Source: Microbacterium sp. ET2 (GTDB lineage Bacteria; Actinomycetota; Actinomycetes; Actinomycetales; Microbacteriaceae). Taken from it: DNA of 64,000 nucleotides. The stretch spans positions 992,001 through 1,056,000 of the forward strand of contig NZ_CP128170.1 in assembly GCF_030347395.1 (NCBI RefSeq), in the 5' to 3' direction. Of this stretch, positions 1 through 64,000 are shown piece by piece. Numbering within the stretch: position 1 is the first letter of the stretch; each line of letters starts with the position of its first letter. The notes below the pieces were generated by a model. It was not told the origin of the DNA. It saw nothing but the letters and a program-made list of their open reading frames with translations, and searched no databases. Both the position numbers and the translations under genes were made by a program.

Positions 1-261
1 ACGATCACACGCCGCAGCGACCCCATGCTCCCCGCCCGGGCGCGCCGCAGCTACGAGCGGTTCGTGGCGGCGGTGTTCTCCGGGAGGGGCCGCAGCCTCG
101 ACCAGATCGTCGCGGGCGCCGCGCGGATCGACCGCAGGATCGCGCGGCTCGCCCTCGCTCACGCGGGCGTGGAGCCGCGGGCGCTCCCGCGCGATCTGAC
201 GGCGTCTCAGTGGGCGGCGCTGTGGACGGCGCTGCCGCGAAGCGGGAGAGGGGCGGACTGA
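1..261 (+). CDS. 23S rRNA adenine N6-methyltransferase (Erm type), C-terminal fragment
   Basis: Only the last 86 residues are present; the reading frame is open from base 1, so the gene begins outside the window. The fragment starts with a T-R-R-S-D-P-M-L-P stretch and continues with YERFVAAVFSGRGRSL and a final LTASQWAALWTAL. This is the pattern of the small helical C-terminal domain of Erm enzymes (basic residues, FV..VF, a final P.DLT..QW). Erm proteins methylate A2058 of 23S rRNA and give macrolide-lincosamide-streptogramin B resistance. The SAM-binding Rossmann domain is not visible, so KsgA-like relatives cannot be fully excluded. Confidence 0.7.
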   Translation, partial: TITRRSDPMLPARARRSYERFVAAVFSGRGRSLDQIVAGAARIDRRIARLALAHAGVEPRALPRDLTASQWAALWTALPRSGRGAD

Positions 262-321
262 CAGGCCCTGGCTACGATCGGGACTCTCGCGTAGAAAAGG
301 GTCGGTCAGAGGAGGACACAC

Positions 322-1161
322 GTGATCGACCGGGATGGGCTGGCGGAGTTCCTCCGTCGACGACGCGAATCGCTGCAACCCGAAGACGTCGGACTGACGC
401 GCGGACCGCGCCGGCGCACGGACGGCCTGCGGCGGGAGGAGGTCGCCGCGCTCTGTCACATGTCGACGGATTACTACGCGCGCCTCGAGCGGGCGACCGG
501 TCCGCACCCGTCGGAACAGATGATCGCCGCGATCGCGCAGGGGCTCCACCTCACTCTCGATGAGCGCGATCACCTCTTCCGGCTCGCCGGTCATCAGCCG
601 CCGCTGCGCGACACGACGAGCGAGCACATCAGCCCGGGGCTCCTCCGGATCCTCGATCGCCTGTCCGATACCCCGGCGGAGATCGTCACAGAGCTCGGCG
701 AGACCCTGCGTCAGACGCCCCTCGGAGTCGCCGTGCTCGGCGACGCCTCGCAACGCACGGGCCCCGCGCGGAGCCTCGGCTACCGGTGGTTCACCGAGCC
801 GGCCGCGCGGGCCGCCTACTCCCCCGACGAGCAGCGCCAACTGTCGCGGGTGTACGCCTCCGGTCTGCGTGAACTGGTCGCTCGGCGGGGCTCGCAGTCA
901 CGCGCCGCGGCGATGGTCGCGCTGCTGCAGGACAATCCCCTCTTCCGAGAGGTGTGGGACACGCACGAGGTCGGCGCCCGACCGACCGAAGCCAAACGCT
1001 TCCACCACCCGTCGGTGGGGCACCTCGAGCTGACATGCCAGACGCTCCTGGACCCGGATCAGTCCCACCGGCTGCTCGTCTACACAGCCGAGCCCGGCAC
1101 CGAATCGCACGAGAAGCTGCAGCTGCTCGCGGTCCTCGGCAGCGAAGCGTTCGCCACCTGA
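322..1161 (+). CDS. XRE-family regulator with MmyB-like C-terminal domain
   Basis: This 279-residue protein has an N-terminal helix-turn-helix (about residues 5-85) with LRREEVAALCHMSTDYYARLE, the hallmark of the MmyB/MltR-like regulators common in Actinobacteria. The rest (about 105-275) fits the associated PAS-like ligand-binding domain. The GTG start is chosen because AGAGGAGG lies 8 bases upstream. The gene lies 126 bases before, and on the same strand as, an SDR oxidoreductase; this XRE-SDR pairing is common and suggests that the regulator controls its neighbour, which is an inference. The ligand is unknown. Confidence 0.88.
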   Translation: MIDRDGLAEFLRRRRESLQPEDVGLTRGPRRRTDGLRREEVAALCHMSTDYYARLERATGPHPSEQMIAAIAQGLHLTLDERDHLFRLAGHQPPLRDTTSEHISPGLLRILDRLSDTPAEIVTELGETLRQTPLGVAVLGDASQRTGPARSLGYRWFTEPAARAAYSPDEQRQLSRVYASGLRELVARRGSQSRAAAMVALLQDNPLFREVWDTHEVGARPTEAKRFHHPSVGHLELTCQTLLDPDQSHRLLVYTAEPGTESHEKLQLLAVLGSEAFAT

Positions 1162-1287
1162 CGCAGCCCGACGCAGAGGGGTGGACCGCTCAGCAGTGGA
1201 TCGTCGGGTCCTGGATGTCACGGCGCGACCGACCGAGCATGGATTCACCGCCCCGACCGGGGCCACGTGAACGAAGGACGACTCACC

Positions 1288-2217
1288 ATGACTCGCACCG
1301 CAGGCATCTCGATCCCCGACCTCACCGGAAAGCTCGCCATCGTCACCGGCGCGAGCGACGGCATCGGCGTGATCATCGCCCGCCGCCTCGCCGCGGCCAG
1401 CGCCGAGGTCATCATGCCGGTTCGTTCGGCCGCGAAGGGAGACGCCGCGATCAGCCGCATCCGCTCGGCCGTCCCCGGGGCGACCGTGAGCACCCGCACA
1501 CTCGACCTCTCGTCGCTGGCGTCGATCTCGGCGCTCGCCGCACAGCTGAGCGAGGAGGGCCGCCCGGTCGACATCCTCATCAACAACGCCGGCGTCATGC
1601 GGCCGCCGACCCGGCAGGTCACCGCCGACGGCTTCGAGCTGCAGTGGGGGACGAACCACCTCGGCCACTTCGCCCTGACCCTCGGACTCCTCCCGCTTCT
1701 GCGTGCGGGGGGCGCGCGCGTCACCCACCAGACGAGCATCGCCGCGCGAAACGGCGAGATCGCGTGGAACGACCTCAACTCCGAGCAGGACTACGACGCG
1801 ATGCGCGCGTATGTCGCCTCGAAGATCGCCGTCGGCCTCTTCGCCCGCGAGCTGGACGCACGCAGCCGAGCCGGCGGCTGGGGAATCAGCAGCAATCTCT
1901 CGCACCCTGGGGTGTCGCCCACCAATCTGCTCGCCGCCCAACCCGGTATGGGTCGGGCACGAGTGACGCCCGAACGACGTGTGATCGGGATGCTCGCTCG
2001 CGTCGGTGTGACGGGAACTCCCGAGACAGCCGCACAGCCGGCCCTCATGGCGGCGACGGCGAACCACGCCCGCGGCGACGAATTCTTCGGGCCGAAGCGA
2101 CTGATCGGCGGTGGCCCGGCGAGGATCGAGCTGTGGCAGCCGCTGCAGAGCATGGATGACGCCCGCCGCCTGTGGGCGGCGTCGGAGGAACTCGTCGGCA
2201 TTCACGTCCCACGCTGA
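1288..2217 (+). CDS. SDR-family NAD(P)-dependent oxidoreductase
   Basis: This is a 309-residue short-chain dehydrogenase/reductase. Visible motifs are the cofactor site TGASDGIG (residues 20-27), NNAG near residue 98, a Ser near 150 and the active-site YVASK near 174. The sequence resembles the subgroup of retinol-dehydrogenase-like SDRs whose substrate cannot be read from sequence. The ATG at 1288 is preferred over the GTG at 1267 because GAAGGA sits 9 bases before it. It is probably controlled by the XRE regulator upstream. Confidence 0.88.
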
Positions 2218-2234
2218 GACCCGAGCGAGATCGC

Positions 2235-3950
2235 TCAGCGGGCGAGCAGCTCCTCGCGAACCGCGCGGCGCAGCACCTTGCCGATCTGAGACCGAGGCAG
2301 GTCCTCGACGTCGACGATGCGCTTGGGCACCTTGTACGCGGTGACGTGCGACCGGCAGAAGTCTCGCAGAGATCCGGCGTCGAAGACCGCGCCGTCCTTC
2401 AGTACGACAGCGGCGACCACGTCTTCGCCGCCGGCGGCGCGCGGCATGCCGACGACGGCGGCGCCCACGACATCCGGATGCATCATCAGCACCCCCTCGA
2501 TCTCACTCGGGCTCACGTTGAAACCGCCCGTGATGATGAGCTCCTTGACCCGGTCGATGACGGTGACGAAGCCGTCGGGTGAGACGGTGACGATGTCGCC
2601 CGTGCGAAGCCACCCGTCCTCGAGCAGCACCGCCGCGGTCTCGTCTGGCCGGTGCCAGTATCCCTGGAAGACCTGCGGCCCGCGCACCAGCAGCTCACCC
2701 GCCTGGCCGATCGGGCGATCGACGGTGGGATCGTCCGGGTCGACCACGCGGATCTCGGTGCTGGGGAAGGGCACCCCGACTGTGCCCGGGCGACGCGAGG
2801 GTCCGATCGGGTTTCCGAGGGCGACCGGCGAGGTCTCGGTCATGCCGTAACCCTCGACGAGAAGGCCTCCCGTCGCCTCCTCCCATCGCGTCACCGTCGG
2901 TACCGGAAGGCTCATCGCCCCCGAGATGGCGAAGCGGATGCTGGTGAGATCGACGTTCTTGCGCGAGGTGGCCCGCGCGAGGGCGTCGTAGATCGGCGGT
3001 ACCCCGGGAAGGAAGGTGGGCGGCGAGGTCTTGGCCGCGGCGACGACGAGGCCGACGTCGAACTTCGGGAACAGCACGATACGCGCACCGATCGAGATCG
3101 CGAAGGTGAGGCAGAGGGTGAGTCCGTACGCGTGGAACATCGGCAGCACGGCGTAGAAGGTCTCGGCTCCCTCGGCGAGACCCGGCACCCAGGCACGCCC
3201 CTGGGCGGCGTTGGAGCGGAGGTTCCGGTGCGAGAGGATGGCCGCCTTCGGGGTGCCGGTGGTCCCGCTCGTCAGCTGCAGCAGCGCGATGTCATCCAGC
3301 GAGGGGCGCGGGTACGACTTCGACAGCCGACGGGCCTTCACCAGCTGCGACCACGACAGGATGCCCTTCGCCTTCGGCGTCGAGGTCATCGCGTCCCGCG
3401 ACGCGCGCGCCGCCCGCACCGGAAGGCGGAGCGCGAGGCGCTTGCCGAACGGCAGGGCGTCGGGCATGCGCACCGCCACGATCGCCGCCGGCGCGATGTC
3501 GCGCGGGAAGTCTGCGACGACATCGGCGACCTTGTCCCACACGATCGCAACGACTGCCTCGTGCACTTCGAACTGGTGACGGAGCTCCCGGGCCGTGTAG
3601 AGGGGGTTGTGCTCGACCACGATGGCACCGACACGGAGGGCGGCGTAGAAAGCCACGACGTGCTGCGGGCAGTTGGGAAGCACGAGCGCGACCCGGTCGC
3701 CCGCGCGAACGCCGAGCTTGCGGAGGGCGTTCGCCGCCCGCGAGACCTGCTCACCCAGTTCGTCGTACCGGGTCTCGGCTCCGAAGAATTCCAGCGCCAC
3801 CTTCTTCCCGTACCGCGACACCGCTCCGTCGAGGAGGTCGACGAGCGTCTCGGCGACCGGTTCGATCTCGGCCGGCACGCCCTCGGCGTAGGCGCCAAGC
3901 CAGGGACGGTCGTCGAGGACGGAGTGGTTCGGCGTGGGATTCGCGCTCAT
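2235..3950 (-). CDS. Long-chain fatty acid--CoA ligase (AMP-forming)
   Basis: This 571-residue protein belongs to the ANL adenylate-forming family. It carries the P-loop-like LQLTSGTTGTPKAAILSH (about residues 220-240), the A5 motif GYGMTETSP, the A7 region WLRTGDIV, the hinge DRVKELIITGGFNVSP and a C-terminal SQIGKVLRR with the catalytic Lys. It activates fatty acids with ATP to acyl-CoA for beta-oxidation or lipid synthesis. Its length is usual for FadD-like proteins. It is a single gene, convergent with the SDR (17-base gap) and divergent from an AraC-type gene. Chain-length preference cannot be read from sequence. Confidence 0.92.
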   Translation of the reverse strand: MSANPTPNHSVLDDRPWLGAYAEGVPAEIEPVAETLVDLLDGAVSRYGKKVALEFFGAETRYDELGEQVSRAANALRKLGVRAGDRVALVLPNCPQHVVAFYAALRVGAIVVEHNPLYTARELRHQFEVHEAVVAIVWDKVADVVADFPRDIAPAAIVAVRMPDALPFGKRLALRLPVRAARASRDAMTSTPKAKGILSWSQLVKARRLSKSYPRPSLDDIALLQLTSGTTGTPKAAILSHRNLRSNAAQGRAWVPGLAEGAETFYAVLPMFHAYGLTLCLTFAISIGARIVLFPKFDVGLVVAAAKTSPPTFLPGVPPIYDALARATSRKNVDLTSIRFAISGAMSLPVPTVTRWEEATGGLLVEGYGMTETSPVALGNPIGPSRRPGTVGVPFPSTEIRVVDPDDPTVDRPIGQAGELLVRGPQVFQGYWHRPDETAAVLLEDGWLRTGDIVTVSPDGFVTVIDRVKELIITGGFNVSPSEIEGVLMMHPDVVGAAVVGMPRAAGGEDVVAAVVLKDGAVFDAGSLRDFCRSHVTAYKVPKRIVDVEDLPRSQIGKVLRRAVREELLAR

Positions 3951-4021
3951 CTCAGCGTCTCCTTCATCGGGTCTTACGCCAGCGTAGGCGCGACGCGGGC
4001 GCGCGATGGGATGATCGGCGC

Positions 4022-4453
4022 GTGGGGAAGCGACCCGACCTCGAGACGCTCGTGCTCATGCGGCAGGTGCGAGACCGCATGGACCGCGAATACCCACAGC
4101 CACTCGATCTCGCCTCCCTCGCGCGAGGCGTGCACATGTCTGCAGGGCATCTCAGCCGCCAATTCCTGCTCGCCTACGGCGAGACGCCCTACGCCTACCT
4201 GATGACGCGGCGCATCGAACGGGCGATGACCCTCCTGCGCCGCGGCGATCTCACGGTGACCGAGGTCTGCTTCGAGGTGGGATGCCAGTCGCTCGGCACC
4301 TTCAGCACCCGCTTCACCGAGCTCGTCGGAGTTCCTCCGAGCGTCTACCGCGAGCGCGGTGCGCCCTTCCGGCCCGGGATGCTGCCGTGCATCGCCCGGC
4401 AGGTGACCAGACCGATCAGGATTCGAGAAGCGCGCCACCCACGCGCGCTCTAG
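4022..4453 (+). CDS. AraC-family regulator, DNA-binding domain only
   Basis: The 143-residue protein consists almost wholly of the two-helix AraC/XylS DNA-binding domain (about residues 15-115): GVHMSAGHLSRQFLLAYGETP for the first HTH and the signature from TEVCFEVGCQSLGTFSTRF to GVPPSVYRER for the second. No ligand-binding domain is present, as in small SoxS/Rob-like regulators. The GTG start gives a complete domain. Nine bases separate it from the VOC gene downstream, so the two are likely co-transcribed and functionally linked. Confidence 0.88.
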   Translation: MGKRPDLETLVLMRQVRDRMDREYPQPLDLASLARGVHMSAGHLSRQFLLAYGETPYAYLMTRRIERAMTLLRRGDLTVTEVCFEVGCQSLGTFSTRFTELVGVPPSVYRERGAPFRPGMLPCIARQVTRPIRIREARHPRAL

Positions 4454-4462
4454 CGTGAAGCC

Positions 4463-4879
4463 ATGGACATCACGATTGACTCGAGCTTCCTGCCGCACAC
4501 CGACCCCGAGGCATCCCTGATCTTCTATCGCGATGTGCTCGGCTTCGAGGTCAGACTGGACGTCGGCTACGAGGACATGCGCTGGATCACGGTCGGACCG
4601 GTGGGCCAGCCCGACACCGCGATCGTGCTCCACCCGCCGGCCGTCGGGAACGACGTCTCCGACGACGAGCGCGACATGCTGCTCGGCCTCATCGCCAAGG
4701 GGAGCTACTTCGGGGTCAATCTGGCCACCGATGACCTCGATGCGGCCTTCGAGCGCATCGAAGCGGCAGGCGCCGACATCGTCCAAGAGCCGATAGAGCA
4801 GGACTACGGCGTCCGCGATGCGGCGTTCCGCGACCCGGCGGGCAATCTGATCCGCCTGCAGCAGAAAGGGGATGCCTGA
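4463..4879 (+). CDS. VOC-family (glyoxalase/bleomycin resistance-like) protein
   Basis: This is a 138-residue vicinal oxygen chelate protein with two beta-alpha-beta-beta-beta units. It starts with DPEASLIFYRDVLGFEVR and ends with the typical VRDAAFRDPAGNLIRLQQ, whose last acidic residues often bind metal or shape the dimer cleft. Family members include lyases, dioxygenases and drug-binding proteins; the specific role is not readable. It overlaps the following gene by 8 bases and follows the AraC-type gene, so the three form one unit. Confidence 0.85.
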   Translation: MDITIDSSFLPHTDPEASLIFYRDVLGFEVRLDVGYEDMRWITVGPVGQPDTAIVLHPPAVGNDVSDDERDMLLGLIAKGSYFGVNLATDDLDAAFERIEAAGADIVQEPIEQDYGVRDAAFRDPAGNLIRLQQKGDA

Positions 4880-5336
4880 GATGGCACCGGAGAAGTCCGA
4901 GACGAAATCCGGATTCAGCGACAGCGAGCGCGCGGCGATGCAGCAGCGCGCCGAGGAGCTGCGATCGATGAAGGGGGTGAAGGGCGCGGCGAAGAAGGCG
5001 AAGGAGCTCGAGGCCTGTCTCACCGCCATCGCAGAGCTGCCCGACCGTGATCGCGCCATCGCCGAGCGCCTGCACGTGATGGTCAGCGAAGAGGCACCCG
5101 CTCTCGACCCCAAGACGTGGTACGGATTCCCGACCTACGCCCAGGACGGCAAGAACATCCTCTTCTACCAGCCTGCCTCGAAGTTCGACACCCGGTACGG
5201 CACCGTGAACTTCGCCGAGGATGCCGCGATCGACGACGGGGAGATGTGGGCCGTGTCGTTCGCCCTGCTGGAGATGACCGACGCGGCCGAGAAGAAGATC
5301 CGCGGGCTCATCCGGAGGGCGGTGGCGGCGGGCTGA
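4872..5336 (+). CDS. DUF1801/YdhG-like protein
   Basis: This is a 154-residue soluble protein. The N-terminal 50 residues are charged and probably helical (Lys/Glu-rich, with GVKGAAKKAKELEA); the rest matches the DUF1801/YdhG fold with APALDPKTWYGFPTYAQ and a conserved aromatic core. Family members are small proteins of unknown biochemistry. The ATG at 4872 overlaps the VOC stop; an in-frame ATG at 4881 is the alternative start. It is likely translated together with the VOC gene. Confidence 0.72.
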   Translation: MPEMAPEKSETKSGFSDSERAAMQQRAEELRSMKGVKGAAKKAKELEACLTAIAELPDRDRAIAERLHVMVSEEAPALDPKTWYGFPTYAQDGKNILFYQPASKFDTRYGTVNFAEDAAIDDGEMWAVSFALLEMTDAAEKKIRGLIRRAVAAG

Positions 5337-5392
5337 CTCGGGCCGGGTGGGGGGTTCTGGCGTGTCGCGCCATCCAGAGGGACCATAGACCG

Positions 5393-6088
5393 ATGGAGTT
5401 CCGTGGCGTGGTCCCCATGGATGCCCCCGATCCGAGCGTCGCCTCCGAGGAGCGACTGCGGAGCATTGCATTCCCCGTCCTGCAGCTCGTCCCCCAGCCC
5501 ACCCTGGCGCGCATGCCGATCACCGGTTTCGCCGAGTCGACGGGGACGGGCGGGCTCGCTCATCAGACGGTGTCGTTCTCATACACGCTCTGGCGTTATC
5601 CCGACGATCGCTCGGACCCCCGCAACGAGGTGGAGCTGGATGCTGCGACACGTCGTGCCATCGACGAAGAACCGCCCTGGGGACGCCCGGCCTGGTTGAT
5701 CGAACAGGCGCAGCTCTTCCGCTACCCCATGGTCTCGGAGGCGGTCCGCACCACATGGCATGCCGACCCGTCTGCTCCTCACGCATCACTCGAAACGCAG
5801 CTGGTCCACCACATGAATCACGTGCTGCGCAACCGGTTCCGCGAGGAGCTCGGGCTCCCGGCGGGTCCGACCAGGGATCGGTCATGGCAGGTGCGCCCAT
5901 CAGGTGTCGTCCCCGGCACGGTGCGGGTGGACGGACGCGAGGTCGATGGCATCACGGTCGACACCGACCCCTTCGTCATCGGGACGGGGGTCCGGGTGGA
6001 TCCCCAGGTCGTCTGCACCGTGGTTCTGGCGCGCGAGGACATGTCGTTCATCGACATGGCCCTCGAGACCCTTCGCACACCAGCCTGA
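5393..6088 (+). CDS. Hypothetical protein
   Basis: This is a 231-residue soluble protein that I do not recognise. It has no signal peptide, membrane segment or obvious catalytic motif. It is rich in Pro, Trp and acidic residues, with EEPPWGRPAWLIEQ in the middle and a hydrophobic beta-rich C-terminus. Coding potential is supported by actinobacterial third-position GC and by tight packing between neighbours. The ATG at 5393 is the first that leaves room after the preceding gene. Confidence 0.6.
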   Translation: MEFRGVVPMDAPDPSVASEERLRSIAFPVLQLVPQPTLARMPITGFAESTGTGGLAHQTVSFSYTLWRYPDDRSDPRNEVELDAATRRAIDEEPPWGRPAWLIEQAQLFRYPMVSEAVRTTWHADPSAPHASLETQLVHHMNHVLRNRFREELGLPAGPTRDRSWQVRPSGVVPGTVRVDGREVDGITVDTDPFVIGTGVRVDPQVVCTVVLAREDMSFIDMALETLRTPA

Positions 6089-6121
6089 CCCGTGGGGGTG
6101 GTCGCGGGTATGGTGCACGTC

Positions 6122-6424
6122 ATGACCTTCGTGAATGTGGGAACACTGGGCGCGCTGCCCGGAAAGCGTGACGAGCTGATCGCGCTGCTGACCCGGCCGA
6201 GCACCGTTCTCACCGCCGTCGGGTGTCTGGCTTACGAGGTGGGCACCGATGACAGCGAACCGGACACGGTTTTCGTGATGGAGCTGTGGCAGAGCGCCGA
6301 AGCGCACCGCGCCTCGCTCGCCCTGCCGGAGGTGCAGTCGCAGATCGCCGAGGCGCGTCCGCTTCTCTCCGGCGCATTCGGGGGCTTCCGGTTCGACGTG
6401 GTGGGCTCGCCGCTGCGAACCTGA
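6122..6424 (+). CDS. Antibiotic biosynthesis monooxygenase (ABM) domain protein
   Basis: This protein of about 100 residues has the dimeric alpha-beta barrel pattern of the ABM family: MTFVNVGTLGALPGKRDELI as strand 1/helix 1, then CLAYEVGTDDSEPDTVFVMELW and SAEAHRASLALPEVQ. Relatives include YgiN-like quinol monooxygenases and heme-degrading IsdG proteins; it lacks clear IsdG heme ligands. The ATG at 6122 is preferred because it starts the first strand; 6110 and the GTG at 6092 are in frame. A strong hairpin follows the stop. Confidence 0.8.
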   Translation: MTFVNVGTLGALPGKRDELIALLTRPSTVLTAVGCLAYEVGTDDSEPDTVFVMELWQSAEAHRASLALPEVQSQIAEARPLLSGAFGGFRFDVVGSPLRT

Positions 6425-6468
6425 GGGCCGCCCGGCGGTGGAGCCGCCCGGTATTCGCCGGACGGCCC
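6425..6468. terminator. Bidirectional hairpin terminator between convergent genes
   Basis: GGGCCG-C-CCGGCG at 6425-6437 pairs with CGCCGG-A-CGGCCC at 6456-6468, giving 12 base pairs and one mismatch around an 18-base loop. It lies directly after the ABM stop and before the end of the convergent membrane protein gene. Confidence 0.6.
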
Positions 6469-6485
6469 CCGATCGATGCGGAATC

Positions 6486-7106
6486 TCAGCCTTTGCGCAG
6501 ACGCGCCGCGACGCGTGACTGGATGCGACCCGTCACGAGCACCGCTCCGAGGATGATCAGGAATGCCCCGCTCAACACCCCGCCGCCCATCTGGCTGAAG
6601 AAGACCAGGGTCAACTGTATGAACGGAAGCGGCAGCACGAGCCACAGGCTGACACGGCGCGCACGTGCGAGGGTCGCCGTCAGACCGATGGCGCCGACGA
6701 GCCACAGGGCATTGGCCGCCATGGCGACGATCGGGAAGAAGGCGAGGTCGACGCCGTTGACGGCGCTCGTGACCGTGCCCGTGGTGAGGAGCACCGTACC
6801 CGCCGCCGCGACGAAGGCGCCCCAGCTCGACCGGGCGTAGCGCGCGAGTCCGAGGAACAGCACAGCGAGCGCCCACAGCGACACCGTGAACATGAGCAGG
6901 ATGATCCGGGTGCGCGGATCGATCTCGGGAGTCTCGTCCTGCGGGAAGACGATCTGCAGGACGCCGGTGACGAGCGAGAGCCCCCCGGCGACGATCGCCG
7001 CCGCCCCGGCGAATCGAGCACTGACGGCGCTGATGAGACGCCCGCCGCGAGGAGCGGGAACGGTCACCGCCGCAGCGGCGACGGGAGAGTTGGTGGAGGT
7101 AGCCAT
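6486..7106 (-). CDS. Integral membrane protein, unknown function
   Basis: This 206-residue protein has about six hydrophobic helices beginning with FAGAAAIVAGGLSLVTGVLQI (about residues 32-51), followed by LLMFTVSLWALAVLFLGLA and further segments up to residue 195. The C-terminus is basic (RIQSRVAARLRKG) and so probably cytoplasmic. No transporter or enzyme signature is visible. It lies divergent from a sensor kinase gene 180 bases away, so it could belong to that system's regulon; this is only a context guess. Confidence 0.7.
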   Translation of the reverse strand: MATSTNSPVAAAAVTVPAPRGGRLISAVSARFAGAAAIVAGGLSLVTGVLQIVFPQDETPEIDPRTRIILLMFTVSLWALAVLFLGLARYARSSWGAFVAAAGTVLLTTGTVTSAVNGVDLAFFPIVAMAANALWLVGAIGLTATLARARRVSLWLVLPLPFIQLTLVFFSQMGGGVLSGAFLIILGAVLVTGRIQSRVAARLRKG

Positions 7107-7286
7107 GGTCGGGCCTTTCGAGTCGTATCGGCGTCACCCCGACGCCGAGGTGACGACTGCGAAGCTACGGTGGCGGCGGTGGCGCCGGCATCCGCCGCTC
7201 GTCGCTCACGACGTCCACCCCGGTCGACGCTGAATAGCGACTTTCGTCGCTGTCGGTTGCGCACACCGGGCCCCTACGATCGAGCC

Positions 7287-8462
7287 GTGACATCAGCGCC
7301 CGACCACAGCCCGCCCCAGGCGGCGGGGTGGCGCCGGTGGACGACGCCTCTCGATCTTGCGATCGCCGGAGGCATCGGAGTGTGGGCCATCCTCGAGGCA
7401 CTCCTCGTGCCATCGAACTCGCCGCTCGCGCAGCTGGCTTTCGCGGTGGCGATCTCGGCGCCACTCATCGTTCGGCGGCGGTTCTCGGGGGCAGTGCTGC
7501 TCGTCGTCGCGGCAGCCTTCGTCCTGCACGCCGCAACCGCTGGGGCAGATGCGACGTTCAACCCATTCCCGAGCCTTCTCGTGGCCACCTTCACCGTCGC
7601 CGAGCGCATCGACCGCTGGTCGCTCGCCGCCCTTCTCGGACTCGTGCCGATCGCCGCCATGCTCGGAGCAGAAGAGCTGGGCTACTTCGGTTCGCCAGGT
7701 ATCGAGTTGGCGGGCACCCTCTTTCTCATCTTCTTCGTCGGCGCCACCTGGGCGGCGGGGCGGATCGTACGGTTGCGGTCCCTGTCCGCACAGAACTCCG
7801 CTGCCGGTGCCGCTCAGCGGGCGGCTGACGCAGCAGCATCCGAACGGCGGCGGATCGCCCGGGAACTGCACGACATCGTCGCGCACTCCCTTTCGATCGT
7901 GGCCCTGCAAGCCGCCGCAGCGGAGCGGTTCGTCGACCGTGACTCGGCTCGGGCGCGTGTGCACCTGGACCACACGCGGCGCACCGCGCAGAGCGCGCTG
8001 GACGAGATGCGGCACCTCCTCGAGGTGCTGCGCGAGGACGAGCCCTCCTACGAGCCGCAGCCGGGCCTATCGAAGGTGCCGGACCTGATATCCGAAACCG
8101 AAGCAGCAGGTCATCCCTGCCGACTGCGGATCCGCACGTCCGAACACGGCGACGAGTTGTCAGACGGCATCGCGCTGACTGTCTACCGCCTTGTACAGGA
8201 GGCGCTGACCAACGCGCGCCGCCACGCTGCGGGCTCCGCGATCGACGTATCGGTCGACTGCTCGGATCGCTCCGCCGAGGTCACGGTGGTCAATGGACCG
8301 GCGACGAGCCGGTCATCGACCGGCGTCACTGCAGGCAGCAGAAACGGTCTCGCCGGCATGCGCGAGCGGGTACGGCTCTACGGTGGGCGGTTCGACGCGG
8401 GCTCCACGGCCGATGGCGGATGGCGCGTGCACGCGACGCTCCCTTTCGGGGATGTGGAATGA
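7287..8462 (+). CDS. Two-component sensor histidine kinase (NarL/DesK type)
   Basis: This 391-residue kinase has four or five membrane helices in its first 170 residues, then the HisKA_3 H-box ERRRIARELHDIVAHSLS with the phospho-acceptor His near residue 194. A HATPase_c domain follows, with the N box in LVQEALTNARRHA and the G box in GLAGMRERVRLYGG. The GTG at 7287 gives a sensible N-terminus. It overlaps the response regulator gene as ATGA, so the pair is translationally coupled. The signal is unknown; no extracellular sensor loop of note is visible. Confidence 0.92.
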   Translation: MTSAPDHSPPQAAGWRRWTTPLDLAIAGGIGVWAILEALLVPSNSPLAQLAFAVAISAPLIVRRRFSGAVLLVVAAAFVLHAATAGADATFNPFPSLLVATFTVAERIDRWSLAALLGLVPIAAMLGAEELGYFGSPGIELAGTLFLIFFVGATWAAGRIVRLRSLSAQNSAAGAAQRAADAAASERRRIARELHDIVAHSLSIVALQAAAAERFVDRDSARARVHLDHTRRTAQSALDEMRHLLEVLREDEPSYEPQPGLSKVPDLISETEAAGHPCRLRIRTSEHGDELSDGIALTVYRLVQEALTNARRHAAGSAIDVSVDCSDRSAEVTVVNGPATSRSSTGVTAGSRNGLAGMRERVRLYGGRFDAGSTADGGWRVHATLPFGDVE

Positions 8463-9139
8463 GAGAGACATCGTTCGCAGCGGTCAGGTCGCCCCGCATC
8501 ATGGTCGCCGACGACCACGCGTTGGTGCGGTCAGGGATCATCGCGCTGCTCGAAGCCGCCGAGCTCGAGGTGGTCGGTGAGGCCGGCACAGGCGAGGAAG
8601 CAGTGGCGGTGGCGCAGCGCATCGAGCCCGATGTTGTGCTGATGGACATCCGAATGCCGGGAATGGACGGCATCGAGGCAACGGCCGCATTGACCGAGAC
8701 GCCCGATCCGCCCCGTGTTCTCGTCCTCACCACCTTCGACCTGGACGAGTACGTCTACCGCGCGCTGCAGGCGGGGGCGTCGGGGTTCCTGCTGAAGGAC
8801 GCACCCCCGGACCGCCTCGTCGACGCCGTTCGGACCGTCGCCACAGGGGAAGCACTGCTTGCTCCCACCGTCACGCGACGATTGATCGAAAGATACCTGT
8901 CGTCGCCGGCGCAACCGGTGCCCGGGCCGACCGACCTCACGCCGCGTGAGACGGAGATCTGGCTCTTGATCGCGCGTGGCCTGTCGAACATGGAGATCGG
9001 ACGTGAGCTCTTCCTCAGCGAGGCGACGGTGAAGGCCCACGTCACGCGCCTGCTCGCCAAGCTGGGAGTCCGCGATCGCGTTCAAGCGGTCGTCGTGGCC
9101 TATGAGACCGGGACGGTTCGGGCCGGCGGGAAGAGCTGA
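8459..9139 (+). CDS. LuxR/NarL-family response regulator
   Basis: This 226-residue regulator has a receiver domain (about residues 15-130) with the acidic pair in VADDHALVRSG, the phospho-Asp near residue 63 in LMDIRMPGMDG, a conserved Thr in VLTTF and a Lys in GFLLKDAPP. A GerE-type HTH follows (about 160-220) with LTPRETEIWLLIARGLSNME and EATVKAHVTRLLAKLGVRDR. It is the partner of the upstream kinase and starts inside its stop codon. Confidence 0.93.
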   Translation: MRETSFAAVRSPRIMVADDHALVRSGIIALLEAAELEVVGEAGTGEEAVAVAQRIEPDVVLMDIRMPGMDGIEATAALTETPDPPRVLVLTTFDLDEYVYRALQAGASGFLLKDAPPDRLVDAVRTVATGEALLAPTVTRRLIERYLSSPAQPVPGPTDLTPRETEIWLLIARGLSNMEIGRELFLSEATVKAHVTRLLAKLGVRDRVQAVVVAYETGTVRAGGKS

Positions 9140-9153
9140 CCGTCGAGGTCAGC
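9135..9153. terminator. Small hairpin between convergent genes
   Basis: GCTGACC and GGTCAGC form a perfect 7-base-pair stem around GTCGA. The response regulator stop lies within the left arm and the convergent gene ends 6 bases to the right. No T-tract is present, so termination is only likely. Confidence 0.4.
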
Positions 9154-9158
9154 CCTCC

Positions 9159-10142
9159 TCACGCGACGTCGACCTCGTGCGCCGCGTCCCACCATTCCAG
9201 CACCCGGGTGCCGATCAACGTCAGCCACGGAGACGGCTCACCCTCCGGCACATCCATGTGGAACCACACCCTTCCGGGCAGACGGCGTGACTGGATCCAC
9301 GTGCCGTCCGGCTGGCGCTGGTCGCGGACGACCTCGATGGCCTCGGCGAGGCGTTCGTCAGGCGGGAGGCCGTCGTACTCCGCGGCATCGCGGAAGTAGT
9401 CGAGCGCCGCGAGGGCACTGTAGACGTGACGGTTCGGATAGAGGAAGTGGGTGGCGAAAGGCGCGACCGGCTCACCGGTCGACGCACGGTACAGGAGCTT
9501 CCTAGAAAGGAGGTACTCCTCGCCGGTACGGCGCACCTCGGTGAGCGTGCCGTCGCCGGTCAGCCGTTGATAGGCGAGGAGGCCGCGCAAAGCGTTCAGT
9601 GTGGAGTGGAACGACGACCGCACCGAATCGCCCTCCTCGGCCTCGCAGTTCCATCCGCCGTCGGCCAGGCGGTGCTCACGGAACCACTCCGCGAGTCCGG
9701 ACATGTCCACGCCCAGCCAGGCCCCGTTGGCAAGGGTGAAGGAGTTGATGCACACATCCACTTCGCCGCCCCAGTAGGGCAGGTCGTCGTACTCCCAGCG
9801 ACTGTTCTGCGCGAGCTTCTCCGCCGTGTCGCCGAGCGCCTCGGCGGGCACGCCGAAGTCGCGCAGGTCCTTCAGGGTCCACGTCGTGGCATTCCAGGGC
9901 TGACCCGGCTGCTGCGCCTCCTCGCTGTCGAAGTACCCCGCGGGGAAGTACGCACCGCCCGCCCACTGCCCGTCGGAGTCCTGCTTCGACAGCAGGAGCG
10001 CACCCCACCCCTCGCGAGGCACGCGCGCCCGAGTGCCCTGCCAGATCTCGGGCGGCGCGTGCGCGACATCCTTCTCCACCTGCCACCGCAGAGCGGGGTC
10101 GGTGTCGAGCATCCAGGCCAGCGTGCGTTCGTCGATCGCCAT
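9159..10142 (-). CDS. Squalene cyclase/prenyltransferase-fold protein
   Basis: This 327-residue soluble protein has repeated aromatic motifs of the alpha/alpha toroid fold: DGQWAGG, DGGWNCE and DGTWI, plus many Trp, Tyr and Phe residues. It lacks the DXDD motif of true squalene-hopene cyclases and is about half their length, so it is probably a single-domain relative of unknown activity. The start MAIDERTLAWML at 10142 is preferred over frames open further upstream, which lack a credible start. It stands alone between convergent and co-directional neighbours. Confidence 0.75.
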   Translation of the reverse strand: MAIDERTLAWMLDTDPALRWQVEKDVAHAPPEIWQGTRARVPREGWGALLLSKQDSDGQWAGGAYFPAGYFDSEEAQQPGQPWNATTWTLKDLRDFGVPAEALGDTAEKLAQNSRWEYDDLPYWGGEVDVCINSFTLANGAWLGVDMSGLAEWFREHRLADGGWNCEAEEGDSVRSSFHSTLNALRGLLAYQRLTGDGTLTEVRRTGEEYLLSRKLLYRASTGEPVAPFATHFLYPNRHVYSALAALDYFRDAAEYDGLPPDERLAEAIEVVRDQRQPDGTWIQSRRLPGRVWFHMDVPEGEPSPWLTLIGTRVLEWWDAAHEVDVA

Positions 10143-10186
10143 GCAAGGGACGGTAGTACCCGGGTCGGACATCCGAAAGCGATGAT

Positions 10187-10471
10187 TCAGTCGCCGACTT
10201 CGATCACGATCGTCTTCGCGTCGGCGATGACGCCCGGCCCCCTGTCGGGAGTGGGGGCGGGAATCGGGATCTGCTGCTCGGTCTCCCACGCCAACCGGGC
10301 ATCGTGAGCCGCCGGGTGGAAGAGTTCGTCGAGGCCGAGGAGGCCACCGGAGGACGGAGCGGAGCCGTCGGATTCGTCGCGACGCCGGAGCGAGGCGACG
10401 CCCACGGCGACGAAGATGACGGGAATGCCCAGCACGAGCACGACGGTTCCCCAGCCCAGGACGTCAGTCAT
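10187..10471 (-). CDS. Small single-pass membrane protein
   Basis: This 94-residue protein has one N-terminal membrane helix (about residues 8-28, VVLVLGIPVIFVAVGVASLR) followed by a basic stretch (RRRDES) and a soluble tail that includes LLGLDELFHPAAHDARLAWE. The topology is probably outside-in with the tail in the cytoplasm. It is divergent from the MFS gene. Function is unknown. Confidence 0.68.
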   Translation of the reverse strand: MTDVLGWGTVVLVLGIPVIFVAVGVASLRRRDESDGSAPSSGGLLGLDELFHPAAHDARLAWETEQQIPIPAPTPDRGPGVIADAKTIVIEVGD

Positions 10472-10552
10472 GCGAACCAGGCTAGAAGAGGGCGCCCCCG
10501 CTCCGCGTCCCCCGAAAGGATGACATTCGGGGGCACCGCCTAGTCTGTGGGG

Positions 10553-11821
10553 ATGCGCGACGGAGCCGGTCGGGACGGCGAGATCCTGCGGCTCCGACCC
10601 TTCGCCTACTTCTGGAGCGCGTCCACCCTCCGGGCGGTCGGCGGCGCGATGGCGACCGTCGCGTTCCAAGTCATCATCGTCACCCTCCTCGAGGCGACAC
10701 CGGCACAGATCAGCATCCTCAGCGCCCTCAGCGTCGTTCCCTATCTCTTCCTGGGCCTCATCGTGGGTGCGCTCATGGATCGATGGCGGAGACAGCGCAC
10801 CCTCGTCCTCACCAGCATCGGACGGGTCATCGCGTTCGCGGTCGTCGCCGTTCTGCTTCTCACCGACGCGCTCGACTTCTGGTCCCTCGCGGCGGTGACT
10901 CTCGCCCTCGGAGTGCTGACGCTGTTCGCCGATTCCGCCGCCCAGCCGCTCCTCCCCCGGATCGTTCCGCGCCGCTCTCTCGTTCACGCCAACGCCCGCC
11001 TCGCGCAGAGCGAGACCGTCGCGGGAACGGCAGGCCCGGCCCTCGGCGGCCTGCTCCTGAACCTCGTCGGACCGACCATCCTGTTCACCGTCGAGGCGAT
11101 CATCAACGCGATCGCCGCGCTGCTGCAATCCCGCATCGCGATCACCGAGCCACGCAGCACCCCCCGCCCCCGGGGACGACACGTCGGCCACGACATCGTC
11201 GACGGCACGCGCTACACCTACCGGCATCGCACGCTGCGCCCGCTCGCGATCTCGATTCACATGTGGTTCCTCGCCAACAGCATCGTCACCACCGTGCTCG
11301 CGGTCTACGTCCTGCGCGAGCTCGGGCTTCCCTCCTGGGCGTTCGGCATCGCCCTCGCCGCAGGAGGGGTCGGCGGCTTCGCCGGTGCTCTGATCGCACC
11401 GCGCGTCGGGGCACGCCTGGGTGCGGGCCGCGCCATCTTCCTCGGACGCACGCTCGTCGCCATCCCCTGGCTCGTCCTCGCCCTGGCACCGCTGACCGCC
11501 GCCAGCGGCACCGGCCCCGTGCTCGTCGTCGTCGGTGCCGTCCAGCTTCTCTACGGCCTCGGCATGGGACTCGAAGACGCGAACGACATCTCCTATCGTC
11601 AGGCCGTCGCCCCTGACGGCATCCAGGGACGGATGAACTCGACGATCCGCACGATGAACCGCGTCGTCTTCTTCGTCGGAGCGCTCGTCGCCGGCATCCT
11701 GATGACCTGGCTCGGATACCAGGCCACGATCGGCGTGGCCGCCGTCATCTTCGCCGCCGCGGCGCTCGTGGTCGTGGTCTCGCCGCTGCGCGACGCGCGG
11801 CATCCTGAGGGTTCGCCGTGA
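10553..11821 (+). CDS. MFS transporter, enterobactin-exporter-like
   Basis: This 422-residue protein has about twelve membrane helices and the MFS motif A variant GALMDRWRRQRTLVL between helices 2 and 3. It resembles the MFS_3/DHA3 exporters that move drugs or siderophores out in exchange for protons. The ATG at 10553 is used; the GTG at 10547 is in frame. The substrate is not readable. It is followed by, but probably independent of, the LolA-like gene. Confidence 0.87.
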   Translation: MRDGAGRDGEILRLRPFAYFWSASTLRAVGGAMATVAFQVIIVTLLEATPAQISILSALSVVPYLFLGLIVGALMDRWRRQRTLVLTSIGRVIAFAVVAVLLLTDALDFWSLAAVTLALGVLTLFADSAAQPLLPRIVPRRSLVHANARLAQSETVAGTAGPALGGLLLNLVGPTILFTVEAIINAIAALLQSRIAITEPRSTPRPRGRHVGHDIVDGTRYTYRHRTLRPLAISIHMWFLANSIVTTVLAVYVLRELGLPSWAFGIALAAGGVGGFAGALIAPRVGARLGAGRAIFLGRTLVAIPWLVLALAPLTAASGTGPVLVVVGAVQLLYGLGMGLEDANDISYRQAVAPDGIQGRMNSTIRTMNRVVFFVGALVAGILMTWLGYQATIGVAAVIFAAAALVVVVSPLRDARHPEGSP

Positions 11822-11859
11822 CCCGGGTCGGGATACCGCGACCGGCGTAGCCTGGTCGC

Positions 11860-12978
11860 ATGAACCCCGGCCCGCGTGCACGCGTTCGTCCCGTGATCTG
11901 GACCTCTGTCGCCGCCGTGCCGCTGCTCGCGAGTGCCGCGATCGCGGTGCCGATGGCCGCCAATGGCGCCGTCGATCTTCCGGACAAGACCCCGCAAGAG
12001 CTCATCGCCTTCGCGGGGGAGAGCGACGTCGAGGCGCTCAGCGGCACGATCGAGCAGCGGTCGGAGCTCGGTCTGCCCGATCTCGGCGCCCTCACCGGAT
12101 CGACGGGAGGCTCCCGCGGTGCATCATCAGCACAGCTCGACGACCTGATCTCGCTCGTCACGGGCTCGCACACCGCGAAGGTCTATCTCGACGGCGACAG
12201 CGCACGCCTGCAGGTGCTCGATCAACTCGGCGAGCGCAATGTCTACGTCGACGGCGCGGCCGACGAGGTCTGGTACGTCGACAGTGAGAGCCAGTCGGCG
12301 ACGAAGCTGGTGCTGCCGGGCGAAGAGGATCTTCGGGATGCCTACGGAGAGGACATCGCACCGACCGAAGCCGGCGACTCCCTGCCGACCCCCGACGGCA
12401 TGCTCGAAGAGGCCCTCGCACGCCTCGACGACAGCACGGAGGTGACCGTGGGCACCGACGCGCGGGTCGCCGGACGTGAGGTGTACGAGCTCATCCTGAC
12501 CCCGCGCACCGACGACACTCTGGTCGACGACGTGCGGTTCGCCATCGATGGCGAGACCGGCGTCGCCCTGGCGGCATCCGTCAGCGCGCGGGGCGCCACC
12601 GAGCCCGCCTTCCGCATCGCCTTCACGCAGGTGGATTTCTCGGCTCCCGACGCGAGCGTCTTCGCCTTGGAACCCGGCGCCGACATCGCGGTCACCGAGA
12701 AGGACGTGCCCCTCCCCGCCAAGGGCGAGGGGGATGGCCCGCCGACGGAGGATGCAACGGCTCCGCGCGTCATCGGTGAAGGCTGGTCGGCCGTCGTCGA
12801 ACTGCCCAACCCGGGGCCCGATGCCGAGCAGCAGGCGATGCTCGACAGCGTCACCACCGTCGTGGAGGGCGGCCGGGTGCTGCAGACCTCGCTGGTGAGC
12901 GTGATAATCGCCGATGACGGGCGCATCCTCGTCGGCGCCGTGCCGACGCAGCGCCTGGTCGACATCGCCGGACTCTGA
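11860..12978 (+). CDS. LolA-like exported protein (DUF2092 type)
   Basis: This 372-residue protein has an N-terminal signal or anchor (about residues 10-32, VIWTSVAAVPLLASAAIAVP) and then a beta-rich domain similar to LolA/LolB-like actinobacterial proteins, with TAKVYLDGDSARLQVLDQLG and NVYVDGAADEVWYVDS. In this family the half-barrel binds lipids or senses envelope state. No lipobox Cys is present. It lies 9 bases before an ABC transporter ATPase gene and probably works with that exporter; this is inference from the operon. Confidence 0.72.
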   Translation: MNPGPRARVRPVIWTSVAAVPLLASAAIAVPMAANGAVDLPDKTPQELIAFAGESDVEALSGTIEQRSELGLPDLGALTGSTGGSRGASSAQLDDLISLVTGSHTAKVYLDGDSARLQVLDQLGERNVYVDGAADEVWYVDSESQSATKLVLPGEEDLRDAYGEDIAPTEAGDSLPTPDGMLEEALARLDDSTEVTVGTDARVAGREVYELILTPRTDDTLVDDVRFAIDGETGVALAASVSARGATEPAFRIAFTQVDFSAPDASVFALEPGADIAVTEKDVPLPAKGEGDGPPTEDATAPRVIGEGWSAVVELPNPGPDAEQQAMLDSVTTVVEGGRVLQTSLVSVIIADDGRILVGAVPTQRLVDIAGL

Positions 12979-12987
12979 CACGCGCCG

Positions 12988-13965
12988 GTGACAGTCCGTC
13001 CTGACGAGATCCGAGCCGCAGAGCCGGCCATCGAGACCCGCGGTCTCACCAAGCGCTTCGGCTCCCAGGTCGCGGTCGACGGAGTCGATGTGACCGTTCC
13101 TCGCGGCTCGGTCTTCGGCTTCCTCGGGCCGAACGGGTCGGGGAAGACGACGACGATCCGGATGCTGCTGGGGCTCATCCGCCCGAGCGGCGGTCAGGTG
13201 ACGGTGCTGGGAGAAGCGATGCCGCGCTCACTCGACAGCGTCCTGCCGCGGGTGGGCGCCCTTGTCGAGGGCCCCGCGTTCTCGCCTTTCCTCACGGGTG
13301 AGCAGAATCTCCGTCGCTTCGACGCAGCCGATCGGCACTCGCCTTGGCGCACGCGGCGGCAGCGCGTCGCGACCGCGCTCGACCGAGTCGGACTGTCGCA
13401 CGCGGCGACGAAGAAGGCCCACGCGTATTCGCTCGGCATGAAGCAGCGCTTGGGCCTTGCGAGCGCCCTCCTCATGCCCCGTGACCTGCTCGTGCTGGAT
13501 GAACCGACGAACGGTCTCGACCCGCAGGGGACCCGCGAAGTGCGGGCGCTGATCCGCTCGTTCGCCGCCGACGGCACGACCGTCTTCGTTTCCAGCCACC
13601 TGCTCGCCGAAGTGGAGCAGCTGTGCACGCACGTCGGCGTGATGAGCGGTGGTCGCCTCGTCGCCCAGGGCACGCTCGATGACTTCCGGCGCTCGGGTGC
13701 GCGGACGCGGGTGCAGGTGCGTACCCCCGACCTCGAATCCGCTCGGACCGTGCTCACCTCTCTCGGCGTCGAGACGGATGCTCCGGATGCGGCATCCGAA
13801 CGTGACACCGCAACCGGGCTGCTGCCGGAAACAGCCTCACCCGAAGCGATCGTGGCGGCTCTGGTCGGAGCCGGCGTCCGCGTGCGGGGATTCGCCATCC
13901 TGACGGAAAGCCTCGAGCAGCGCTTCGTGGAGCTCACCGGAGAGGGCTTCGATGTCGTCGCGTGA
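12988..13965 (+). CDS. ABC transporter ATP-binding protein (drug/lipid exporter type)
   Basis: This 325-residue ATPase has Walker A GPNGSGKT (residues 47-54), signature-like SLGMKQ (near 148), Walker B LLVLDEPTNGLDP (near 168) and the switch His in FVSSHL. The altered signature and the extra C-terminal domain (about 225-320) match CcmA/BcrA-type exporter ATPases (DUF4162-like tail). It overlaps the permease gene by 14 bases. The substrate is unknown. Confidence 0.92.
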   Translation: MTVRPDEIRAAEPAIETRGLTKRFGSQVAVDGVDVTVPRGSVFGFLGPNGSGKTTTIRMLLGLIRPSGGQVTVLGEAMPRSLDSVLPRVGALVEGPAFSPFLTGEQNLRRFDAADRHSPWRTRRQRVATALDRVGLSHAATKKAHAYSLGMKQRLGLASALLMPRDLLVLDEPTNGLDPQGTREVRALIRSFAADGTTVFVSSHLLAEVEQLCTHVGVMSGGRLVAQGTLDDFRRSGARTRVQVRTPDLESARTVLTSLGVETDAPDAASERDTATGLLPETASPEAIVAALVGAGVRVRGFAILTESLEQRFVELTGEGFDVVA

Positions 13966-14815
13966 GTCCACGTTCGGCTGGTCGTCGACCCCCGGAAGGT
14001 GGGGCACACTGCAGCTGCTCGGCAATGAGCTGTCGATCCAGTTCCGGCGGTGGCGGACCTGGGCCATGCTCGGAGCGCTGGCGCTCATCCCCCTCCTCCT
14101 CGGCGTCGCCATCCGGTTCTTCGGCGGCTCGGATCCAGGCCGTGGCCCCGCATTCCTGGATCAGATCACCGGCAATGGGCTGTTCGTCGGGCTCGCCGCC
14201 CTCACCGTGGCCATCCCGCTCTTCCTCCCGCTGACCGTCAGCGTCACGGCGGGGGACGCTCTCGCCGGCGAGGCGAGCCACGGGACGCTGCGCTATCTCC
14301 TGATCGCACCGGCCGGCCGCATGCGCCTGCTCCTGGTCAAGTACCTCAGCGCCGCCGTGTTCTGCGCCGCCGCCACCCTCACCGTGGTGGCCGTCGGGTC
14401 GATCGTCGGCGCGGTCCTCTTCCCGATCGGGCCGGTCACGCTCCTGTCGGGGGCCCAGGTGTCGATCGGCGAGGGGCTGTGGCGACTCCTCGCGATCGGC
14501 GTGTACGTATCGATATCGCTCATCGGGCTGTCGGCGATCGGCCTTTTCCTCTCGACGCTGACCACGGTGCCGATCGGCGCGATGGCCGCGACGGCGATTC
14601 TCGCTGTCGCTGCACAGATCGTCGGCGCGATCCCCCAGCTCGACGCACTGCACCCCTGGCTCTTCACCGACCGATGGCTGGACTTCGGCGACCTGTTGCG
14701 CTCACCCATCGTTTGGGATTCGTTCGCCGCCAACGCGCTCTTGCAGGCCGGATACGTCGTGGTGTTCGGGGCCGCGGCGGTGGCGCGGTTCGCGACCAAA
14801 GACGTGCTGTCCTAG
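13952..14815 (+). CDS. ABC-2 type transporter permease
   Basis: This 287-residue protein has six hydrophobic segments, from LGALALIPLLLGVAIRFF to YVVVFGAAAVARF, with a short loop in GDALAGEASHGTLRYLL that is typical of ABC-2 permeases (the coupling helix region). It is the membrane partner of the upstream ATPase and ends the LolA-ATPase-permease operon. Two tandem intergenic repeat units follow. Confidence 0.87.
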   Translation: MSSRESTFGWSSTPGRWGTLQLLGNELSIQFRRWRTWAMLGALALIPLLLGVAIRFFGGSDPGRGPAFLDQITGNGLFVGLAALTVAIPLFLPLTVSVTAGDALAGEASHGTLRYLLIAPAGRMRLLLVKYLSAAVFCAAATLTVVAVGSIVGAVLFPIGPVTLLSGAQVSIGEGLWRLLAIGVYVSISLIGLSAIGLFLSTLTTVPIGAMAATAILAVAAQIVGAIPQLDALHPWLFTDRWLDFGDLLRSPIVWDSFAANALLQAGYVVVFGAAAVARFATKDVLS

Positions 14816-14830
14816 AGCCGTGCGTTGATC

Positions 14831-14884
14831 GGTCACAAAAAGGTAACGGCGAGCCCTTCCCTTCCGTTACCTCTCCGTTATAGA
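14831..14884 (+). promoter_or_regulatory. Phased-repeat promoter region, copy 1 (MtrA-like sites?)
   Basis: GGTCAC-AAAAA-GGTAAC (14831-14847) is a direct repeat with an 11-base period. CCGTTA-N5-CCGTTA (14864-14880) is the same word in inverse orientation with the same period, and GGTAACGG (14842-14849) with CCGTTACC (14864-14871) forms an 8-base inverted repeat. TATAGA follows, but no good -35 box sits 17 bases upstream, which suggests an activator. The spacing resembles MtrA response-regulator boxes in Actinobacteria; the regulator identity is a guess. Confidence 0.45.
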
Positions 14885-14994
14885 GTGCTCGCACGGTAGT
14901 TGTTTTGCTGTGGCAGCTACCGACATGTGATTGCAGGACACTCTTGGTGCAAGGGACAAGGGCCGGTCGGGAGCCTCACCGACCGGCCCTTACT
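14833..14994 (+). ncRNA. Predicted small RNA unit, copy 1 of a tandem duplication
   Basis: This unit contains phased repeats (14831-14880), a TATAGA -10-like box at 14879-14884, and a predicted transcript of about 100 bases from near 14890. The transcript can fold as a stem CGGTAGTTG/CAGCTACCG (14894-14902 with 14914-14922, one G-U), a small stem TTGCA/TGCAA (14931-14935 with 14948-14952) and an 11-base-pair terminator hairpin. No ORF with a convincing start and ribosome site was found. The unit is nearly identical to 15034-15195. No known RNA family was recognised; transcription is inferred. Confidence 0.5.
14960..14994 (+). terminator. Intrinsic terminator of repeat unit 1
   Basis: GGGCCGGTCGG (14960-14970) pairs perfectly with CCGACCGGCCC (14979-14989) around an 8-base loop, followed by TTACT. 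The stem is strong; the T-tract is weak, as is usual in high-GC Actinobacteria. Confidence 0.65.
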
Positions 14995-15033
14995 CTGTCC
15001 CGGTCCGCGTGCACGTTATGCATCGCCTGAGAA

Positions 15034-15195
15034 TCACGAAAAGGTAACGGCGAGCCCTTCCCTTCCGTTACCTTCCCGTTATAGAGTGCTCGCACGGTAG
15101 TTGTTTTGCTGTGGCAGCTACCGACATGTGATTGCAGGACACTCTTGGTGCAAGGGACAAGGGCCGGTCGGGAGCCTCTCCGACCGGCCCTTACT
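15034..15195 (+). ncRNA. Predicted small RNA unit, copy 2 of a tandem duplication
   Basis: This copy lies 201 bases after copy 1. It differs at one site in the A-rich spacer, two adjacent sites in the promoter part and one base in the terminator loop (A to T). The predicted transcript, including both upper stems, is otherwise identical. Its terminator ends 15 bases before the end of the convergent EEP gene. Function is unknown. Confidence 0.5.
15161..15195 (+). terminator. Intrinsic terminator of repeat unit 2
   Basis: This is the same 11-base-pair stem as in unit 1 (15161-15171 with 15180-15190) followed by TTACT. It may also serve the convergent gene that ends at 15205. Confidence 0.6.
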
Positions 15196-15204
15196 TGCGC
15201 CGGT

Positions 15205-16167
15205 TCACGACGAGCAGATCCCCCAGCTTCCGATCACGCCTCGGTGGTCGGACCCCGGGATGGAGAAGCTGGCCCACCCGGTCGGCACCGCGCCGCGCGC
15301 GAGCACGTGATCGATCGCCGTGAATGCCGGCACGGGCCTCTCCTGCGGCCACGTCGGCCACGGAATCGGTCCGGCCGCCTCGGCCGCGCTCCGCAGCGGT
15401 GACGCGAGCTGCCGGAACCCGGGGTGGGCATACGACGCGTTCAGGTCCCCGGCGACGATGAGCAGCTCATCCGGTGTGTCACGAATCCAGCGGTCCAGAT
15501 CGCCGATCGCCGTCCGCCAGTCGACCGGCTGACCCACCGGAGGCGGTGGATGCACCGCAGCCACCTGGACCTCTTCGCCGCCGGGCAGCGTCGCGACCGC
15601 CGTGACCTGATCGAAGACGCTCCCCGAGATGTCCTGTTCATCGTGGAGCGGGAACGCCGACAGGATGACGCTGCCCCTCACCCCACCCTCACTCGTCTCA
15701 CGGGTGCGATGCGGCAGCGCCTCGGCGAGTCCGCGCTCGTTCAGGACGGCGGCGATGTGCGCTTCGTCCGTCTCGACGAGGGCGACGATGTCGGCGTCGG
15801 CCTCAGCGATGCGCGCGGCGAGCCGGGCCGGGTCGGCGCCGGCGAACTTCGCGTTGAATGCGATGACCGTCACCGTGGAGTCCGCCGCGCAGTCCGATCC
15901 GGTGCGCAGCGGAGTGAGGGCGGGAAGTCCCGCCAGCACACCGCCGATGACGAGGATGACGGCTGCCGCCGAGGCCCGGAAGAACAGCGGAACCACAGCG
16001 AGGACGACGAGAGCGACAGCGCCCACGGGGACGAGCGCCTGCGCGACCGGGATAAACCCCCCGGCGAGGACGTCGACGTGGGGCAGCGCCACCGCCGCCC
16101 CGGCGATGAGGAGGGCGACGACCGTCCAGATCAGCCGCGACCGGCGCCGGCGTGCGGTTCTCACCAC
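15205..16167 (-). CDS. Membrane-anchored endonuclease/exonuclease/phosphatase family protein
   Basis: This 320-residue protein has three N-terminal membrane helices (about residues 12-90) and an EEP domain from about residue 98: FNAKFA, the metal-binding Glu in DIVALVETD, GDLNAS, IDHVLA and the C-terminal SDHRGVIGSW with the catalytic Asp-His pair. The domain probably faces outward, as in related actinobacterial proteins with this three-helix anchor. It may hydrolyse phosphodiester bonds in nucleic acid, phospholipid or inositol phosphate; the substrate cannot be read. Confidence 0.87.
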   Translation of the reverse strand: MVRTARRRRSRLIWTVVALLIAGAAVALPHVDVLAGGFIPVAQALVPVGAVALVVLAVVPLFFRASAAAVILVIGGVLAGLPALTPLRTGSDCAADSTVTVIAFNAKFAGADPARLAARIAEADADIVALVETDEAHIAAVLNERGLAEALPHRTRETSEGGVRGSVILSAFPLHDEQDISGSVFDQVTAVATLPGGEEVQVAAVHPPPPVGQPVDWRTAIGDLDRWIRDTPDELLIVAGDLNASYAHPGFRQLASPLRSAAEAAGPIPWPTWPQERPVPAFTAIDHVLARGAVPTGWASFSIPGSDHRGVIGSWGICSS

Positions 16168-16227
16168 GCCACGCTAGCCGCGCGCCCCCGCGGATCTCGA
16201 TCGCGTCGCTTCGTTCCCGGGATCTCC

Positions 16228-17883
16228 TCAGGAGACCCGTCCATCGCCCGGCCGCGAGACGCGCAGCCAGCGGAAGCCGTACGGCGCGACCTCCATCTCG
16301 ATGCGCCCCTTCTCGTCCAACGGGATCCGGTCCGCTGCCAGCAGATCGACCAGCTGGGTCCCCTCCGGCTCACCCGGCAGGGCGAAGGAGATCGTCGCGG
16401 GCACATCGGCGAAGTTGTGCACGGCCACCATCGCCCCGACATCGGCCGCGAGTCTGTGAACCATGACCGCCGGCACGTCGTGCTCGATCACCTCGAGCGA
16501 ACCCCAGCCGAGCTCCGGCGAGATGCGGTAGCGCGCGATGAGTCCACGAACGAAGTGCAGCAGCGAATCGCGGTCTTCGATCTGATCGGCGACGTTCACG
16601 TGCGTCGGCGCGTACCCGTCACCCGGCACAGCCGCAGGAAGACGCGAGGGCGCGGCATCCGAGAATCCTCCGTTCCGCTCCCCCGACCACTGCATCGGGG
16701 TCCGCACCGCCTCGCGGCTCTTGTCCTCGGCGTTCTCGCCCATGCCGATCTCCTCCCCGTAGAAGAGCACCGGGGTTCCGGGAAGGGTGAACAGCAGGCT
16801 GTAGGCCATGCGGATGCGACGGGGATCACCGCCGAGCATCGTCGGCAGCCGCCGAACGATGCCGCGTCCGTAGATCCGCTGGCTCTCGTCCGGCGCAAGC
16901 GCCTCGAAGACCTCCTGTCGCTCGTCCTCGCTCAGCTGATCGAGGGTCAGCTCGTCGTGGTTCCGCACGAAGTTGGCGAACTGCGCTTCGACCGGAAGGT
17001 CGGGCCGCGACTGCAGCGCCTCGATGAGAGGCGCAGGATCGTGGCGCACCAGCGACAGGTAGAGGCGCTGCATGGCGACGAAATCGAACTGCATGGTGAG
17101 CTCGTCGCCGTCCTCCCCGCCGAAGTACACGACCTGCTCGTCGTACGGCAGGTTGACCTCGCCCAGGAGTATCGCCTCGCTCGACCGCCGCTGCAGGAAC
17201 TGTCGCACGTCCCGGAGGTACTGATGCGGGTCCGCCATCTCGGGGATCTCGAGCAGCGACGGCACGGCGTCGACCCGGAAGCCCGACACTCCGAGCTGCA
17301 GCCAGAAACCCACGGTCTTCGCGATCTCGTCGCGCACCTTCGGGTTGGCGATGTTCAGGTCGGGCTGGTGGGGGTAGAAGCTGTGGAGGTACCACTCCTC
17401 GGTCTTCTCCTCGTAGTTCCAGATGCCATCGGCCTCGCCTGGGAAGACGGGGTTCTTCTGCCCTTCGGGCGGAGGATCGCTTCGCCAGATGTAGAAGTCC
17501 CGGAACGGCGAGTTCTTGCTCCGCTTCGCCGCGAGGAACCAGGGGTGGCGATCGGAGGTGTGGTTGACGACGAGGTCGAGGATGACCCTCATGCCGCGGT
17601 CACGCGCGGTGCGCACGACCTCGACGAAGTCGCCGAACGACCCCAGCCGCGGATCGATCCCGTAGAAGTCGGCGACGTCGTAGCCGTCGTCCAGATCGGG
17701 AGTCGGGTAGATCGGCATCAACCACAGACAGGTCACACCGAGCTGCGCGAGGTAGTCGATCCGCGCCGCAAGTCCCTGCAGATCGCCGATCCCGTCGCCG
17801 TCGGAGTCGAAGTACGTCTCCACATCGAGGCAGTAGATGACTGCGCTCTTCCACCACAGGTCGCTGGTGTCGGTGATCCTCAT
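16228..17883 (-). CDS. GH13 alpha-amylase-family enzyme, trehalose synthase-like
   Basis: This 551-residue enzyme has the GH13 (beta/alpha)8 barrel. It starts with IYCLDVETYFDSDGDGIGDL, then region I DLVVNHTSD, region II GFRVDAVP with nucleophile Asp near 205, region III LLGEVN with the acid/base Glu, and region IV FVRNHDEL. The C-terminal beta domain ends near 545. The closest family pattern is TreS (maltose to trehalose) or oligo-alpha-glucosidase; it has no fused maltokinase. Its start overlaps the stop of the LLM gene by 4 bases, so the two are coupled. Confidence 0.87.
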   Translation of the reverse strand: MRITDTSDLWWKSAVIYCLDVETYFDSDGDGIGDLQGLAARIDYLAQLGVTCLWLMPIYPTPDLDDGYDVADFYGIDPRLGSFGDFVEVVRTARDRGMRVILDLVVNHTSDRHPWFLAAKRSKNSPFRDFYIWRSDPPPEGQKNPVFPGEADGIWNYEEKTEEWYLHSFYPHQPDLNIANPKVRDEIAKTVGFWLQLGVSGFRVDAVPSLLEIPEMADPHQYLRDVRQFLQRRSSEAILLGEVNLPYDEQVVYFGGEDGDELTMQFDFVAMQRLYLSLVRHDPAPLIEALQSRPDLPVEAQFANFVRNHDELTLDQLSEDERQEVFEALAPDESQRIYGRGIVRRLPTMLGGDPRRIRMAYSLLFTLPGTPVLFYGEEIGMGENAEDKSREAVRTPMQWSGERNGGFSDAAPSRLPAAVPGDGYAPTHVNVADQIEDRDSLLHFVRGLIARYRISPELGWGSLEVIEHDVPAVMVHRLAADVGAMVAVHNFADVPATISFALPGEPEGTQLVDLLAADRIPLDEKGRIEMEVAPYGFRWLRVSRPGDGRVS

Positions 17884-18845
17884 ACGAGCTCCCGGAGTCG
17901 AGGAAGGATGCCGCGCTCGGACGCAGCGAGGAAATCGACCTGGTCACGCCCGACGTGATGGAGGTAGACGCGGTCGAAGCCGATGTCGACGAGCTCGGCG
18001 ATCCGCTCGGCGAGTGCCGCGGGGTCATGATCGACGAGCACCGCCTTTCGGAGCTCCGCCTCATCGGGCTCCCCGACGGCGCGATCGAAGTCTTCCGGCT
18101 GCTCGAAGTCCCACGCCTCGGGTGGTGACACCAGACCGTTCGGCCACTGGTCCTTCGCCAGTGCGATGGCCTCGGCGTCGGTCGCGGCGAAGCTCACGTG
18201 CACCTGCAGGACGAGGGGCCCTGCTCCGCCGCCCTCGCGGTACGCGTCGATGACGTCGCGCAGCACCTCTGGCGCCTGGGCGACCGTCGCGAAGCCGTCG
18301 GCCCACGACCCCGCCCACCGGGCGGTCTCCGTGCTCACCGCCGCCGCGAAGAAGGGAGGCGGCACCTCGGGCCTGGACCACACCCGCGCACGATCGACCC
18401 GGATGAGGCCGTCGTGCGTCACCTCGTCTCCTGCGAGCAGGCGCCGCATCACGGTGGCGCTCTCGAGGAGGCGGGCGTTGCGGACATCCTTCTCCGGCCA
18501 CGGGTCACCGGTGACGTGCTCGTTCATCGCCTCCCCGCTGCCGAGCGCCGCCCAGAACCGGCCGGGGAACATCTCACCCAGTGTCGCGATCGCCTGCGCG
18601 TGCACCACCGGGTGGTAGCGCTGCCCGGGCGCGGTCACCACGCCGAAAGACAGTCGCGTGGTCGCGAGGGCGGCAGCCAGCCACGACCAGGCATACCCCG
18701 ACTCGGCCTGCCGGACCCCCCACGGCGACAGATGGTCGGAGCACATGGCGGCGTCGAAGCCTGCGGCTTCGGCTTTCTGGACATCGCGCAGCAGCGCGCT
18801 CGGCGGAATCTGTTCGTGCGAGGCGTGGAATCCGATGACGACCAT
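17880..18845 (-). CDS. LLM-class flavin-dependent oxidoreductase
   Basis: This 321-residue luciferase-like monooxygenase fold protein contains GFDAAMCSDHLSPW, the substrate/cofactor region LSFGVVTAPGQRYHP, and GRFWAALGSGEAMNEHVTGD. Together with its partner, this fits the group described as a probable non-F420 (FMN-using) LLM family often placed beside trehalose-synthase-like genes. The reaction is unknown. The ATGA overlap with the GH13 gene suggests a fixed stoichiometry between the two. Confidence 0.82.
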   Translation of the reverse strand: MVVIGFHASHEQIPPSALLRDVQKAEAAGFDAAMCSDHLSPWGVRQAESGYAWSWLAAALATTRLSFGVVTAPGQRYHPVVHAQAIATLGEMFPGRFWAALGSGEAMNEHVTGDPWPEKDVRNARLLESATVMRRLLAGDEVTHDGLIRVDRARVWSRPEVPPPFFAAAVSTETARWAGSWADGFATVAQAPEVLRDVIDAYREGGGAGPLVLQVHVSFAATDAEAIALAKDQWPNGLVSPPEAWDFEQPEDFDRAVGEPDEAELRKAVLVDHDPAALAERIAELVDIGFDRVYLHHVGRDQVDFLAASERGILPRLRELV

Positions 18846-18926
18846 GACTCCACCGTGCCCGCCCCGGATGAGAAGAGGGAGGGGTTCCGCTTTGTCGCGC
18901 GATCGGGTAGGCCCCGCTGCGAAGGG

Positions 18927-20735
18927 TCAGACGCCGCCGCCTCCCCCTCCGCCCCCGCCGCCGCCGGCGGAGCCGCCCCCGCTCGACCCACCGGAGCTCG
19001 ACGACGACGCCGCCGTGGCGGACAGGCTGCTGATCCCCACCGAGAACGCCGCGGCGTTGAACCCCGTTGTGCCGACGTACCAGCCGGGGGTGTCGTCGCC
19101 GTAGTAGATCGCGAGGTGCTGGGCCCACTCCTTCTCCTGGCCGAAGACCACCGCGTACGGGAGCAGGCGTTCATAGAGGTGGAGCATCTCACGCGGGTCG
19201 CCGGTATCGACCGGGCGTCGTTCGGCACCGGTCGGCGTCTGCAGCATGCGGATCCGATCGGCCTCCGCCCACTCGATGAAGATCTTCAGGCCGGCCAGGT
19301 GGTCGCGCACCTCGGCACCCGTCGCGCTGAGCGGCTGCGTCGACACGATGGCGATCGTGGCGACCGTGAGCCCCGAGCCGAGCACGATCGGGAGGATCGG
19401 CAGGAGGGGGTCGACCGATCCGGCCAGGGCGAACACGCCGAACAGGACGATCAGCACTCCGATCAGCAGAGACACGACGATCGGCCACGCCCTCACCCGC
19501 GCCGGGACGGTGCGGTACAGACCCCTGCTCTTCAGCTCCTTCCGCCCCGCGGCGAGGATCTTCTGGGCCGTGCGGGAGAAATGGGTGTCATTGCCGCCGA
19601 ACTCGTAGATCTCGCCGGGTCGGAGGTCATCGTCGAAGAGGCCTTCCAGCAGCATCCGTCCATCGCGGTCGGCTCGGCTGGCGTCGACCAGTTCCGCCTG
19701 CAGCTTGGCACCGCCGAACCAGCGCTTCTCGCCTTCGAGGATCCGGATGCTGCCGACCACCGCCTGTTCGAGCACCTCGGCCGGGATCGCCTTCGCCGTC
19801 TTGCCGAGAAGCAGCGCGCTCTCGAGGGCGTCGATGCCGGGAGGCGGTGTGAACTCCGCGATGATCGTCGGTCGCCCCGGGGCGCCGCGCAGCGACCGGC
19901 GGTTGACCACGATCGCCGCACCGAGCATGCCGAGACCGGCGATGCCGGCCGCTCCCTGCGCCCACCCCCACCCCGACGCGAGATACGAGTCATCGAATCG
20001 GGCGAAGGTGCCCGTTTCGAATCCCACAGCGATCGTGAGCGTCTCGGTCGGCGCGAGATCCTGAGCGCCGGCGGTGACCACGGCGCCTTCCCCGCTGTCG
20101 GCCACCTCGATCGGACACGTGGTCTCGGCGCCGAACCCGCCGACGTAGCACGCCTGCGCACCGGTGAGCGCGCCGGCCAGCTCGGCCGGCACCACCAGCG
20201 TGGCCGTGACCTCGCCGAAGGGCTGGCGCCATCCGTTGCCGTTGACGTCCCAGTAGAACTCGTCGCTGGTGTCGGCGAAGACGTCGGTGACGTTTCGGAG
20301 CGTGTAGGTGAAGACGAACGTCTGGCGCCCCGAGAGGAAGCCGTCGGCACGAGAGGTGACGGTCATCCAGTCACCATCGGTCTCGACCTCGCTCGGCCGC
20401 GGGTCGCCCGCCTCATCGGTGACCGAGATCAGGTCGGGGAAGGTCGGCTGGCCGTTGTACTCGGCCGGGATGTCACGACGGATCCCGCGGTTCTGGTCTT
20501 CTGGGAAGACCGCCACGAACGTCTCGACGACGCGCAGGGTGCTGGTGTCGTCATCCTCACGGCCGAGGGTGTACTCGGCGTCCATGCTCTCGAAGACGAA
20601 GTCGTCGAGATTCCCTGACGCGACGACCGCATCGCTCGTCCCGGATGCGGGTGAGGAGACCGCGAGACCGGTGAGAACGGCGGCCCCGACCAGGGCCGCC
20701 AGCAGACGGGCGGCGATCCGACGCGTTCGCGGCAT
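18927..20735 (-). CDS. DUF2207 membrane protein with glycine-rich tail
   Basis: This 602-residue protein has a signal peptide (about residues 8-32), an extracellular beta-rich DUF2207 domain (to about 245), one membrane helix near 255-280, a cytoplasmic part, two helices in WPIVVSLLIGVLIVLFGVFALAGSV (about 415-440) and VLGSGLTVATIAIVS, and a C-terminal region ending in a Ser/Gly-rich tail with eleven consecutive Gly. This layout is that of predicted actinobacterial membrane proteins of unknown role; the Gly-rich end is typical of the family. It is a single gene. Confidence 0.85.
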   Translation of the reverse strand: MPRTRRIAARLLAALVGAAVLTGLAVSSPASGTSDAVVASGNLDDFVFESMDAEYTLGREDDDTSTLRVVETFVAVFPEDQNRGIRRDIPAEYNGQPTFPDLISVTDEAGDPRPSEVETDGDWMTVTSRADGFLSGRQTFVFTYTLRNVTDVFADTSDEFYWDVNGNGWRQPFGEVTATLVVPAELAGALTGAQACYVGGFGAETTCPIEVADSGEGAVVTAGAQDLAPTETLTIAVGFETGTFARFDDSYLASGWGWAQGAAGIAGLGMLGAAIVVNRRSLRGAPGRPTIIAEFTPPPGIDALESALLLGKTAKAIPAEVLEQAVVGSIRILEGEKRWFGGAKLQAELVDASRADRDGRMLLEGLFDDDLRPGEIYEFGGNDTHFSRTAQKILAAGRKELKSRGLYRTVPARVRAWPIVVSLLIGVLIVLFGVFALAGSVDPLLPILPIVLGSGLTVATIAIVSTQPLSATGAEVRDHLAGLKIFIEWAEADRIRMLQTPTGAERRPVDTGDPREMLHLYERLLPYAVVFGQEKEWAQHLAIYYGDDTPGWYVGTTGFNAAAFSVGISSLSATAASSSSSGGSSGGGSAGGGGGGGGGGGV

Positions 20736-20783
20736 GCGCTCAGCCTAGATGGCGGCGTCGCCGCCACCGGATACCCTGTTGCC

Positions 20784-21227
20784 GTGAACGATCGTCGCCT
20801 GGCCGTCGAGGCGTGGGAAAGCCTTTTTCGTGCGCAGCATGAGCTCTTCGCCGACCTGGGCCGCGATTTCAGCGACGCGCCGCTGCAGCAGGGCGAGTAC
20901 GACGTGCTGCTGACGGTGACCCGGGCACCTGATATGACCGCGCGACTGCGCGACATCACCCGGCTGATGCTGGTGAGTCAGCCCTCGGTCTCGCGCCTGG
21001 TCGATCGGATGGTCGCCCGGGGTTACGTCACCAAGTGCCCGGACCCCGATGATGGGCGTGGATCGCTCGTCCGGGCGACGGAGGCCGGCGCCCGCGCATT
21101 CCGCGACGTGGCACGGGTGCATGCCGCTCACATCGCCGAGCGGATGTCGGCGCTGAGCGAGGCCGAGCTCGCGCAGCTGCGCGAGCTGACCACCAAGCTC
21201 CGGATGCACGACACCCCCGTCGGGTGA
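20784..21227 (+). CDS. MarR-family transcriptional regulator
   Basis: This 147-residue winged-helix protein has QGEYDVLLTVTRAPDMTARL, recognition helix LVSQPSVSRLVDRMVARGYV and wing DDGRGSLVRATEAG, the usual MarR order. These dimers repress efflux, catabolic or stress genes and respond to small phenolic ligands. The GTG start gives the standard length. A strong terminator begins inside its last codons. The target is not evident. Confidence 0.9.
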   Translation: MNDRRLAVEAWESLFRAQHELFADLGRDFSDAPLQQGEYDVLLTVTRAPDMTARLRDITRLMLVSQPSVSRLVDRMVARGYVTKCPDPDDGRGSLVRATEAGARAFRDVARVHAAHIAERMSALSEAELAQLRELTTKLRMHDTPVG

Positions 21228-21241
21228 GGACCCGACGGGGG
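21214..21241. terminator. Strong hairpin terminator after marR-like gene
   Basis: CCCCCGTCGGGT (21214-21225) pairs perfectly with ACCCGACGGGGG (21230-21241) around GAGG. The stop codon lies at the loop. It is placed between convergent genes and can act on both strands. Confidence 0.7.
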
Positions 21242-21272
21242 CGTCGCGAGGTGCTCCGTCGACGGAAGCGGC

Positions 21273-21746
21273 CTACTGCTCGACAGGCTGCGGGTGATCT
21301 GCCGCACTCGAGGCGGACGCGCTCTCGTGCGCCTGCAGAACCTGCGCGCCGTTCTCGGTGGCGACCTCGATCTTGCGCGGCTTGGCCTTCTCGCTCACTG
21401 GGATGGTGACGCTGAGCACGCCGTTGCTGTAGCTCGCCGAGATGCGCTCTGTGTCGATGCCCTGGCCGAGGTTCAACTGGCGTACGAAGCTGGCGGCCTC
21501 GCGCTCGCGCGTGATCCACTTCACGCCGTCACCGGCGCTGAGGGTGCGCTCCGCGCGGATGGTCAGCAGCTGACCGTCCACGTCGATGTCGACCGAGCCG
21601 GGGTCGATGCCGGGCAGGTCGGCGGTCAGCACGTAGTGGTCGCCATCGCGATAGAGGTCCATCGGCATACGGCGCGGGCCGCGACGTGCGTCGAAGAAGC
21701 TCGTCGCGAGACGGTCGAGGTCACGGAACGGGTCATACGTTGCCAT
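21273..21746 (-). CDS. hsp20: Hsp20/alpha-crystallin small heat shock protein
   Basis: This 157-residue protein has an N-terminal arm (MATYDPFRDLDRLATSFFDA), the alpha-crystallin domain (about 40-130) with YVLTADLPGIDPGSVDIDV and the C-terminal GVLSVTIPVSEKAKPRKIEV. Small heat shock proteins form oligomers that hold unfolding proteins. The ATG at 21746 has AAGGAGA 7 bases upstream. Upstream HAIR and CIRCE palindromes show heat-shock control by HspR and HrcA. Confidence 0.95.
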   Translation of the reverse strand: MATYDPFRDLDRLATSFFDARRGPRRMPMDLYRDGDHYVLTADLPGIDPGSVDIDVDGQLLTIRAERTLSAGDGVKWITREREAASFVRQLNLGQGIDTERISASYSNGVLSVTIPVSEKAKPRKIEVATENGAQVLQAHESASASSAADHPQPVEQ

Positions 21747-21778
21747 GTTCGGTCTCCTTCACTGGACGAAATCCCTAA

Positions 21779-21799
21779 CTTGAGTCTTCTTGACTCAAG
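21779..21799. promoter_or_regulatory. HAIR element (HspR operator)
   Basis: CTTGAGT-N7-ACTCAAG matches the HspR-associated inverted repeat exactly; the symmetry extends one base further on each side (21778-21800). It lies 32 bases upstream of the hsp20 start, where HspR with DnaK would repress transcription. Confidence 0.92.
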
Positions 21800-21809
21800 T
21801 ACATCGAGA

Positions 21810-21836
21810 TTAGCACTCAGGAGTGGCGAGTGCTAA
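21810..21836. promoter_or_regulatory. CIRCE element (HrcA operator)
   Basis: TTAGCACTC-N9-GAGTGCTAA matches the CIRCE consensus exactly. It lies 63 bases upstream of the hsp20 start and 10 bases from the HAIR site. The stop codon of the LacI-family gene (21833-21835) lies within its right arm. Confidence 0.93.
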
Positions 21837-22879
21837 GTACCCCTGCGTTCGCCGTGAGCGAACGCGCTGGGCCGTCGAGAAGGCGGGGCGGTGGTTGCGC
21901 GGACGACGAGTGTCGTCGCGAGCTCCGAACGGGTGACCTCGGGAGGGTGACCATCGGCCAGACGGAGCACCAGACGCGTCGCCTCTTCAGCCATCTCGCG
22001 AACGGGCTGGTGGATCGTCGTGAGGTTCGGGCGTGCATTCGCCGCCGCTGTCAGATCGTCGAAGCCGATGATGGAGAGGTCTTCGGGCACGTCGACGCCG
22101 AGCAGGGCGGCTGCACGGAGGGCACCCAGCGCCTGCAGATCATTCGCCGCGAAGATCGCGGTCGGCGGTTCGGCTGACTCGAGGAGCAACCGGGCACTGT
22201 GCTCGCCGCCGAGACTGTCGTCATCGTCGAAGCGGACGAGGGAGTCGTCGAGATGGAGGCCGGCGGCGAGCATCGCCGAGCGGTAGCCGTCGACGCGGGC
22301 GAGGGATCGCATCATTCTCGAGGAGCCGGCGATGACGGCGATCCTGCGATGTCCGAGGTCGATGAGGTGACGTGTCGCCTCGACACCCCCGGCCCAGTTC
22401 GACACACCGACGGATGGCATTCCCGGAGCGGGGTCGCCGGCCGGATCGACGAGGACGAAAGGAATGCCTGCGGTGCGCAGTCGCCTCTGGGCGTCCGCCG
22501 CGATGGAGGAGAGGAGGAGGATGAGCCCCGCCGGCGCGCGACGCAGAACCGACCCCACCCATTTCTCGTCCGGCTCCCGCGGATCGCCGCTCATCGAAAG
22601 CGAGATCGCGAGCCCGACCTCGGCGGCGGCCTCGCGGACACCCTCGATCACTGCGAGAACCCACTCGCCCTCGAAATCCTGCAGAACGATCTCGATGTAC
22701 TCCGATCGCCGGTGGCTGCGCCGGCGGCGGTAACCCCGCGCTCGCAGGTGCTCTTCTACGCGCTTCCGTGTATCCGTCGAGACGTCCGCCGCGCCGTTGA
22801 GCACCTTGGAGATCGTGGTCATCGAAACCCCGGCCTCAGCCGCGATCTCCCTCAGCGTGACACGCTGGCTCCCCGCCAT
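21833..22879 (-). CDS. LacI-family regulator at the end of the arabinofuranosidase operon
   Basis: This 348-residue protein has the LacI HTH VTLREIAAEAGVSMTTISKV (about residues 7-26) with hinge region VSTDTRKRVEEHLRARGY, followed by a periplasmic-binding-like effector domain (about 60-335) with LSIIGFDDLTAAANARPNLT. The C-terminal 20 residues are basic and extra to the family. It follows the GH51 gene by 39 bases in the same direction and so is probably co-transcribed. It may act on the same operon or a distant one. Confidence 0.9.
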   Translation of the reverse strand: MAGSQRVTLREIAAEAGVSMTTISKVLNGAADVSTDTRKRVEEHLRARGYRRRRSHRRSEYIEIVLQDFEGEWVLAVIEGVREAAAEVGLAISLSMSGDPREPDEKWVGSVLRRAPAGLILLLSSIAADAQRRLRTAGIPFVLVDPAGDPAPGMPSVGVSNWAGGVEATRHLIDLGHRRIAVIAGSSRMMRSLARVDGYRSAMLAAGLHLDDSLVRFDDDDSLGGEHSARLLLESAEPPTAIFAANDLQALGALRAAALLGVDVPEDLSIIGFDDLTAAANARPNLTTIHQPVREMAEEATRLVLRLADGHPPEVTRSELATTLVVRATTAPPSRRPSAFAHGERRGT

Positions 22880-22918
22880 GCCGCCCCCGTCGCCGACTCC
22901 GCGCTCATCCGACGATGT

Positions 22919-24433
22919 TCACTCAGCCGTGAGGACCGTCCAGGAGCAGGGCGGCAGAGTGACGGAGATGGCGCCGTCGGCGACCTTCACCGAGGAGTTG
23001 GTCTTCGGCGTCACCCGGTCGGGCTGCTCGCGCGTGTTCGCAGCGTGGATGTCGTCGTCGAAGATCGATGTCGCCGTCGCGGATGACACGGCACCTCCGA
23101 GCGCCGTGGAATCGAGGTCGAGAGTGACCTCGTCCGTCAGACTGCGGTTGACGGCGAACACCGTGATCGCGCCCCTGTCAGGATCGATCGTCGCGACGGC
23201 GTCGACGATCGGCACCTCGCCGAACTTCGCCGTCTCGTAGGTCGGGCTGTCGAGCTTGAGCTCGAGGGCGACGCCGCGCGCGAGCTGCGAGGTCAGCGAG
23301 AAAGGATAGAACGTCGTCTGCCGCCATGCCGGACCGCCGGGTTCGGTCATGATCGGCGCGATGACGTTCACCAGCTGAGCGAGACTGGCCGACGTCACCC
23401 GGTCGGCGTGCCGGATGAGCGAGATCATGAGACTTCCGAAGACGACGGCGTCGAGCACGGTGTACCGGTCTTCGAGCAGTCTCGGTGCGACCGGCCAGTC
23501 CGCGACATCCGTGATCTTGTCGACCTCGTTGTAGCGCGACTGATACCAGACGTTCCACTCGTCGAAGGAGATGTTGATCGTCTTCTCGCTGCGCTGGATC
23601 GCTTTGACGTGGTCGGCGGTGGCGACGACCGCCTCGATGAAGCGGTCCATGTCGACGCCCGACGCCAGGAAGCTCGCCACGTCGTCCCCCTCGGGCTCGT
23701 AGTACGCGTGGCAGGAGATGTAGTCGACATTGTCGTACGTGTGCTCCAGGACCACGCGCTCCCACTCGCCGAACGTCGGCATCCCAGCACCCGAGCTGCC
23801 GCAGACCACGAGCTCGAGGTCGGGGTCGACCTGACGCATCGCGCGCGCGGTCGTCGCCGCGAGCTGCGCGTAGTTCTCCGCCGTGCTGTAGCCGAGCTGC
23901 CACGGACCGTCCATCTCGTTCCCGAGACACCACATGCGGATGTCGTGGGGTTCGGGATGCCCGTTGGCGGCGCGCTCGTCGGAGAGCCGGGTACCGGAGC
24001 GGTGGTTGGCGTACTCGAGCACGTCGAGAGCCTCCAGCACCCCGCGGGTGCCGAGGTTCACCGCGTACATCAGCTCGCCGTCGACCTTCTTCATCCACGA
24101 TGCGAACTCATCGAGACCGATCTCGTTCGTCTCGGTCGAGTGCCACGCCAGGTCCAGACGGCGGGGCCGCTCCGCGCGGGGGCCGACACCGTCCTCCCAC
24201 CGGTATCCCGAGACGAAGTTGCCCCCCGGGTAGCGGATCGTGGACACGCCGAGCTCTCGCACCAGGTCGATGACGTCGGTGCGGAAACCCTCCTCATCAG
24301 CCGAGGGATGACCCGGCTCGTAGATGCCGTCGTAGACGCACCGCCCGAGGTGCTCGACGAAAGAGCCGAACAGTCGTCGATTGACGGGGCCGACGGTGAA
24401 GTGAGGGTCGATGGTGAGGTGTGCGCGGATCAT
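22919..24433 (-). CDS. abfA: GH51 alpha-L-arabinofuranosidase
   Basis: This 504-residue enzyme has no signal peptide and acts in the cytoplasm. It shows the GH51 start FGSFVEHLGRCVYDGIYEPG, the acid/base Glu in CLGNEMDGPWQLGY and the nucleophile Glu in NISFDEWNVWYQ, followed by the C-terminal beta-sandwich. It cleaves terminal L-arabinofuranosyl residues from imported arabino-oligosaccharides. The length equals that of characterised enzymes (about 500). It sits in an operon with a CUT1 transporter, as in the araNPQ-abfA arrangement of Bacillus. Confidence 0.95.
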   Translation of the reverse strand: MIRAHLTIDPHFTVGPVNRRLFGSFVEHLGRCVYDGIYEPGHPSADEEGFRTDVIDLVRELGVSTIRYPGGNFVSGYRWEDGVGPRAERPRRLDLAWHSTETNEIGLDEFASWMKKVDGELMYAVNLGTRGVLEALDVLEYANHRSGTRLSDERAANGHPEPHDIRMWCLGNEMDGPWQLGYSTAENYAQLAATTARAMRQVDPDLELVVCGSSGAGMPTFGEWERVVLEHTYDNVDYISCHAYYEPEGDDVASFLASGVDMDRFIEAVVATADHVKAIQRSEKTINISFDEWNVWYQSRYNEVDKITDVADWPVAPRLLEDRYTVLDAVVFGSLMISLIRHADRVTSASLAQLVNVIAPIMTEPGGPAWRQTTFYPFSLTSQLARGVALELKLDSPTYETAKFGEVPIVDAVATIDPDRGAITVFAVNRSLTDEVTLDLDSTALGGAVSSATATSIFDDDIHAANTREQPDRVTPKTNSSVKVADGAISVTLPPCSWTVLTAE

Positions 24434-24487
24434 ACTTCTCTTTCGGAAAGACGCGGGTTCAGCAGGACGTTCGGCGCGTGCCGGGGA

Positions 24488-25417
24488 TCACTTGAGGCTT
24501 CCGATCGCGAGCCCGCCCCGCCAGTACCGCTGCAGGGTCAGGAACGCGATGATCAGCGGGATCACCGAGACGAGCGAGCCGAGGATGATGATGCTCCACA
24601 GGGTCTGGCCCCCGGCCGCGCCGTAGGACGAGGCCGTGGACTGCCACAGACCGATCCCGACCGTCACGGGGAACAGCCGGTTATCCGAGAGCATGACCAG
24701 CGGCAGGAAGTAGTTGTTCCACGACGCGACCACCGACAGCAGCAGCACCGTCACCATCGCCGGCCGCAGCAGCGGCAGGGCGACCGTCGCGAACGTACGG
24801 AACTCCCCCGCGCCGTCCACGCGCGCGGCGTCGAGCAGCTCGTCGGGCACGGCATCCCGCGCGTACACGCACATCAGATACACACCGAACGGGTTCAGCA
24901 GGGTCGGAAGGATCACCGCCCAGATCGTGTTCGTGAGTCCGGCTTCGGCGAACAGGACGAAGGTGGGGATGACCAGCGCGGTCGTGGGCACCATGACCGC
25001 GCCCAGGATGACGGCGAAGCCGAATCGGCGCCCCGCGAAACTGTACTTCGCGAAGCCGTACCCGGCGAGCACCGCGAGCACCGTCGCCCCGATGCCGCCC
25101 GCCAGGGCGTAAAGGGCGGAGTTGCCGAGCCAGCGGGCGTAGATGCCGCCGCTGTATGTGAACAGATCGGTGAAGTTCTGGACGTAGTCGATGTTGTCGC
25201 CGAACCACAGCGCACTTCCGCCGCCGAACAGGCTCGCGGCATCCTTCGAACTGTTGACGATCAGCCACCAGAACGGGATGAGGAAGTAGATCATCAGGAG
25301 GGCGAGGACGATGTTGAGCGGGATGCGACCGCCGACGCGTCGGGGATCGGATCGCCGTTCGACGAGCTTGCCCGAAGCGCGCCGCGTCTTCGGACGCTCG
25401 ACCGGTGTGACGCTCAT
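24488..25417 (-). CDS. Carbohydrate ABC transporter permease (CUT1, AraQ/MalG-like)
   Basis: This 309-residue permease has six membrane helices beginning with IVLALLMIYFLIPFWWLIV and the EAA loop LLDAARVDGAGEFRTFATVALPLL reduced to its typical form (about residues 190-215), which docks with the ATPase. It overlaps the upstream permease gene by 4 bases. With the binding protein it probably imports arabino-oligosaccharides. No ATPase gene is in the operon. Confidence 0.92.
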   Translation of the reverse strand: MSVTPVERPKTRRASGKLVERRSDPRRVGGRIPLNIVLALLMIYFLIPFWWLIVNSSKDAASLFGGGSALWFGDNIDYVQNFTDLFTYSGGIYARWLGNSALYALAGGIGATVLAVLAGYGFAKYSFAGRRFGFAVILGAVMVPTTALVIPTFVLFAEAGLTNTIWAVILPTLLNPFGVYLMCVYARDAVPDELLDAARVDGAGEFRTFATVALPLLRPAMVTVLLLSVVASWNNYFLPLVMLSDNRLFPVTVGIGLWQSTASSYGAAGGQTLWSIIILGSLVSVIPLIIAFLTLQRYWRGGLAIGSLK

Positions 25418-26361
25418 GAGATGAAGCTCCCTCGCTTGCGGGTCGCGAACAGGAAGATGTAGACGCAGATGAAGACCACGGCGCCCAGCGCGAACGAGAT
25501 CGCGGAGCCGTAATTGTCGTTGGCCAGGGAGAAGGCCTGCTGGTATGCGTACATGTTCGGCGTGAAGTCATTGGGGATGGCTCCGGCCGCCAACTGCTGC
25601 AGGATCTTCGGCTCATTGAAGAACTGCAGCGTGCCGATGAGGGCGAAGACCAGGATGAGCAGGAGCGCCGGCGCGATGAGGGGGATCTTGATGCGCAGGA
25701 CGATCTGCCACTGGGACGCCCCGTCGATACGGGCAGCCTCGTACAGCGTCGGGTCGATCCCCTGCAGCGCCGCGTAGAGGATGATCATGTAGTAGCCGGC
25801 CCACTGCCAGGTCACGATGTTGAGCAGGCCGTAGAAGATCAGGTTGCTGCTGAGGAAGTTCGGGGCCGACGCACCGAAAATTCCGAAGATCTCCGCGAGC
25901 GGACCGAAGTTGCTGCTGTAGAGGAACCCCCACATCAGCGCACCGATCACGGTGGGGATGGCGTAGGGCATGAAGATCATCAGACGCGAGAAGCGGGCGA
26001 ACCGCGTCGTCATGATGTCGAGCATCAACGCCACCGCCAGCGAGACCGCCATCTGCAGCGGGATCAGCACCAGCGAGAAGCTGATGACGAACCACGATCC
26101 GCTGAGGAAGGACGGGTCGGTGAAGGCCTTGATGTAATTGTCGAAGAGGACGAACCGCTCCCCGCCGATCAGCGAGGACTGGAACATGCTCAGGTAGAAC
26201 GCGAACCCGATCGGGAGAACGAGCAGCGCGAGGAAGACCACGGCGAACGGCCCGACGAAGAGCCACCCCATGAGGTTCTGTCGTGCGGCGGCCGAGCGGC
26301 GGCGTCCCTTCTTGTTGTGCGTGACGCTTTCGCGATCCGGTGTTGCGAGAGTGACGGTCAT
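25414..26361 (-). CDS. Carbohydrate ABC transporter permease (CUT1, AraP/MalF-like)
   Basis: This 315-residue permease has six membrane helices starting with LMGWLFVGPFAVVFLALLVL and the EAA motif YEAARIDGASQWQIVLRI (about residues 205-222). It forms the channel with the MalG-like partner encoded just downstream (ATGA overlap). A strong hairpin separates it from the binding protein gene upstream. Confidence 0.93.
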   Translation of the reverse strand: MTVTLATPDRESVTHNKKGRRRSAAARQNLMGWLFVGPFAVVFLALLVLPIGFAFYLSMFQSSLIGGERFVLFDNYIKAFTDPSFLSGSWFVISFSLVLIPLQMAVSLAVALMLDIMTTRFARFSRLMIFMPYAIPTVIGALMWGFLYSSNFGPLAEIFGIFGASAPNFLSSNLIFYGLLNIVTWQWAGYYMIILYAALQGIDPTLYEAARIDGASQWQIVLRIKIPLIAPALLLILVFALIGTLQFFNEPKILQQLAAGAIPNDFTPNMYAYQQAFSLANDNYGSAISFALGAVVFICVYIFLFATRKRGSFIS

Positions 26362-26389
26362 GATGTGCCTCCGGTGCGAGGGGTGCGGC

Positions 26390-26423
26390 GGGGGTCGGAC
26401 CGCGCGAGCACGGTCCGACCCCC
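26390..26423 (-). terminator. Intra-operon hairpin after the binding protein gene
   Basis: GGGGGTCGGACCG (26390-26402) pairs perfectly over 13 bases with CGGTCCGACCCCC (26411-26423). It lies between the binding protein stop and the first permease. It probably attenuates transcription or protects the binding protein mRNA, so the binding protein exceeds the permeases. Confidence 0.6.
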
Positions 26424-26433
26424 ACCCGTCACC

Positions 26434-27810
26434 TCAATCGACGACGGTGAATCCCTGCTCTTCGGCGTAGGCCACGAGGTCGGCCTGGAGGGCGTCGGCC
26501 GCCTCGGAGCCGGTCGCGGATCCGTCGTTGATCCTCGCGAGCTGCTCGGTCAACGCGGAGTAGTAGTACTGCCCGATCGGCGTGTAGACCATGCCGGTGT
26601 AGGCGTTCGCAGCCGGGACGTACACATCCTTGTTGGCCTGCTGACCGTTGAAGAAGGGCACCTCGTAGTCCAGGAACTCCGGCGAGTCGAGCACGTCGAC
26701 GTTCAGGGGGAAGATGATCTGCTCCTGCCAGCCCTGGTCGAGCGACGCCTGATCGGCGTAGACACCGAAGGCCACCTGGGCGGCGAGTTCGGGGTCGCTG
26801 GCCTGGCTGGTCACCGCGAATGCGGAACCGCCCCAGTTGATCGCGATGGGGTCGGCGGGATCCCACTGCGGCATCGGAGCGGTCGCCCAGACACCGGCGT
26901 CCGCGCCCTCACCGACGCCCGCGCCCTGCAGGTAGCCGGGAGCCCATGCGGCCGACAGGTAGGTGGCGTAGTCTCCGCCGATCACGCCGGAGATGTACTC
27001 CGGAGTGAACTGGTCCTGCGTGCCCACCAGGTCCTCCGAGACGAGGTTCGCCCAGTAGTCGAGCATCTCCTTGATACCCGGGTCGTCGAGGTTGATCGAG
27101 ATCTCGCCCTCGTTCTCGGGGGTGTAGGTGAAGGGCTCGGCTCCCGTCTGGTACATCAGCGCCGTGACGAAGGCGGGCTGGTTCGCCGCGAAATCGGCGA
27201 AGTACGGTCCACCGGCGTCACGCACCGTACGCGCGGCCGCCTCGAACTCCTCCCACGTGGTGGGCGGAGTGACGCCGTACTCCTCGAAGATGTCGGTGCG
27301 GTAGATCATGCCCATGGGGCCACCGTCGATCGGAGCGCCGTAGATGCCGTCGCCGACGGAGACGTCCTGCCACGCGCCTTCACTGAAGTTGTCCTGAACC
27401 TCCTCGTAGCCGAGGTCCCGCAGGTCGACGAAGGCGCCCTGCACCTGGAAGCTCGGGATGCGGTCGGACTCGACCATCACGACGTCTGCGGCGCCACTGC
27501 CGGCGGAGACAGCGGTCTGAAGCCGCTCGTAGGCGGGACCGCCGGCACCGACGTTGGTCCAGCAGACCTGGACCTCGTCGTTGGCCTCGTTGAAGTTGTC
27601 GGCGACGTCTTCCATGTTGGGGTACCACGCCCACAGCGTGACCACGGGGAGGTCGGGCTTGGGGATGGTGTTCTCGCAGTTGCTGGCGCCGCCTCCGGCG
27701 TCTCCTCCGCCGCCGCCGTCGCCTCCGCCATCGCCTCCGTTCGAGCAGGCGGCGAGGCCGGTGGCGAGCGCGATCGTTGCCATGGCAGCAAGGACTGGCT
27801 TCGTCTTCAC
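26434..27810 (-). CDS. Extracellular sugar-binding lipoprotein (AraN-like)
   Basis: This 458-residue protein has a lipoprotein signal peptide (MKTKPVLAAMATIALATG) and lipobox LAAC with the lipidated Cys near residue 22, then a Gly/Asp-rich linker and a class II solute-binding fold. The GTG start at 27810 is preferred because GAAAGGAAT lies just upstream and the signal peptide begins there; an ATG further up gives an unnatural N-terminus. It is the first gene of the arabino-oligosaccharide import operon, with operators upstream. Confidence 0.93.
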   Translation of the reverse strand: MKTKPVLAAMATIALATGLAACSNGGDGGGDGGGGGDAGGGASNCENTIPKPDLPVVTLWAWYPNMEDVADNFNEANDEVQVCWTNVGAGGPAYERLQTAVSAGSGAADVVMVESDRIPSFQVQGAFVDLRDLGYEEVQDNFSEGAWQDVSVGDGIYGAPIDGGPMGMIYRTDIFEEYGVTPPTTWEEFEAAARTVRDAGGPYFADFAANQPAFVTALMYQTGAEPFTYTPENEGEISINLDDPGIKEMLDYWANLVSEDLVGTQDQFTPEYISGVIGGDYATYLSAAWAPGYLQGAGVGEGADAGVWATAPMPQWDPADPIAINWGGSAFAVTSQASDPELAAQVAFGVYADQASLDQGWQEQIIFPLNVDVLDSPEFLDYEVPFFNGQQANKDVYVPAANAYTGMVYTPIGQYYYSALTEQLARINDGSATGSEAADALQADLVAYAEEQGFTVVD

Positions 27811-27900
27811 TGGGATTCCTTTCGGGGTTGCGGGACTTCTTCGTCGGTGCGCGACCGGCTCCACGCGGATGACACGTGCTGGCGTCATCGCCTTGGAGCA

Positions 27901-27929
27901 CTACAACGTTGTATTCCAACGTTGCACAA
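27901..27929 (-). promoter_or_regulatory. Promoter and LacI operators of the AraN-like operon
   Basis: On the minus strand TTGTGC (27924-27929) and TTGTAG (27901-27906) are 17 bases apart. The palindrome TACAACGTTGTA (27902-27913) covers the -10 box and CAACGTTG (27917-27924) covers the spacer and -35 edge. This is a repressor layout. The same word family occurs before the esterase gene at 29163-29195. Confidence 0.65.
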
Positions 27930-27968
27930 ACAATGGCACCATCCGCATGACGTGTCAAGATATCCGGA

Positions 27969-27996
27969 GAAGTTCCGGCACGCCCGACGGAACTTC
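27969..27996. repeat. Inverted repeat in the leader of the LacI-family gene
   Basis: GAAGTTCCG (27969-27977) and CGGAACTTC (27988-27996) form a perfect 9-base stem with a 10-base loop. It lies in the 268-base divergent region, 83 bases before the regulator start. It could be an RNA hairpin or a protein site. Confidence 0.45.
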
Positions 27997-28078
27997 CGCC
28001 GGCTCCGCACACCGATGGAGAGTCTCCTTCTCTCATGCGCAGGCCGTAAAGTACAGAAAACGGAAGGCAGGCTCGCCG

Positions 28079-29122
28079 GTGGGACCCACGATGCACGATG
28101 TCGCGCGAGTCGCCGGAGTGTCCATCAAGACCGTGTCGAACGTCATCAACGACTACCCGCACGTGCGACCAGGCACTCGGGACCGCGTGAACGACGCCAT
28201 CCAGCAGCTCGACTATCGCCCCAACCTCTCCGCCCGGGGCCTGCGTTCGGGGCGCACCGGCGTCATCGGACTGGCAGTTCCATCCCTGCGCGAGAACTAC
28301 TTCGCGGAGCTCGCAGACGCGGTGATCCGCGCGGCGGAGAAGCGCGGCCTCGGTGTCATGGTCGAGCAGACCGGTGGACAGCGTGATGCCGAGACGCGCG
28401 CCGTGTCCAGTAGTCGGCCACGATTCCTCGACGGCTTGCTGTTCAGCCCGGTGAGCCTCGGACAGGAGGATGTCTCGCTCCTGGCCGTCGACAGCCCCCT
28501 CGTCCTTCTCGGAGAGCGGATCTTCAACGGACCCACCGATCACGTCACGATGCACAACATGTCCTCGGCGCAGGCGGCGACGGAGCATCTCATCGAGATC
28601 GGCAGACGCCGCATCGCCCTCATCGGCGCCGACCCGCGCCACGGCGACGATGAGGCGAACTCGGCCAACCTCCGGCTCCGTGGGTACCGGCGCGCGCTGG
28701 AGCGAGCCGGTATACCGTTCGACCAGGATCTCGTCCGCCCCGCGGTGATGTCCGACTGGAACCGAGCCGGTGGCGCTGCCGCCACGCACCTCCTCGTCAA
28801 GGAGGGCGTTGACTTCGACGCCGTGTTCGCCCTCACGGACACTCTGGGGTTGGGCGTGCTCCGCGCTCTGGGAGAGGAAGGGCTCCGAGTGCCTGAAGAC
28901 GTCGCCGTCATCGGATTCGACAACATCGACGAGAGCACGTACTCGATCCCCTCCATGTCGACCATCGATACCGGCCGCGACGAGATCGCCGCGATCGCCG
29001 TGGACCGGCTGATCGAGCGCATCAAGGAGAAGGGCGAGCGTCGTCCGCCCGAGACCTACAAGCCCGATTTCCGTGTCGTGCGGCGCGAGTCCACGGGCTT
29101 CGCGAGCATCGACCTCGGCTGA
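28079..29122 (+). CDS. LacI-family regulator, divergent from the arabinose-oligomer operon
   Basis: This 347-residue repressor has HTH MHDVARVAGVSIKTVSNVIN (about residues 5-24) and a periplasmic-binding-like effector domain ending with VAVIGFDNIDESTYSIPSMS. The GTG at 28079 is preferred over the ATG at 28091 because GGAAGG lies 11 bases upstream. It is the best candidate to bind the TACAACG(T/C)CGTA-type operators on both sides of it, and so to control transporter, arabinofuranosidase and esterase together. Confidence 0.9.
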   Translation: MGPTMHDVARVAGVSIKTVSNVINDYPHVRPGTRDRVNDAIQQLDYRPNLSARGLRSGRTGVIGLAVPSLRENYFAELADAVIRAAEKRGLGVMVEQTGGQRDAETRAVSSSRPRFLDGLLFSPVSLGQEDVSLLAVDSPLVLLGERIFNGPTDHVTMHNMSSAQAATEHLIEIGRRRIALIGADPRHGDDEANSANLRLRGYRRALERAGIPFDQDLVRPAVMSDWNRAGGAAATHLLVKEGVDFDAVFALTDTLGLGVLRALGEEGLRVPEDVAVIGFDNIDESTYSIPSMSTIDTGRDEIAAIAVDRLIERIKEKGERRPPETYKPDFRVVRRESTGFASIDLG

Positions 29123-29162
29123 GGCACCCCTCCGATTCCACTGGAGGCGAAGCGTCAGGCTC

Positions 29163-29210
29163 TACAACGTCGTAATCTTCCTTTACAACGTCGTAAACGC
29201 GGTCTAGCGT
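29163..29210 (+). promoter_or_regulatory. Promoter with twin LacI operators before the secreted esterase
   Basis: TACAACGTCGTA occurs at 29163-29174 and again at 29184-29195, 21 bases apart, i.e. on the same DNA face. TTTACA (29182-29187) and TAGCGT (29205-29210), spaced by 17 bases, form the promoter, with the second operator over the -35 box. The match to the operators at 27902-27924 argues for one shared repressor. Confidence 0.7.
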
Positions 29211-29266
29211 GGGCCGCGTCGACTTCGGGGTCGACATGCTCGACGACTCTTCAAGGAGGAAAAGTT

Positions 29267-30799
29267 ATGGGAGCTCGCACCTCAGTGCTGCATCGATGGG
29301 ACGACGGACGCGGTCCCGTCGCGCGAAGAAGGCCCCTGGCCGCTTTGGGGATCGCCGCCGCGCTGGTACTCGGCACCGTCCCGCTGACCGCGCAGGCGGA
29401 CGAGGTGGATCTGACGCCCGGGCCGACCGTGTACGCCGATCCGAACTCGCCGACGGGCTACACCGGGCGCTTCGTCTACTACAACCCCGACGCAAGCAGC
29501 GTGCGGTTCGTCGCCGACATCCAGCTGCGCAACTGGGCGGACACGTCGGATCCGACCGTCTACCAGCCCGAGGAGTACTTCCCGGGGCTCATGCGCGGCG
29601 GAGGCGGGTACGACGTCGAGATGACCGATGCCGGCGACGGGTACTGGGTGACCGACGTGCCGCTCGCGGCGGGAGCCAACCAGTACTGGTTCTACGTCGA
29701 CAACAACACGAACCTCTGGGTCGCAGACCCGGCGAACAGTCCGATCTTCGCTCCCGACGGGCTGACCGGCGAGGCGCGGCGGGCGTTCAACAAGGTGTTC
29801 GTGCCGTACGACGCCGAGAAGCAGGATTTCGAACCGCTCGCGGCGCGCCAGATCGAGCTGCCCCGCGAGGACTCGCAGAAGGGATCCTGGAGCTACGTTC
29901 CGTTCGAGGTGAGCGGAACCACGCGCACGATGGGCGTGTACCTCCCGCCGGGTTACGACCCCGACCGCGCCGAGCCCTACAAGACGATCTACATGCAGCA
30001 CGGCGGCGGGCAGGACCAGTCGGACTGGATGAACATGGGGAACGTCCCGGTCATCATGGACAACCTCATTCAGGATGGCGACACCGAGCCGGCCGTGGTC
30101 GTGACGACGAACACGAACTACCTCGGCGCGCCCGCGGAGGGCTATCCGAACCTGCGTGACGTCGTCCTGCCGTTCGTCGAGGCCAACTACAACGTCTCGG
30201 GCGATGTGATCGACCGTGCTTTCGCAGGGCTCTCTGCGGGCAGCATCGTCACCCAGAACCTCATCAATTACGACCCCACGCTCTTCGGCTACTACGGTCC
30301 GTGGAGCGGCGGCGCCCGGCTGAACACGACCACGCCGAACCTCGCGGCGCCCTACATCCTCTTCGGTGGAGGACAGTGGGACTTCGGTCTCCCCAATGCC
30401 GGGGCGGTGGCCGCCTTCGACGACGTCGCCTTCGTCGAGAACGAGGTCGTGGCAGGCGCACACGATTTCAACGCGTGGAACCAGCTGTTCACGATCTTCG
30501 CGCGTGACTACGTGTGGCAGCCCGAGTCCTTCCTCGAGGACGAGTTCAGCCAGCTGATCGACGGCGTCGCGGCGTCCTCGCTCAACCGCGGAAACAAGAA
30601 CGCCCTCACGGTGAAGCTCGAGAAGGGGTGGCGCGACCTTCAGGAGGGCGACACCGCCAGTGCGCTGCGATACGTCGAACGATTCGACGATCAGCTCACG
30701 CGATTCGCGTCCAACGGCCAGCTCCCCCAGGCCGAGGCGGATGCGATGAATGTGGTCGCGGACCAGGTCGTGTTCAACCTGGGGTACTGGCAGCGATAG
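29267..30799 (+). CDS. Secreted esterase, CE1/feruloyl esterase-like
   Basis: This 510-residue protein has a signal peptide (about residues 20-45, cleavage likely after AQA). An N-terminal early-set/CBM48-like domain is followed by an alpha/beta hydrolase domain with PPGYDPDRAEPYKTIYMQHG, nucleophile elbow GLSAGS and His in GAHDFNAW. This is the layout of enterochelin-esterase-like and feruloyl esterases that debranch arabinoxylan. GGAGGAAAAGTT precedes the ATG. About 110 extra C-terminal residues are helical and of unknown use. It shares operators with the arabinofuranosidase operon. Confidence 0.85.
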   Translation: MGARTSVLHRWDDGRGPVARRRPLAALGIAAALVLGTVPLTAQADEVDLTPGPTVYADPNSPTGYTGRFVYYNPDASSVRFVADIQLRNWADTSDPTVYQPEEYFPGLMRGGGGYDVEMTDAGDGYWVTDVPLAAGANQYWFYVDNNTNLWVADPANSPIFAPDGLTGEARRAFNKVFVPYDAEKQDFEPLAARQIELPREDSQKGSWSYVPFEVSGTTRTMGVYLPPGYDPDRAEPYKTIYMQHGGGQDQSDWMNMGNVPVIMDNLIQDGDTEPAVVVTTNTNYLGAPAEGYPNLRDVVLPFVEANYNVSGDVIDRAFAGLSAGSIVTQNLINYDPTLFGYYGPWSGGARLNTTTPNLAAPYILFGGGQWDFGLPNAGAVAAFDDVAFVENEVVAGAHDFNAWNQLFTIFARDYVWQPESFLEDEFSQLIDGVAASSLNRGNKNALTVKLEKGWRDLQEGDTASALRYVERFDDQLTRFASNGQLPQAEADAMNVVADQVVFNLGYWQR

Positions 30800-30811
30800 G
30801 CGCTGCTCGAG

Positions 30812-30843
30812 GGGCCGGGGTGGCGGCATCGCCTCCCCGGCCC
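30812..30843. terminator. Hairpin terminator after the esterase gene
   Basis: GGGCCGGGG (30812-30820) pairs with CCCCGGCCC (30835-30843), with a second inner stem GGCG/CGCC. It lies between convergent genes. Confidence 0.65.
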
Positions 30844-30857
30844 TTCACCTGGGCGCG

Positions 30858-31463
30858 TCAGCGGCCGTATCGCTCGCTCGACACGATCTGCTGGGCGGCC
30901 CGACGCAGGGCCAGCAGCAGCGGTTCGGTCAGGACGGTCCCGAGCACGACGTACCGCACCGCGCTCTCGATCGAATCGTCCGGGATCCCCGCGATCTCCG
31001 CATCCGCGATCCGGCGCGCCGAGGTGACATAGGCGTCGAGGACATCGGATGGCACGGTGAAACCCGCGCGCTCCAGGGTCGCGAGCGCCGTGGCGAGCCC
31101 GCCGAGAAGGCCGGGCTCGCACGTGCCGGGCCTCCCGCCCAGGCGCTCGTAGAGCTCCTCAGCGCGGGATGTGTCGATGCCAGCGGGCACACCGGGGGTC
31201 ACGGCGGCATGTGCGATGCCGAGCAGATCGTAGGGGCCAGCGGGCGGGTCATCGAGCGCCGCGACGACTTTCCGGATCTCCGCCACACTCACGCCTGCGG
31301 CCACGAGTGCCCGCACGACCCGGAGCCGCTCGACGTGTCGCGGTCCATAGTCCGCCTGCGTGGCCGCCGTGCGCACCCCTTCGGGGAGCAGCCCCTCGCG
31401 CAGGTAGTACTTGATGGTCGGCACGGCGACATCCGTCGTGGCTGCGAGTTCAGAGATCCGCAT
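30858..31463 (-). CDS. MerR-family regulator
   Basis: This 201-residue protein has the MerR winged helix (MRISELAATTDVAVPTIKYY, then LREGLLPEGVRTAATQADYG) in the first 70 residues, and a helical C-terminal domain of about 120 residues without the Cys pattern of metal sensors. It probably senses an organic ligand. It is divergent from a DUF4188 gene, with two identical operator-like palindromes between them. Confidence 0.9.
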   Translation of the reverse strand: MRISELAATTDVAVPTIKYYLREGLLPEGVRTAATQADYGPRHVERLRVVRALVAAGVSVAEIRKVVAALDDPPAGPYDLLGIAHAAVTPGVPAGIDTSRAEELYERLGGRPGTCEPGLLGGLATALATLERAGFTVPSDVLDAYVTSARRIADAEIAGIPDDSIESAVRYVVLGTVLTEPLLLALRRAAQQIVSSERYGR

Positions 31464-31471
31464 AGCCCTCC

Positions 31472-31516
31472 TTGCATTGGATAGTACAACTATCCATACT
31501 GGATAGCGTCACTATC
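31472..31516. promoter_or_regulatory. Twin MerR-type operators and promoter
   Basis: GATAG-N5-CTATC occurs at 31480-31494 (within a 19-base perfect palindrome, 31478-31496) and again at 31502-31516, 22 bases apart. TTGCAT (31472-31477) and CATACT (31495-31500) lie on each side of the first site with a 17-base spacer, pointing to the DUF4188 gene. The position inside the promoter spacer is where MerR proteins bind. Confidence 0.7.
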
Positions 31517-31527
31517 GAGAGGATCGG

Positions 31528-32025
31528 ATGATGAGCAGGATCACCGCAGGTCGGATGACGCATCAGCACGACGGGGAGCTCGTGGTCTTCCACATCGGGA
31601 TGCAGATCAACCGGTGGTGGCGATTCGATCAGTGGCTGCCGGTCTTCTTCGCCATGCCGCGAATGCTCCGCGAGCAGATGACCGAGGCCGATTCCGGCAT
31701 GCTCGGCTCGCAGCTGCTCCTCGGGGCAGGAGGGCCGTACGTCGTGCAGTACTGGTCGTCGATCGAGAAGCTCTACGCGTATGCGTCGTCGATGGACCAC
31801 CTGCATCGACCGGCGTGGACGGCCTTCAACCAGCGCGCCCGGAAAGCACCGGCGGCCGTCGGCATCTGGCACGAGACGTTCCTCGTCGAACGCGCAGAGA
31901 GCATGTACGTCTCGACGAAGCCGATGGGCCTGGCCGCCGCCACCGCACATGTGCCGGTTGCCGGCCGTCACGACGGGGCTCGCGCGCGCTTCGCCGACGG
32001 GCGCACACCCTCCGACCGGCGCTGA
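31528..32025 (+). CDS. DUF4188 family protein
   Basis: This 165-residue soluble protein begins ITAGRMTHQHDGELVVFHIG and continues with MQINRWWRFDQWLPVFFAMP, the DUF4188 pattern, and has QYWSSIEKLYAYAS and MDHLHRPAWTAFN. The fold resembles ABM-like dimeric barrels; relatives are sometimes described as monooxygenase-like, but no activity is established. The divergent MerR gene and its operators suggest ligand-induced expression. The last 20 residues are basic and may be disordered. Confidence 0.8.
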   Translation: MMSRITAGRMTHQHDGELVVFHIGMQINRWWRFDQWLPVFFAMPRMLREQMTEADSGMLGSQLLLGAGGPYVVQYWSSIEKLYAYASSMDHLHRPAWTAFNQRARKAPAAVGIWHETFLVERAESMYVSTKPMGLAAATAHVPVAGRHDGARARFADGRTPSDRR

Positions 32026-32100
32026 TCGCGCACATCGGCACCGGCTTCTCCCCTGCCGTTGCGCACGCGCAGCGCCTGCGATGACGTCCGGGAAAACCAG

Positions 32101-32121
32101 AAAAGGCCCCCGCTGGGGGAC
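32101..32121 (-). terminator. Terminator of tRNA-Arg
   Basis: Read on the minus strand, GGTCCCCC-AGC-GGGGGCC forms a stem with one bulge and is followed by TTTT. It begins 26 bases after the tRNA 3' end. Confidence 0.7.
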
Positions 32122-32147
32122 CTCTTCCTCACTGTCTCAACACAGTG

Positions 32148-32220
32148 CGCGCCCGAAGGGACTCGAACCCCTAACCTTCTGATCCGTAGTCAGATGCTCT
32201 ATCCATTGAGCTACGGGCGC
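32148..32220 (-). tRNA. tRNA-Arg(ACG)
   Basis: The minus strand folds into a standard 73-base cloverleaf: acceptor GCGCCCG/CGGGCGC, D stem GCTC/GAGC, anticodon stem TCTGA/TCAGA with loop CTACGGA (anticodon ACG), and T stem AGGGG/CCCTT with TTCGAGT. CCA is not encoded. The A at position 34 is normally edited to inosine, reading CGU, CGC and CGA. No att-like duplication was seen beside it. Confidence 0.95.
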
Positions 32221-32305
32221 CCGCACTCGCAACTGTATCCGGTGCGCGAGCACCACATGAGAATACCCCACCGGCGGCGGCGCCGCGAATCGAGCAGCGG
32301 TCGCA

Positions 32306-32872
32306 TCAGCGCTGGTCGTCCTCCCGCTGCCGCGCTCGCCGATGCGCCGACAGGCGCGGGAGATCCACGAGGCGGAGCGCCTGCATCCGCGCTCCCCGCA
32401 TGGTGTCGTAATCGGGATCGAGGTCGGGGCGCATCGCCTCGACCCGCAGTCGGCGCTGCAGGTTCGATTCGACGTCGCCCCACGCGGCATCCCGGGCTTT
32501 CTCGACGAGGTCGCGCACCGCCTCGGGATCGTCTGCCATCTCGCGCAGACGCTTCGCGACCCCCTCGTACTGCCGGCGGCGGCGGCGGAGGTTGCGCGTG
32601 TCGCGGTCGCGGTAGTCGTGCGTGCCGTCGGGGTCGGAGAACTTCCCCCACGCCTTCTTGCGCTGGCGTCGGGCGAGATCGGCGGCGTCGTCCTGCTCAT
32701 CGGCGAGCGCGAGCAGCGTCGTCCGGGCGAACCGCTCGAACGGCTCGTAGTGGAACATCTCGCCATTGGCGATCGTCTCGACGAGGATGCGATTGCGCAC
32801 CGTGAGGCGGGCGGCAGCGGCGGCGATCGAGACCCCCTCGCCGATGGCTTCGGCGGTCTTGCCCATCGTCAC
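32306..32872 (-). CDS. Conserved hypothetical charged protein
   Basis: This 188-residue, highly charged helical protein is unknown to me. The first 55 residues include AARLTVRNRILVETIANGEMFHYEPFER; the middle is Arg-rich (RDTRNLRRRRRQYEGVAKRL) and likely coiled-coil. No signal peptide or membrane helix is visible. It lies upstream of the tRNA on the same strand, 85 bases away. Start ATG at 32872; 32866 is an equal choice. Confidence 0.65.
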   Translation of the reverse strand: MTMGKTAEAIGEGVSIAAAAARLTVRNRILVETIANGEMFHYEPFERFARTTLLALADEQDDAADLARRQRKKAWGKFSDPDGTHDYRDRDTRNLRRRRRQYEGVAKRLREMADDPEAVRDLVEKARDAAWGDVESNLQRRLRVEAMRPDLDPDYDTMRGARMQALRLVDLPRLSAHRRARQREDDQR

Positions 32873-33034
32873 CCCCTCGACTCCAGGCTACCGGTGCACC
32901 TCGGCGCTCGGTTGTGCGAGCACATCCATAGCAAAGGACGGATGACGCGGGCAAGGCCCCTTCGCGCAGACCGGATCGGCATGTACGGTCGGCCGCTCAC
33001 CATGCACCGCACCACCCACCAGTCTGGAGACCCG

Positions 33035-33496
33035 ATGACTTCCTCATCTGACCGCCGAACCGCCCCCTCCAACCGATTGGCGTCTTCGCCCAACCGCCTC
33101 GTCGCGACGATCTTTGGCGTCGTCTACCTTCTCGTCGGCCTGCTCGGATTCTTCGTGACGGGCGGGGTGGACTTCATCGCCACGGACGGCAACCTTCTCC
33201 TCGGCATCTTCGAGGTCAATCCGCTGCACAACGTCGCGCACCTGCTGATCGGCGCAGCGCTGCTCATCGGAGGCCTGGCCTCGGTGCGCGCCGCCAAGGC
33301 CGTCAACGTCGTCGTGGGCGCGGCGTACCTGCTGCTCGGTATCGTCGGGTTCTTCCTCGTCGACACGCCGGCCAACATCCTGGCGCTGAACACCCCCGAC
33401 CACTTCCTCCACCTGGCCAGTGCGATCATCCTTCTCGGCGTGGGCCTCGCCGCCGACCGGGGCGTGCGGTCTACGACCGCCGCTCGCACCGTCTGA
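33035..33496 (+). CDS. DUF4383 membrane protein
   Basis: This 153-residue protein has four membrane helices in the DUF4383 arrangement: LVATIFGVVYLLVGLLGFFV, NVAHLLIGAALLIGGLAS, AVNVVVGAAYLLLGIVGFFL and FLHLASAIILLGVGLAA, with the conserved acidic GIFEVNPLHN between helices 1 and 2. GGAGA lies 7 bases before the ATG at 33035. The family is common in Actinobacteria and of unknown function. It is followed after 2 bases by another membrane protein gene. Confidence 0.83.
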   Translation: MTSSSDRRTAPSNRLASSPNRLVATIFGVVYLLVGLLGFFVTGGVDFIATDGNLLLGIFEVNPLHNVAHLLIGAALLIGGLASVRAAKAVNVVVGAAYLLLGIVGFFLVDTPANILALNTPDHFLHLASAIILLGVGLAADRGVRSTTAARTV

Positions 33497-33498
33497 GC

Positions 33499-34032
33499 AT
33501 GGCGACGTCGGGCTCCGTCGGAGCGCTCGTTCCGGCGGGGCCCGCCGCGGCGGGCTGGGGAGCCGGGCTTCTGCTGATCGCGCTGGGAGCAGGAGCGCTC
33601 ACCGGCGAGGCGACGGACCTCGGCGGCCGTGTCCTCGGTCTGGCGTTGGCGACCATCGGATTCGCCGCTCTCGTCTGGGGCGGGATCTCGCTCGCCCGTG
33701 GCCGGCTGATCATGACGCGAGCGGTGGGGGTCACCGTCCTGGTGACGTTGGTCGCGCTGGTCGCGGCCTTCATCCATGACCCAGCGGGAAACAGCATCCT
33801 GGCCGTCGCCGTGACGGCTCTGCTTCTGACGGTCGTCGCCGGATGGACCGCGGTCGCCCGCCGCCGTGACGCTGACGCCCGACCCGACGCGGGAAGCCTC
33901 GGCATCATCGTCGCGGCGATGCTCGTCGCCGGCATCGTCACGCCCGCTCTCGCGGCATCGGAGGCCGCGCGCGTCAGCGCCGACTCCGGCGGGCGCGTCA
34001 CCGTGCTCGACCGCGACGGTCACGATCACTGA
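33499..34032 (+). CDS. Hypothetical membrane protein
   Basis: This 177-residue protein has five hydrophobic segments, e.g. AGLAGFAALVW-like stretches near residues 45-60 and SLGIIVAAMLVAGIVTPAL near 135-155, and a short acidic/His end (RDGHDH). I do not recognise a family. It starts 2 bases after the DUF4383 stop, so it is co-transcribed and perhaps works with it. Confidence 0.65.
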   Translation: MATSGSVGALVPAGPAAAGWGAGLLLIALGAGALTGEATDLGGRVLGLALATIGFAALVWGGISLARGRLIMTRAVGVTVLVTLVALVAAFIHDPAGNSILAVAVTALLLTVVAGWTAVARRRDADARPDAGSLGIIVAAMLVAGIVTPALAASEAARVSADSGGRVTVLDRDGHDH

Positions 34033-34053
34033 CCGCCGCCCATCGGTCTCGGA

Positions 34054-34998
34054 TCAGACGATGGCGGAGATCCGCCAGGAGGCCTCGGAGGACGCACCGG
34101 GCGCGAGCTCGATGAGACCGGCGTCGAAGTCGTAGCGGCCGGCGTTGAACGCGTCGGGGGCGCATGTCATCGGCTCGACCGCGAGACCGAGGCGGGAGAC
34201 GGCCTTGTCGGGCTTGTCGGCCGTGTGGATCTGGGCCCACGCACAGGCGGTGTTCCACGTCATGGCGACGCCGGTGCCGTCCTCAGATGTCACGCGCACG
34301 GTGGCGAAGCCATCCTCATCGCGCGTGAAGCCGGTGTACGCGTGGTCGAGCTCGACCTGGCCGATTCGCCGAGCGCGACGGAAGTCGAACCGCTCGGCGC
34401 CGGCGGTCTCGACATGTTCGAGCGAGACGGGGATCAGCCGGTCGTCGGTGACGGTGAGGACGTCATCGGCCGGGAGCTCGAGCGTCCACTCATCGACGAG
34501 ACCGGGACCCGCGACGAGGTAGGGGTGGGGCCCCGTCCCCCACGGCGCGGTCTCATCGCTGTGGTTGCGCACCCGCACGGTCTGGGCGAGGCCTTCGGCT
34601 GAGAGCTGGAAGGTCGTCTCCACGCCGAGCTCCCAGGGGTAGCCGGTCTGCGCGACGATCGTCGCCGCGAGCGTGACGTGGCTCGGGCCTTTGTCGATCG
34701 CTTCGAAGTCGAGCCACGACCCCAGGCCGTGCAGCGCGTGCCCCCGCGCGGGCTCGGTCAGCGCGACGCGGCGCTGGACACCGCGGAAGGTGTAGATCCC
34801 GTCGACGACGCGATTGGGCCACGGCGCGAGGGTGGCTCCGCGGTAGGAGGGACGCACCTCGTCGGCGCCGAAGGGGACGACGAGGTCACGGCCCCGGAAG
34901 GTGAGACACCGCAGTGTCGCGCCGACGCTGGCGATGCACGCCTCGTAGTCCCCCGCGCGAAGAGAATGCTGCGTGCCCGAGACGGAGTGCGATGCCAT
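34054..34998 (-). CDS. Aldose 1-epimerase family protein
   Basis: This 314-residue beta-sandwich enzyme carries the mutarotase signatures PWPNRVVDGIYTFRG, the catalytic His in HALHGLG, GPHPYLVAG with the second His, and a Glu in GLAVEPMTC. It would interconvert alpha and beta anomers of the sugar, here most likely arabinose, because it follows araA by 5 bases. The start at 34998 lies 5 bases after the araA stop; a longer frame upstream overlaps araA and is rejected. Confidence 0.9.
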   Translation of the reverse strand: MASHSVSGTQHSLRAGDYEACIASVGATLRCLTFRGRDLVVPFGADEVRPSYRGATLAPWPNRVVDGIYTFRGVQRRVALTEPARGHALHGLGSWLDFEAIDKGPSHVTLAATIVAQTGYPWELGVETTFQLSAEGLAQTVRVRNHSDETAPWGTGPHPYLVAGPGLVDEWTLELPADDVLTVTDDRLIPVSLEHVETAGAERFDFRRARRIGQVELDHAYTGFTRDEDGFATVRVTSEDGTGVAMTWNTACAWAQIHTADKPDKAVSRLGLAVEPMTCAPDAFNAGRYDFDAGLIELAPGASSEASWRISAIV

Positions 34999-35003
34999 AG
35001 AAG

Positions 35004-36509
35004 TCAGATTCCCTGCGCGAGTCGGTAGTAGGCCTGGTTCCACCGGAGCTCCCGCTGGAAGTCGCGGACGGTGGTGTGCTCGTCGATCACGACGAGCTCG
35101 GTGCGGGCGATCTCGGCGAAGTCGCGGAAGACCTCTACACCCACGGCCGTCGTCATCACAGTATGGTGCGCGGCGCCCGCCGCAAGCCAGCAGGCCGCCG
35201 AGGTGGCGAAGTCGGGAGCCGGCTTCCACACGGCGCGACCGACGGGAAGCCGTGGGAGGTCGGGGGCATCGACGTTCTCGACGACGTTGGCGACGAGGCG
35301 GAACCGGTCACGCATGTCGCTCATGGCGACGACCAGCGCCGGCCCCGGGTCGGCGGTGAACACGAGCCGGACGGGATCGGCCTTGCCGCCGATTCCCAGC
35401 GGATGCACTTCGAGGCGCGGCCTCTGCGTCGTCAGCGACGGCGCGACTTCGAGCATGTGCGCGCCGAGGATGCGTTCGGACCCCGGGATCAGGTCGTAGG
35501 TGTAGTCCTCCATGAGGCTCGCGCCCCCGGGGCGTCCGGCGCCCATGACGTTCGCCACTCGGACCAGAATGGCGGTCTTCCAATCACCCTCGGCGCCGAA
35601 GCCGTAGCCCTCGGCCATGAGCCGCTGCACGGCGAGGCCGGGGAGCTGCGTCAGCGCGCCGAGGTCCTCGAACGAGGTGGTGAATGCGCCGAAGCCACCC
35701 GCCTCGAGGAAGGAGCGGAGTCCGACCTCGATCGCGGCGCCGTCACGCAGGCTCTGATGGCGGTCGCCGCCCGGCAGCAGTTCGGCGGCCACGTCGTAGG
35801 TCGCCTCGTACTCCTCGACGAGCGCGTCGATATCGGCGGCCGAGGCGTCGGCGACAGCATCAGCGAGCTCGTTGACACCCCACGTGTTGACCTGCACGCC
35901 GAAGCGCAACTCGGCTTCGGTCTTGTCACCCTCGGTGACGGCGACGTAACGCATGTTGTCCCCGAAGCGCGCGAGTTTCAGCGAACGGGCCGCCGCCCAC
36001 CCTGCCGCGGCCCGCTGCCAGTCCTCGACCTGCTGATGAACGGCCGGATTCGACACGTGCCCGACGACGGTCTTGCGTGCCACGCCGAGTCTGGTCTGGA
36101 TGTACCCGAACTCGCGATCGCCGTGGGCGGCCTGGTTGAGGTTCATGAAGTCGAAGTCGATGTCCGCCCAGGGCAGCTCGACGTTCGCCTGGGTGTGCAG
36201 GTGCAGCAGCGGCTTCTGCAGCGCGTCGAGCCCCGCGATCCACATCTTCGCCGGGCTGAACGTGTGCATCCAGGCGATGATGCCGATCACCTCGTCACGC
36301 GCGTTGACCTCGAGCGCAAGCCGGCGGATCGAGTCGGCGTCCTTCAGCACGGGCTTCCAGACGACACGGACGGGGAGGCCGTCCAGCCCCGCGGCGACCG
36401 CTTGGGACTGCTCGGCGACCTGGCGGAGCGTCTCCTCGCCGTAGAGCGTCTGGCTTCCGGTGACGAACCACACTTCGTAGGCGTGGAGAGAGGTGGACAG
36501 TGACGGCAT
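35004..36509 (-). CDS. araA: L-arabinose isomerase
   Basis: This 501-residue enzyme matches AraA in full length: [19 protein letters not shown] at the start, [43 protein letters not shown] with metal-binding Glu residues, and [20 protein letters not shown]. It converts L-arabinose to L-ribulose in the cytoplasm, using Mn. It is the third gene of the araD-araB-araA unit and is 25 bases after araB. Confidence 0.97.
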
Positions 36510-36534
36510 GACGGTGTTCCTTCGGGTGGGATGG

Positions 36535-38121
36535 TCAGAGGGCGGCGACAGCGGCGCGCTCGACGGCGAGCGCCGCCTCGTAGCGGACGAGGAATCGGGC
36601 GAAGCCGGCCACATCCTCGGGTCGGGGGTCGACGGTCACCGTTTTCGCGTCGGCGAAGACGTGCCTGTCGAGGTAGTCGGAGAGAGTCGCTGCGTCGGCG
36701 TGCAGAAGCTGGGCGGCGAGCACCGCCATCCCCCACGGACCCCCTTCGCTCGCGGTCTCGCCGACGGCGACGGGGGTGTCGATCGCGGCGGCGAGGAACC
36801 GCTGCGCGACCCCGGCGGTGCGGAAGACCCCGCCGTGGGCGAACATGCGGTCGATCGTGACGCCCTCATCGGAGAGCACGCGCATACCGAGAGCGAGGGT
36901 GCCGAACATCCCGTAGAGCTGCGTGCGGATCGCGTTCGCGAGCGTGAATCGGCTGTCGGGCGTCCGCACGAACAGCGGTCGGCCCTCATCGAGGCCGACG
37001 ATGGGCTCACCGGAGAGGTGGTTGAAGGCGATCAGGCCGCCGGCGTCGGGGTCGCCCTGCTCCGCCTCGCGCAGGAGGATCTCGAAGACCTCATCGGAGG
37101 AGAGAGGCGCCCCGGCGCGCTCGGCGAAGTCGCCGAACATCCCCGCCCATGCCGCAAGCTCGCTGGCGCCGTTGTTGCAGTGCACCATCGCCACGGGGTC
37201 GCCGGCGGGCGTGGTCACGATGTCGATCTCGTGATGCGCGGCCGCGAGCGCGCCTTCGAGCACGACCATCGCGAAGATGCTCGTGCCGGCGCTGACATTC
37301 CCGGTGCGCGGCGCGACGGCGTTCGTGGCCACCATCCCCGTTCCGGCGTCGCCTTCCGGAGGACAGAACGGGATGCCGGGGAGCAGCCGCCCGGTGGGGT
37401 CGAGCCGGGCCGCCCCGGCCTCGGTGAGCGCGCCGGCGGGCTCACCCGCCCTCAGGACCCGCGGGAGGAGCTCGGCGATGCGGAGGCCCGGCGCCGCCTC
37501 GGCGACCATCCCGTCGAAGGTCTCGACGAGTCGGAGGTCGTAGTCGCGGGTCGCCGGGTCGATGGGGAACATTCCGGACGCGTCTCCCACGCCCAGCACC
37601 CGCTCCCCTGTCAGCTGCCCGTGGACGTACCCCGCGAGGGTCGTGAGGGAGCGGATCTCGGGGAGGTGGGGCTCACCGTCCAGAACCGCCTGGTAGAGGT
37701 GGGCGACCGACCATCGGAGCGGGATGTTCTGCTCGAATGCCGTGGACAGCGCTTCGGCGGCCGGTCCGGTCGTGGTGTTGCGCCACGTGCGGAAGGGGGT
37801 CAGCAGCTCACCTTCGCCGTCGAACGCGAGGTAGCCGTGCATCATGGCCGAGACGCCGAGGGCACCGATCGTCTCGAGGACGACGCCATGACGCCGCTCG
37901 ACGTCCGCCGCGAGGTCGGCATAGGCGCTGCGCACACCCTCCCAGACGTCGTCGAGCGAGTAGGTCCAGATCCTCCCCTCGAAGCGGTTCTCCCAGGCGT
38001 GCGAGCCGACCGCGAGCACTCGCGTCGGATCGTCGGCGTCGACCAGGCACGCTTTGATCCGGGTCGACCCGAGCTCGACGCCGAGGGCGGTCCGACCGGC
38101 GGTGACGGCCTCCGCGCTCAT
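36535..38121 (-). CDS. araB: Ribulokinase / FGGY-family carbohydrate kinase
   Basis: This 528-residue FGGY kinase begins [15 protein letters not shown] and has [23 protein letters not shown], an ATP-binding [12 protein letters not shown] and [20 protein letters not shown]. It would phosphorylate L-ribulose to L-ribulose 5-phosphate. The length and gene order support araB, although FGGY kinases can vary in substrate. Its ATG overlaps the araD stop as ATGA, so araD translation normally feeds it; the araD frameshift could therefore affect its yield. Confidence 0.92.
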
Positions 38122-38860
38122 CGCGCATCCTCCGGACGGCGATCGTCGGTGCTCTGCCCGTAGACATTCTGATATCGGTCGTAGAGCCGGTCGATCGAGT
38201 CCTGCGGGATCGGGATGAGGGCCCCCCTTGTCGTGCGATGTGGATGGTTCGCGCGGCATCCTCGACCATGACGGCGGCCTTCACCGCGTCCTTCGCGGAG
38301 ACTCCGATGGTGAAGGGGCCGTGGTTGCGCATCAGGACAGCTCTGGAGCGATGACCGCGGAGCGTCTCGACGATCCCGCGGCCGATCGAGTCGTCGCCGA
38401 TGATCGCGAACGGGCCGATGGGGATCGGGCCCCCGAATTCGTCGGCCATGCCGGTGATGACGCACGGGATCTCCTCCCCCCGCGCGGCCCACGCCACGGC
38501 GTAGGTCGAGTGGGTGTGGACCACTCCGCCCACCTCCGGCATGTTCCGATACACATAGGCGTGCGCGGCGGTGTCGCTCGACGGGCTCCGCTCGCTTCCC
38601 GCCGAGCCGGGCACGACGTCGCCTTCGAGGTCGCACAGGATCATGTTCTGCGCGTCGAGGTCGTCGTACGAGACGCCGGACGGCTTGATGACGAAGAGAT
38701 CTGTGCCCGGCACCCGGCCGGAGACGTTCCCGCCCGTCCAGACCACGAGCCCGTACCGGACGAGTTCATCGTGCAGGCGCGCGACATCGGCACGGACGGT
38801 TTCGATGGCTTCGCGAACAGCGGGGTCGAACGACGGCGTCGCAGCATCAGTGCTGGGCAC
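38118..38860 (-). pseudogene. araD: L-ribulose-5-phosphate 4-epimerase, frameshifted
   Basis: The frame from GTG 38860 (GGAGGAATC upstream) encodes a normal AraD for about 211 residues: GNVSGR, VIKPSGVSYDD, SSDTAAHAYVY, VVHTHSTYAVAWA and VLMRNHGPFTIG with the metal His residues. It then reads IHIARQGGP and leaves the family sequence. The expected end (ALIPIPQDSIDRLYDRYQNV and beyond) lies in the -1 frame and ends at 38118. The break is in a run of six C on the plus strand (38222-38227); seven would restore the gene. The product would make D-xylulose 5-phosphate. Consensus error, true mutation and slippage are all possible. Confidence 0.88.
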
Positions 38861-38905
38861 GATTCCTCCCTCGGTGGCGGATGCGCGAGAGCGCAGGCGA
38901 TGTCA

Positions 38906-38919
38906 TGTTACCGGTAACA
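38906..38919. promoter_or_regulatory. Palindromic operator before araD
   Basis: TGTTACCGGTAACA is a perfect 14-base palindrome with a central CG typical of LacI-family sites, 46 bases before the araD start. GTTACCGG recurs at 39976-39983 just upstream of the adjacent LacI-family gene, a possible half site for autoregulation. Confidence 0.65.
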
Positions 38920-38954
38920 CGACGGCTCGTACAGAGCAGGCGGCCGTGATCGGA

Positions 38955-39965
38955 TCACGGCACCGGCGCCGGCGGGCGTGTCGTCGAGGCCCGCCGCACC
39001 AGGGTGGGCGCGGCCGGATGCGTCGGCGGGTCGATCGCTCCGAGAATTTCGGCGACGGCATGCCTGGCCTCCCCGGCGACGTCCAAACGCACGGTCGTGA
39101 GCGCGGGACGGTAGAACGCCGCATCGGGATTGTCGTCGAACCCGGTCACGCTCACGCTCGCCGGCACCTCCACGCCCGCTGCGCGAAGCCCTGCGATCAC
39201 ACCCAGCGCCATCTGGTCGTTGGCGGCCACGACCGCGGTCGGCCCGTCCGGCTTCCGCGTCGCAGCAGCGATCACCTCACCGAGCGCCGCCGCGGTCGCA
39301 GCGGTCCAGTCCCCCTCCCAGCGCAGCGTCGTATCCAGACCCGCCTCAACGAGTGCACGGACCGCGCCTGCCTCGCGGCTGACCGCTTCGCTCCACGCCG
39401 CAGGACCCGCGAGCCGGGCGATCCGGCGATGGCCGAGGCCGAGGAGGTGGCGGACGGCCGCGGCTGCGCCCTCGGCCTGCCGCTCGCCGCCCTCCCCCTC
39501 GTGAAGGGCGGCCACACGCACATCAGGATGAGCCTCCCGCAACGCCGCCGAGGTCGTCAGATGCGGAGCCAGCACGATGATGCCGTCGACGCCCTGGTCG
39601 ATGAGGCGGTCGGCGGCGGCGATCACGGATGCCGCGCTGTCGGCGTCCGCGTACGCGGTCGCGATCCAGCGGCCCTGCTCCCGGGCCGCGGCGTCGAGGG
39701 CGGCGATGCCGACAGCGGGTCCGTACAGAGCGGCGTCGGAGGCGAGCACGCCGAGCGTCCGGGTTGTTCGCGTCCCGAGCGCGCGTGCGGCGTTGTTCAC
39801 CCGGTATCCGAGACGACTCACGGTCTCGAGCACCCGCGCACGCGTCTCGGGGCGGATGTGCGGGTGATCGTTGAGCACCCGCGACACCGTCTGCGGGGAG
39901 ACGCCGGCAGCGGCTGCGACCTCGCGCATGCCGAGGCGAGCGCGCCGGTCGTCGGGGGCGGTCAT
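38955..39965 (-). CDS. LacI-family regulator of the arabinose locus
   Basis: This 336-residue repressor has HTH MREVAAAAGVSPQTVSRVLN (about residues 13-32), the hinge RPETRARVLETVSRLGYRVN and a sugar-binding-like effector domain with VSVTGFDDNPDAAFYRPALT. Located directly upstream of araDBA on the same strand and divergent from the sugar ABC operon, it is the likely arabinose sensor that binds the palindrome at 38906. ATG 39965 is used; the ATG at 39929 is possible. Confidence 0.88.
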   Translation of the reverse strand: MTAPDDRRARLGMREVAAAAGVSPQTVSRVLNDHPHIRPETRARVLETVSRLGYRVNNAARALGTRTTRTLGVLASDAALYGPAVGIAALDAAAREQGRWIATAYADADSAASVIAAADRLIDQGVDGIIVLAPHLTTSAALREAHPDVRVAALHEGEGGERQAEGAAAAVRHLLGLGHRRIARLAGPAAWSEAVSREAGAVRALVEAGLDTTLRWEGDWTAATAAALGEVIAAATRKPDGPTAVVAANDQMALGVIAGLRAAGVEVPASVSVTGFDDNPDAAFYRPALTTVRLDVAGEARHAVAEILGAIDPPTHPAAPTLVRRASTTRPPAPVP

Positions 39966-40085
39966 GGCACCCGAGGTTACCGGGCGATCGTGCGGCGACA
40001 CACAAATGTGATCCTTCACCGCGAATGAGACAAGGCCGTGGTGAATCTCTCCAGGCGCATCCCGGACGGGGGGACCGTTACCAGA

Positions 40086-40133
40086 CTGTTATCGCTCACA
40101 TCTTGCGCGGTGCGTGAATGTGAAGGCTAACAT
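40086..40133 (+). promoter_or_regulatory. Operators and promoter of the sugar ABC operon
   Basis: Two related 16-base words lie in opposite orientation: CTGTTATCGCTCACAT (40086-40101) on plus and ATGTTAGCCTTCACAT on minus (40118-40133), both fitting TGTTA-K-C-S-S-Y-TCACAT (roughly). TTGCGC (40103-40108) and TAACAT (40128-40133) could be -35 and -10 boxes with a long, 19-base spacer, so the second site would cover the -10. The binding protein may be the LacI at 38955 or the one at 46535. Confidence 0.5.
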
Positions 40134-40207
40134 TTCGACCGTATCGCCATTGCGGTGCACGCACTGAACCGGCACTGCAGCCGGGACCCGACGAGGAGGT
40201 TTGGGGA

Positions 40208-41197
40208 ATGAGAAGAAGTGTGCTGGGAAGCATCGCCCTGATCGGAGCGGTGGCCCTTACGGCCGTGGGTTGCGCGAGCGGCGGCGGCGGCGCCGGAGCC
40301 GGCGGAGACGGTGGTGGAGGCGAGCTCGTCACGGTCGGCTTCGCGCAGACCGGGTCCGAGTCGGGCTGGCGCAGCGCGAACACTGAATCGATGCAGGAGG
40401 CGTTCTCGGAGGAGAACGGGTTCGAGCTGATCTTCAATGCCGCGGACAACGACCCCGCGGCACAGATCTCGGCGGTCCGCGACTTCATCAGCCGCGGTGT
40501 CGAGGCGATCGTCATCGCGCCCATCGTCGAGGACGGCTGGGACGACGTACTGCAGGAGGCGTCGGATGCCGGCATCCCCGTCATCCTCGAGGACCGCACC
40601 GTCAGCGCCCCCGAGGATCTGTATGCGAGCTGGGTGGGTCTGGACTTCAAGAAGGAAGGCGTGATGGCCGGCGAGTGGGCCGCAGAGGAATTCGGCGACA
40701 CCCCGACGAAGATGGTCGTCCTCGAGGGCACGACCGGGTCGGCTCCTGCCAACGATCGCGCCGAGGGCTTCGCGGAGGCGATCGAGGGCACAGCCATAGA
40801 GACGATCGACTCGCAGACCGGAGACTTCACCCGCGACGGCGGCAAGACGGTCATGGAGGGCTTCCTCCAGAAGTACGGGGTCGACGGGATCGACCTGCTG
40901 TACGCGCACAACGACGACATGGCTCTCGGCGCGATCGAGGCCATCGAGGCGGCCGGCGGTGTCCCGGGGGAGGACATCAAGATCGTGTCGATCGACGCGG
41001 TCAAGGACGGGATGCAGGCGCTCGTCGACGGCAAGATCAACTTCATCGTGGAGTGCAACCCGCTGCTGGGCGAACTGGCTGCGGGGCTGGTGACGGACGT
41101 CCTTGCGGGCGAGACCGTCGAGAAGACGTACTACGTCGAGGACCAGACCTTCACGCAGGAGCAGGCCGCCGCCGTCATCGACTCGCGTCCCTACTGA
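40208..41197 (+). CDS. Sugar ABC transporter binding lipoprotein (YtfQ-like)
   Basis: This 329-residue class I (PBP1) binding protein has a lipoprotein signal (MRRSVLGSIALIGAVALTAV) with lipobox AVGC, a Gly-rich linker, then LVTVGFAQTGSESGWRSANT and DLLYAHNDDMALGAIEAIE. This start, GSESGWRxAN, is typical of YtfQ, the galactofuranose-binding protein of E. coli, and of arabinose-binding relatives (AraU of Shewanella). GAGGAGG lies upstream of the ATG. It leads a five-gene transport operon divergent from the ara genes, so L-arabinose is the likely ligand. Confidence 0.92.
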   Translation: MRRSVLGSIALIGAVALTAVGCASGGGGAGAGGDGGGGELVTVGFAQTGSESGWRSANTESMQEAFSEENGFELIFNAADNDPAAQISAVRDFISRGVEAIVIAPIVEDGWDDVLQEASDAGIPVILEDRTVSAPEDLYASWVGLDFKKEGVMAGEWAAEEFGDTPTKMVVLEGTTGSAPANDRAEGFAEAIEGTAIETIDSQTGDFTRDGGKTVMEGFLQKYGVDGIDLLYAHNDDMALGAIEAIEAAGGVPGEDIKIVSIDAVKDGMQALVDGKINFIVECNPLLGELAAGLVTDVLAGETVEKTYYVEDQTFTQEQAAAVIDSRPY

Positions 41198-41205
41198 GCC
41201 GGCCC

Positions 41206-41241
41206 GCCCGCCGGGGTCCGCATCGCGGACCGCCGGCGGGC
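41206..41241 (+). terminator. Intra-operon hairpin after the YtfQ-like gene
   Basis: GCCCGCCGG + GGTCCGC (41206-41221) pairs with GCGGACC + CCGGCGGGC (41225-41241) with one bulged base. The 16-base-pair stem between binding protein and ATPase genes likely limits read-through or stabilises the upstream mRNA. Confidence 0.6.
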
Positions 41242-41288
41242 GTCTCCCCTCCCCTTCGTCCTCTCACCGACGCGAAAGCACGACCGCC

Positions 41289-42821
41289 ATGACGTCTGCC
41301 ACTGTCGAAACGCCCCCCGTCGTCGCGATGCGCGACATCACCATCCGCTTCCCCGGCGTCCTGGCGCTGGACGGTGTCGACTTCACGCTGCGACCCGGCG
41401 AGGTGCACTCGCTCATGGGCGAGAACGGCGCGGGGAAGTCCACCCTCATCAAGGCGCTCACGGGCGTGTACCCGGTGGACTCCGGCACCATCACGGTCGA
41501 CGGCCGACCGCAGTCGTTCGATGGGGCCGCTGACGCTCAGGACGCCGGCATCGCCACCGTCTACCAGGAAGTGAACCTCTGCGCGAACCTCTCCGTCGGA
41601 GAGAATGTGATGCTCGGCCACGAGCCACGACGCGCCGGCGCGATCGACTGGGATCGTGTCCACCAGGTGGCCGCCGAGCGTCTCGGAGATCTCGGTGTCG
41701 GAATCGACACGAGGTCGCTGTTGTCGAGCCACGCCATCGCGGTGCAGCAGCTCGTCGCCATCGCGCGCGCCATGGTCCTCGATGCCCGGGTCCTCGTCCT
41801 GGACGAACCCACCTCCAGCCTGGACCGAGGAGAGGTCGAGCGCTTGTTCGCCGTCATCCGGGATCTTCGAACGCGGGGCGTGGCCATCCTCTTCGTCAGC
41901 CACTTCCTCGACCAGGTCTACGAGATCTCCGACCGCATCACCGTCCTCAGGAACGGCCGCCTGGTCGGCGAGCACACCGCCGCCGACCTTCCCCGAGACG
42001 CCCTCGTCAGCATGATGCTCGGACGTGAGCTGTCGGATCTGGCCGAGATCTCCCGGTCCTCCGAACGCGACATCGACCGTTCCGGAGTCCCGGTCCTGCG
42101 CGCTCGCAGCATCGGGCGCCGGGGTGTGCTCGAACCCCTCGACATCGACGTCCATCCCGGCGAAGTGGTCGGAATCGCCGGGCTCCTCGGCTCGGGCCGC
42201 ACCGAGCTCGTCCGGCTGCTGTACGGCGCTGACCGCGCCGACTCAGGATCCCTCGAGATCGACGGTCGAACCGCGAAGATCACCTCTCCGCGTCACGCGA
42301 TCGACAGGCGCTTGGCGTTCTCCTCCGAGGACCGCCGCGCGGAGGGTGTCGTCGGCGACCTCACCGTCGCCGAGAACATCGTGCTGGGCATTCAAGCGTC
42401 GCGTGGCTGGATGCGGCCGATCAGACGGGGGGAGCGCGACGCCGTCGTCTCCGAGTACATGAGTGCGCTGGGGGTCCGCCCGGCCGATCCCCACGCGCTT
42501 GTGCGCAACCTCTCCGGCGGAAATCAGCAGAAGGTCCTCCTCGCCCGCTGGCTCGCCACCGCGCCGGAGCTGCTCATCCTCGACGAGCCGACCCGCGGCA
42601 TCGATGTCGGTGCCAAAGCGGACATCCAGCGGAAGGTCCAGCGCCTGTCGGAGCAGGGACTTGCCGTCATCTTCATCTCCTCAGAGCTGGAGGAGGTGCT
42701 TCGATTGGCCCAGCGGATCGTCGTCATGCGGGACCGCCGCCGGATCGGCGAGCTCGATGCCCGGACCACCGACATCGACAGCCTCATCGACTACATCGCC
42801 AACGAGGGAAGCGCAGCATGA
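41289..42821 (+). CDS. Sugar ABC transporter ATPase, duplicated domains (YtfR-like)
   Basis: This 510-residue CUT2 ATPase has two ABC domains. The first is complete, with Walker A GENGAGKS (44-51), Walker B VLVLDEPTSSLD and the YtfR-type FVSHFLDQVYEISDRITVLR. The second (about 270-505) has a degenerate Walker A (GLLGSGRTEL) but a good signature LSGGNQQK and Walker B LLILDEPTRGID, as in RbsA/AraG proteins. It powers the permeases encoded next, with which it overlaps as ATGA. Confidence 0.95.
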   Translation: MTSATVETPPVVAMRDITIRFPGVLALDGVDFTLRPGEVHSLMGENGAGKSTLIKALTGVYPVDSGTITVDGRPQSFDGAADAQDAGIATVYQEVNLCANLSVGENVMLGHEPRRAGAIDWDRVHQVAAERLGDLGVGIDTRSLLSSHAIAVQQLVAIARAMVLDARVLVLDEPTSSLDRGEVERLFAVIRDLRTRGVAILFVSHFLDQVYEISDRITVLRNGRLVGEHTAADLPRDALVSMMLGRELSDLAEISRSSERDIDRSGVPVLRARSIGRRGVLEPLDIDVHPGEVVGIAGLLGSGRTELVRLLYGADRADSGSLEIDGRTAKITSPRHAIDRRLAFSSEDRRAEGVVGDLTVAENIVLGIQASRGWMRPIRRGERDAVVSEYMSALGVRPADPHALVRNLSGGNQQKVLLARWLATAPELLILDEPTRGIDVGAKADIQRKVQRLSEQGLAVIFISSELEEVLRLAQRIVVMRDRRRIGELDARTTDIDSLIDYIANEGSAA

Positions 42822-43897
42822 ACAGACTCATCCGCCATCGGCTGGTGTGGCCGACGCTGGCGCTCATCACCCTCGTCGTCATCAACACCATCGCCCGACC
42901 GCAGTTCATCAGTCTCACGATCCGCGACGGCCAGCTCTACGGCCCGTTGATCGACATCCTCCGCAACAGCGCCCCACTGATGCTCGTGGCATTGGGGATG
43001 ACCGTGGTCATCGCCACCCGCGGCATCGATCTTTCCGTCGGCGCCATCATGGCGGTCTCGGGCGCCGTCGCGATGACGATCATCGCGGACTCCCCCGACC
43101 CCGCCGGTGGCGGCACGGTCGCGATCGCGCTCGTCACCGCGCTGGCGGTCGCCCTGGTGCTCGGCGCGTGGAACGGTCTTCTCGTCTCCGCGCTCGGGAT
43201 TCAGCCGATCATCGCCACCCTCGTGCTCATGCTCGTCGGTCGGGGGGTGGCACTCCTCATCACGGGCGGCTTCATCACCACCGTCACGAGCGCGCCGTAC
43301 AAGTTCATCGCCACCGGATACGTTCTGGGCCTCCCCTTCGCACTGTTCATCTCGGCTGCCGTCATCACGGCGGTGGCCGTCCTCGAGCGGCGGACGGCAC
43401 TCGGGATGCTGACCGAGGCGGTGGGGATCAACCCCAAGGCCAGCCGACTCGCCGGGGTACGTGCCCGCGGCATCGTCTTCACCGCCTACGTCGGAAGCGG
43501 CCTGCTGGCCGGGATGGCGGGCATCCTGTACAGCTCCAACATCATGGCCGCCGACGCGAACGCCGCCGGTCTGTACATCGAGCTCTACGCCATCCTGGCC
43601 GTGGTCCTCGGCGGGACCTCGCTGATGGGCGGGAAATTCACGATCGCGGGGACGGTGATCGGTGTTCTGACCATCCAGACGCTGGAATCGACCATCCTCT
43701 TCCTCGGGGTGCCCTCCGCACAGGCGCCGGTCTTCTTCGCGATCGTCGTCATCGTCGCCGTGGTGATGCAGTCGCCGCGTTTGCACCGCGCGCTCCGGCG
43801 GCTCGTCACGAACCGTTGGGACTCGCCGCCGCCGGGCGGCTCGTCCTCCATGGCCGACGGCGCATCGAACGCGACGAAAGAGACGGTGGCGTCATGA
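42818..43897 (+). CDS. Sugar ABC transporter permease (YtfT-like)
   Basis: This 359-residue CUT2 permease has about eight to ten membrane helices and the family signatures MVVIATRGIDLSVGAIMAVSG-like (here MTVVIATRGIDLSVG near residue 60-75) and the loop INPKASRLAGVRARGIVF that contacts the ATPase. The C-terminal 30 residues are hydrophilic. It starts within the ATPase stop and overlaps the next permease gene as ATGA. Confidence 0.94.
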   Translation: MNRLIRHRLVWPTLALITLVVINTIARPQFISLTIRDGQLYGPLIDILRNSAPLMLVALGMTVVIATRGIDLSVGAIMAVSGAVAMTIIADSPDPAGGGTVAIALVTALAVALVLGAWNGLLVSALGIQPIIATLVLMLVGRGVALLITGGFITTVTSAPYKFIATGYVLGLPFALFISAAVITAVAVLERRTALGMLTEAVGINPKASRLAGVRARGIVFTAYVGSGLLAGMAGILYSSNIMAADANAAGLYIELYAILAVVLGGTSLMGGKFTIAGTVIGVLTIQTLESTILFLGVPSAQAPVFFAIVVIVAVVMQSPRLHRALRRLVTNRWDSPPPGGSSSMADGASNATKETVAS

Positions 43898-44916
43898 CCG
43901 GGATGCTGGAACGGCCGGTTTCGCGGCCCGCAGCGCTCGGCGCGCGGTATCGCACGTTCATGAGCCGGCATGCGTCGCTCCTCCCGACGCTCGCCGCCGT
44001 CGCGATTCTCCTCGCCCTTCTCATCGGCGCCCAGATCGCCTTCGGCAACTTCATCGCGCCGCGGAACCTCTCGGCGCTGCTGCTCAACAACGCGTATCTG
44101 GTCGTCCTCGCCGTCGGGATGACCTTCGTGATCCTGACCGGCGGCATCGACCTCTCCGTCGGATCGGTGATGGCGTTCACCGGCATCCTCGGTGCGAAGC
44201 TCCTCGCCGACGGCTCCCCCGCGGCCGTCGCGATCCCGCTCATGATCGTCGGCGGCGCGGCGATCGGGCTGCTCATCGGCGTGCTGATCCATTACTTCGA
44301 CGTGCAGCCGTTCATCGCGTCGCTCGCCGGGCTCTTCCTCGCCAGAGGTCTCGCGTTCGTCGTCAGCCTGTCGTCGATCCGGGTGGAGGATCCCGCTGTT
44401 CTGTGGCTTCAGCGCACGCGACTCACGGTCGGCGAGTGGTACATCACGCCGACCGGCATCCTGGCGCTCACCTCCGTCGCCGTCGCTTTCGTCGTGCTCC
44501 GCTGGACCCGGTTCGGACGGACCGTCTACGCGATCGGCGGCAATGAGCAGTCCGCCCGTCTCATGGGCCTTCCCGTCACGCGCACGAAGATCCTCGTCTA
44601 CGTCGTGAGCGGCGTCTGCAGCGGGCTCGCCGGACTCATCCTGACCGCTTTCTCGGGTGCCGGGTATCCGCTGAACGGCGTGGGCACCGAGCTCGACGCG
44701 ATCGCGGCCGTCGTCATCGGCGGGACGATTCTCACCGGCGGGAGCGGATATGTCATCGGTTCGCTGATCGGCGTTCTCGTGTACGGCGTGATACGCACGA
44801 TCATCGCCTTCGAAGGTGCGGACCCGTCGTGGACCCGGATCGTCATCGGCGCGCTGCTTCTGCTGTTCATCGTGGTCCAACGCGCGATCGTCGCACGATC
44901 AGACCGCCGTACCTAG
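43894..44916 (+). CDS. Sugar ABC transporter permease (YjfF-like)
   Basis: This 340-residue CUT2 permease carries MTFVILTGGIDLSVGSVMAF (about residues 75-94) and the coupling loop GGNEQSARLMGLPVTRTKIL. YtfT and YjfF form a heterodimeric channel, unlike RbsC-type homodimers, which agrees with two permease genes here. It follows YtfT with an ATGA overlap. Confidence 0.94.
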   Translation: MTGMLERPVSRPAALGARYRTFMSRHASLLPTLAAVAILLALLIGAQIAFGNFIAPRNLSALLLNNAYLVVLAVGMTFVILTGGIDLSVGSVMAFTGILGAKLLADGSPAAVAIPLMIVGGAAIGLLIGVLIHYFDVQPFIASLAGLFLARGLAFVVSLSSIRVEDPAVLWLQRTRLTVGEWYITPTGILALTSVAVAFVVLRWTRFGRTVYAIGGNEQSARLMGLPVTRTKILVYVVSGVCSGLAGLILTAFSGAGYPLNGVGTELDAIAAVVIGGTILTGGSGYVIGSLIGVLVYGVIRTIIAFEGADPSWTRIVIGALLLLFIVVQRAIVARSDRRT

Positions 44917-44966
44917 GCGCGGCGGTGCGGAGCCGGCCAGGTCGCCCGCCACGCCATAATGGCGTG

Positions 44967-46538
44967 ATGGACGAGCGGCGTCCGCTCTTGACGGTCACCG
45001 GGGCGACAGTAAGGTTCGGCGCCGAAGTCGCCCTCGATGACGTCGACTTCCGGGTCTTCCCCGGCGAAGTGCATTCGCTCATGGGTGAGAACGGCGCCGG
45101 GAAATCGACGCTCATCAAGGCGATCACCGGGGCTCTCCAGCTCCACAGCGGCACGATCAGCCTCGACGGCAGGGCGCAGCACTTCCCTTCCACCGCAGCG
45201 GCGCTGGGCGCCGGGATCAGCGCGGTGTACCAGGAGATCGACCTCCTTCCGAATCTCACCATCGCCGAGAACATCTGCCTCGGTCGAGAACCGCGGCGCT
45301 GGGGGGTCATCGATCGCCGGGCGTTGCACCGGCGCGCCGCGGCGGTGCTGCAGGATCTCGGGGTCTCTGTCGACCCGGCTTCCATCCTCGGGGGACATTC
45401 GCTCGCCGTCCAGCAGCTCGTCGCTCTCGCGCGGGCGATCTCGGTCGATGCCCGCATCCTGATCCTCGACGAGCCCACCTCGAGTCTCGATGTCGACGAG
45501 GTGACCGAATTGTTCCGGGTCATAGACGAGCTGAAGGCGAGGGATGTCGCGATCGTCTTCATCTCCCACTTCCTCGACCAGGTCTACGAGATCGCCGACC
45601 GCATCACGGTGCTGCGGAACGGCCGGCAGGTCGGCGAGTACGTCCCTGCCGAACTCCTGCGGATCGATCTCGTGCAGAAGATGCTCGGCCGCACTCTCGG
45701 CCCGCTCACCAACCGAGCCTCCCCTGAGGACGAGTCGGATGCGACCGTCGCCTACCTCAGTGCTCGAGGGGTGACGGCGTCCCCGGGCATCATGGACGCC
45801 GACCTCGAGCTGCACGAGGGCGAAGTGCTCGGCCTCGCCGGGCTTCTCGGTTCAGGTCGCACCGAGCTCGCGCGCGCCGTGAGCGGCATCGACCGGATCG
45901 ACCACGGGGTCATCTCCGTGGGGGGCAGACCCGCCGACTTCCGCACACCCCGACACGCGATCGCTCAGGGCGTCGTCTACTCTTCGGAGAATCGCAGGAC
46001 GGACGGGATCATCGGCCACCTGAGCGTGCAGGAGAACATCACCCTCGCGCTCCAGGCCGAAAGAGGCGCATTCCGCCCGCTGTCCGCTCAGCGGCGGCGT
46101 GAGCTCGCCACGAGCTGGATCGAGGCTCTCGACATCCGCCCCGCCGATCCCGATCGACCCGCGGGCGCACTCTCCGGCGGCAATCAGCAGAAGGTCCTGC
46201 TCGCGCGGCTGCTGGCGCTGTCGCCACGAGCGCTCCTGCTCGACGAGCCGACCCGCGGGATCGACGTCGGGGCGAAGGTCGAGATCCAGAATCTCGTCAG
46301 CGAGCTCGCCGACAACGGCCTGTCGGTGGTGTTCATCTCCGCGGAACTGGAAGAGGTGCTTCGCGTCGCGAACCGCGTCGCGGTGCTTCGCAACGGCCGC
46401 ATCGTCGCAACGGTTTCCTCCGAGACGGTGACGGTCGACTCGCTCCTCGCCCTCGTCGCTCAAGCGGACGGACCGGATGGGGCGCCGGACGAACCGCGTG
46501 GGGCGCCGGACGAACCGCGCGGGACGGTGGACACGTGA
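44967..46538 (+). CDS. Second sugar ABC transporter ATPase in the operon
   Basis: This 523-residue protein is a paralogue of the ATPase at 41289. It has Walker A GENGAGKS (40-47), ILILDEPTSSLD, VFISHFLDQVYEIADRITVL, and a second domain with LLGSGRTELARAVSG, LSGGNQQKVLLARLLAL and LLDEPTRGID. The motifs are intact, so it looks active. The C-terminus ends with a duplicated GAPDEPR heptad. Why one channel pair has two ATPases is unclear; it could serve another transporter. It overlaps the LacI gene by 4 bases. Confidence 0.92.
   Translation: MDERRPLLTVTGATVRFGAEVALDDVDFRVFPGEVHSLMGENGAGKSTLIKAITGALQLHSGTISLDGRAQHFPSTAAALGAGISAVYQEIDLLPNLTIAENICLGREPRRWGVIDRRALHRRAAAVLQDLGVSVDPASILGGHSLAVQQLVALARAISVDARILILDEPTSSLDVDEVTELFRVIDELKARDVAIVFISHFLDQVYEIADRITVLRNGRQVGEYVPAELLRIDLVQKMLGRTLGPLTNRASPEDESDATVAYLSARGVTASPGIMDADLELHEGEVLGLAGLLGSGRTELARAVSGIDRIDHGVISVGGRPADFRTPRHAIAQGVVYSSENRRTDGIIGHLSVQENITLALQAERGAFRPLSAQRRRELATSWIEALDIRPADPDRPAGALSGGNQQKVLLARLLALSPRALLLDEPTRGIDVGAKVEIQNLVSELADNGLSVVFISAELEEVLRVANRVAVLRNGRIVATVSSETVTVDSLLALVAQADGPDGAPDEPRGAPDEPRGTVDT
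46479..46519. repeat. 21-base tandem duplication at the 3' end of the second ATPase gene
   Basis: Two copies of a GGGGCGCCGGACGAACCGCG unit with a 21-base period (46479-46498 and 46500-46519) encode GAPDEPR twice. It is in frame and lies in a hydrophilic tail. Confidence 0.85.
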
Positions 46539-47548
46539 CCGACGAACGTTCCGCGCGTTCGGCGAACATCTTCGACGTGGCGCGCCTGGCCGGGGTTTCC
46601 CACCAGACCGTTTCCCGCGTCCTCAACGACATGCCGAACGTGAGGCCGGCCACCCGGGCTCGGGTCGAACAGGCGATCGCGCAGCTTCGCTACAGCCCCT
46701 CCCCTGCGGCGCGAGCGCTCGTGACACGGCGGACGCGCACGATCGGGCTGATCACGCCGGCCGTGTCGGATTACGGTCCGACGTCGATCGCGATGCAGTT
46801 CAGCATCGCGGCACGCGCGGAGCGATACAGCGTCGAGTCCGTCAGCATCCCCGGCGGCAACGCCTCCGCGGCACGATCGGCAGTGGAGGAGCTTCTCCGC
46901 CAGCGGGTGGACGCCGTCGTCATCGTCGTGGTGGATTCGACGGTGCTGGAGGTGGTGCGCGGGCTTCAGCTCGGCGTGCCGCTCGTCGCATCCGTCTCCT
47001 CACCGCGGCGGAGCCCGTTCATCGTGTCCATGGATCAATATCGAGGGGCTCGCTCCGCCGCCCGCCATCTCGTCGAGCTCGGCCACACCCGGATTGTCCA
47101 CCTCGCCGGCCCCGCACACGCGCCCGACGCGATGGAGCGGATTCGCGGATGGCGAGACGAGCTCGTCGCCCACCGGCTCGAGATCGACGAGCCGCATCAC
47201 GGCGACTGGTCTGCCGCGAGCGGGCATCGCCTGGGGTCGGGCCTCGACATCCGTGCCGGATCGGCGGTCTTCGTCGCGAACGACAGCATGGCGATCGGAC
47301 TGCTGTCGGCCCTTCGGGAGCGCGGTCTTCGCGTGCCCGACGATGTCAGCGTCGTCGGGTTCGACGATATCCCGGAGGCCGGCTACCTCTACCCCCCGCT
47401 CACGACGGTCAGGCAGGACTTCGCCACACTCGGCGAGCTGATGATGCAGAAGGTCCTCATCGCGGTCGAGGAGCCGGATTCGGTGACCGAGGACACCCCC
47501 CTGCCCACGCATCTGGTGGTGCGACAGTCGACGTCGCCACCGCGCTGA
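46535..47548 (+). CDS. LacI-family regulator in the sugar ABC operon
   Basis: This 337-residue protein has HTH NIFDVARLAGVSHQTVSRVL (about residues 11-30) and an effector domain ending VSVVGFDDIPEAGYLYPPLT. The GTG start overlaps the preceding ATPase stop (GTGA). As part of the operon it could form a feedback loop by binding the composite operators at 40086-40133; the LacI at 38955 is the competing candidate. Confidence 0.9.
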   Translation: MTDERSARSANIFDVARLAGVSHQTVSRVLNDMPNVRPATRARVEQAIAQLRYSPSPAARALVTRRTRTIGLITPAVSDYGPTSIAMQFSIAARAERYSVESVSIPGGNASAARSAVEELLRQRVDAVVIVVVDSTVLEVVRGLQLGVPLVASVSSPRRSPFIVSMDQYRGARSAARHLVELGHTRIVHLAGPAHAPDAMERIRGWRDELVAHRLEIDEPHHGDWSAASGHRLGSGLDIRAGSAVFVANDSMAIGLLSALRERGLRVPDDVSVVGFDDIPEAGYLYPPLTTVRQDFATLGELMMQKVLIAVEEPDSVTEDTPLPTHLVVRQSTSPPR

Positions 47549-47565
47549 CGTGGCAAGGTGATCAG

Positions 47566-48414
47566 ATGCGCATCGCACTCACTGGTTCATCCGGCAAGCT
47601 CGGCTCCGTCGTGGCTCGCGAACTCCGCGCGGGCGGCATCGAGGTCATCGGCCTCGACGTCGCCGCAGAGCGCAGCCCCGGGTTCGTCCAGGTCGACCTC
47701 ACCGACTACGGTCAGGTCGTCGACGCCCTCGGCTCGGTGAACGACCAGCACGACGGCGTCGACGCCGTGGTGCACCTCGGAGCGATCCCCGCACCGGGGA
47801 TTCGCAGCGACGTGGCGACCTTCCACAACAACATGACGGCCACCTTCAACGTCTTCCACGCCGCCATCCGCGTGGGCGTACGCCGGATCGTCGCCGCCTC
47901 CAGTGAGACCGTGCTGGGTCTTCCCTTCGACGTACCGCCGCCCTACGCACCGGTCGACGAGGAGTACGAGCCGCGTCCCGAGAGCATCTATTCGCTGGTG
48001 AAGACCCTCGAAGAGCGGATGGCGCGGGAGCTGGTGCGCTGGCACCCCGAGCTGTCCATCACCGCGCTGCGGTTCTCGAACGTCATGGTTCCCGAGGACT
48101 ACTCCGAGTTCCCCTCGTTCGACGCCGATGCCCGTCGGCGGAAGTGGAACCTCTGGGGGTACATCGACGCGCGCGACGGCGCGCAGGCGATAGAACGGGC
48201 CCTCCGCGTGGCCGAACCCGGCTTCGAGGCGTTCATCATCGCCGCCGCCGACACCGTCATGAGCCGTCCGAACGCCGAGCTGCTGGCCGAGGTGTTCCCA
48301 GACGTCGAGGTACGCGGCGAGGTCGGAGAGAACGACACTCTGCTGTCGATCGACAAGGCACGCCGGATGCTCGGCTACGAGCCTCGCCACTCGTGGCGGG
48401 ACGAGGTCGGCTGA
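47566..48414 (+). CDS. NAD-dependent epimerase/dehydratase family oxidoreductase
   Basis: This 282-residue extended SDR has TGSSGKLG (residues 6-13), an acidic residue after the second strand (GLDVA) that suggests NAD, DAVVHLGAIPAPG and the catalytic YSLVK with Ser in AASSET. It resembles uronate/sugar dehydrogenases and GalE-like proteins. At the end of the arabinose operon it may oxidise a sugar lactol, but the substrate is a guess. It starts 17 bases after the LacI stop. Confidence 0.82.
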   Translation: MRIALTGSSGKLGSVVARELRAGGIEVIGLDVAAERSPGFVQVDLTDYGQVVDALGSVNDQHDGVDAVVHLGAIPAPGIRSDVATFHNNMTATFNVFHAAIRVGVRRIVAASSETVLGLPFDVPPPYAPVDEEYEPRPESIYSLVKTLEERMARELVRWHPELSITALRFSNVMVPEDYSEFPSFDADARRRKWNLWGYIDARDGAQAIERALRVAEPGFEAFIIAAADTVMSRPNAELLAEVFPDVEVRGEVGENDTLLSIDKARRMLGYEPRHSWRDEVG

Positions 48415-48437
48415 CCGTCTCTCCGCACCGATGCCGA

Positions 48438-48464
48438 AGCGGCGCCGGAAGTACCGGCGCCGCT
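48438..48464. terminator. Hairpin terminator of the sugar ABC operon
   Basis: AGCGGCGCCGG (48438-48448) pairs perfectly with CCGGCGCCGCT (48454-48464) around AAGTA, 24 bases after the SDR stop. There is no T-tract. Confidence 0.6.
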
Positions 48465-48611
48465 GACGGATCGGACGCGCTTCTGAAACCGCGGATGCCC
48501 GGGCGGAACGCGCTTGGTAGACTTGACGAGCTCTGTGCATCACCTCGCGCTTCGCGCAAAGGCGGCACGAAACGCCGCCGGACGATCCGGGCGGCCGACC
48601 GAATCGACCTG

Positions 48612-49850
48612 ATGCACGTGACTCCGTCTGCTGCGCCCCGCCCGACATCGCTGATCCGGGCCGCGGGGCTGTCGTACTTCCCGATCGCGCTCGTCGCGCG
48701 TCTGCCGTTCGCGATGGTGGTCGTCGGGCTTCTGACCCTCGTGGTCTCCGCCCGCGATTCTCTGGCTCTCGGCGGGGTGACCGCCGCGGTGACCGGCCTC
48801 GGCACCGCCATGTTCGGCCCGCTCCTCGGTGCCGCCGCCGACCGGTTCGGTCAACGACGGGTGCTGCTGTGCGCGGGCCTGGCCAACAGCGTGCTGCTCG
48901 TCGCCATCGCCTGGCTGGCCTTCGCCCCGGTCCCCGATGCGGCGGTGCTCGCTGCCGGGTTCCTCATCGGCGCGTCCACGCCCCAGGTCGCCCCGCTGTC
49001 GCGGAGCCGCCTCGTGGGGATCATCGCCCGCGCCGTCGACCCGGCCCGCCGGGACGCCGTGGTCAGCGGCACGATGGCCTACGAGTCGGCCGCTGACGAG
49101 ATCGTCTTCGTCTTCGGTCCGGTGATCGTCGGCGTCCTCGCCGCCACGCTCGATCCTGTCGCGCCCGTCCTCGGCGCCGCCGCCCTGGCGGTGATCTTCG
49201 TGTCGGCCTTCGCGCTGCATCCATCCGCCCGGGTCGAACCCGGTGTGCGTGACGGCGCTCCCTCACCCGCCCCGGTGCGCGAGCTCACCCGGGTCGCCGC
49301 ACCCGTCGTGGGAGCTCTGGGAATGGGCCTGTTCTTCGGCACGATGCTCACGTCGCTGACGTCGTTCATGGCCGATCGGGGCATCGCCGAGCAGGCGGGC
49401 GTCGTCTACGGCGCGATGGGACTCGGCTCGGCAGCGCTGGCGCTGGGTGTCGCCGCCTTCCCCGCCCGGTTCACGCTCGGCGCGCGCTGGATCGTGTTCG
49501 CCGCCATCCTCGTCGCCGGCACCCTGGTGCTCCCGTTCGTGACGAGTGTGGTGGCCATGACCCTCACCCTCCTCGTCATCGGTGTGGGTATCGGCCCGAC
49601 CCTCGTCACCCAGTACAGCCTCGCCGCGCACCGAAGCCCTCTCGGGCGCTCGTCGACGGTGATGACGATGCTCGGCTCCGGCATCGTGGTCGGCCAATCG
49701 GCCTCGACCGCGGTGGCCGGAATCGTCGCGGAGTACCTGGGGACGGATGCTGCGCTGACGCTGCCGTTTCTCGCCGCGGCGATCGTGCTGCTGGCGGGAG
49801 TCGTCGACGCGCTGGTGAGGCCCCGCAGACAAGTACGGTTCGGCAACTAG
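48612..49850 (+). CDS. MFS transporter
   Basis: This 412-residue protein has twelve predicted helices with motif A-like GAAADRFGQRRVLL after helix 2 and LGAAALAVIFVSAFAL before the central loop. It resembles small-molecule exporters. The substrate is unknown. It is probably a single gene with its own promoter in the 197-base space upstream, which also holds a GGCGGC/GCCGCC hairpin (48561-48579). Confidence 0.85.
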   Translation: MHVTPSAAPRPTSLIRAAGLSYFPIALVARLPFAMVVVGLLTLVVSARDSLALGGVTAAVTGLGTAMFGPLLGAAADRFGQRRVLLCAGLANSVLLVAIAWLAFAPVPDAAVLAAGFLIGASTPQVAPLSRSRLVGIIARAVDPARRDAVVSGTMAYESAADEIVFVFGPVIVGVLAATLDPVAPVLGAAALAVIFVSAFALHPSARVEPGVRDGAPSPAPVRELTRVAAPVVGALGMGLFFGTMLTSLTSFMADRGIAEQAGVVYGAMGLGSAALALGVAAFPARFTLGARWIVFAAILVAGTLVLPFVTSVVAMTLTLLVIGVGIGPTLVTQYSLAAHRSPLGRSSTVMTMLGSGIVVGQSASTAVAGIVAEYLGTDAALTLPFLAAAIVLLAGVVDALVRPRRQVRFGN

Positions 49851-49866
49851 ACACAACTTCTCCGTG

Positions 49867-49907
49867 TTGGCAAGCACATTGCCGACGCTTTTGCGGGCGC
49901 CTACGGT
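49867..49907 (+). promoter_or_regulatory. Promoter and dyad operator of the second CUT1 operon
   Basis: TTGCCG (49879-49884) and TACGGT (49902-49907) are exactly 17 bases apart. TTGGCAA-N5-TTGCCGA (49867-49885), a dyad with one mismatch, covers the -35 box. A repressor, perhaps LacI-family, is expected, but none is encoded next to the operon. Confidence 0.55.
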
Positions 49908-49942
49908 CCGAAGGATCCCAGATGGATCCCAGAGGAGGACCG

Positions 49943-49978
49943 ATGCATCATCGACGGATGCCGCGGGTGCGGGCATGA
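49943..49978 (+). CDS. Short leader peptide, 11 residues
   Basis: ATG at 49943 follows AGAGGAGG at a 5-base distance, the strongest ribosome site nearby. The ORF reads M-H-H-R-R-M-P-R-V-R-A and stops with TGA at 49976-49978, overlapping the permease ATG at 49975 as ATGA. The permease itself has no separate ribosome site, so its translation probably depends on this ORF. The peptide is basic (four Arg, two His). It could be a coupling device or a regulatory leader. Confidence 0.5.
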   Translation: MHHRRMPRVRA

Positions 49979-50907
49979 GCCTCATCGCCCGCCGGGCGCC
50001 CGCAGCGCGGGACCGGTACAACCGGCGAGAGGCCATCGCAGGCTACCTGTTCATCTCCCCGTGGATCATCGGGTTCCTGATCTTCACAGCCGGGGCGATG
50101 GCGTACAGCCTCTACATCTCCTTCAGCAACTACAACCTCGCCACCAACAGCGCACGGCCGGTCGGTTTCGACAATTACGCCAACCTGTTCGAAGACCCGA
50201 GGGTCGGCGTCTCGCTCGCCAACACGCTCTTCTACGTGGTGATGGCGGTGCCGCTGGAGATCATGTTCGCCCTCTTCCTCGCGATGCTCCTCGCGCGCGC
50301 GAGCCGCGGTGGGGGGATCTTCCGGACGCTCTACTACCTGCCCAAGATGACGCCCGCCGTCGCGACGGCGGCGGTGTTCTTCCTGCTGCTGAACGGCAAC
50401 TCCGGCGCGATCAACCAGTTCCTCCGCCTCTTCGGCATTCAGGGGCCGCAGTGGCTGGTCGACCCCGCCTGGGTGAAGCCGAGCATCGTCCTGATGACGC
50501 TGTGGACGGTCGCGGGGACGATGGTGATCTTCCTCGCTGCTCTGAAGAACGTCCCCGTCGAGCTCTACGAGGTCGCCTCCCTCGACGGCGCGGGACCGGT
50601 GCGGAAGTTCTTCTCCATCACCCTGCCGATGATCTCGGGCGCGATGTTCTTCAACGTCATCGTCCTGTCCATCGCGGCGTTCCAGATCTTCGACCAGGCG
50701 TACCTGCTGTTCTGGCGCGACCAGAGCAACTCCTCGCCGGAGGCATCGCTGTTCTACGCCATCTACCTGTTCCAACAGGCCTTCCGACAGTTCAACTTCG
50801 GCTTCGCCGCGGCGATGGCGTGGCTGCTGTTCGTCATCATCATGATCATCACGGTCATCCAGGTGAAGTTCGGCAGCCGATTCGTCTACTACGAGGGGGA
50901 CCGCTGA
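49975..50907 (+). CDS. Carbohydrate ABC transporter permease (CUT1, MalF-like)
   Basis: This 310-residue permease has six helices starting with GYLFISPWIIGFLIFTAGAM and EAA loop LYEVASLDGAGPVRKFFSIT (about residues 200-219). The start at 49975 lies in the stop of the short leader ORF. It forms a heterodimer with the following permease (1-base overlap). It has no ATPase gene nearby. The sugar is unknown. Confidence 0.93.
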   Translation: MSLIARRAPAARDRYNRREAIAGYLFISPWIIGFLIFTAGAMAYSLYISFSNYNLATNSARPVGFDNYANLFEDPRVGVSLANTLFYVVMAVPLEIMFALFLAMLLARASRGGGIFRTLYYLPKMTPAVATAAVFFLLLNGNSGAINQFLRLFGIQGPQWLVDPAWVKPSIVLMTLWTVAGTMVIFLAALKNVPVELYEVASLDGAGPVRKFFSITLPMISGAMFFNVIVLSIAAFQIFDQAYLLFWRDQSNSSPEASLFYAIYLFQQAFRQFNFGFAAAMAWLLFVIIMIITVIQVKFGSRFVYYEGDR

Positions 50908-51860
50908 TGTCGGCGACACTCCAGACACCGGGCGTCGCGCGTCCCACGCCGGAACTCGCTGCAGCAGCCGCAGGTGACGCGCCACCCCGCTCCCGCTGGC
51001 GTCGCGCGCTGTCGCAGCCGAAGACGCTGGCGGGCAGGGTCGTCCTCGCCATCGCCCTGATCCTCTTCTCGCTGCTCTTCCTGTACCCCTTCGCCTGGCT
51101 CGTCGCCGCGAGCCTGAAGCCCCGCGGCGAGGTGTTCGACAACGCGCTCATCCCGCGCACCTTCGTGCCCGAAAACTACATCGAGGTCTGGAATCAGCTG
51201 CCGCTGCTCAGCTGGATGTGGAACAGCATCGCCATCGCGCTCCTCGCGGCTACCGCCGTGGCGATCTCCAGCTCGATCGTCGCCTTCGGGTTCGCGTACT
51301 TCCGCTTCCCCGGCCGCGGGCTGATGTTCGGGCTGGTCCTGGCGACGATGATGCTGCCGGGCGCGGTGACGATGATCCCGATCTACCTCATCTGGAAGGA
51401 GACCGGGTTCCTGGGCACCTGGGTGCCGCTGTGGGGGATGAACCTGTTCGGTTCGGCGTTCTACATTTTCCTGCAGCGGCAGTTCTACCTCGGGCTTCCC
51501 CGTGAGCTGTTCGAGGCGGCCAAGCTCGACGGCGTCAGCAACTGGGGTCTGTTCTGGCGCATCGCGATGCCGCTGTCGATCCCGTCCTTCATCATCGTGT
51601 TCCTCTTCGAGTTCCAGGCGAGCTGGAACAACCTGCAGGCGGCACTGATCTACCTCAACGCCGGCGGGGTGGAGGACTTCACGGCGCCGCTGGGCATCGC
51701 CTACGCCATGACGAAGTACAGCCCTACCGCGGGAGGCCAGGGCGACTACCAGTACGTGATGGTGGCCTCTCTCCTCGTGACACTCCCGATGCTGATCCTC
51801 TTCGCCTTCGGGCAGCGCTACTTCATCGAGGGCGTCGCCACTCAGGGGCGGAAGGGATGA
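50907..51860 (+). CDS. Carbohydrate ABC transporter permease (CUT1, MalG-like)
   Basis: This 317-residue permease has a hydrophilic N-terminal 40 residues, six helices (first VVLAIALILFSLLFLYPFAW) and EAA loop LFEAAKLDGVSNWGLFWRIA (about residues 205-224). Its ATG shares one base with the stop of the MalF-like gene. It ends 62 bases before the binding protein start. Confidence 0.93.
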   Translation: MSATLQTPGVARPTPELAAAAAGDAPPRSRWRRALSQPKTLAGRVVLAIALILFSLLFLYPFAWLVAASLKPRGEVFDNALIPRTFVPENYIEVWNQLPLLSWMWNSIAIALLAATAVAISSSIVAFGFAYFRFPGRGLMFGLVLATMMLPGAVTMIPIYLIWKETGFLGTWVPLWGMNLFGSAFYIFLQRQFYLGLPRELFEAAKLDGVSNWGLFWRIAMPLSIPSFIIVFLFEFQASWNNLQAALIYLNAGGVEDFTAPLGIAYAMTKYSPTAGGQGDYQYVMVASLLVTLPMLILFAFGQRYFIEGVATQGRKG

Positions 51861-51922
51861 CGCCGGAGCGGCCCTCGCCGGATGCGCCACGAGCCTGTGT
51901 ACCACCAAGGGAAAGGAAACTC

Positions 51923-53284
51923 ATGATTCGACAGCGCACAGCCGTCGCCGTTCTCGGCGCGGCGTCCCTCCTCATGATCACCGGCTGCGGCGGCGGGGGT
52001 GGCGCGACGGCCGAAGACGTCGACTTCGGCGCCGACGCCGCAGGCACTCTCAGCGTGTGGGGGTTCGAGAACGCCGACGACGTCGGGCAAGCGCGTCTGG
52101 ACCACGCCGCCGCAGAGGTCTCGGACGTCGAGGTCGACCTCGACGCCACCGCCTTCGACGCCCAGAAGTTCACCACGCGCATCGCGAGTGGCGACGTTCC
52201 GGATGTCGTGCAGATGGACCGTCGCTTCGTCACCACCTACGCGGCGCAGGGTCTCATCCTGCCGATGGACGACTGCTTCGCCGAACATGACGTCACCCCC
52301 GACGACTACTGGTACCCGTTCGTCGTCGACGACGTTCGATACGAGGACCAGGTCTGGGGCGTGCCGCAGTTCTACCAGCCGCCGGCGATCATCGTGAACC
52401 GCGCGGTGCTGGATGAGGCGGGCGTGGCGAATGAGGAGATCGACACCTCGCAGCCCGATGTCCTGCTCGAGGCGATCGCGAAGGTGTACCAGGAGTCGGG
52501 CGGCGTACCCTCGCGCCTCGGCTTCGACCCGGTCGCCACCGGCCAGGCACCCCTGTGGATCCTCGGCATGGGCGGGCGGCTGACCGACGACGACGGCGTG
52601 CCGACGCTGGATGACCCGGCGAACATCGCGGGCATCGAGATGCTCCAGCAGATCAGTGACGCGCAGGGCGGCTTCGCTGAGGTGAAGAGCTTCACCGACT
52701 CCTTCGACACCTTCGGAGACCAGAATCAGTTCGTCGCCGGCCAGGTCGGGGCGCAGGTCAACGCTCAGTGGTATCCGAACGTCCTCTCGCCCTACGTCGA
52801 CGAGATCGACATCCAGGCCGTGCCCTTCCTCGACAGCGAGGGAAACCCGTTCTCGGTCACCGGTGGTCAGGCCTTCGTCATCCCCGCGGGAGCCGCGAAC
52901 GCCGCTGCGGCGTGCGAATGGCTCATCGAGGTCACGAGCGAAGACGCGTGGATGGCCGCGGCCGAGGCGCGCGCGGCGACCCGGGAGGCCGACGGCGGCA
53001 TCAACACCGGCCTGTTCACCGGGGCCCCGGGGCCGGACCAAGCCATCCGAGAGCAGTACGTCGTGCCGTCGGGCAACGACGACTTCGACCAGGTCATCGC
53101 CACCTACTACGACGTCCTCGACTACGGCCGGTCGTTCGGCTCCTCCCCCGTCGGTCAGGAGATCCAGAACGAACTGAACAACGCCGTGACCGCGGCGCTC
53201 CTGGGCGATAAGACCGCGGAGGAAGCACTCGCCGACGCGCAGGCTGCGGCGATGCGCGCCTACGACAACGTCACGGGCGGATGA
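51923..53284 (+). CDS. Extracellular sugar-binding lipoprotein
   Basis: This 453-residue binding protein has a lipoprotein signal (MIRQRTAVAVLGAASLLM) with lipobox ITGC, a Gly-rich linker and a class II fold with LSVWGFENADDVGQARLDHA and VWGVPQFYQPPAIIVNRAVL. GAAAGGAAAC before the ATG at 51923 decides the start. It is the last gene of the operon, an unusual place for the binding protein in CUT1 clusters, and is followed by a long hairpin. Confidence 0.92.
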   Translation: MIRQRTAVAVLGAASLLMITGCGGGGGATAEDVDFGADAAGTLSVWGFENADDVGQARLDHAAAEVSDVEVDLDATAFDAQKFTTRIASGDVPDVVQMDRRFVTTYAAQGLILPMDDCFAEHDVTPDDYWYPFVVDDVRYEDQVWGVPQFYQPPAIIVNRAVLDEAGVANEEIDTSQPDVLLEAIAKVYQESGGVPSRLGFDPVATGQAPLWILGMGGRLTDDDGVPTLDDPANIAGIEMLQQISDAQGGFAEVKSFTDSFDTFGDQNQFVAGQVGAQVNAQWYPNVLSPYVDEIDIQAVPFLDSEGNPFSVTGGQAFVIPAGAANAAAACEWLIEVTSEDAWMAAAEARAATREADGGINTGLFTGAPGPDQAIREQYVVPSGNDDFDQVIATYYDVLDYGRSFGSSPVGQEIQNELNNAVTAALLGDKTAEEALADAQAAAMRAYDNVTGG

Positions 53285-53291
53285 GAGCAGC

Positions 53292-53332
53292 ACCCGCGGT
53301 GGGACCGGGTCGCCCCCGGTCCTACCGCGGGT
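53292..53332 (+). terminator. Long hairpin terminator after the second CUT1 operon
   Basis: ACCCGCGGT + GGACCGGG (53292-53309) pairs with CCCGGTCC + ACCGCGGGT (53315-53332), joined by one G-U pair, for 18 base pairs and a 5-base loop. Confidence 0.72.
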
Positions 53333-53360
53333 AAGTACCGTGGAAATGGGGGAGGTGCGG

Positions 53361-53954
53361 ATGGAGGATCCGAGACTTCGAGCGGCACGGTATCGCGTCG
53401 AGCGGCTGCAGCAGGAGGAATCCGCGGATGCGACCGCGGAGGGTGCCGACGCGCCGACTCCGACCCCCGGGGATGCCGTTCCGGCCCCCGACGCGTCGCG
53501 GTCGGCGGGAGCTGGAGCGCGTGCCGCCTATGTCGAGGTCGCCATCCAGCAGGCGATCCGGCGAGGGGATTTCGACGACCTTCCCGGGGCCGGGAGGCCT
53601 CTCCCCGACCTCGGACGGGCCCATGACCCGAACTGGTGGATCCGTCGCAAGATCGAGCGCGAGCAGCTGACCGGGCTCGGTCCCCCAGCCCTGACCCTGC
53701 GGGTCGAGGACGCCGAACTGTCGGAGAGATTGGACGCCCTCTCGCGGGAAGAGGAGGTGCGCGAGGCAGTGGAGGACTTCAATCGGCGGGTGAAGCTCGC
53801 ACGGATGCAGCTGCTCGGCGGGCCCCCCGTCGTCACGCCACTCCGCGACGTCGACGTCGAAGTCGCGGAGTGGGCGGCGCGCCGCCGGGCGCGCATGCCC
53901 GCTCCTGATGAGGTGCCACCCGCACGACCGTGGTGGCGCAGACCGAAGCGGTGA
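53361..53954 (+). CDS. DnaJ-homologue subfamily C28-like (DUF1992) protein
   Basis: This 197-residue protein has a low-complexity Ala/Pro/Asp-rich stretch (about residues 25-58) and then the DUF1992 domain: YVEVAIQQAIRRGDFDDLPG, GRPLPDL, DPNWWIRRKIEREQLTG. No J-domain HPD motif is present. The family is named after human DNAJC28 and its role in bacteria is unknown. ATG 53361 is preferred because GGGGGAGG precedes it. Confidence 0.83.
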   Translation: MEDPRLRAARYRVERLQQEESADATAEGADAPTPTPGDAVPAPDASRSAGAGARAAYVEVAIQQAIRRGDFDDLPGAGRPLPDLGRAHDPNWWIRRKIEREQLTGLGPPALTLRVEDAELSERLDALSREEEVREAVEDFNRRVKLARMQLLGGPPVVTPLRDVDVEVAEWAARRRARMPAPDEVPPARPWWRRPKR

Positions 53955-54037
53955 GCGACCTGTCAACCGGGTGCGCTGCGCGTCCGGATGGCCATACGGT
54001 CGAGACAGCCGGCGGAGATCGCCTGAAGGGGGCCGAG

Positions 54038-54604
54038 ATGTCACGCAACGTACGAGAGATGACGTGCGCGCCCGAGAGCGTCTTCGAGGTGCTTGCCGAG
54101 GGATGGCTCTTCCCGACATGGGTGGTCGGCGCGTCCCGCATGCGGGATGTCGACGCCGATTGGCCGGCGGTGGGTTCGCGTCTTCATCACTCCTTCGGCG
54201 CCTGGCCGGTCCTGATCAACGACGAGACGAGGTCGACCGAATGGAGCCCACCCCGGCGCGCGGTGATGGTCGCAACCGGTTGGCCGATCGGCGAGGCCCG
54301 CATCTCCATCGACGTGAAACCGCGCGGCGAGGGCTGTGTCGTGAGACTGCAGGAGGAGGCCATCGCAGGGCCTCCCCGCTACCTCCCCGATCTGCTCCTC
54401 GACCTGATGCTGCATCGGCGCAACGCCGAGACACTTCACCGGCTCGCGTACCTGGCTGAGGGACGCCACGCCCGCGCGCGCGAGACCACCGCCGAGGAGG
54501 AGAACGAAGAGGCAGGGCGCCCCTCCTCCCCCGATGTCGCCGATGATCACGAAGCCGAGGAGGCCGCCGAGGCGGCCGAGGCGGCGGAAGCGGCGCGCGA
54601 GTGA
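54038..54604 (+). CDS. SRPBCC-family protein
   Basis: This 188-residue protein has a START/Bet v1-like ligand-binding fold (about residues 1-140): VREMTCAPESVFEVLAEGWL, WVVGASRMRDVDADWPAVGS and a C-terminal helix LLDLMLHRRNAETLHRLAYL. The last 45 residues are acidic and Ala-rich with repeated EAAEAA. GAAGGGGG precedes the ATG. Its stop overlaps the next gene as GTGA, so it is probably a partner of that flavoprotein. Confidence 0.83.
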   Translation: MSRNVREMTCAPESVFEVLAEGWLFPTWVVGASRMRDVDADWPAVGSRLHHSFGAWPVLINDETRSTEWSPPRRAVMVATGWPIGEARISIDVKPRGEGCVVRLQEEAIAGPPRYLPDLLLDLMLHRRNAETLHRLAYLAEGRHARARETTAEEENEEAGRPSSPDVADDHEAEEAAEAAEAAEAARE

Positions 54605-56058
54605 GCCGGGCGGGCGAACTCGACGCCGTCGTCGTCGGCGCCGGCCCCAACGGCCTGGCCGCCGCCGTCACGCTCGCCCGGGCGGGACTGGGCGTCCAGG
54701 TCTACGAGCGCGCGGGCGCCGTCGGCGGCGGCACCTCGACATCCGAGCTCACCCTCCCGGGGTTCCGCCACGACGTCTGCTCGGCGGTGCACCCCCTTGC
54801 TCTGGCTTCGCCGTTCTTCCGCGAGTTCGGGCTCGGCGAGCGCATCCGCTTCGAGGTGCCTGAGGTCTCGTTCGCTCATCCCCTGGACGGCGGCCGTGCG
54901 GGCGTCGCCTACCGCGACCTCGACAGGACCGTCGATCACCTCGGTCGCGACGGCGCGGCGTATCGCGCGCTCCTCGAACCCCTCGTCGCCGCATCCGATC
55001 AGATCGCCGACTTCACCACCCACCCCCTCGTGCGTGTTCCCCTGCACGTGAGGGCACCCGTGGCGTTCGGTCTCGCCGCGCTGTCGCAAGCCGGTCGCTG
55101 GTGGAACACCCCCTTCGCCGAGGACGTCGCTCCGTCGATGATCACGGGTGTGTCGGCCCACACCATCCTGCCTCTGCCGAGTCTGGCGTCGGCGGCGGCG
55201 GGACTCGCCCTCACGACCTACGCGCATGCGCGCGGCTGGCCGATCCCCATCGGCGGCAGCCAGGCGATCGCCGACGCCTTGGCCGACGATCTCCTCGCCC
55301 ACGGCGGAGAGATCGTCACCGACACGGAGGTCACGAGCCTCGACGAGCTTCCGCCGGCCCGCACCGTGCTCCTCGATGTCACCCCGGCCGCGCTCATCCG
55401 GCTCGCCGGGGAGCGGATGCCGGCGGGGTACCGCCGCGCACTGGAGCGGTTCCGGTACGGCAACGGCGTCGTCAAGGTGGACTTCGCCCTCTCCGGCCCG
55501 GTGCCGTGGACGAATGAGGCCGTCCGTCGCGCTGGGACGGTGCACGTCGGCGGCACCCGGGCGGAGGTGGCGGCGGCCGAGAACGTCGTCGCGCGCGGCG
55601 GGGTGCCCGAGCGGCCCTACGTGCTGGTCGCCCAGCCCAGCAGCTTCGACGACAGCCGGGCGCCAGAGGGTATGCACACGCTCTGGACCTACACGCACGT
55701 GCCCGCAGGGTCCACCGTCGACGCCACCGAGGCCGTCATCGGGCAGATCGAGCGATTCGCGCCGGGCTTCCGCGACGTGATCGTCGCCACCTCCACGCTC
55801 ACGGCCGTAGATATGGAGCGGCACAATCCCAACTACCCCGGCGGAGACATCGCGGCGGGTCTCCCGGATGTGCGGCAGCTCCTGGGCCGCCCGACGGTGT
55901 CTCCCGAGCCCTGGCGCACCGCGATGCCGGGGGTGTACCTCTGCGGCGCGTCGACGAGTCCGGGGCCGGGGGTGCACGGCATGGCCGGGTGGCTGGCGGC
56001 GCGCAGCGCCCTGCGACACGAGTTCGGCACCCGCATCCTTCCCCACCTGGCCCCCTGA
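54601..56058 (+). CDS. FAD-dependent oxidoreductase, phytoene dehydrogenase-like
   Basis: This 485-residue flavoprotein has the Rossmann FAD site DAVVVGAGPNGLAAAVTLAR (about residues 6-25), the GG-doublet AGAVGGGTSTSELTLPGF and a C-terminal FAD contact GVYLCGASTSPGPGVHGMAG, as in CrtI-like desaturases. No carotenoid genes adjoin it, so it likely acts on another lipid or isoprenoid. The GTG start is coupled to the SRPBCC gene. Confidence 0.88.
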   Translation: MSRAGELDAVVVGAGPNGLAAAVTLARAGLGVQVYERAGAVGGGTSTSELTLPGFRHDVCSAVHPLALASPFFREFGLGERIRFEVPEVSFAHPLDGGRAGVAYRDLDRTVDHLGRDGAAYRALLEPLVAASDQIADFTTHPLVRVPLHVRAPVAFGLAALSQAGRWWNTPFAEDVAPSMITGVSAHTILPLPSLASAAAGLALTTYAHARGWPIPIGGSQAIADALADDLLAHGGEIVTDTEVTSLDELPPARTVLLDVTPAALIRLAGERMPAGYRRALERFRYGNGVVKVDFALSGPVPWTNEAVRRAGTVHVGGTRAEVAAAENVVARGGVPERPYVLVAQPSSFDDSRAPEGMHTLWTYTHVPAGSTVDATEAVIGQIERFAPGFRDVIVATSTLTAVDMERHNPNYPGGDIAAGLPDVRQLLGRPTVSPEPWRTAMPGVYLCGASTSPGPGVHGMAGWLAARSALRHEFGTRILPHLAP

Positions 56059-56071
56059 CGCGGTCGCGCGG

Positions 56072-56578
56072 TCAGCCCTGGAAGTCTTCGGGGTCGACCT
56101 CGTCGAGGAAGCGCTTGAACTCCTCGAGCTTCTCCTCCTCGAGCTTGTCGTCCTCTTCGAACTCCATCGCCGACACCGGGATGCCGGCGTCGGTGAGGAC
56201 CTGGTCGGCCACCCAGATGGGCGCGCCGACGCGGGAAGCGAGGGCGATCGCGTCCGAGGGACGGGCGTCGAGCACACGCCGACCGCCCGGAAGCCGGAGG
56301 GTGATCTCGGCGTAGAAGGTCCCGTCGTCGATGCGGGTGATCTCGACGCGCTCGACCTCCGCCGACACCGTCTCGAGCAGCGACTTCATGAGATCGTGCG
56401 CGAGCGGGCGCGGAGGTTCCGCCCCCTCGACGGCGATGGCGATCGAGGTCGCCTCCTGGGCTCCGATCCAGATGGGGAGCATCCGCGGTCCGTCCACCTC
56501 TTCGGTGATCGGACGCAGCAGGATCACGTACTGGCGCGCGGCGTCGAGCGCGACGCCGATCACACGAACCTGGACCAT
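56072..56578 (-). CDS. Bifunctional nuclease (DUF151) family protein
   Basis: This 168-residue protein matches the bifunctional nuclease domain: VRVIGVALDAARQYVILLRP, MLPIWIGAQEATSIAIAVEG, and the conserved DARPSDAIALASRVGAPIWV. The C-terminus is acidic (EEDDKLEEEKLEEFKRFLDE), as in the mycobacterial homologue Rv1829. The domain has RNase/DNase activity in plant and bacterial relatives. GAGGAGG precedes the ATG at 56578, which rules out a longer N-terminus. Confidence 0.92.
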   Translation of the reverse strand: MVQVRVIGVALDAARQYVILLRPITEEVDGPRMLPIWIGAQEATSIAIAVEGAEPPRPLAHDLMKSLLETVSAEVERVEITRIDDGTFYAEITLRLPGGRRVLDARPSDAIALASRVGAPIWVADQVLTDAGIPVSAMEFEEDDKLEEEKLEEFKRFLDEVDPEDFQG

Positions 56579-56663
56579 GCCGACCTCCTCGATGTCGACG
56601 GCGAGGATGTGCCCATCGTAGGCACAGCGGGCACCGACTGCGACGGTCGGACAGAATCGACGC

Positions 56664-57158
56664 ATGCCGACCCGCCTGCTGCTGATCTCCGACACCCACA
56701 TCCCCGGCCGGGCGCGCGGCCTGCCCGATGTCGTGCGGCGCGAGGCCGACGCGGCCGATCTGATCATCCACGCCGGCGACTGGGTGTCCGTCGCCGTGCT
56801 CGATGATCTCCGGGGTCACGGCGAGGTCCTGGGCGTGTACGGCAACAACGACGGCGATGACCTGCGCGCACTTCTTCCCGAGTTCGCGGTGCAGACCATC
56901 GAGGGAATGCGATTCGGTGTCGTGCACGAGACCGGCGATGCGAAAGGCCGGGAGAAGCGGATGACGCTGCGCTACCCCGACCTCGACGTGCTGGTGTTCG
57001 GACACAGCCACATCCCATGGGACACGACCACCGCATCCGGATTGCGCCTGCTCAACCCCGGCTCACCCACCGATCGTCGTCGTCAGCCGCATCATACGCT
57101 CATGACCGCGCTGGTCGACGACGGCGTGCTTCGCACGGTGTCCGTCGTCACCATCTGA
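56664..57158 (+). CDS. Metallophosphoesterase (YfcE/MJ0936-like)
   Basis: This 164-residue calcineurin-like phosphodiesterase has all metal motifs: SDTHIPG with Asp10 and His12, HAGDW, GNNDGD, the His in GVVHETGD and GHSHIP. It uses Mn or similar metals and cleaves phosphodiesters; the natural substrate is unknown. It is transcribed divergently from the nuclease gene (85 bases apart). Confidence 0.93.
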   Translation: MPTRLLLISDTHIPGRARGLPDVVRREADAADLIIHAGDWVSVAVLDDLRGHGEVLGVYGNNDGDDLRALLPEFAVQTIEGMRFGVVHETGDAKGREKRMTLRYPDLDVLVFGHSHIPWDTTTASGLRLLNPGSPTDRRRQPHHTLMTALVDDGVLRTVSVVTI

Positions 57159-57201
57159 ACGACGGCCGAGGGGGTTGACGGGGCACCGGTAGCGTTGACG
57201 G

Positions 57202-58179
57202 GTGAAGATCACCGTCATCGCAGGAGGCGTGGGCGGCGCACGGTTCGTGCGCGGCGTCCGGGAACATGTTCGCCGCAGCGGCGAGGACCACACCATCGAT
57301 GTGGTCGTCAACACCGGAGATGACTGGTGGCTGGCAGGTCTCCGCATCTGGCCCGACCACGACAGCATCCTCTACACCCTCGCCGGGCAGAACGACGAGG
57401 AGCGCGGGTGGGGCCGGCGAGGCGAGAGCGAGCGCGTGTCGGCGGAGCTTCGCACCTGGGGCGTCACCCCCGAGTGGTTCACCCTCGGCGACCTCGACCT
57501 CGGCACTCACATCGCCCGGACGGCGTGGCTCCGCGCAGGCGAGACCCCCACGGAGGTCGCCCGGCGCCTCGGCGCCCGATGGGACCTCGGCGTGACCCTG
57601 CACCCTGCGACCGACGACGAGATCGACACCCACATCGTGACGCCGGATGGCGAGAGGCTGCATTTCCAAGAGTGGTGGACCCGTCACCGGGCGCGCCTTC
57701 CCGTCGCGCGATTCGAGCAGCAGGCCATCGACGAGGCGCGCCCCGCCCCGGCCGCACTGGCCGCGGTCGCCGCCGCCGATGTCATCCTCATCGCACCGTC
57801 GAACCCCGTGGTCTCGATCGGACCCATGCTGCAGATCCCGGGGTTCCGCGAGGCGCTCTCCGTCGCATCCGCGCCGATCGTCGGCGTCTCGCCGATCATC
57901 GGCGGCGCCGCGGTGAGGGGCATGGCCGAGGCATGCCTGGCCGTCATCGGCGTCGATGCCGACGCGGGCGCCGTCGCCCGCCACTACGGCACCCGCGTGA
58001 CCGGTGGCGTGCTGGACGGTTGGCTGGTCGGTGAGGAGGACTCGCGGACGGTGCCGAGTCTCGACGCGGCGGGGATCGTCACCCGAGCCGTCCCGCTGTG
58101 GATGCGGGATGCCGACACCTCGGCCGCCCTCGCCGCCGATGCGGTGGCGCTGGCCCGGACGGTCGCCGATCTCGGGTAG
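57202..58179 (+). CDS. cofD: 2-phospho-L-lactate transferase (coenzyme F420 biosynthesis)
   Basis: This 325-residue enzyme starts MKITVIAGGVGGARFVRGV (GGVGGAR 8-14) and has NTGDDWWLAGLRIWPDHDSI, ERGWGRRGESERVSAEL, and IAPSNPVVSIGPML. CofD/FbiA joins a phosphorylated C3 acid (phosphoenolpyruvate in Actinobacteria) to the deazaflavin Fo using a GDP-linked donor. The length is usual. It shows that the organism makes F420. FbiB and FbiC are not in the window. Confidence 0.94.
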   Translation: MKITVIAGGVGGARFVRGVREHVRRSGEDHTIDVVVNTGDDWWLAGLRIWPDHDSILYTLAGQNDEERGWGRRGESERVSAELRTWGVTPEWFTLGDLDLGTHIARTAWLRAGETPTEVARRLGARWDLGVTLHPATDDEIDTHIVTPDGERLHFQEWWTRHRARLPVARFEQQAIDEARPAPAALAAVAAADVILIAPSNPVVSIGPMLQIPGFREALSVASAPIVGVSPIIGGAAVRGMAEACLAVIGVDADAGAVARHYGTRVTGGVLDGWLVGEEDSRTVPSLDAAGIVTRAVPLWMRDADTSAALAADAVALARTVADLG

Positions 58180-58188
58180 ACCTGTGGG

Positions 58189-59445
58189 GTGACTACCAAC
58201 TGGGCAGGAAACCTCACGTACCGCGCCGCGCGCATCGCCGAACCCACCGATGAGGCCGAACTGAGCGCCATTCTCGACCGGGCGCGGAGCGATGGCACCA
58301 CCGTTCGTGTGCTGGGCAGTCGGCACTCCTTCAATGACATCGCCGACACCGACGGGGTGATCATCTCCCTCGCCGCCCTCGCCACCGCCGGCCAGGTGAG
58401 CGTCGCGCCCGACCGCAAGACGGTGCGGATCCCCGCAGGCATCCGCTACGGCGACCTGGTGCCTGTCCTCGAACGGGAGGGTCTCGCGCTGGCGAACCTC
58501 GCCTCCCTCCCCCACATCTCCGTCGCCGGCGCGGTGCAGACCGGAACGCACGGGTCGGGCGACAGCGTCGGAGCCCTCGGCACCCAGGTCGCCGCCGTCG
58601 AGCTTCTCACCGCCGCCGGCGAGCGGATCACGCTCACGCGCGGCGAGGACGGCTTCGACGGCGCTGTCGTCGGGCTCGGGGCACTCGGCATCGTCACCCA
58701 CCTGCGCCTCGATGTCGAGCCTCACTTCGCCGTCGCGCAGACCGTCTTCGAAGGCGTGCGGTGGGATGACGCGCTGAGCCGTCTCGACGATCTCACCGGT
58801 GCGGGCGACAGCGTGAGCCTGTTCACACGGTGGACGAATCCCGACGTCATCGACCAGGTGTGGGTGAAGGCCCGGACCGCCTCGAGCGCCGACGACCTGT
58901 CGGGCTTCGGCGCTCGTGCCGCCGACGGTCCCCGTCATCCGATCCCCGGCATCGACCCGACCCCGTGCACGGCGCAGGAGGGCGTCCCCGGGCCCTGGTA
59001 CGACCGGCTTCCGCACTTCCGCCTGGCGTTCACGCCGTCGGCGGGTGAGGAGCTGCAGTCGGAGTACCTCGTCGCGCGCGCCGACGCCGTGGCGGCGATC
59101 CAGGCCGTGCGAGGGCTCGCCGACCGGATCTCGCCGCTCCTGCTCACGTGCGAGGTGCGCACGATGGCCGCCGACGATCTGTGGCTCTCCCCCGCGTACG
59201 GGCGCCCGACCCTCGGCATCCACTTCACCTGGCAGCGCGACGAAGCAGCCGTGCGCGCCCTCCTCCCCGCACTGGAGGCCGCCCTTCCGGCCTCCGCCCG
59301 TCCGCACTGGGGCAAGGTCTTCACCATGCCCGGCGACGAGGTCCGCCGCCGCTACCCCCGGTTCGACGACTTCGCGGCGCTGCGGACGCGGCTGGACCCC
59401 GACCGCCGATTCGTCGGCGACTACCTCGCGCGACTGGGTCTCTAG
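58189..59445 (+). CDS. Alditol oxidase (AldO-like FAD-linked oxidase)
   Basis: This 418-residue protein equals in length the Streptomyces alditol oxidase AldO. Its FAD-linking His sits at residue 46 in RVLGSRHSFNDIADTDG, as in AldO. It has SVAGAVQTGTHGSGDSVG and the C-terminal HWGKVFTMPGDEV. The enzyme oxidises the C1-OH of xylitol, sorbitol and other polyols, forming H2O2. It lies 9 bases after cofD and probably shares its transcript. Confidence 0.9.
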   Translation: MTTNWAGNLTYRAARIAEPTDEAELSAILDRARSDGTTVRVLGSRHSFNDIADTDGVIISLAALATAGQVSVAPDRKTVRIPAGIRYGDLVPVLEREGLALANLASLPHISVAGAVQTGTHGSGDSVGALGTQVAAVELLTAAGERITLTRGEDGFDGAVVGLGALGIVTHLRLDVEPHFAVAQTVFEGVRWDDALSRLDDLTGAGDSVSLFTRWTNPDVIDQVWVKARTASSADDLSGFGARAADGPRHPIPGIDPTPCTAQEGVPGPWYDRLPHFRLAFTPSAGEELQSEYLVARADAVAAIQAVRGLADRISPLLLTCEVRTMAADDLWLSPAYGRPTLGIHFTWQRDEAAVRALLPALEAALPASARPHWGKVFTMPGDEVRRRYPRFDDFAALRTRLDPDRRFVGDYLARLGL

Positions 59446-59471
59446 CCTCCGCGGCGTGGCACGCTGGAACC

Positions 59472-60392
59472 ATGGGCACCGGATCGCTCGCTCCCGCGCG
59501 TTCATCGACGCTGCGATCCCGCCTGCTCACCGCACTGTCGGGCGACCCCAACGGAACCCCGCCGTGGGTGCGAGCCCTCGCCGATGGCGATGACGCCGGG
59601 TACTTCGCAGACGGCGGCGCGGTATGGACCGTGCATGCCGGCACGAGCACGCTGATCGCCGGGATCCGCGCGCTCCTCATCCAGGCGCTTCACCCGGGCG
59701 CGCTCGCGGGCGTCCACGACCACTCGCGGTACCGCGACGATCCCATGGGGCGCCTGTCGGGCACCGTGCGGTGGATCCTCTGCGTCACCTACGGCTCGAC
59801 CGAGCAGGCCCAGCGTGAAACGGCGCGGGTCGGTCGGCTGCACCAGCGGGTGCGGGGCACCTACGACGCCGCCGACGGAGAGCGCGCCTACACCGCCGAC
59901 GACGCCGACCTCGTCGAGTGGGTGCATCTGGCCTTCACCGAGGCCTTCCTCGGCGCACACGAGATCTGGGGCGGACCCATCCCGGGCGGCAGCGACGCCT
60001 ACGTCCGGGAATGGGCGCAGGCGGGCCGGCTGATGCGGGTCACCCATCCCCCCGAGACCGAGGCCGCGCTGCGCGAACGCCTCGCGGCGTTCAGCGGCCA
60101 GCTGCGCCGCGACGAGCGCGTGGACGACGTCGTGCGGTTCCTCCGCCGCGTGCCGCTTCCCGGCTCCATGGGTGTGAGCTATCGGCTGCTCTTCGCCGCG
60201 GCCGTGGCGAGCCTCCCCCGTGAGTACCGGAAGCTGCTGGGGCTGCGCCGACTGCCGCTGCCGGTGATCACGCTCGCGCGGGTCGCTCTCGCGGCATCCA
60301 CCCGCGCCCTCGGCGCCGGGCCCCGTGCACAGGATTTCGCCCGCGAACGCCACGCTCGGCTCGGGTTCCCGCCGCCCGTGGGCCAGGACTGA
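59472..60392 (+). CDS. Oxygenase MpaB-like (DUF2236) protein
   Basis: This 306-residue protein matches the MpaB/latex-clearing-like family: LIQALHPGALAGVHDHSRYR with the likely heme-ligand His, RLSGTVRWILCVTYGSTEQA and LVEWVHLAFTEAFLGAHEIW. Members are heme or metal oxygenases of diverse lipids and rubbers. The function here is unknown. It follows AldO by 26 bases and precedes dinB by 11. Confidence 0.85.
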   Translation: MGTGSLAPARSSTLRSRLLTALSGDPNGTPPWVRALADGDDAGYFADGGAVWTVHAGTSTLIAGIRALLIQALHPGALAGVHDHSRYRDDPMGRLSGTVRWILCVTYGSTEQAQRETARVGRLHQRVRGTYDAADGERAYTADDADLVEWVHLAFTEAFLGAHEIWGGPIPGGSDAYVREWAQAGRLMRVTHPPETEAALRERLAAFSGQLRRDERVDDVVRFLRRVPLPGSMGVSYRLLFAAAVASLPREYRKLLGLRRLPLPVITLARVALAASTRALGAGPRAQDFARERHARLGFPPPVGQD

Positions 60393-60403
60393 CGGGTCCG
60401 CAG

Positions 60404-61493
60404 ATGGCCGAGGGCGATGCGGGGACGCGTCGCTGGGTGCTGCACGTCGATCTCGACCAGTTCATCGCGGCCGTCGAGGTGCTCCGCCGCCCCGAGCCTC
60501 GCCGGAAGGCCCGTCATCGTCGGCGGTCGGGGCGATCCGAACGAGCGCGCGGTCGTCTCGACGGCGTCGTATGAAGCACGGGCGTTCGGGGTCGGATCGG
60601 GGATGCCGCTGCGGATCGCCGCGCGGAAGGCGCCCGACGCGGTGATTCTGCCCGTCGATCACGACGCCTACACCGCCGCCTCGGAGGAGGTGATGGCGAC
60701 GCTTCGGGCCCAGCCCGACGCTGTGGTGCAGGTGCTCGGGTGGGACGAGGCCTTCGTGGGGATCACCTCCGCTGACCCCGAGGGCTACGCCGAGAACCTG
60801 CAGCGCGCGGTGCTCGAGCGCACCCGGCTGCACTGCAGCGTGGGCATCGGCGACACGCTCGTGCGCGCGAAGAACGCCACCGGATTCGGCAAACCGCGCG
60901 GCCGCTTCCGCCTGACAGCGGGCAACTGGCTCGAGGTGATGGGCGACCGGCCCACGATCGACCTGTGGGGTGTGGGCACCAAGATCTCGCGGCGCCTCGA
61001 GACGCTCGGCATCCGAACGGTGCGCGACCTCGCGGTCGCCGAGACCGCGCCGCTCGCGGCGGAGTTCGGACCGAAGATGGGGCCGTGGTACCGCCAGCTG
61101 GGGCGCGGCGACGGGTCGGACGTCGTCGACGACACCCCCTGGGTCGCGCGGGGTCACAGCCGCGAGACGACGTACCAGCAGAACCTCATCGCGCGGGAGG
61201 AGATCGAGGCGGCGGCGCTCGTGCTGCTCGCGCAGGTGCTCGATGACGTCGCCGCCGAGGGGCGCCCCGTCGTCGGCCTCGGCCTGAAGGTGCGCTATGC
61301 GCCCTTTCTCACCAAGACCTTCACCCGTCGGATCGCCGAGACGCACGATCGCGAAACGGTGACCGCCCAAGCATTCGCTCTTCTTGCCAAGATCGAACCC
61401 GACCGGCCGGTGCGACTGCTCGGGATGCGGGCGGAGATGGCCATGCCGGATGATGCGCGCGAAGGGCACACGCCCACCCGCAGCGGCTGGTAG
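60404..61493 (+). pseudogene. dinB: Y-family DNA polymerase (DinB-like), frameshifted near the start
   Basis: The frame from ATG 60404 gives RRWVLHVDLDQFIAAVEVLR and RPE (about 31 residues) and then loses the family sequence. Removing one C in GAGCCTCGCC (60493-60502) restores LAGRPVIVGG and the long downstream frame with YEARAFGVGSGMPLRIAARK, GWDEAFVG, CSVGIGDTLVRAKNATGFGK and WGVGTKISRRLETLG. The palm carries the catalytic Asp in the first motif, so without that N-terminus the protein would be dead. GWDEAF replaces the usual SIDEAF, which is normal in some actinobacterial relatives. Consensus error is possible. Confidence 0.87.
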
Positions 61494-61496
61494 CGG

Positions 61497-62642
61497 TCAG
61501 ACAGCCGAGCTCTTTCCGAGAACGATCCGGTCGACGGCCGCCTGGATGGCGACCGCAGCCGCGCCGCGCGCCCACGCCGAGAAGCCGCTGTCGTCGACAT
61601 GCAGCTCGACCGGATCGGCCCGTGGATCCCGGGCCGCGGCGATCGCCGCTTGGACGCGCTCCTCTGCGGCGGCGAAGAGGCCGATCCCGTCACCGGCGAG
61701 GACGACCACACGCTGCTGCGTGAGACCCGCGACGAGCGCGATGAGACTCCCGAGCGCCTCGGCCAGCGCGTCGACGATCGGGGTGATGCGCTCGTCACCC
61801 GTGAGCGCAAGGTCGGTGAGCTCGTCGTAGGCAGCGGGACGACCGAGCGCACCGGCGCATTCGGCGAGGATCGAGGCGGTCGCGAGCATGTGCGCACATC
61901 CGCGGTGCCCGAGCGGACAGATCGGCCCCGACTCCGCGACCGGCACGTGCCCGACGAGATCGGCACCCGCTGCGGCGCGGACCACCCGGTCGTCGACGAC
62001 CAGCCCATGCCCGACCCCTGCACCGACGGTGAGGAGCGAGAACCCCGGGATACCGCGGCCATACCCGAACCAGTGCTCTGCCTCGGTGAGCGCGATGACG
62101 TCGTTCTCGACCGTCACCGGCACCCCGAGGCGGGGGGCGAGGAGCGGCGCGATCTCGACGTCTGCCCAGTCGAGGAACGGAGCGAACTCCGCTCGCCCTC
62201 CGCGCACGACGCCGCCGAGGCTCACTCCGGCCGCGCGAAGGCGCGCGGCGTCCGACGTGGCGAGGTCGGCGAGGAGGTCGCCCACCAGGTCTGCGACGAG
62301 CTCGCACACCGCCTCGGGTTCGGTCGAGACGAGCGCACGCTCACCGCGGACGAGCACCTCGGCCCGCGCGTCGGTGACGACGGCGTAGGCGCGGTCACCC
62401 GTGAGCTTCACCCCCGCGAAGCGGCCCCACTCCGGCGCGACGTCGAGGGGGGTGACCGGGCGGCCGACGAGGCCGTCCACCATGTGCGGTCGTTCGATGA
62501 ACACGCCCTGGTCGAGGAAGGGCCTGACCAGGCGCGTCAGACTCGCCGGTGACAGCGCGAGGCTGTGTGCCAGCGCGCTGCGGGCGATGGGGCCGTGAAC
62601 CAGAACGGCGCGCGCAAGAGCGGACTCGCTTGCGGTCAGCAC
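61497..62642 (-). CDS. ROK-family transcriptional regulator
   Basis: This 381-residue protein has an N-terminal winged helix (about residues 5-70, ARSALAHSLALSPASLTRLV) and a ROK sugar-kinase-like domain (about 80-375) with GVSLGGVVRGG, VENDVIALTEAEHWFG and the Cys-containing CPLGHRGC. The zinc motif of ROK repressors, C-x-C-G-x-x-G-C, has Leu in place of the second Cys. It is divergent from the alpha-galactosidase gene, which it most likely represses. Confidence 0.9.
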   Translation of the reverse strand: MLTASESALARAVLVHGPIARSALAHSLALSPASLTRLVRPFLDQGVFIERPHMVDGLVGRPVTPLDVAPEWGRFAGVKLTGDRAYAVVTDARAEVLVRGERALVSTEPEAVCELVADLVGDLLADLATSDAARLRAAGVSLGGVVRGGRAEFAPFLDWADVEIAPLLAPRLGVPVTVENDVIALTEAEHWFGYGRGIPGFSLLTVGAGVGHGLVVDDRVVRAAAGADLVGHVPVAESGPICPLGHRGCAHMLATASILAECAGALGRPAAYDELTDLALTGDERITPIVDALAEALGSLIALVAGLTQQRVVVLAGDGIGLFAAAEERVQAAIAAARDPRADPVELHVDDSGFSAWARGAAAVAIQAAVDRIVLGKSSAV

Positions 62643-62684
62643 GGTACCTCCTACGACTGGGCCTCACCTCGGTCAGCCGATTAT

Positions 62685-62698
62685 TTTCCTGGTAGAAA
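62685..62698. promoter_or_regulatory. Possible ROK operator
   Basis: TTTC-N6-GAAA lies in an AT-rich island in the 63-base divergent spacer and is the only dyad there. The arms are short and do not extend, so this is weak. Confidence 0.35.
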
Positions 62699-62705
62699 TA
62701 TTGGC

Positions 62706-64000
62706 ATGACTCCCCGCGACGACGTTTTTCATCTCCGACGCGGAGGCACGAATGTCATCCTCGATCTGTCGACAGCCCCCGCCCCGGCGATCGTGCACTG
62801 GGGCGCCGACCTCGGCGAGCTGCCGCCCGCGGCCCTCTCCTCGCTCGCGATCGCCGCGCGCCCGCAGCGCGTCTCCGGTGGTCTCGACACCACGCCGCGA
62901 CTCACCGTCCTTCCCACAGAAGCGGCCGGATGGATGTTCACGCCCGCCGTCGAAGGTCACCGTAGCGGCGCCGGCAGCAGCATCCTGTTCTCCCTCGCCG
63001 GCGTCTCCGCCGACGATCACTCGGCGACCCTCGAGCTCGTCGATGTCGAGGCGGGGCTTTCCGCGCGGATCGAGCTGGCCCTCGGCGTCGCGGGGGTGTT
63101 CACCCAGCGGGTCGCCCTCCGCAATATCGGCGACACCGCGTTCACGGTCGATCGGCTGCAGGCGACGTTCCCGCTGCCCTGGGATGCGACCGAGATCCTC
63201 GACACCACCGGACATCATCTGCGCGAACGTGCGCCGCAGCGCCGGCCGCTTGCCATCGGCACCCACCTGCGCGAGAGCCGGCGCGGCCGGCCGGGTGCCG
63301 ACGCCACCGTGCTGCTGGCCGCCGGGCGACCGGGCTTCGGGTTCGAAACCGGGCAGGTGCACGGTCTCCATGTCGCATGGAGCGGCAATCACCGCGTTCT
63401 CGCCGAGCGGACGAGCAACGGCGACGCGCTCCTCGCCGGCGGCGAGCTGTTCCTCCCGGGGGAGGTCGTGCTCGCTCCGGGCGAGAAGATCGCGACGCCC
63501 CCCGTGATGGGGTCGTGGGGAGAGGGTCTGAGCGCCTTGTCGCACCGGTTCCACGACGAGTGGCGGGCGCGTCCGCAGCATCCGTCCCGGCCGCGTCCGA
63601 TCACCCTCAACACCTGGGAGGCTGTCTACTTCGACCACGATCTCACCCGGCTCACCGCCCTCGCCGACGCCGCCGCTGAGGTGGGTGTCGAGCGATTCGT
63701 GCTCGACGACGGATGGTTCCTCGGCCGCCGCGACGACACCGGGGGTCTCGGCGACTGGCTGGTCGACCCGGTCGTCTGGCCCGTCGGGCTGCATCCGCTC
63801 ATCGATCACGTGCGCGGTCTCGGGATGGAGTTCGGCCTGTGGGTCGAGCCCGAGATGGTCAACCCCGACAGCGAGCTGGCCCGGCGGCATCCGGACTGGA
63901 TTCTGCGCGGACGCGCTGACCTGCCTCCGTCGGCGCGACAGCAGCAGGTGCTGGATCTTGCGCACCCCGACGCGTATCGCTACATCTCGGAGCGGCTGCA
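62706..64000 (+). CDS. GH36 alpha-galactosidase, N-terminal part (cut by window end)
   Basis: The first 431 residues are present. They include the N-terminal beta-supersandwich (IVHWGADLGELPPAAL, FETGQVHGLHVAWSGNHRVL) and the start of the barrel: PITLNTWEAVYFDHDLTRLT, RFVLDDGWFLGRRDDTGGLG and FGLWVEPEMVNPDSELARRH. These are the GH36 signatures of enzymes that release alpha-linked galactose from raffinose-type sugars. The nucleophile motif (K-W-D) lies beyond the window end. No signal peptide is present, so it is cytoplasmic. The divergent ROK repressor is its likely regulator. Confidence 0.93.
   Translation, partial: MTPRDDVFHLRRGGTNVILDLSTAPAPAIVHWGADLGELPPAALSSLAIAARPQRVSGGLDTTPRLTVLPTEAAGWMFTPAVEGHRSGAGSSILFSLAGVSADDHSATLELVDVEAGLSARIELALGVAGVFTQRVALRNIGDTAFTVDRLQATFPLPWDATEILDTTGHHLRERAPQRRPLAIGTHLRESRRGRPGADATVLLAAGRPGFGFETGQVHGLHVAWSGNHRVLAERTSNGDALLAGGELFLPGEVVLAPGEKIATPPVMGSWGEGLSALSHRFHDEWRARPQHPSRPRPITLNTWEAVYFDHDLTRLTALADAAAEVGVERFVLDDGWFLGRRDDTGGLGDWLVDPVVWPVGLHPLIDHVRGLGMEFGLWVEPEMVNPDSELARRHPDWILRGRADLPPSARQQQVLDLAHPDAYRYISERL

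Follow-up and report, generated by a model that had tools for sequence, protein, structure and literature searches.

A recently duplicated, predicted small RNA gene with MtrA-type promoter boxes in Microbacterium sp. ET2, from an RNA family apparently confined to Microbacteriaceae

The window analysed here, i.e. the whole 64,000-nt stretch of Microbacterium sp. ET2 DNA, raises the question of what occupies the 389-nt gap (14816-15204) between an ABC-2 permease gene, which ends at 14815, and a convergent endonuclease/exonuclease/phosphatase (EEP) gene on the minus strand (15205-16167). The gap houses two copies of a single 162-nt unit (Table 1) whose starts lie 201 nt apart and which differ at four of the 162 positions (14837, 14873, 14874 and 14978), in agreement with an earlier description made from the letters alone (hereafter the sequence-only reading). 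That reading had also allowed for one differing base between the start of the transcript and the terminator, and position 14978, in the terminator loop, is indeed the sole difference in what is predicted to be transcribed, as far as the terminator. The genome is one contig of 3.6 Mb, and the tandem pair in it is a recent local duplication. The statement that the copies fill the only large gap does not stand in the same way, because the window has seven gaps above 200 nt, four of which are larger than 389 nt; nevertheless this correction is a weak one, given that the rough gene caller behind the count misses genes.

Table 1. Positions of the features discussed, numbered from the first letter of the window
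Feature	Position	Strand	Basis or remark
Unit copy 1 (promoter, RNA and terminator)	14833..14994	+	158/162 positions identical to copy 2
Unit copy 2 (promoter, RNA and terminator)	15034..15195	+	sequence comparison
Upstream inverted MtrA-type box GTTACC-TTTTT-GTGAC, copy 1	14832..14847	-	sequence
Upstream inverted MtrA-type box, copy 2	15033..15048	-	sequence
MtrA-type box GTTACC-TCTCC-GTTATA, copy 1	14866..14882	+	overlaps predicted -10; Streptomyces consensus
MtrA-type box, copy 2	15067..15083	+	motif search; Streptomyces consensus
Predicted -10 TAGAGT	14881..14886; copy 2 15082-15087	+	sequence and alignments
Predicted sRNA copy 1	14893..14998	+	folds, covariance model, covariation; ends +/- several nt
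Predicted sRNA copy 2	15094..15199	+	folds, covariance model, covariation; ends +/- several nt
Stem 1	14894..14922, arms 14894-14902 and 14914-14922; copy 2 +201	+	7/9 pairs change on both sides
Stem-1 loop UUUUGCUGUGG, nearly invariant	14903-14913; copy 2 +201	+	family alignment
Nearly invariant segment AUGUGAUUGCAGGACACUCUUGGUGCA	14925..14951; copy 2 +201	+	alignments; 3' part within hairpin 2
Hairpin 2 CUCUUG-GUG-CAAGGG	14941..14955; copy 2 +201	+	minimum-energy folds
Intrinsic terminator hairpin, 13-nt arms	14958..14991; copy 2 15159-15192	+	9/13 pairs change on both sides
DUF2207 membrane-protein gene	18927..20735	-	relatives close to the RNA at many Microbacterium loci
MarR-family gene	20784..21227	+	relatives are the usual RNA neighbours in other genera; here 5.6 kb downstream

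Each copy would give rise to an RNA of about 105 nt whose fold energy lies far below that of shuffled sequences (z of -4.27 for copy 1 and -4.69 for copy 2, with none of 200 shuffles as low). The 9-bp stem, the small hairpin and the terminator hairpin proposed by the sequence-only reading are all present, the arms of the terminator being complementary over 13 nt, and alignments across the family reveal two near-invariant elements, namely the loop UUUGCUGUGG and a segment of about 27 nt, AUGUGAUUGCAGGACACUCUUGGUGC. Comparison of 40 distinct family sequences shows that 97.0% of cells are paired when stem 1, hairpin 2 and the terminator are taken together, and that 16 of the 28 pairs undergo changes on both sides (95 cells). 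The paired fraction, the both-sided changes and the covariation score were matched by none of 500 shuffles, and slid controls give 1-4 such pairs; the count of pair types was equalled by 7 of the 500 shuffles, and one pair of stem 1 (7-31) is non-standard in 15 of the 40 sequences. Covariation is strong in both stem 1 and the terminator stem, and the signal for stem 1 is not built in, since R1, the covariance model that found the sequences, does not contain that stem. Hairpin 2, on the other hand, is almost without variation, so that covariation speaks neither for it nor against it. Another second hairpin (UUGCA/UGCAA) may form instead, and when it is assumed the first 46 sequences show both-sided changes in 15 of 28 pairs. 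A long-range pairing offered by RNAalifold in place of stem 1 was discarded, inasmuch as its pairs hardly vary and hence find no support in covariation, whereas stem 1 covaries.

These same alignments bear on whether the conserved stretch is read as protein. A small protein (e.g. one in the VIAGHSWC frame) would suit the near-invariance of the core and the open frames that extend through each copy; yet relatives differ by single-base indels in the body that put the frames out of register, which argues against a shared reading frame, and the variation follows the stems. A case in point is the T lost from CTCTTGG: one of the copies in the histidine-phosphatase loci often lacks it and has a shorter linker. 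We therefore consider a coding function very improbable, and the expectation that conservation would follow stems rather than codons holds good.

The RNA does not belong to any family that we could name. Rfam 15 gave no match to it at or above the gathering threshold, in keeping with the failure of the sequence-only reading to recognise a known family; the best hit, PtaRNA1, reaches 23.1 of 47 bits and covers mainly the terminator hairpin. The sole above-threshold Rfam match across the window is a tRNA gene at 32148-32220 on the minus strand. No report of the RNA stood out in a literature search of partial coverage, from which subscription papers mostly fell out, and the family is apparently undescribed so far. 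A BLAST search of 58 near genomes recovers the element in 34, each of them from the same genus and the genome studied here among them, and one further genome of the genus, 83% complete, gave no BLAST match. R1, which was built from 46 sequences, extends this distribution considerably: at E<=1e-3 it matches 201 of 249 Microbacteriaceae genomes and 71 of 85 genera, and at E<=1e-6 it still matches 195 of the 249, the remaining six being weak. When the model was applied to 297 genomes of the order, 33 matched, 22 of them in the family and 11 outside it. The latter score 27.8-33.0 bits, and since the terminator read on the reverse strand alone attains up to 33.1 bits, such scores are at noise level. 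Their membership was rejected on inspection, as none of the eight that were read (L202-L209) has the box or the core motif and most resemble terminators at gene ends. As far as searched, the RNA family thus appears to be confined to Microbacteriaceae.

Within these limits the counts may be conservative. In two relatives with small genomes (L234 and L235), a box-bearing promoter is followed by an altered, related RNA and a terminator that R1 missed, standing in front of a photolyase gene. A second model, R2, gave 28.7 and 26.7 bits for them, which by score alone is noise level; judged by the box, the position and shared words, both look like diverged copies of the RNA, and because R1 missed them the RNA may be commoner than counted.

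The element might also be a repeat of mobile origin without host function. Within the genus, copies do occur at several places and in tandem: nine of the 34 RNA-bearing genomes have two or more full copies, the further ones lying about 0.85-8 kb off or on another contig and having mostly diverged, and among the loci compared close tandem pairs are found only in the window and in L117. Such a pair may serve dosage or graded control, a use that the sequence-only reading had put forward. Most genomes of other genera, however, have a single R1 match each, and the covarying structure and a neighbourhood partly kept across genera are likewise at odds with a functionless repeat, so that we hold this explanation to be extremely improbable. 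A separate arrangement, in which two RNA copies flank a gene of a histidine-phosphatase cluster, was seen in L042, L005, L006, L116, L151, L087, L023 and L011, the gene in L042 being confirmed by Pfam.

The sequence-only reading had suggested looking for a conserved place beside the ABC and EEP genes. Such a position was not recovered: L118 alone has the ABC pair adjoining the RNA, and no locus has the EEP gene, in a comparison that for many loci covered 1.5 kb of flank. The L118 record, titled Planococcus sp. and possibly mislabelled, encodes proteins 73-88% identical to the ABC-transporter pair of the window and to the product of the preceding gene. The order seen more often in the various genera has the RNA between a winged-helix gene before it and a MarR gene after it, with upp in front where all four are seen. 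Of 40 distinct cross-genus loci, covered in most cases over 1.5 kb of flank, 31 have a MarR-family gene in that flank, 18 have a receiver-less winged-helix gene and nine have upp.

This arrangement lends itself to a different explanation, namely that the RNA is a cis-acting leader, an attenuator or riboswitch of the MarR-family gene whose terminator serves as expression platform and whose copies elsewhere are remnants. The 31 cross-genus loci with a MarR-family gene, mostly downstream and co-directional, would suit such a leader, as would the aptamer-like look of a covarying stem with an invariant loop next to a terminator; the nearest downstream gene is co-directional in 34 of the 40 cross-genus loci, leaving room for a cis role there. 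Nonetheless, it is convergent in the window, in 30 of the 75 distinct copies of the first set and in 6 of the 40 cross-genus loci; the RNA takes a leader's position upstream of marR in many other genera but not in the window or in many Microbacterium copies. Moved or duplicated copies retain promoter and terminator, and no antiterminator pairing appeared in the folds inspected in an unsystematic look. Convergent neighbours and intact duplications weaken the leader explanation, and we judge it distinctly unlikely. Each copy carries its own predicted promoter and intrinsic terminator and would be independent of the downstream gene.

Direct antisense pairing was considered in two forms, neither of which found support. 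Control of the MarR mRNA was put to a crude test, ignoring accessibility, in which 37 duplexes with MarR leaders were no better than shuffled ones (mean z +0.56, none below -2). Long perfect antisense targets fared similarly in 19 genomes of the genus: 25 of the 29 places that match an 11-nt complement of the loop, and 25 of the 30 for the invariant segment, are the RNA gene itself, and the 4 and 5 matches outside it compare with 16 and 4 for reversed patterns and have no gene in common.

The promoter bears on how the RNA may be controlled. The -10 consensus is TANNNT, and alignments place a predicted -10 of TAGAGT in the window and mostly of TATATT in other genera. A direct repeat GTnA(C/T)C-n5-GTnA(C/T) stands in all but one of 106 distinct copies (105 of 106), and that one is cut by a contig end; a stricter form, CGTTAYC-N4-CGTTAT, is in 97 of the 106. 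Distinct copies here are rows collapsed on a shared 120-nt stretch, a step by which some identical copies from separate genomes are merged as well (before near-identical rows were collapsed, the repeat was in 126 of 127). In the genome studied here CGTTAYC-N4-CGTTAY occurs at these two promoters only, and its reversed control not at all. Further upstream, 66 of 104 distinct promoters carry another box in inverted orientation; in the two overlapping sets the counts are 47 of 75 and 31 of 50, against 0.06 and 0.03 expected from shuffles. In rows having the inverted box, the gap between the boxes is 17-18 nt within the genus (7 of 13) and 8-10 nt in other genera (24 of 37), so that the two spacings differ by roughly one turn of the helix, as would be understandable if a pair of MtrA dimers sat on a fixed face of the DNA.

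The operator-like words singled out by the sequence-only reading fit the published site of the response regulator MtrA. In Streptomyces this site is a 17-bp direct repeat, GtnAcC-n5-GTnAcn, and the C at half-site position 4 is conserved in all sites reported there (PMC13189361); the second half-site of the RNA promoters, GTTAT, has T where that consensus has c. A fragment from a binding study of Mycobacterium tuberculosis MtrA, Rv2524c, holds TGTTATCAAATCGTTAT (PMC10609481), and the Corynebacterium glutamicum site, an 8-bp direct repeat of the (A/G)TAAC type with a 3-bp linker (PMC3353115), would cover GTTAT on the other strand. The promoter boxes accordingly fit an MtrA-type site whose second half-site is off at one position. 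An mtrA gene is present at G000:C1:2985472-2986128 (388.5 bits, cut-off 300) and is followed by a HAMP/HisKA kinase gene; the search for OmpR-type regulators in this genome returned 23 matches, MtrA and one-domain matches included, and another of these regulators might bind the box instead. In C. glutamicum, MtrA sites near the -10 go with repression and those upstream of the -35 with activation (PMC3353115), and as the box here covers the -10 we infer repression from this rule.

Other genes appear to share the site. A related motif ending in TT, which the RNA promoters do not match, has two one-mismatch sites in the genome, one upstream of an M23 peptidase gene and the other at secA and a PadR gene. 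In C. glutamicum, MtrA targets include the putative peptidase genes mepA, mepB and nlpC (PMC3353115), and under alkaline conditions mepA rises in Dietzia when mtrAB is mutated (PMC9602371). Across the family, 201 of 249 genomes have the exact motif, a set that is not identical with the 201 matched for the RNA, and several of them have more than one site; it also occurs away from the RNA and is therefore not exclusive to it across the family. Twenty motif regions were read, three of which are at M23 peptidase genes (all in one other genus) and three with the RNA or its diverged form (L232, L234 and L235), and in the other 14 there was no evident link to known MtrA targets. MtrA-type boxes before an M23 peptidase gene, or at a called gene start, were observed in L216, L217, L218 and L236.

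A competing assignment of the box is to the receiver-less winged-helix protein, which would then be a dedicated regulator of the RNA in place of MtrA. Its gene, in the flank of 18 of the 40 cross-genus loci (L047 and L071 among them), is often directly upstream of the RNA, and the protein has an OmpR/PhoB-type DNA-binding domain, a class known to bind direct repeats (PMC3353115), with a strongly conserved N-terminal part and no receiver by Pfam; domain searches yielded no family name beyond that domain. The box, however, fits published MtrA sites and is also found upstream of M23 peptidase genes. In the genome studied here the gene (G000:C1:973378-974127, L212:1373-2125) lies about 32 kb upstream of the RNA, and the protein, which at E<=1e-20 has matches in all but four of the 249 family genomes (245, five of them weak), occurs as well where no RNA was detected, so that its presence does not track that of the RNA. 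We regard this assignment as unlikely.

Taken together, these observations favour, with a probability that we put at about 0.6, a standalone small RNA directly controlled, and probably repressed, by MtrA, and recently duplicated in this genome. Conservation, covarying structure, terminator, MtrA-type boxes and the mtrA gene are computed results. Each copy would be a standalone gene for an sRNA of about 105 nt; MtrA would bind the direct repeat over the -10, often with a second, inverted box upstream, and the box so placed would bring about repression, such that the RNA would be transcribed and accumulate when MtrA is unphosphorylated. The RNA would most likely act in trans through the stem-1 loop and the AUGUGAUUGCAGGACACUCUUGGUGCA segment, either pairing with mRNAs over short stretches or binding to a protein. 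The weakest steps of the overall reading are the target and the direction of control. The complete small transcription unit of the sequence-only reading is supported as regards operator-like words, promoter, structured body, terminator and conservation of stems, and finds no support as regards a conserved place beside the ABC and EEP genes.

Such an RNA would work in the manner of the small RNAs controlled by response regulators, e.g. OmrA/OmrB and Mcr7. OmrA and OmrB of enterobacteria are related sRNAs that are encoded side by side, answer to an OmpR-type regulator and use Hfq; they belong to distant organisms and their middle parts differ, whereas the copies in the window are almost identical throughout. 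Mcr7 is a PhoP-dependent non-coding RNA of M. tuberculosis that is absent from a phoP mutant and targets tatC (PMC4038636). It is likewise an actinobacterial small RNA and marks the most prominent control site of its response regulator; as far as the two can be compared by description, PhoP is needed for Mcr7, in contrast to the repression by MtrA predicted here. The ANTAR-target RNAs are also structured actinobacterial RNAs, a few of them beside a terminator, and have been reported in Microbacterium; they are defined by two stems with hexanucleotide loops bearing A1 and G4 (PMC8164766). The stem-1 loop of 10-11 nt and the 3-nt loop of hairpin 2 in the favoured fold do not agree with this dual-hexanucleotide-loop definition, and identity with ANTAR-target RNAs was rejected for that reason. 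As for the MtrA regulon of Corynebacterium and Streptomyces, it shares with the present case the type of direct-repeat site, which M23 peptidase genes also carry here, but the targets named are protein-coding (PMC3353115, PMC13189361). The main text of PMC13189361 makes no mention of small RNA, sRNA or non-coding, and no MtrA-controlled sRNA stood out in a literature search whose coverage was partial and left subscription papers mostly outside.

These results offer a concrete connection, open to testing, from the MtrAB system of the cell envelope to control by RNA, and a small RNA present in 71 of 85 genera without an Rfam match is in itself an uncommon find. A broader picture, which we put forward tentatively as possible rather than probable, is that MtrAB has a family-wide non-coding arm, in which one ancient RNA, whose promoter is spanned by oppositely oriented MtrA dimers in constant helical phase, would capture by its invariant stretches an RNA-binding partner, or many mRNAs through short seeds, thereby tying an envelope two-component system to post-transcriptional control. 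To our knowledge actinobacteria are generally without Hfq and CsrA, and an RNA-binding partner would therefore be new. For Microbacteriaceae, which include many soil and plant bacteria, the near-invariant stretches may thus provide a route to an RNA partner in bacteria that generally do without the usual RNA chaperones.
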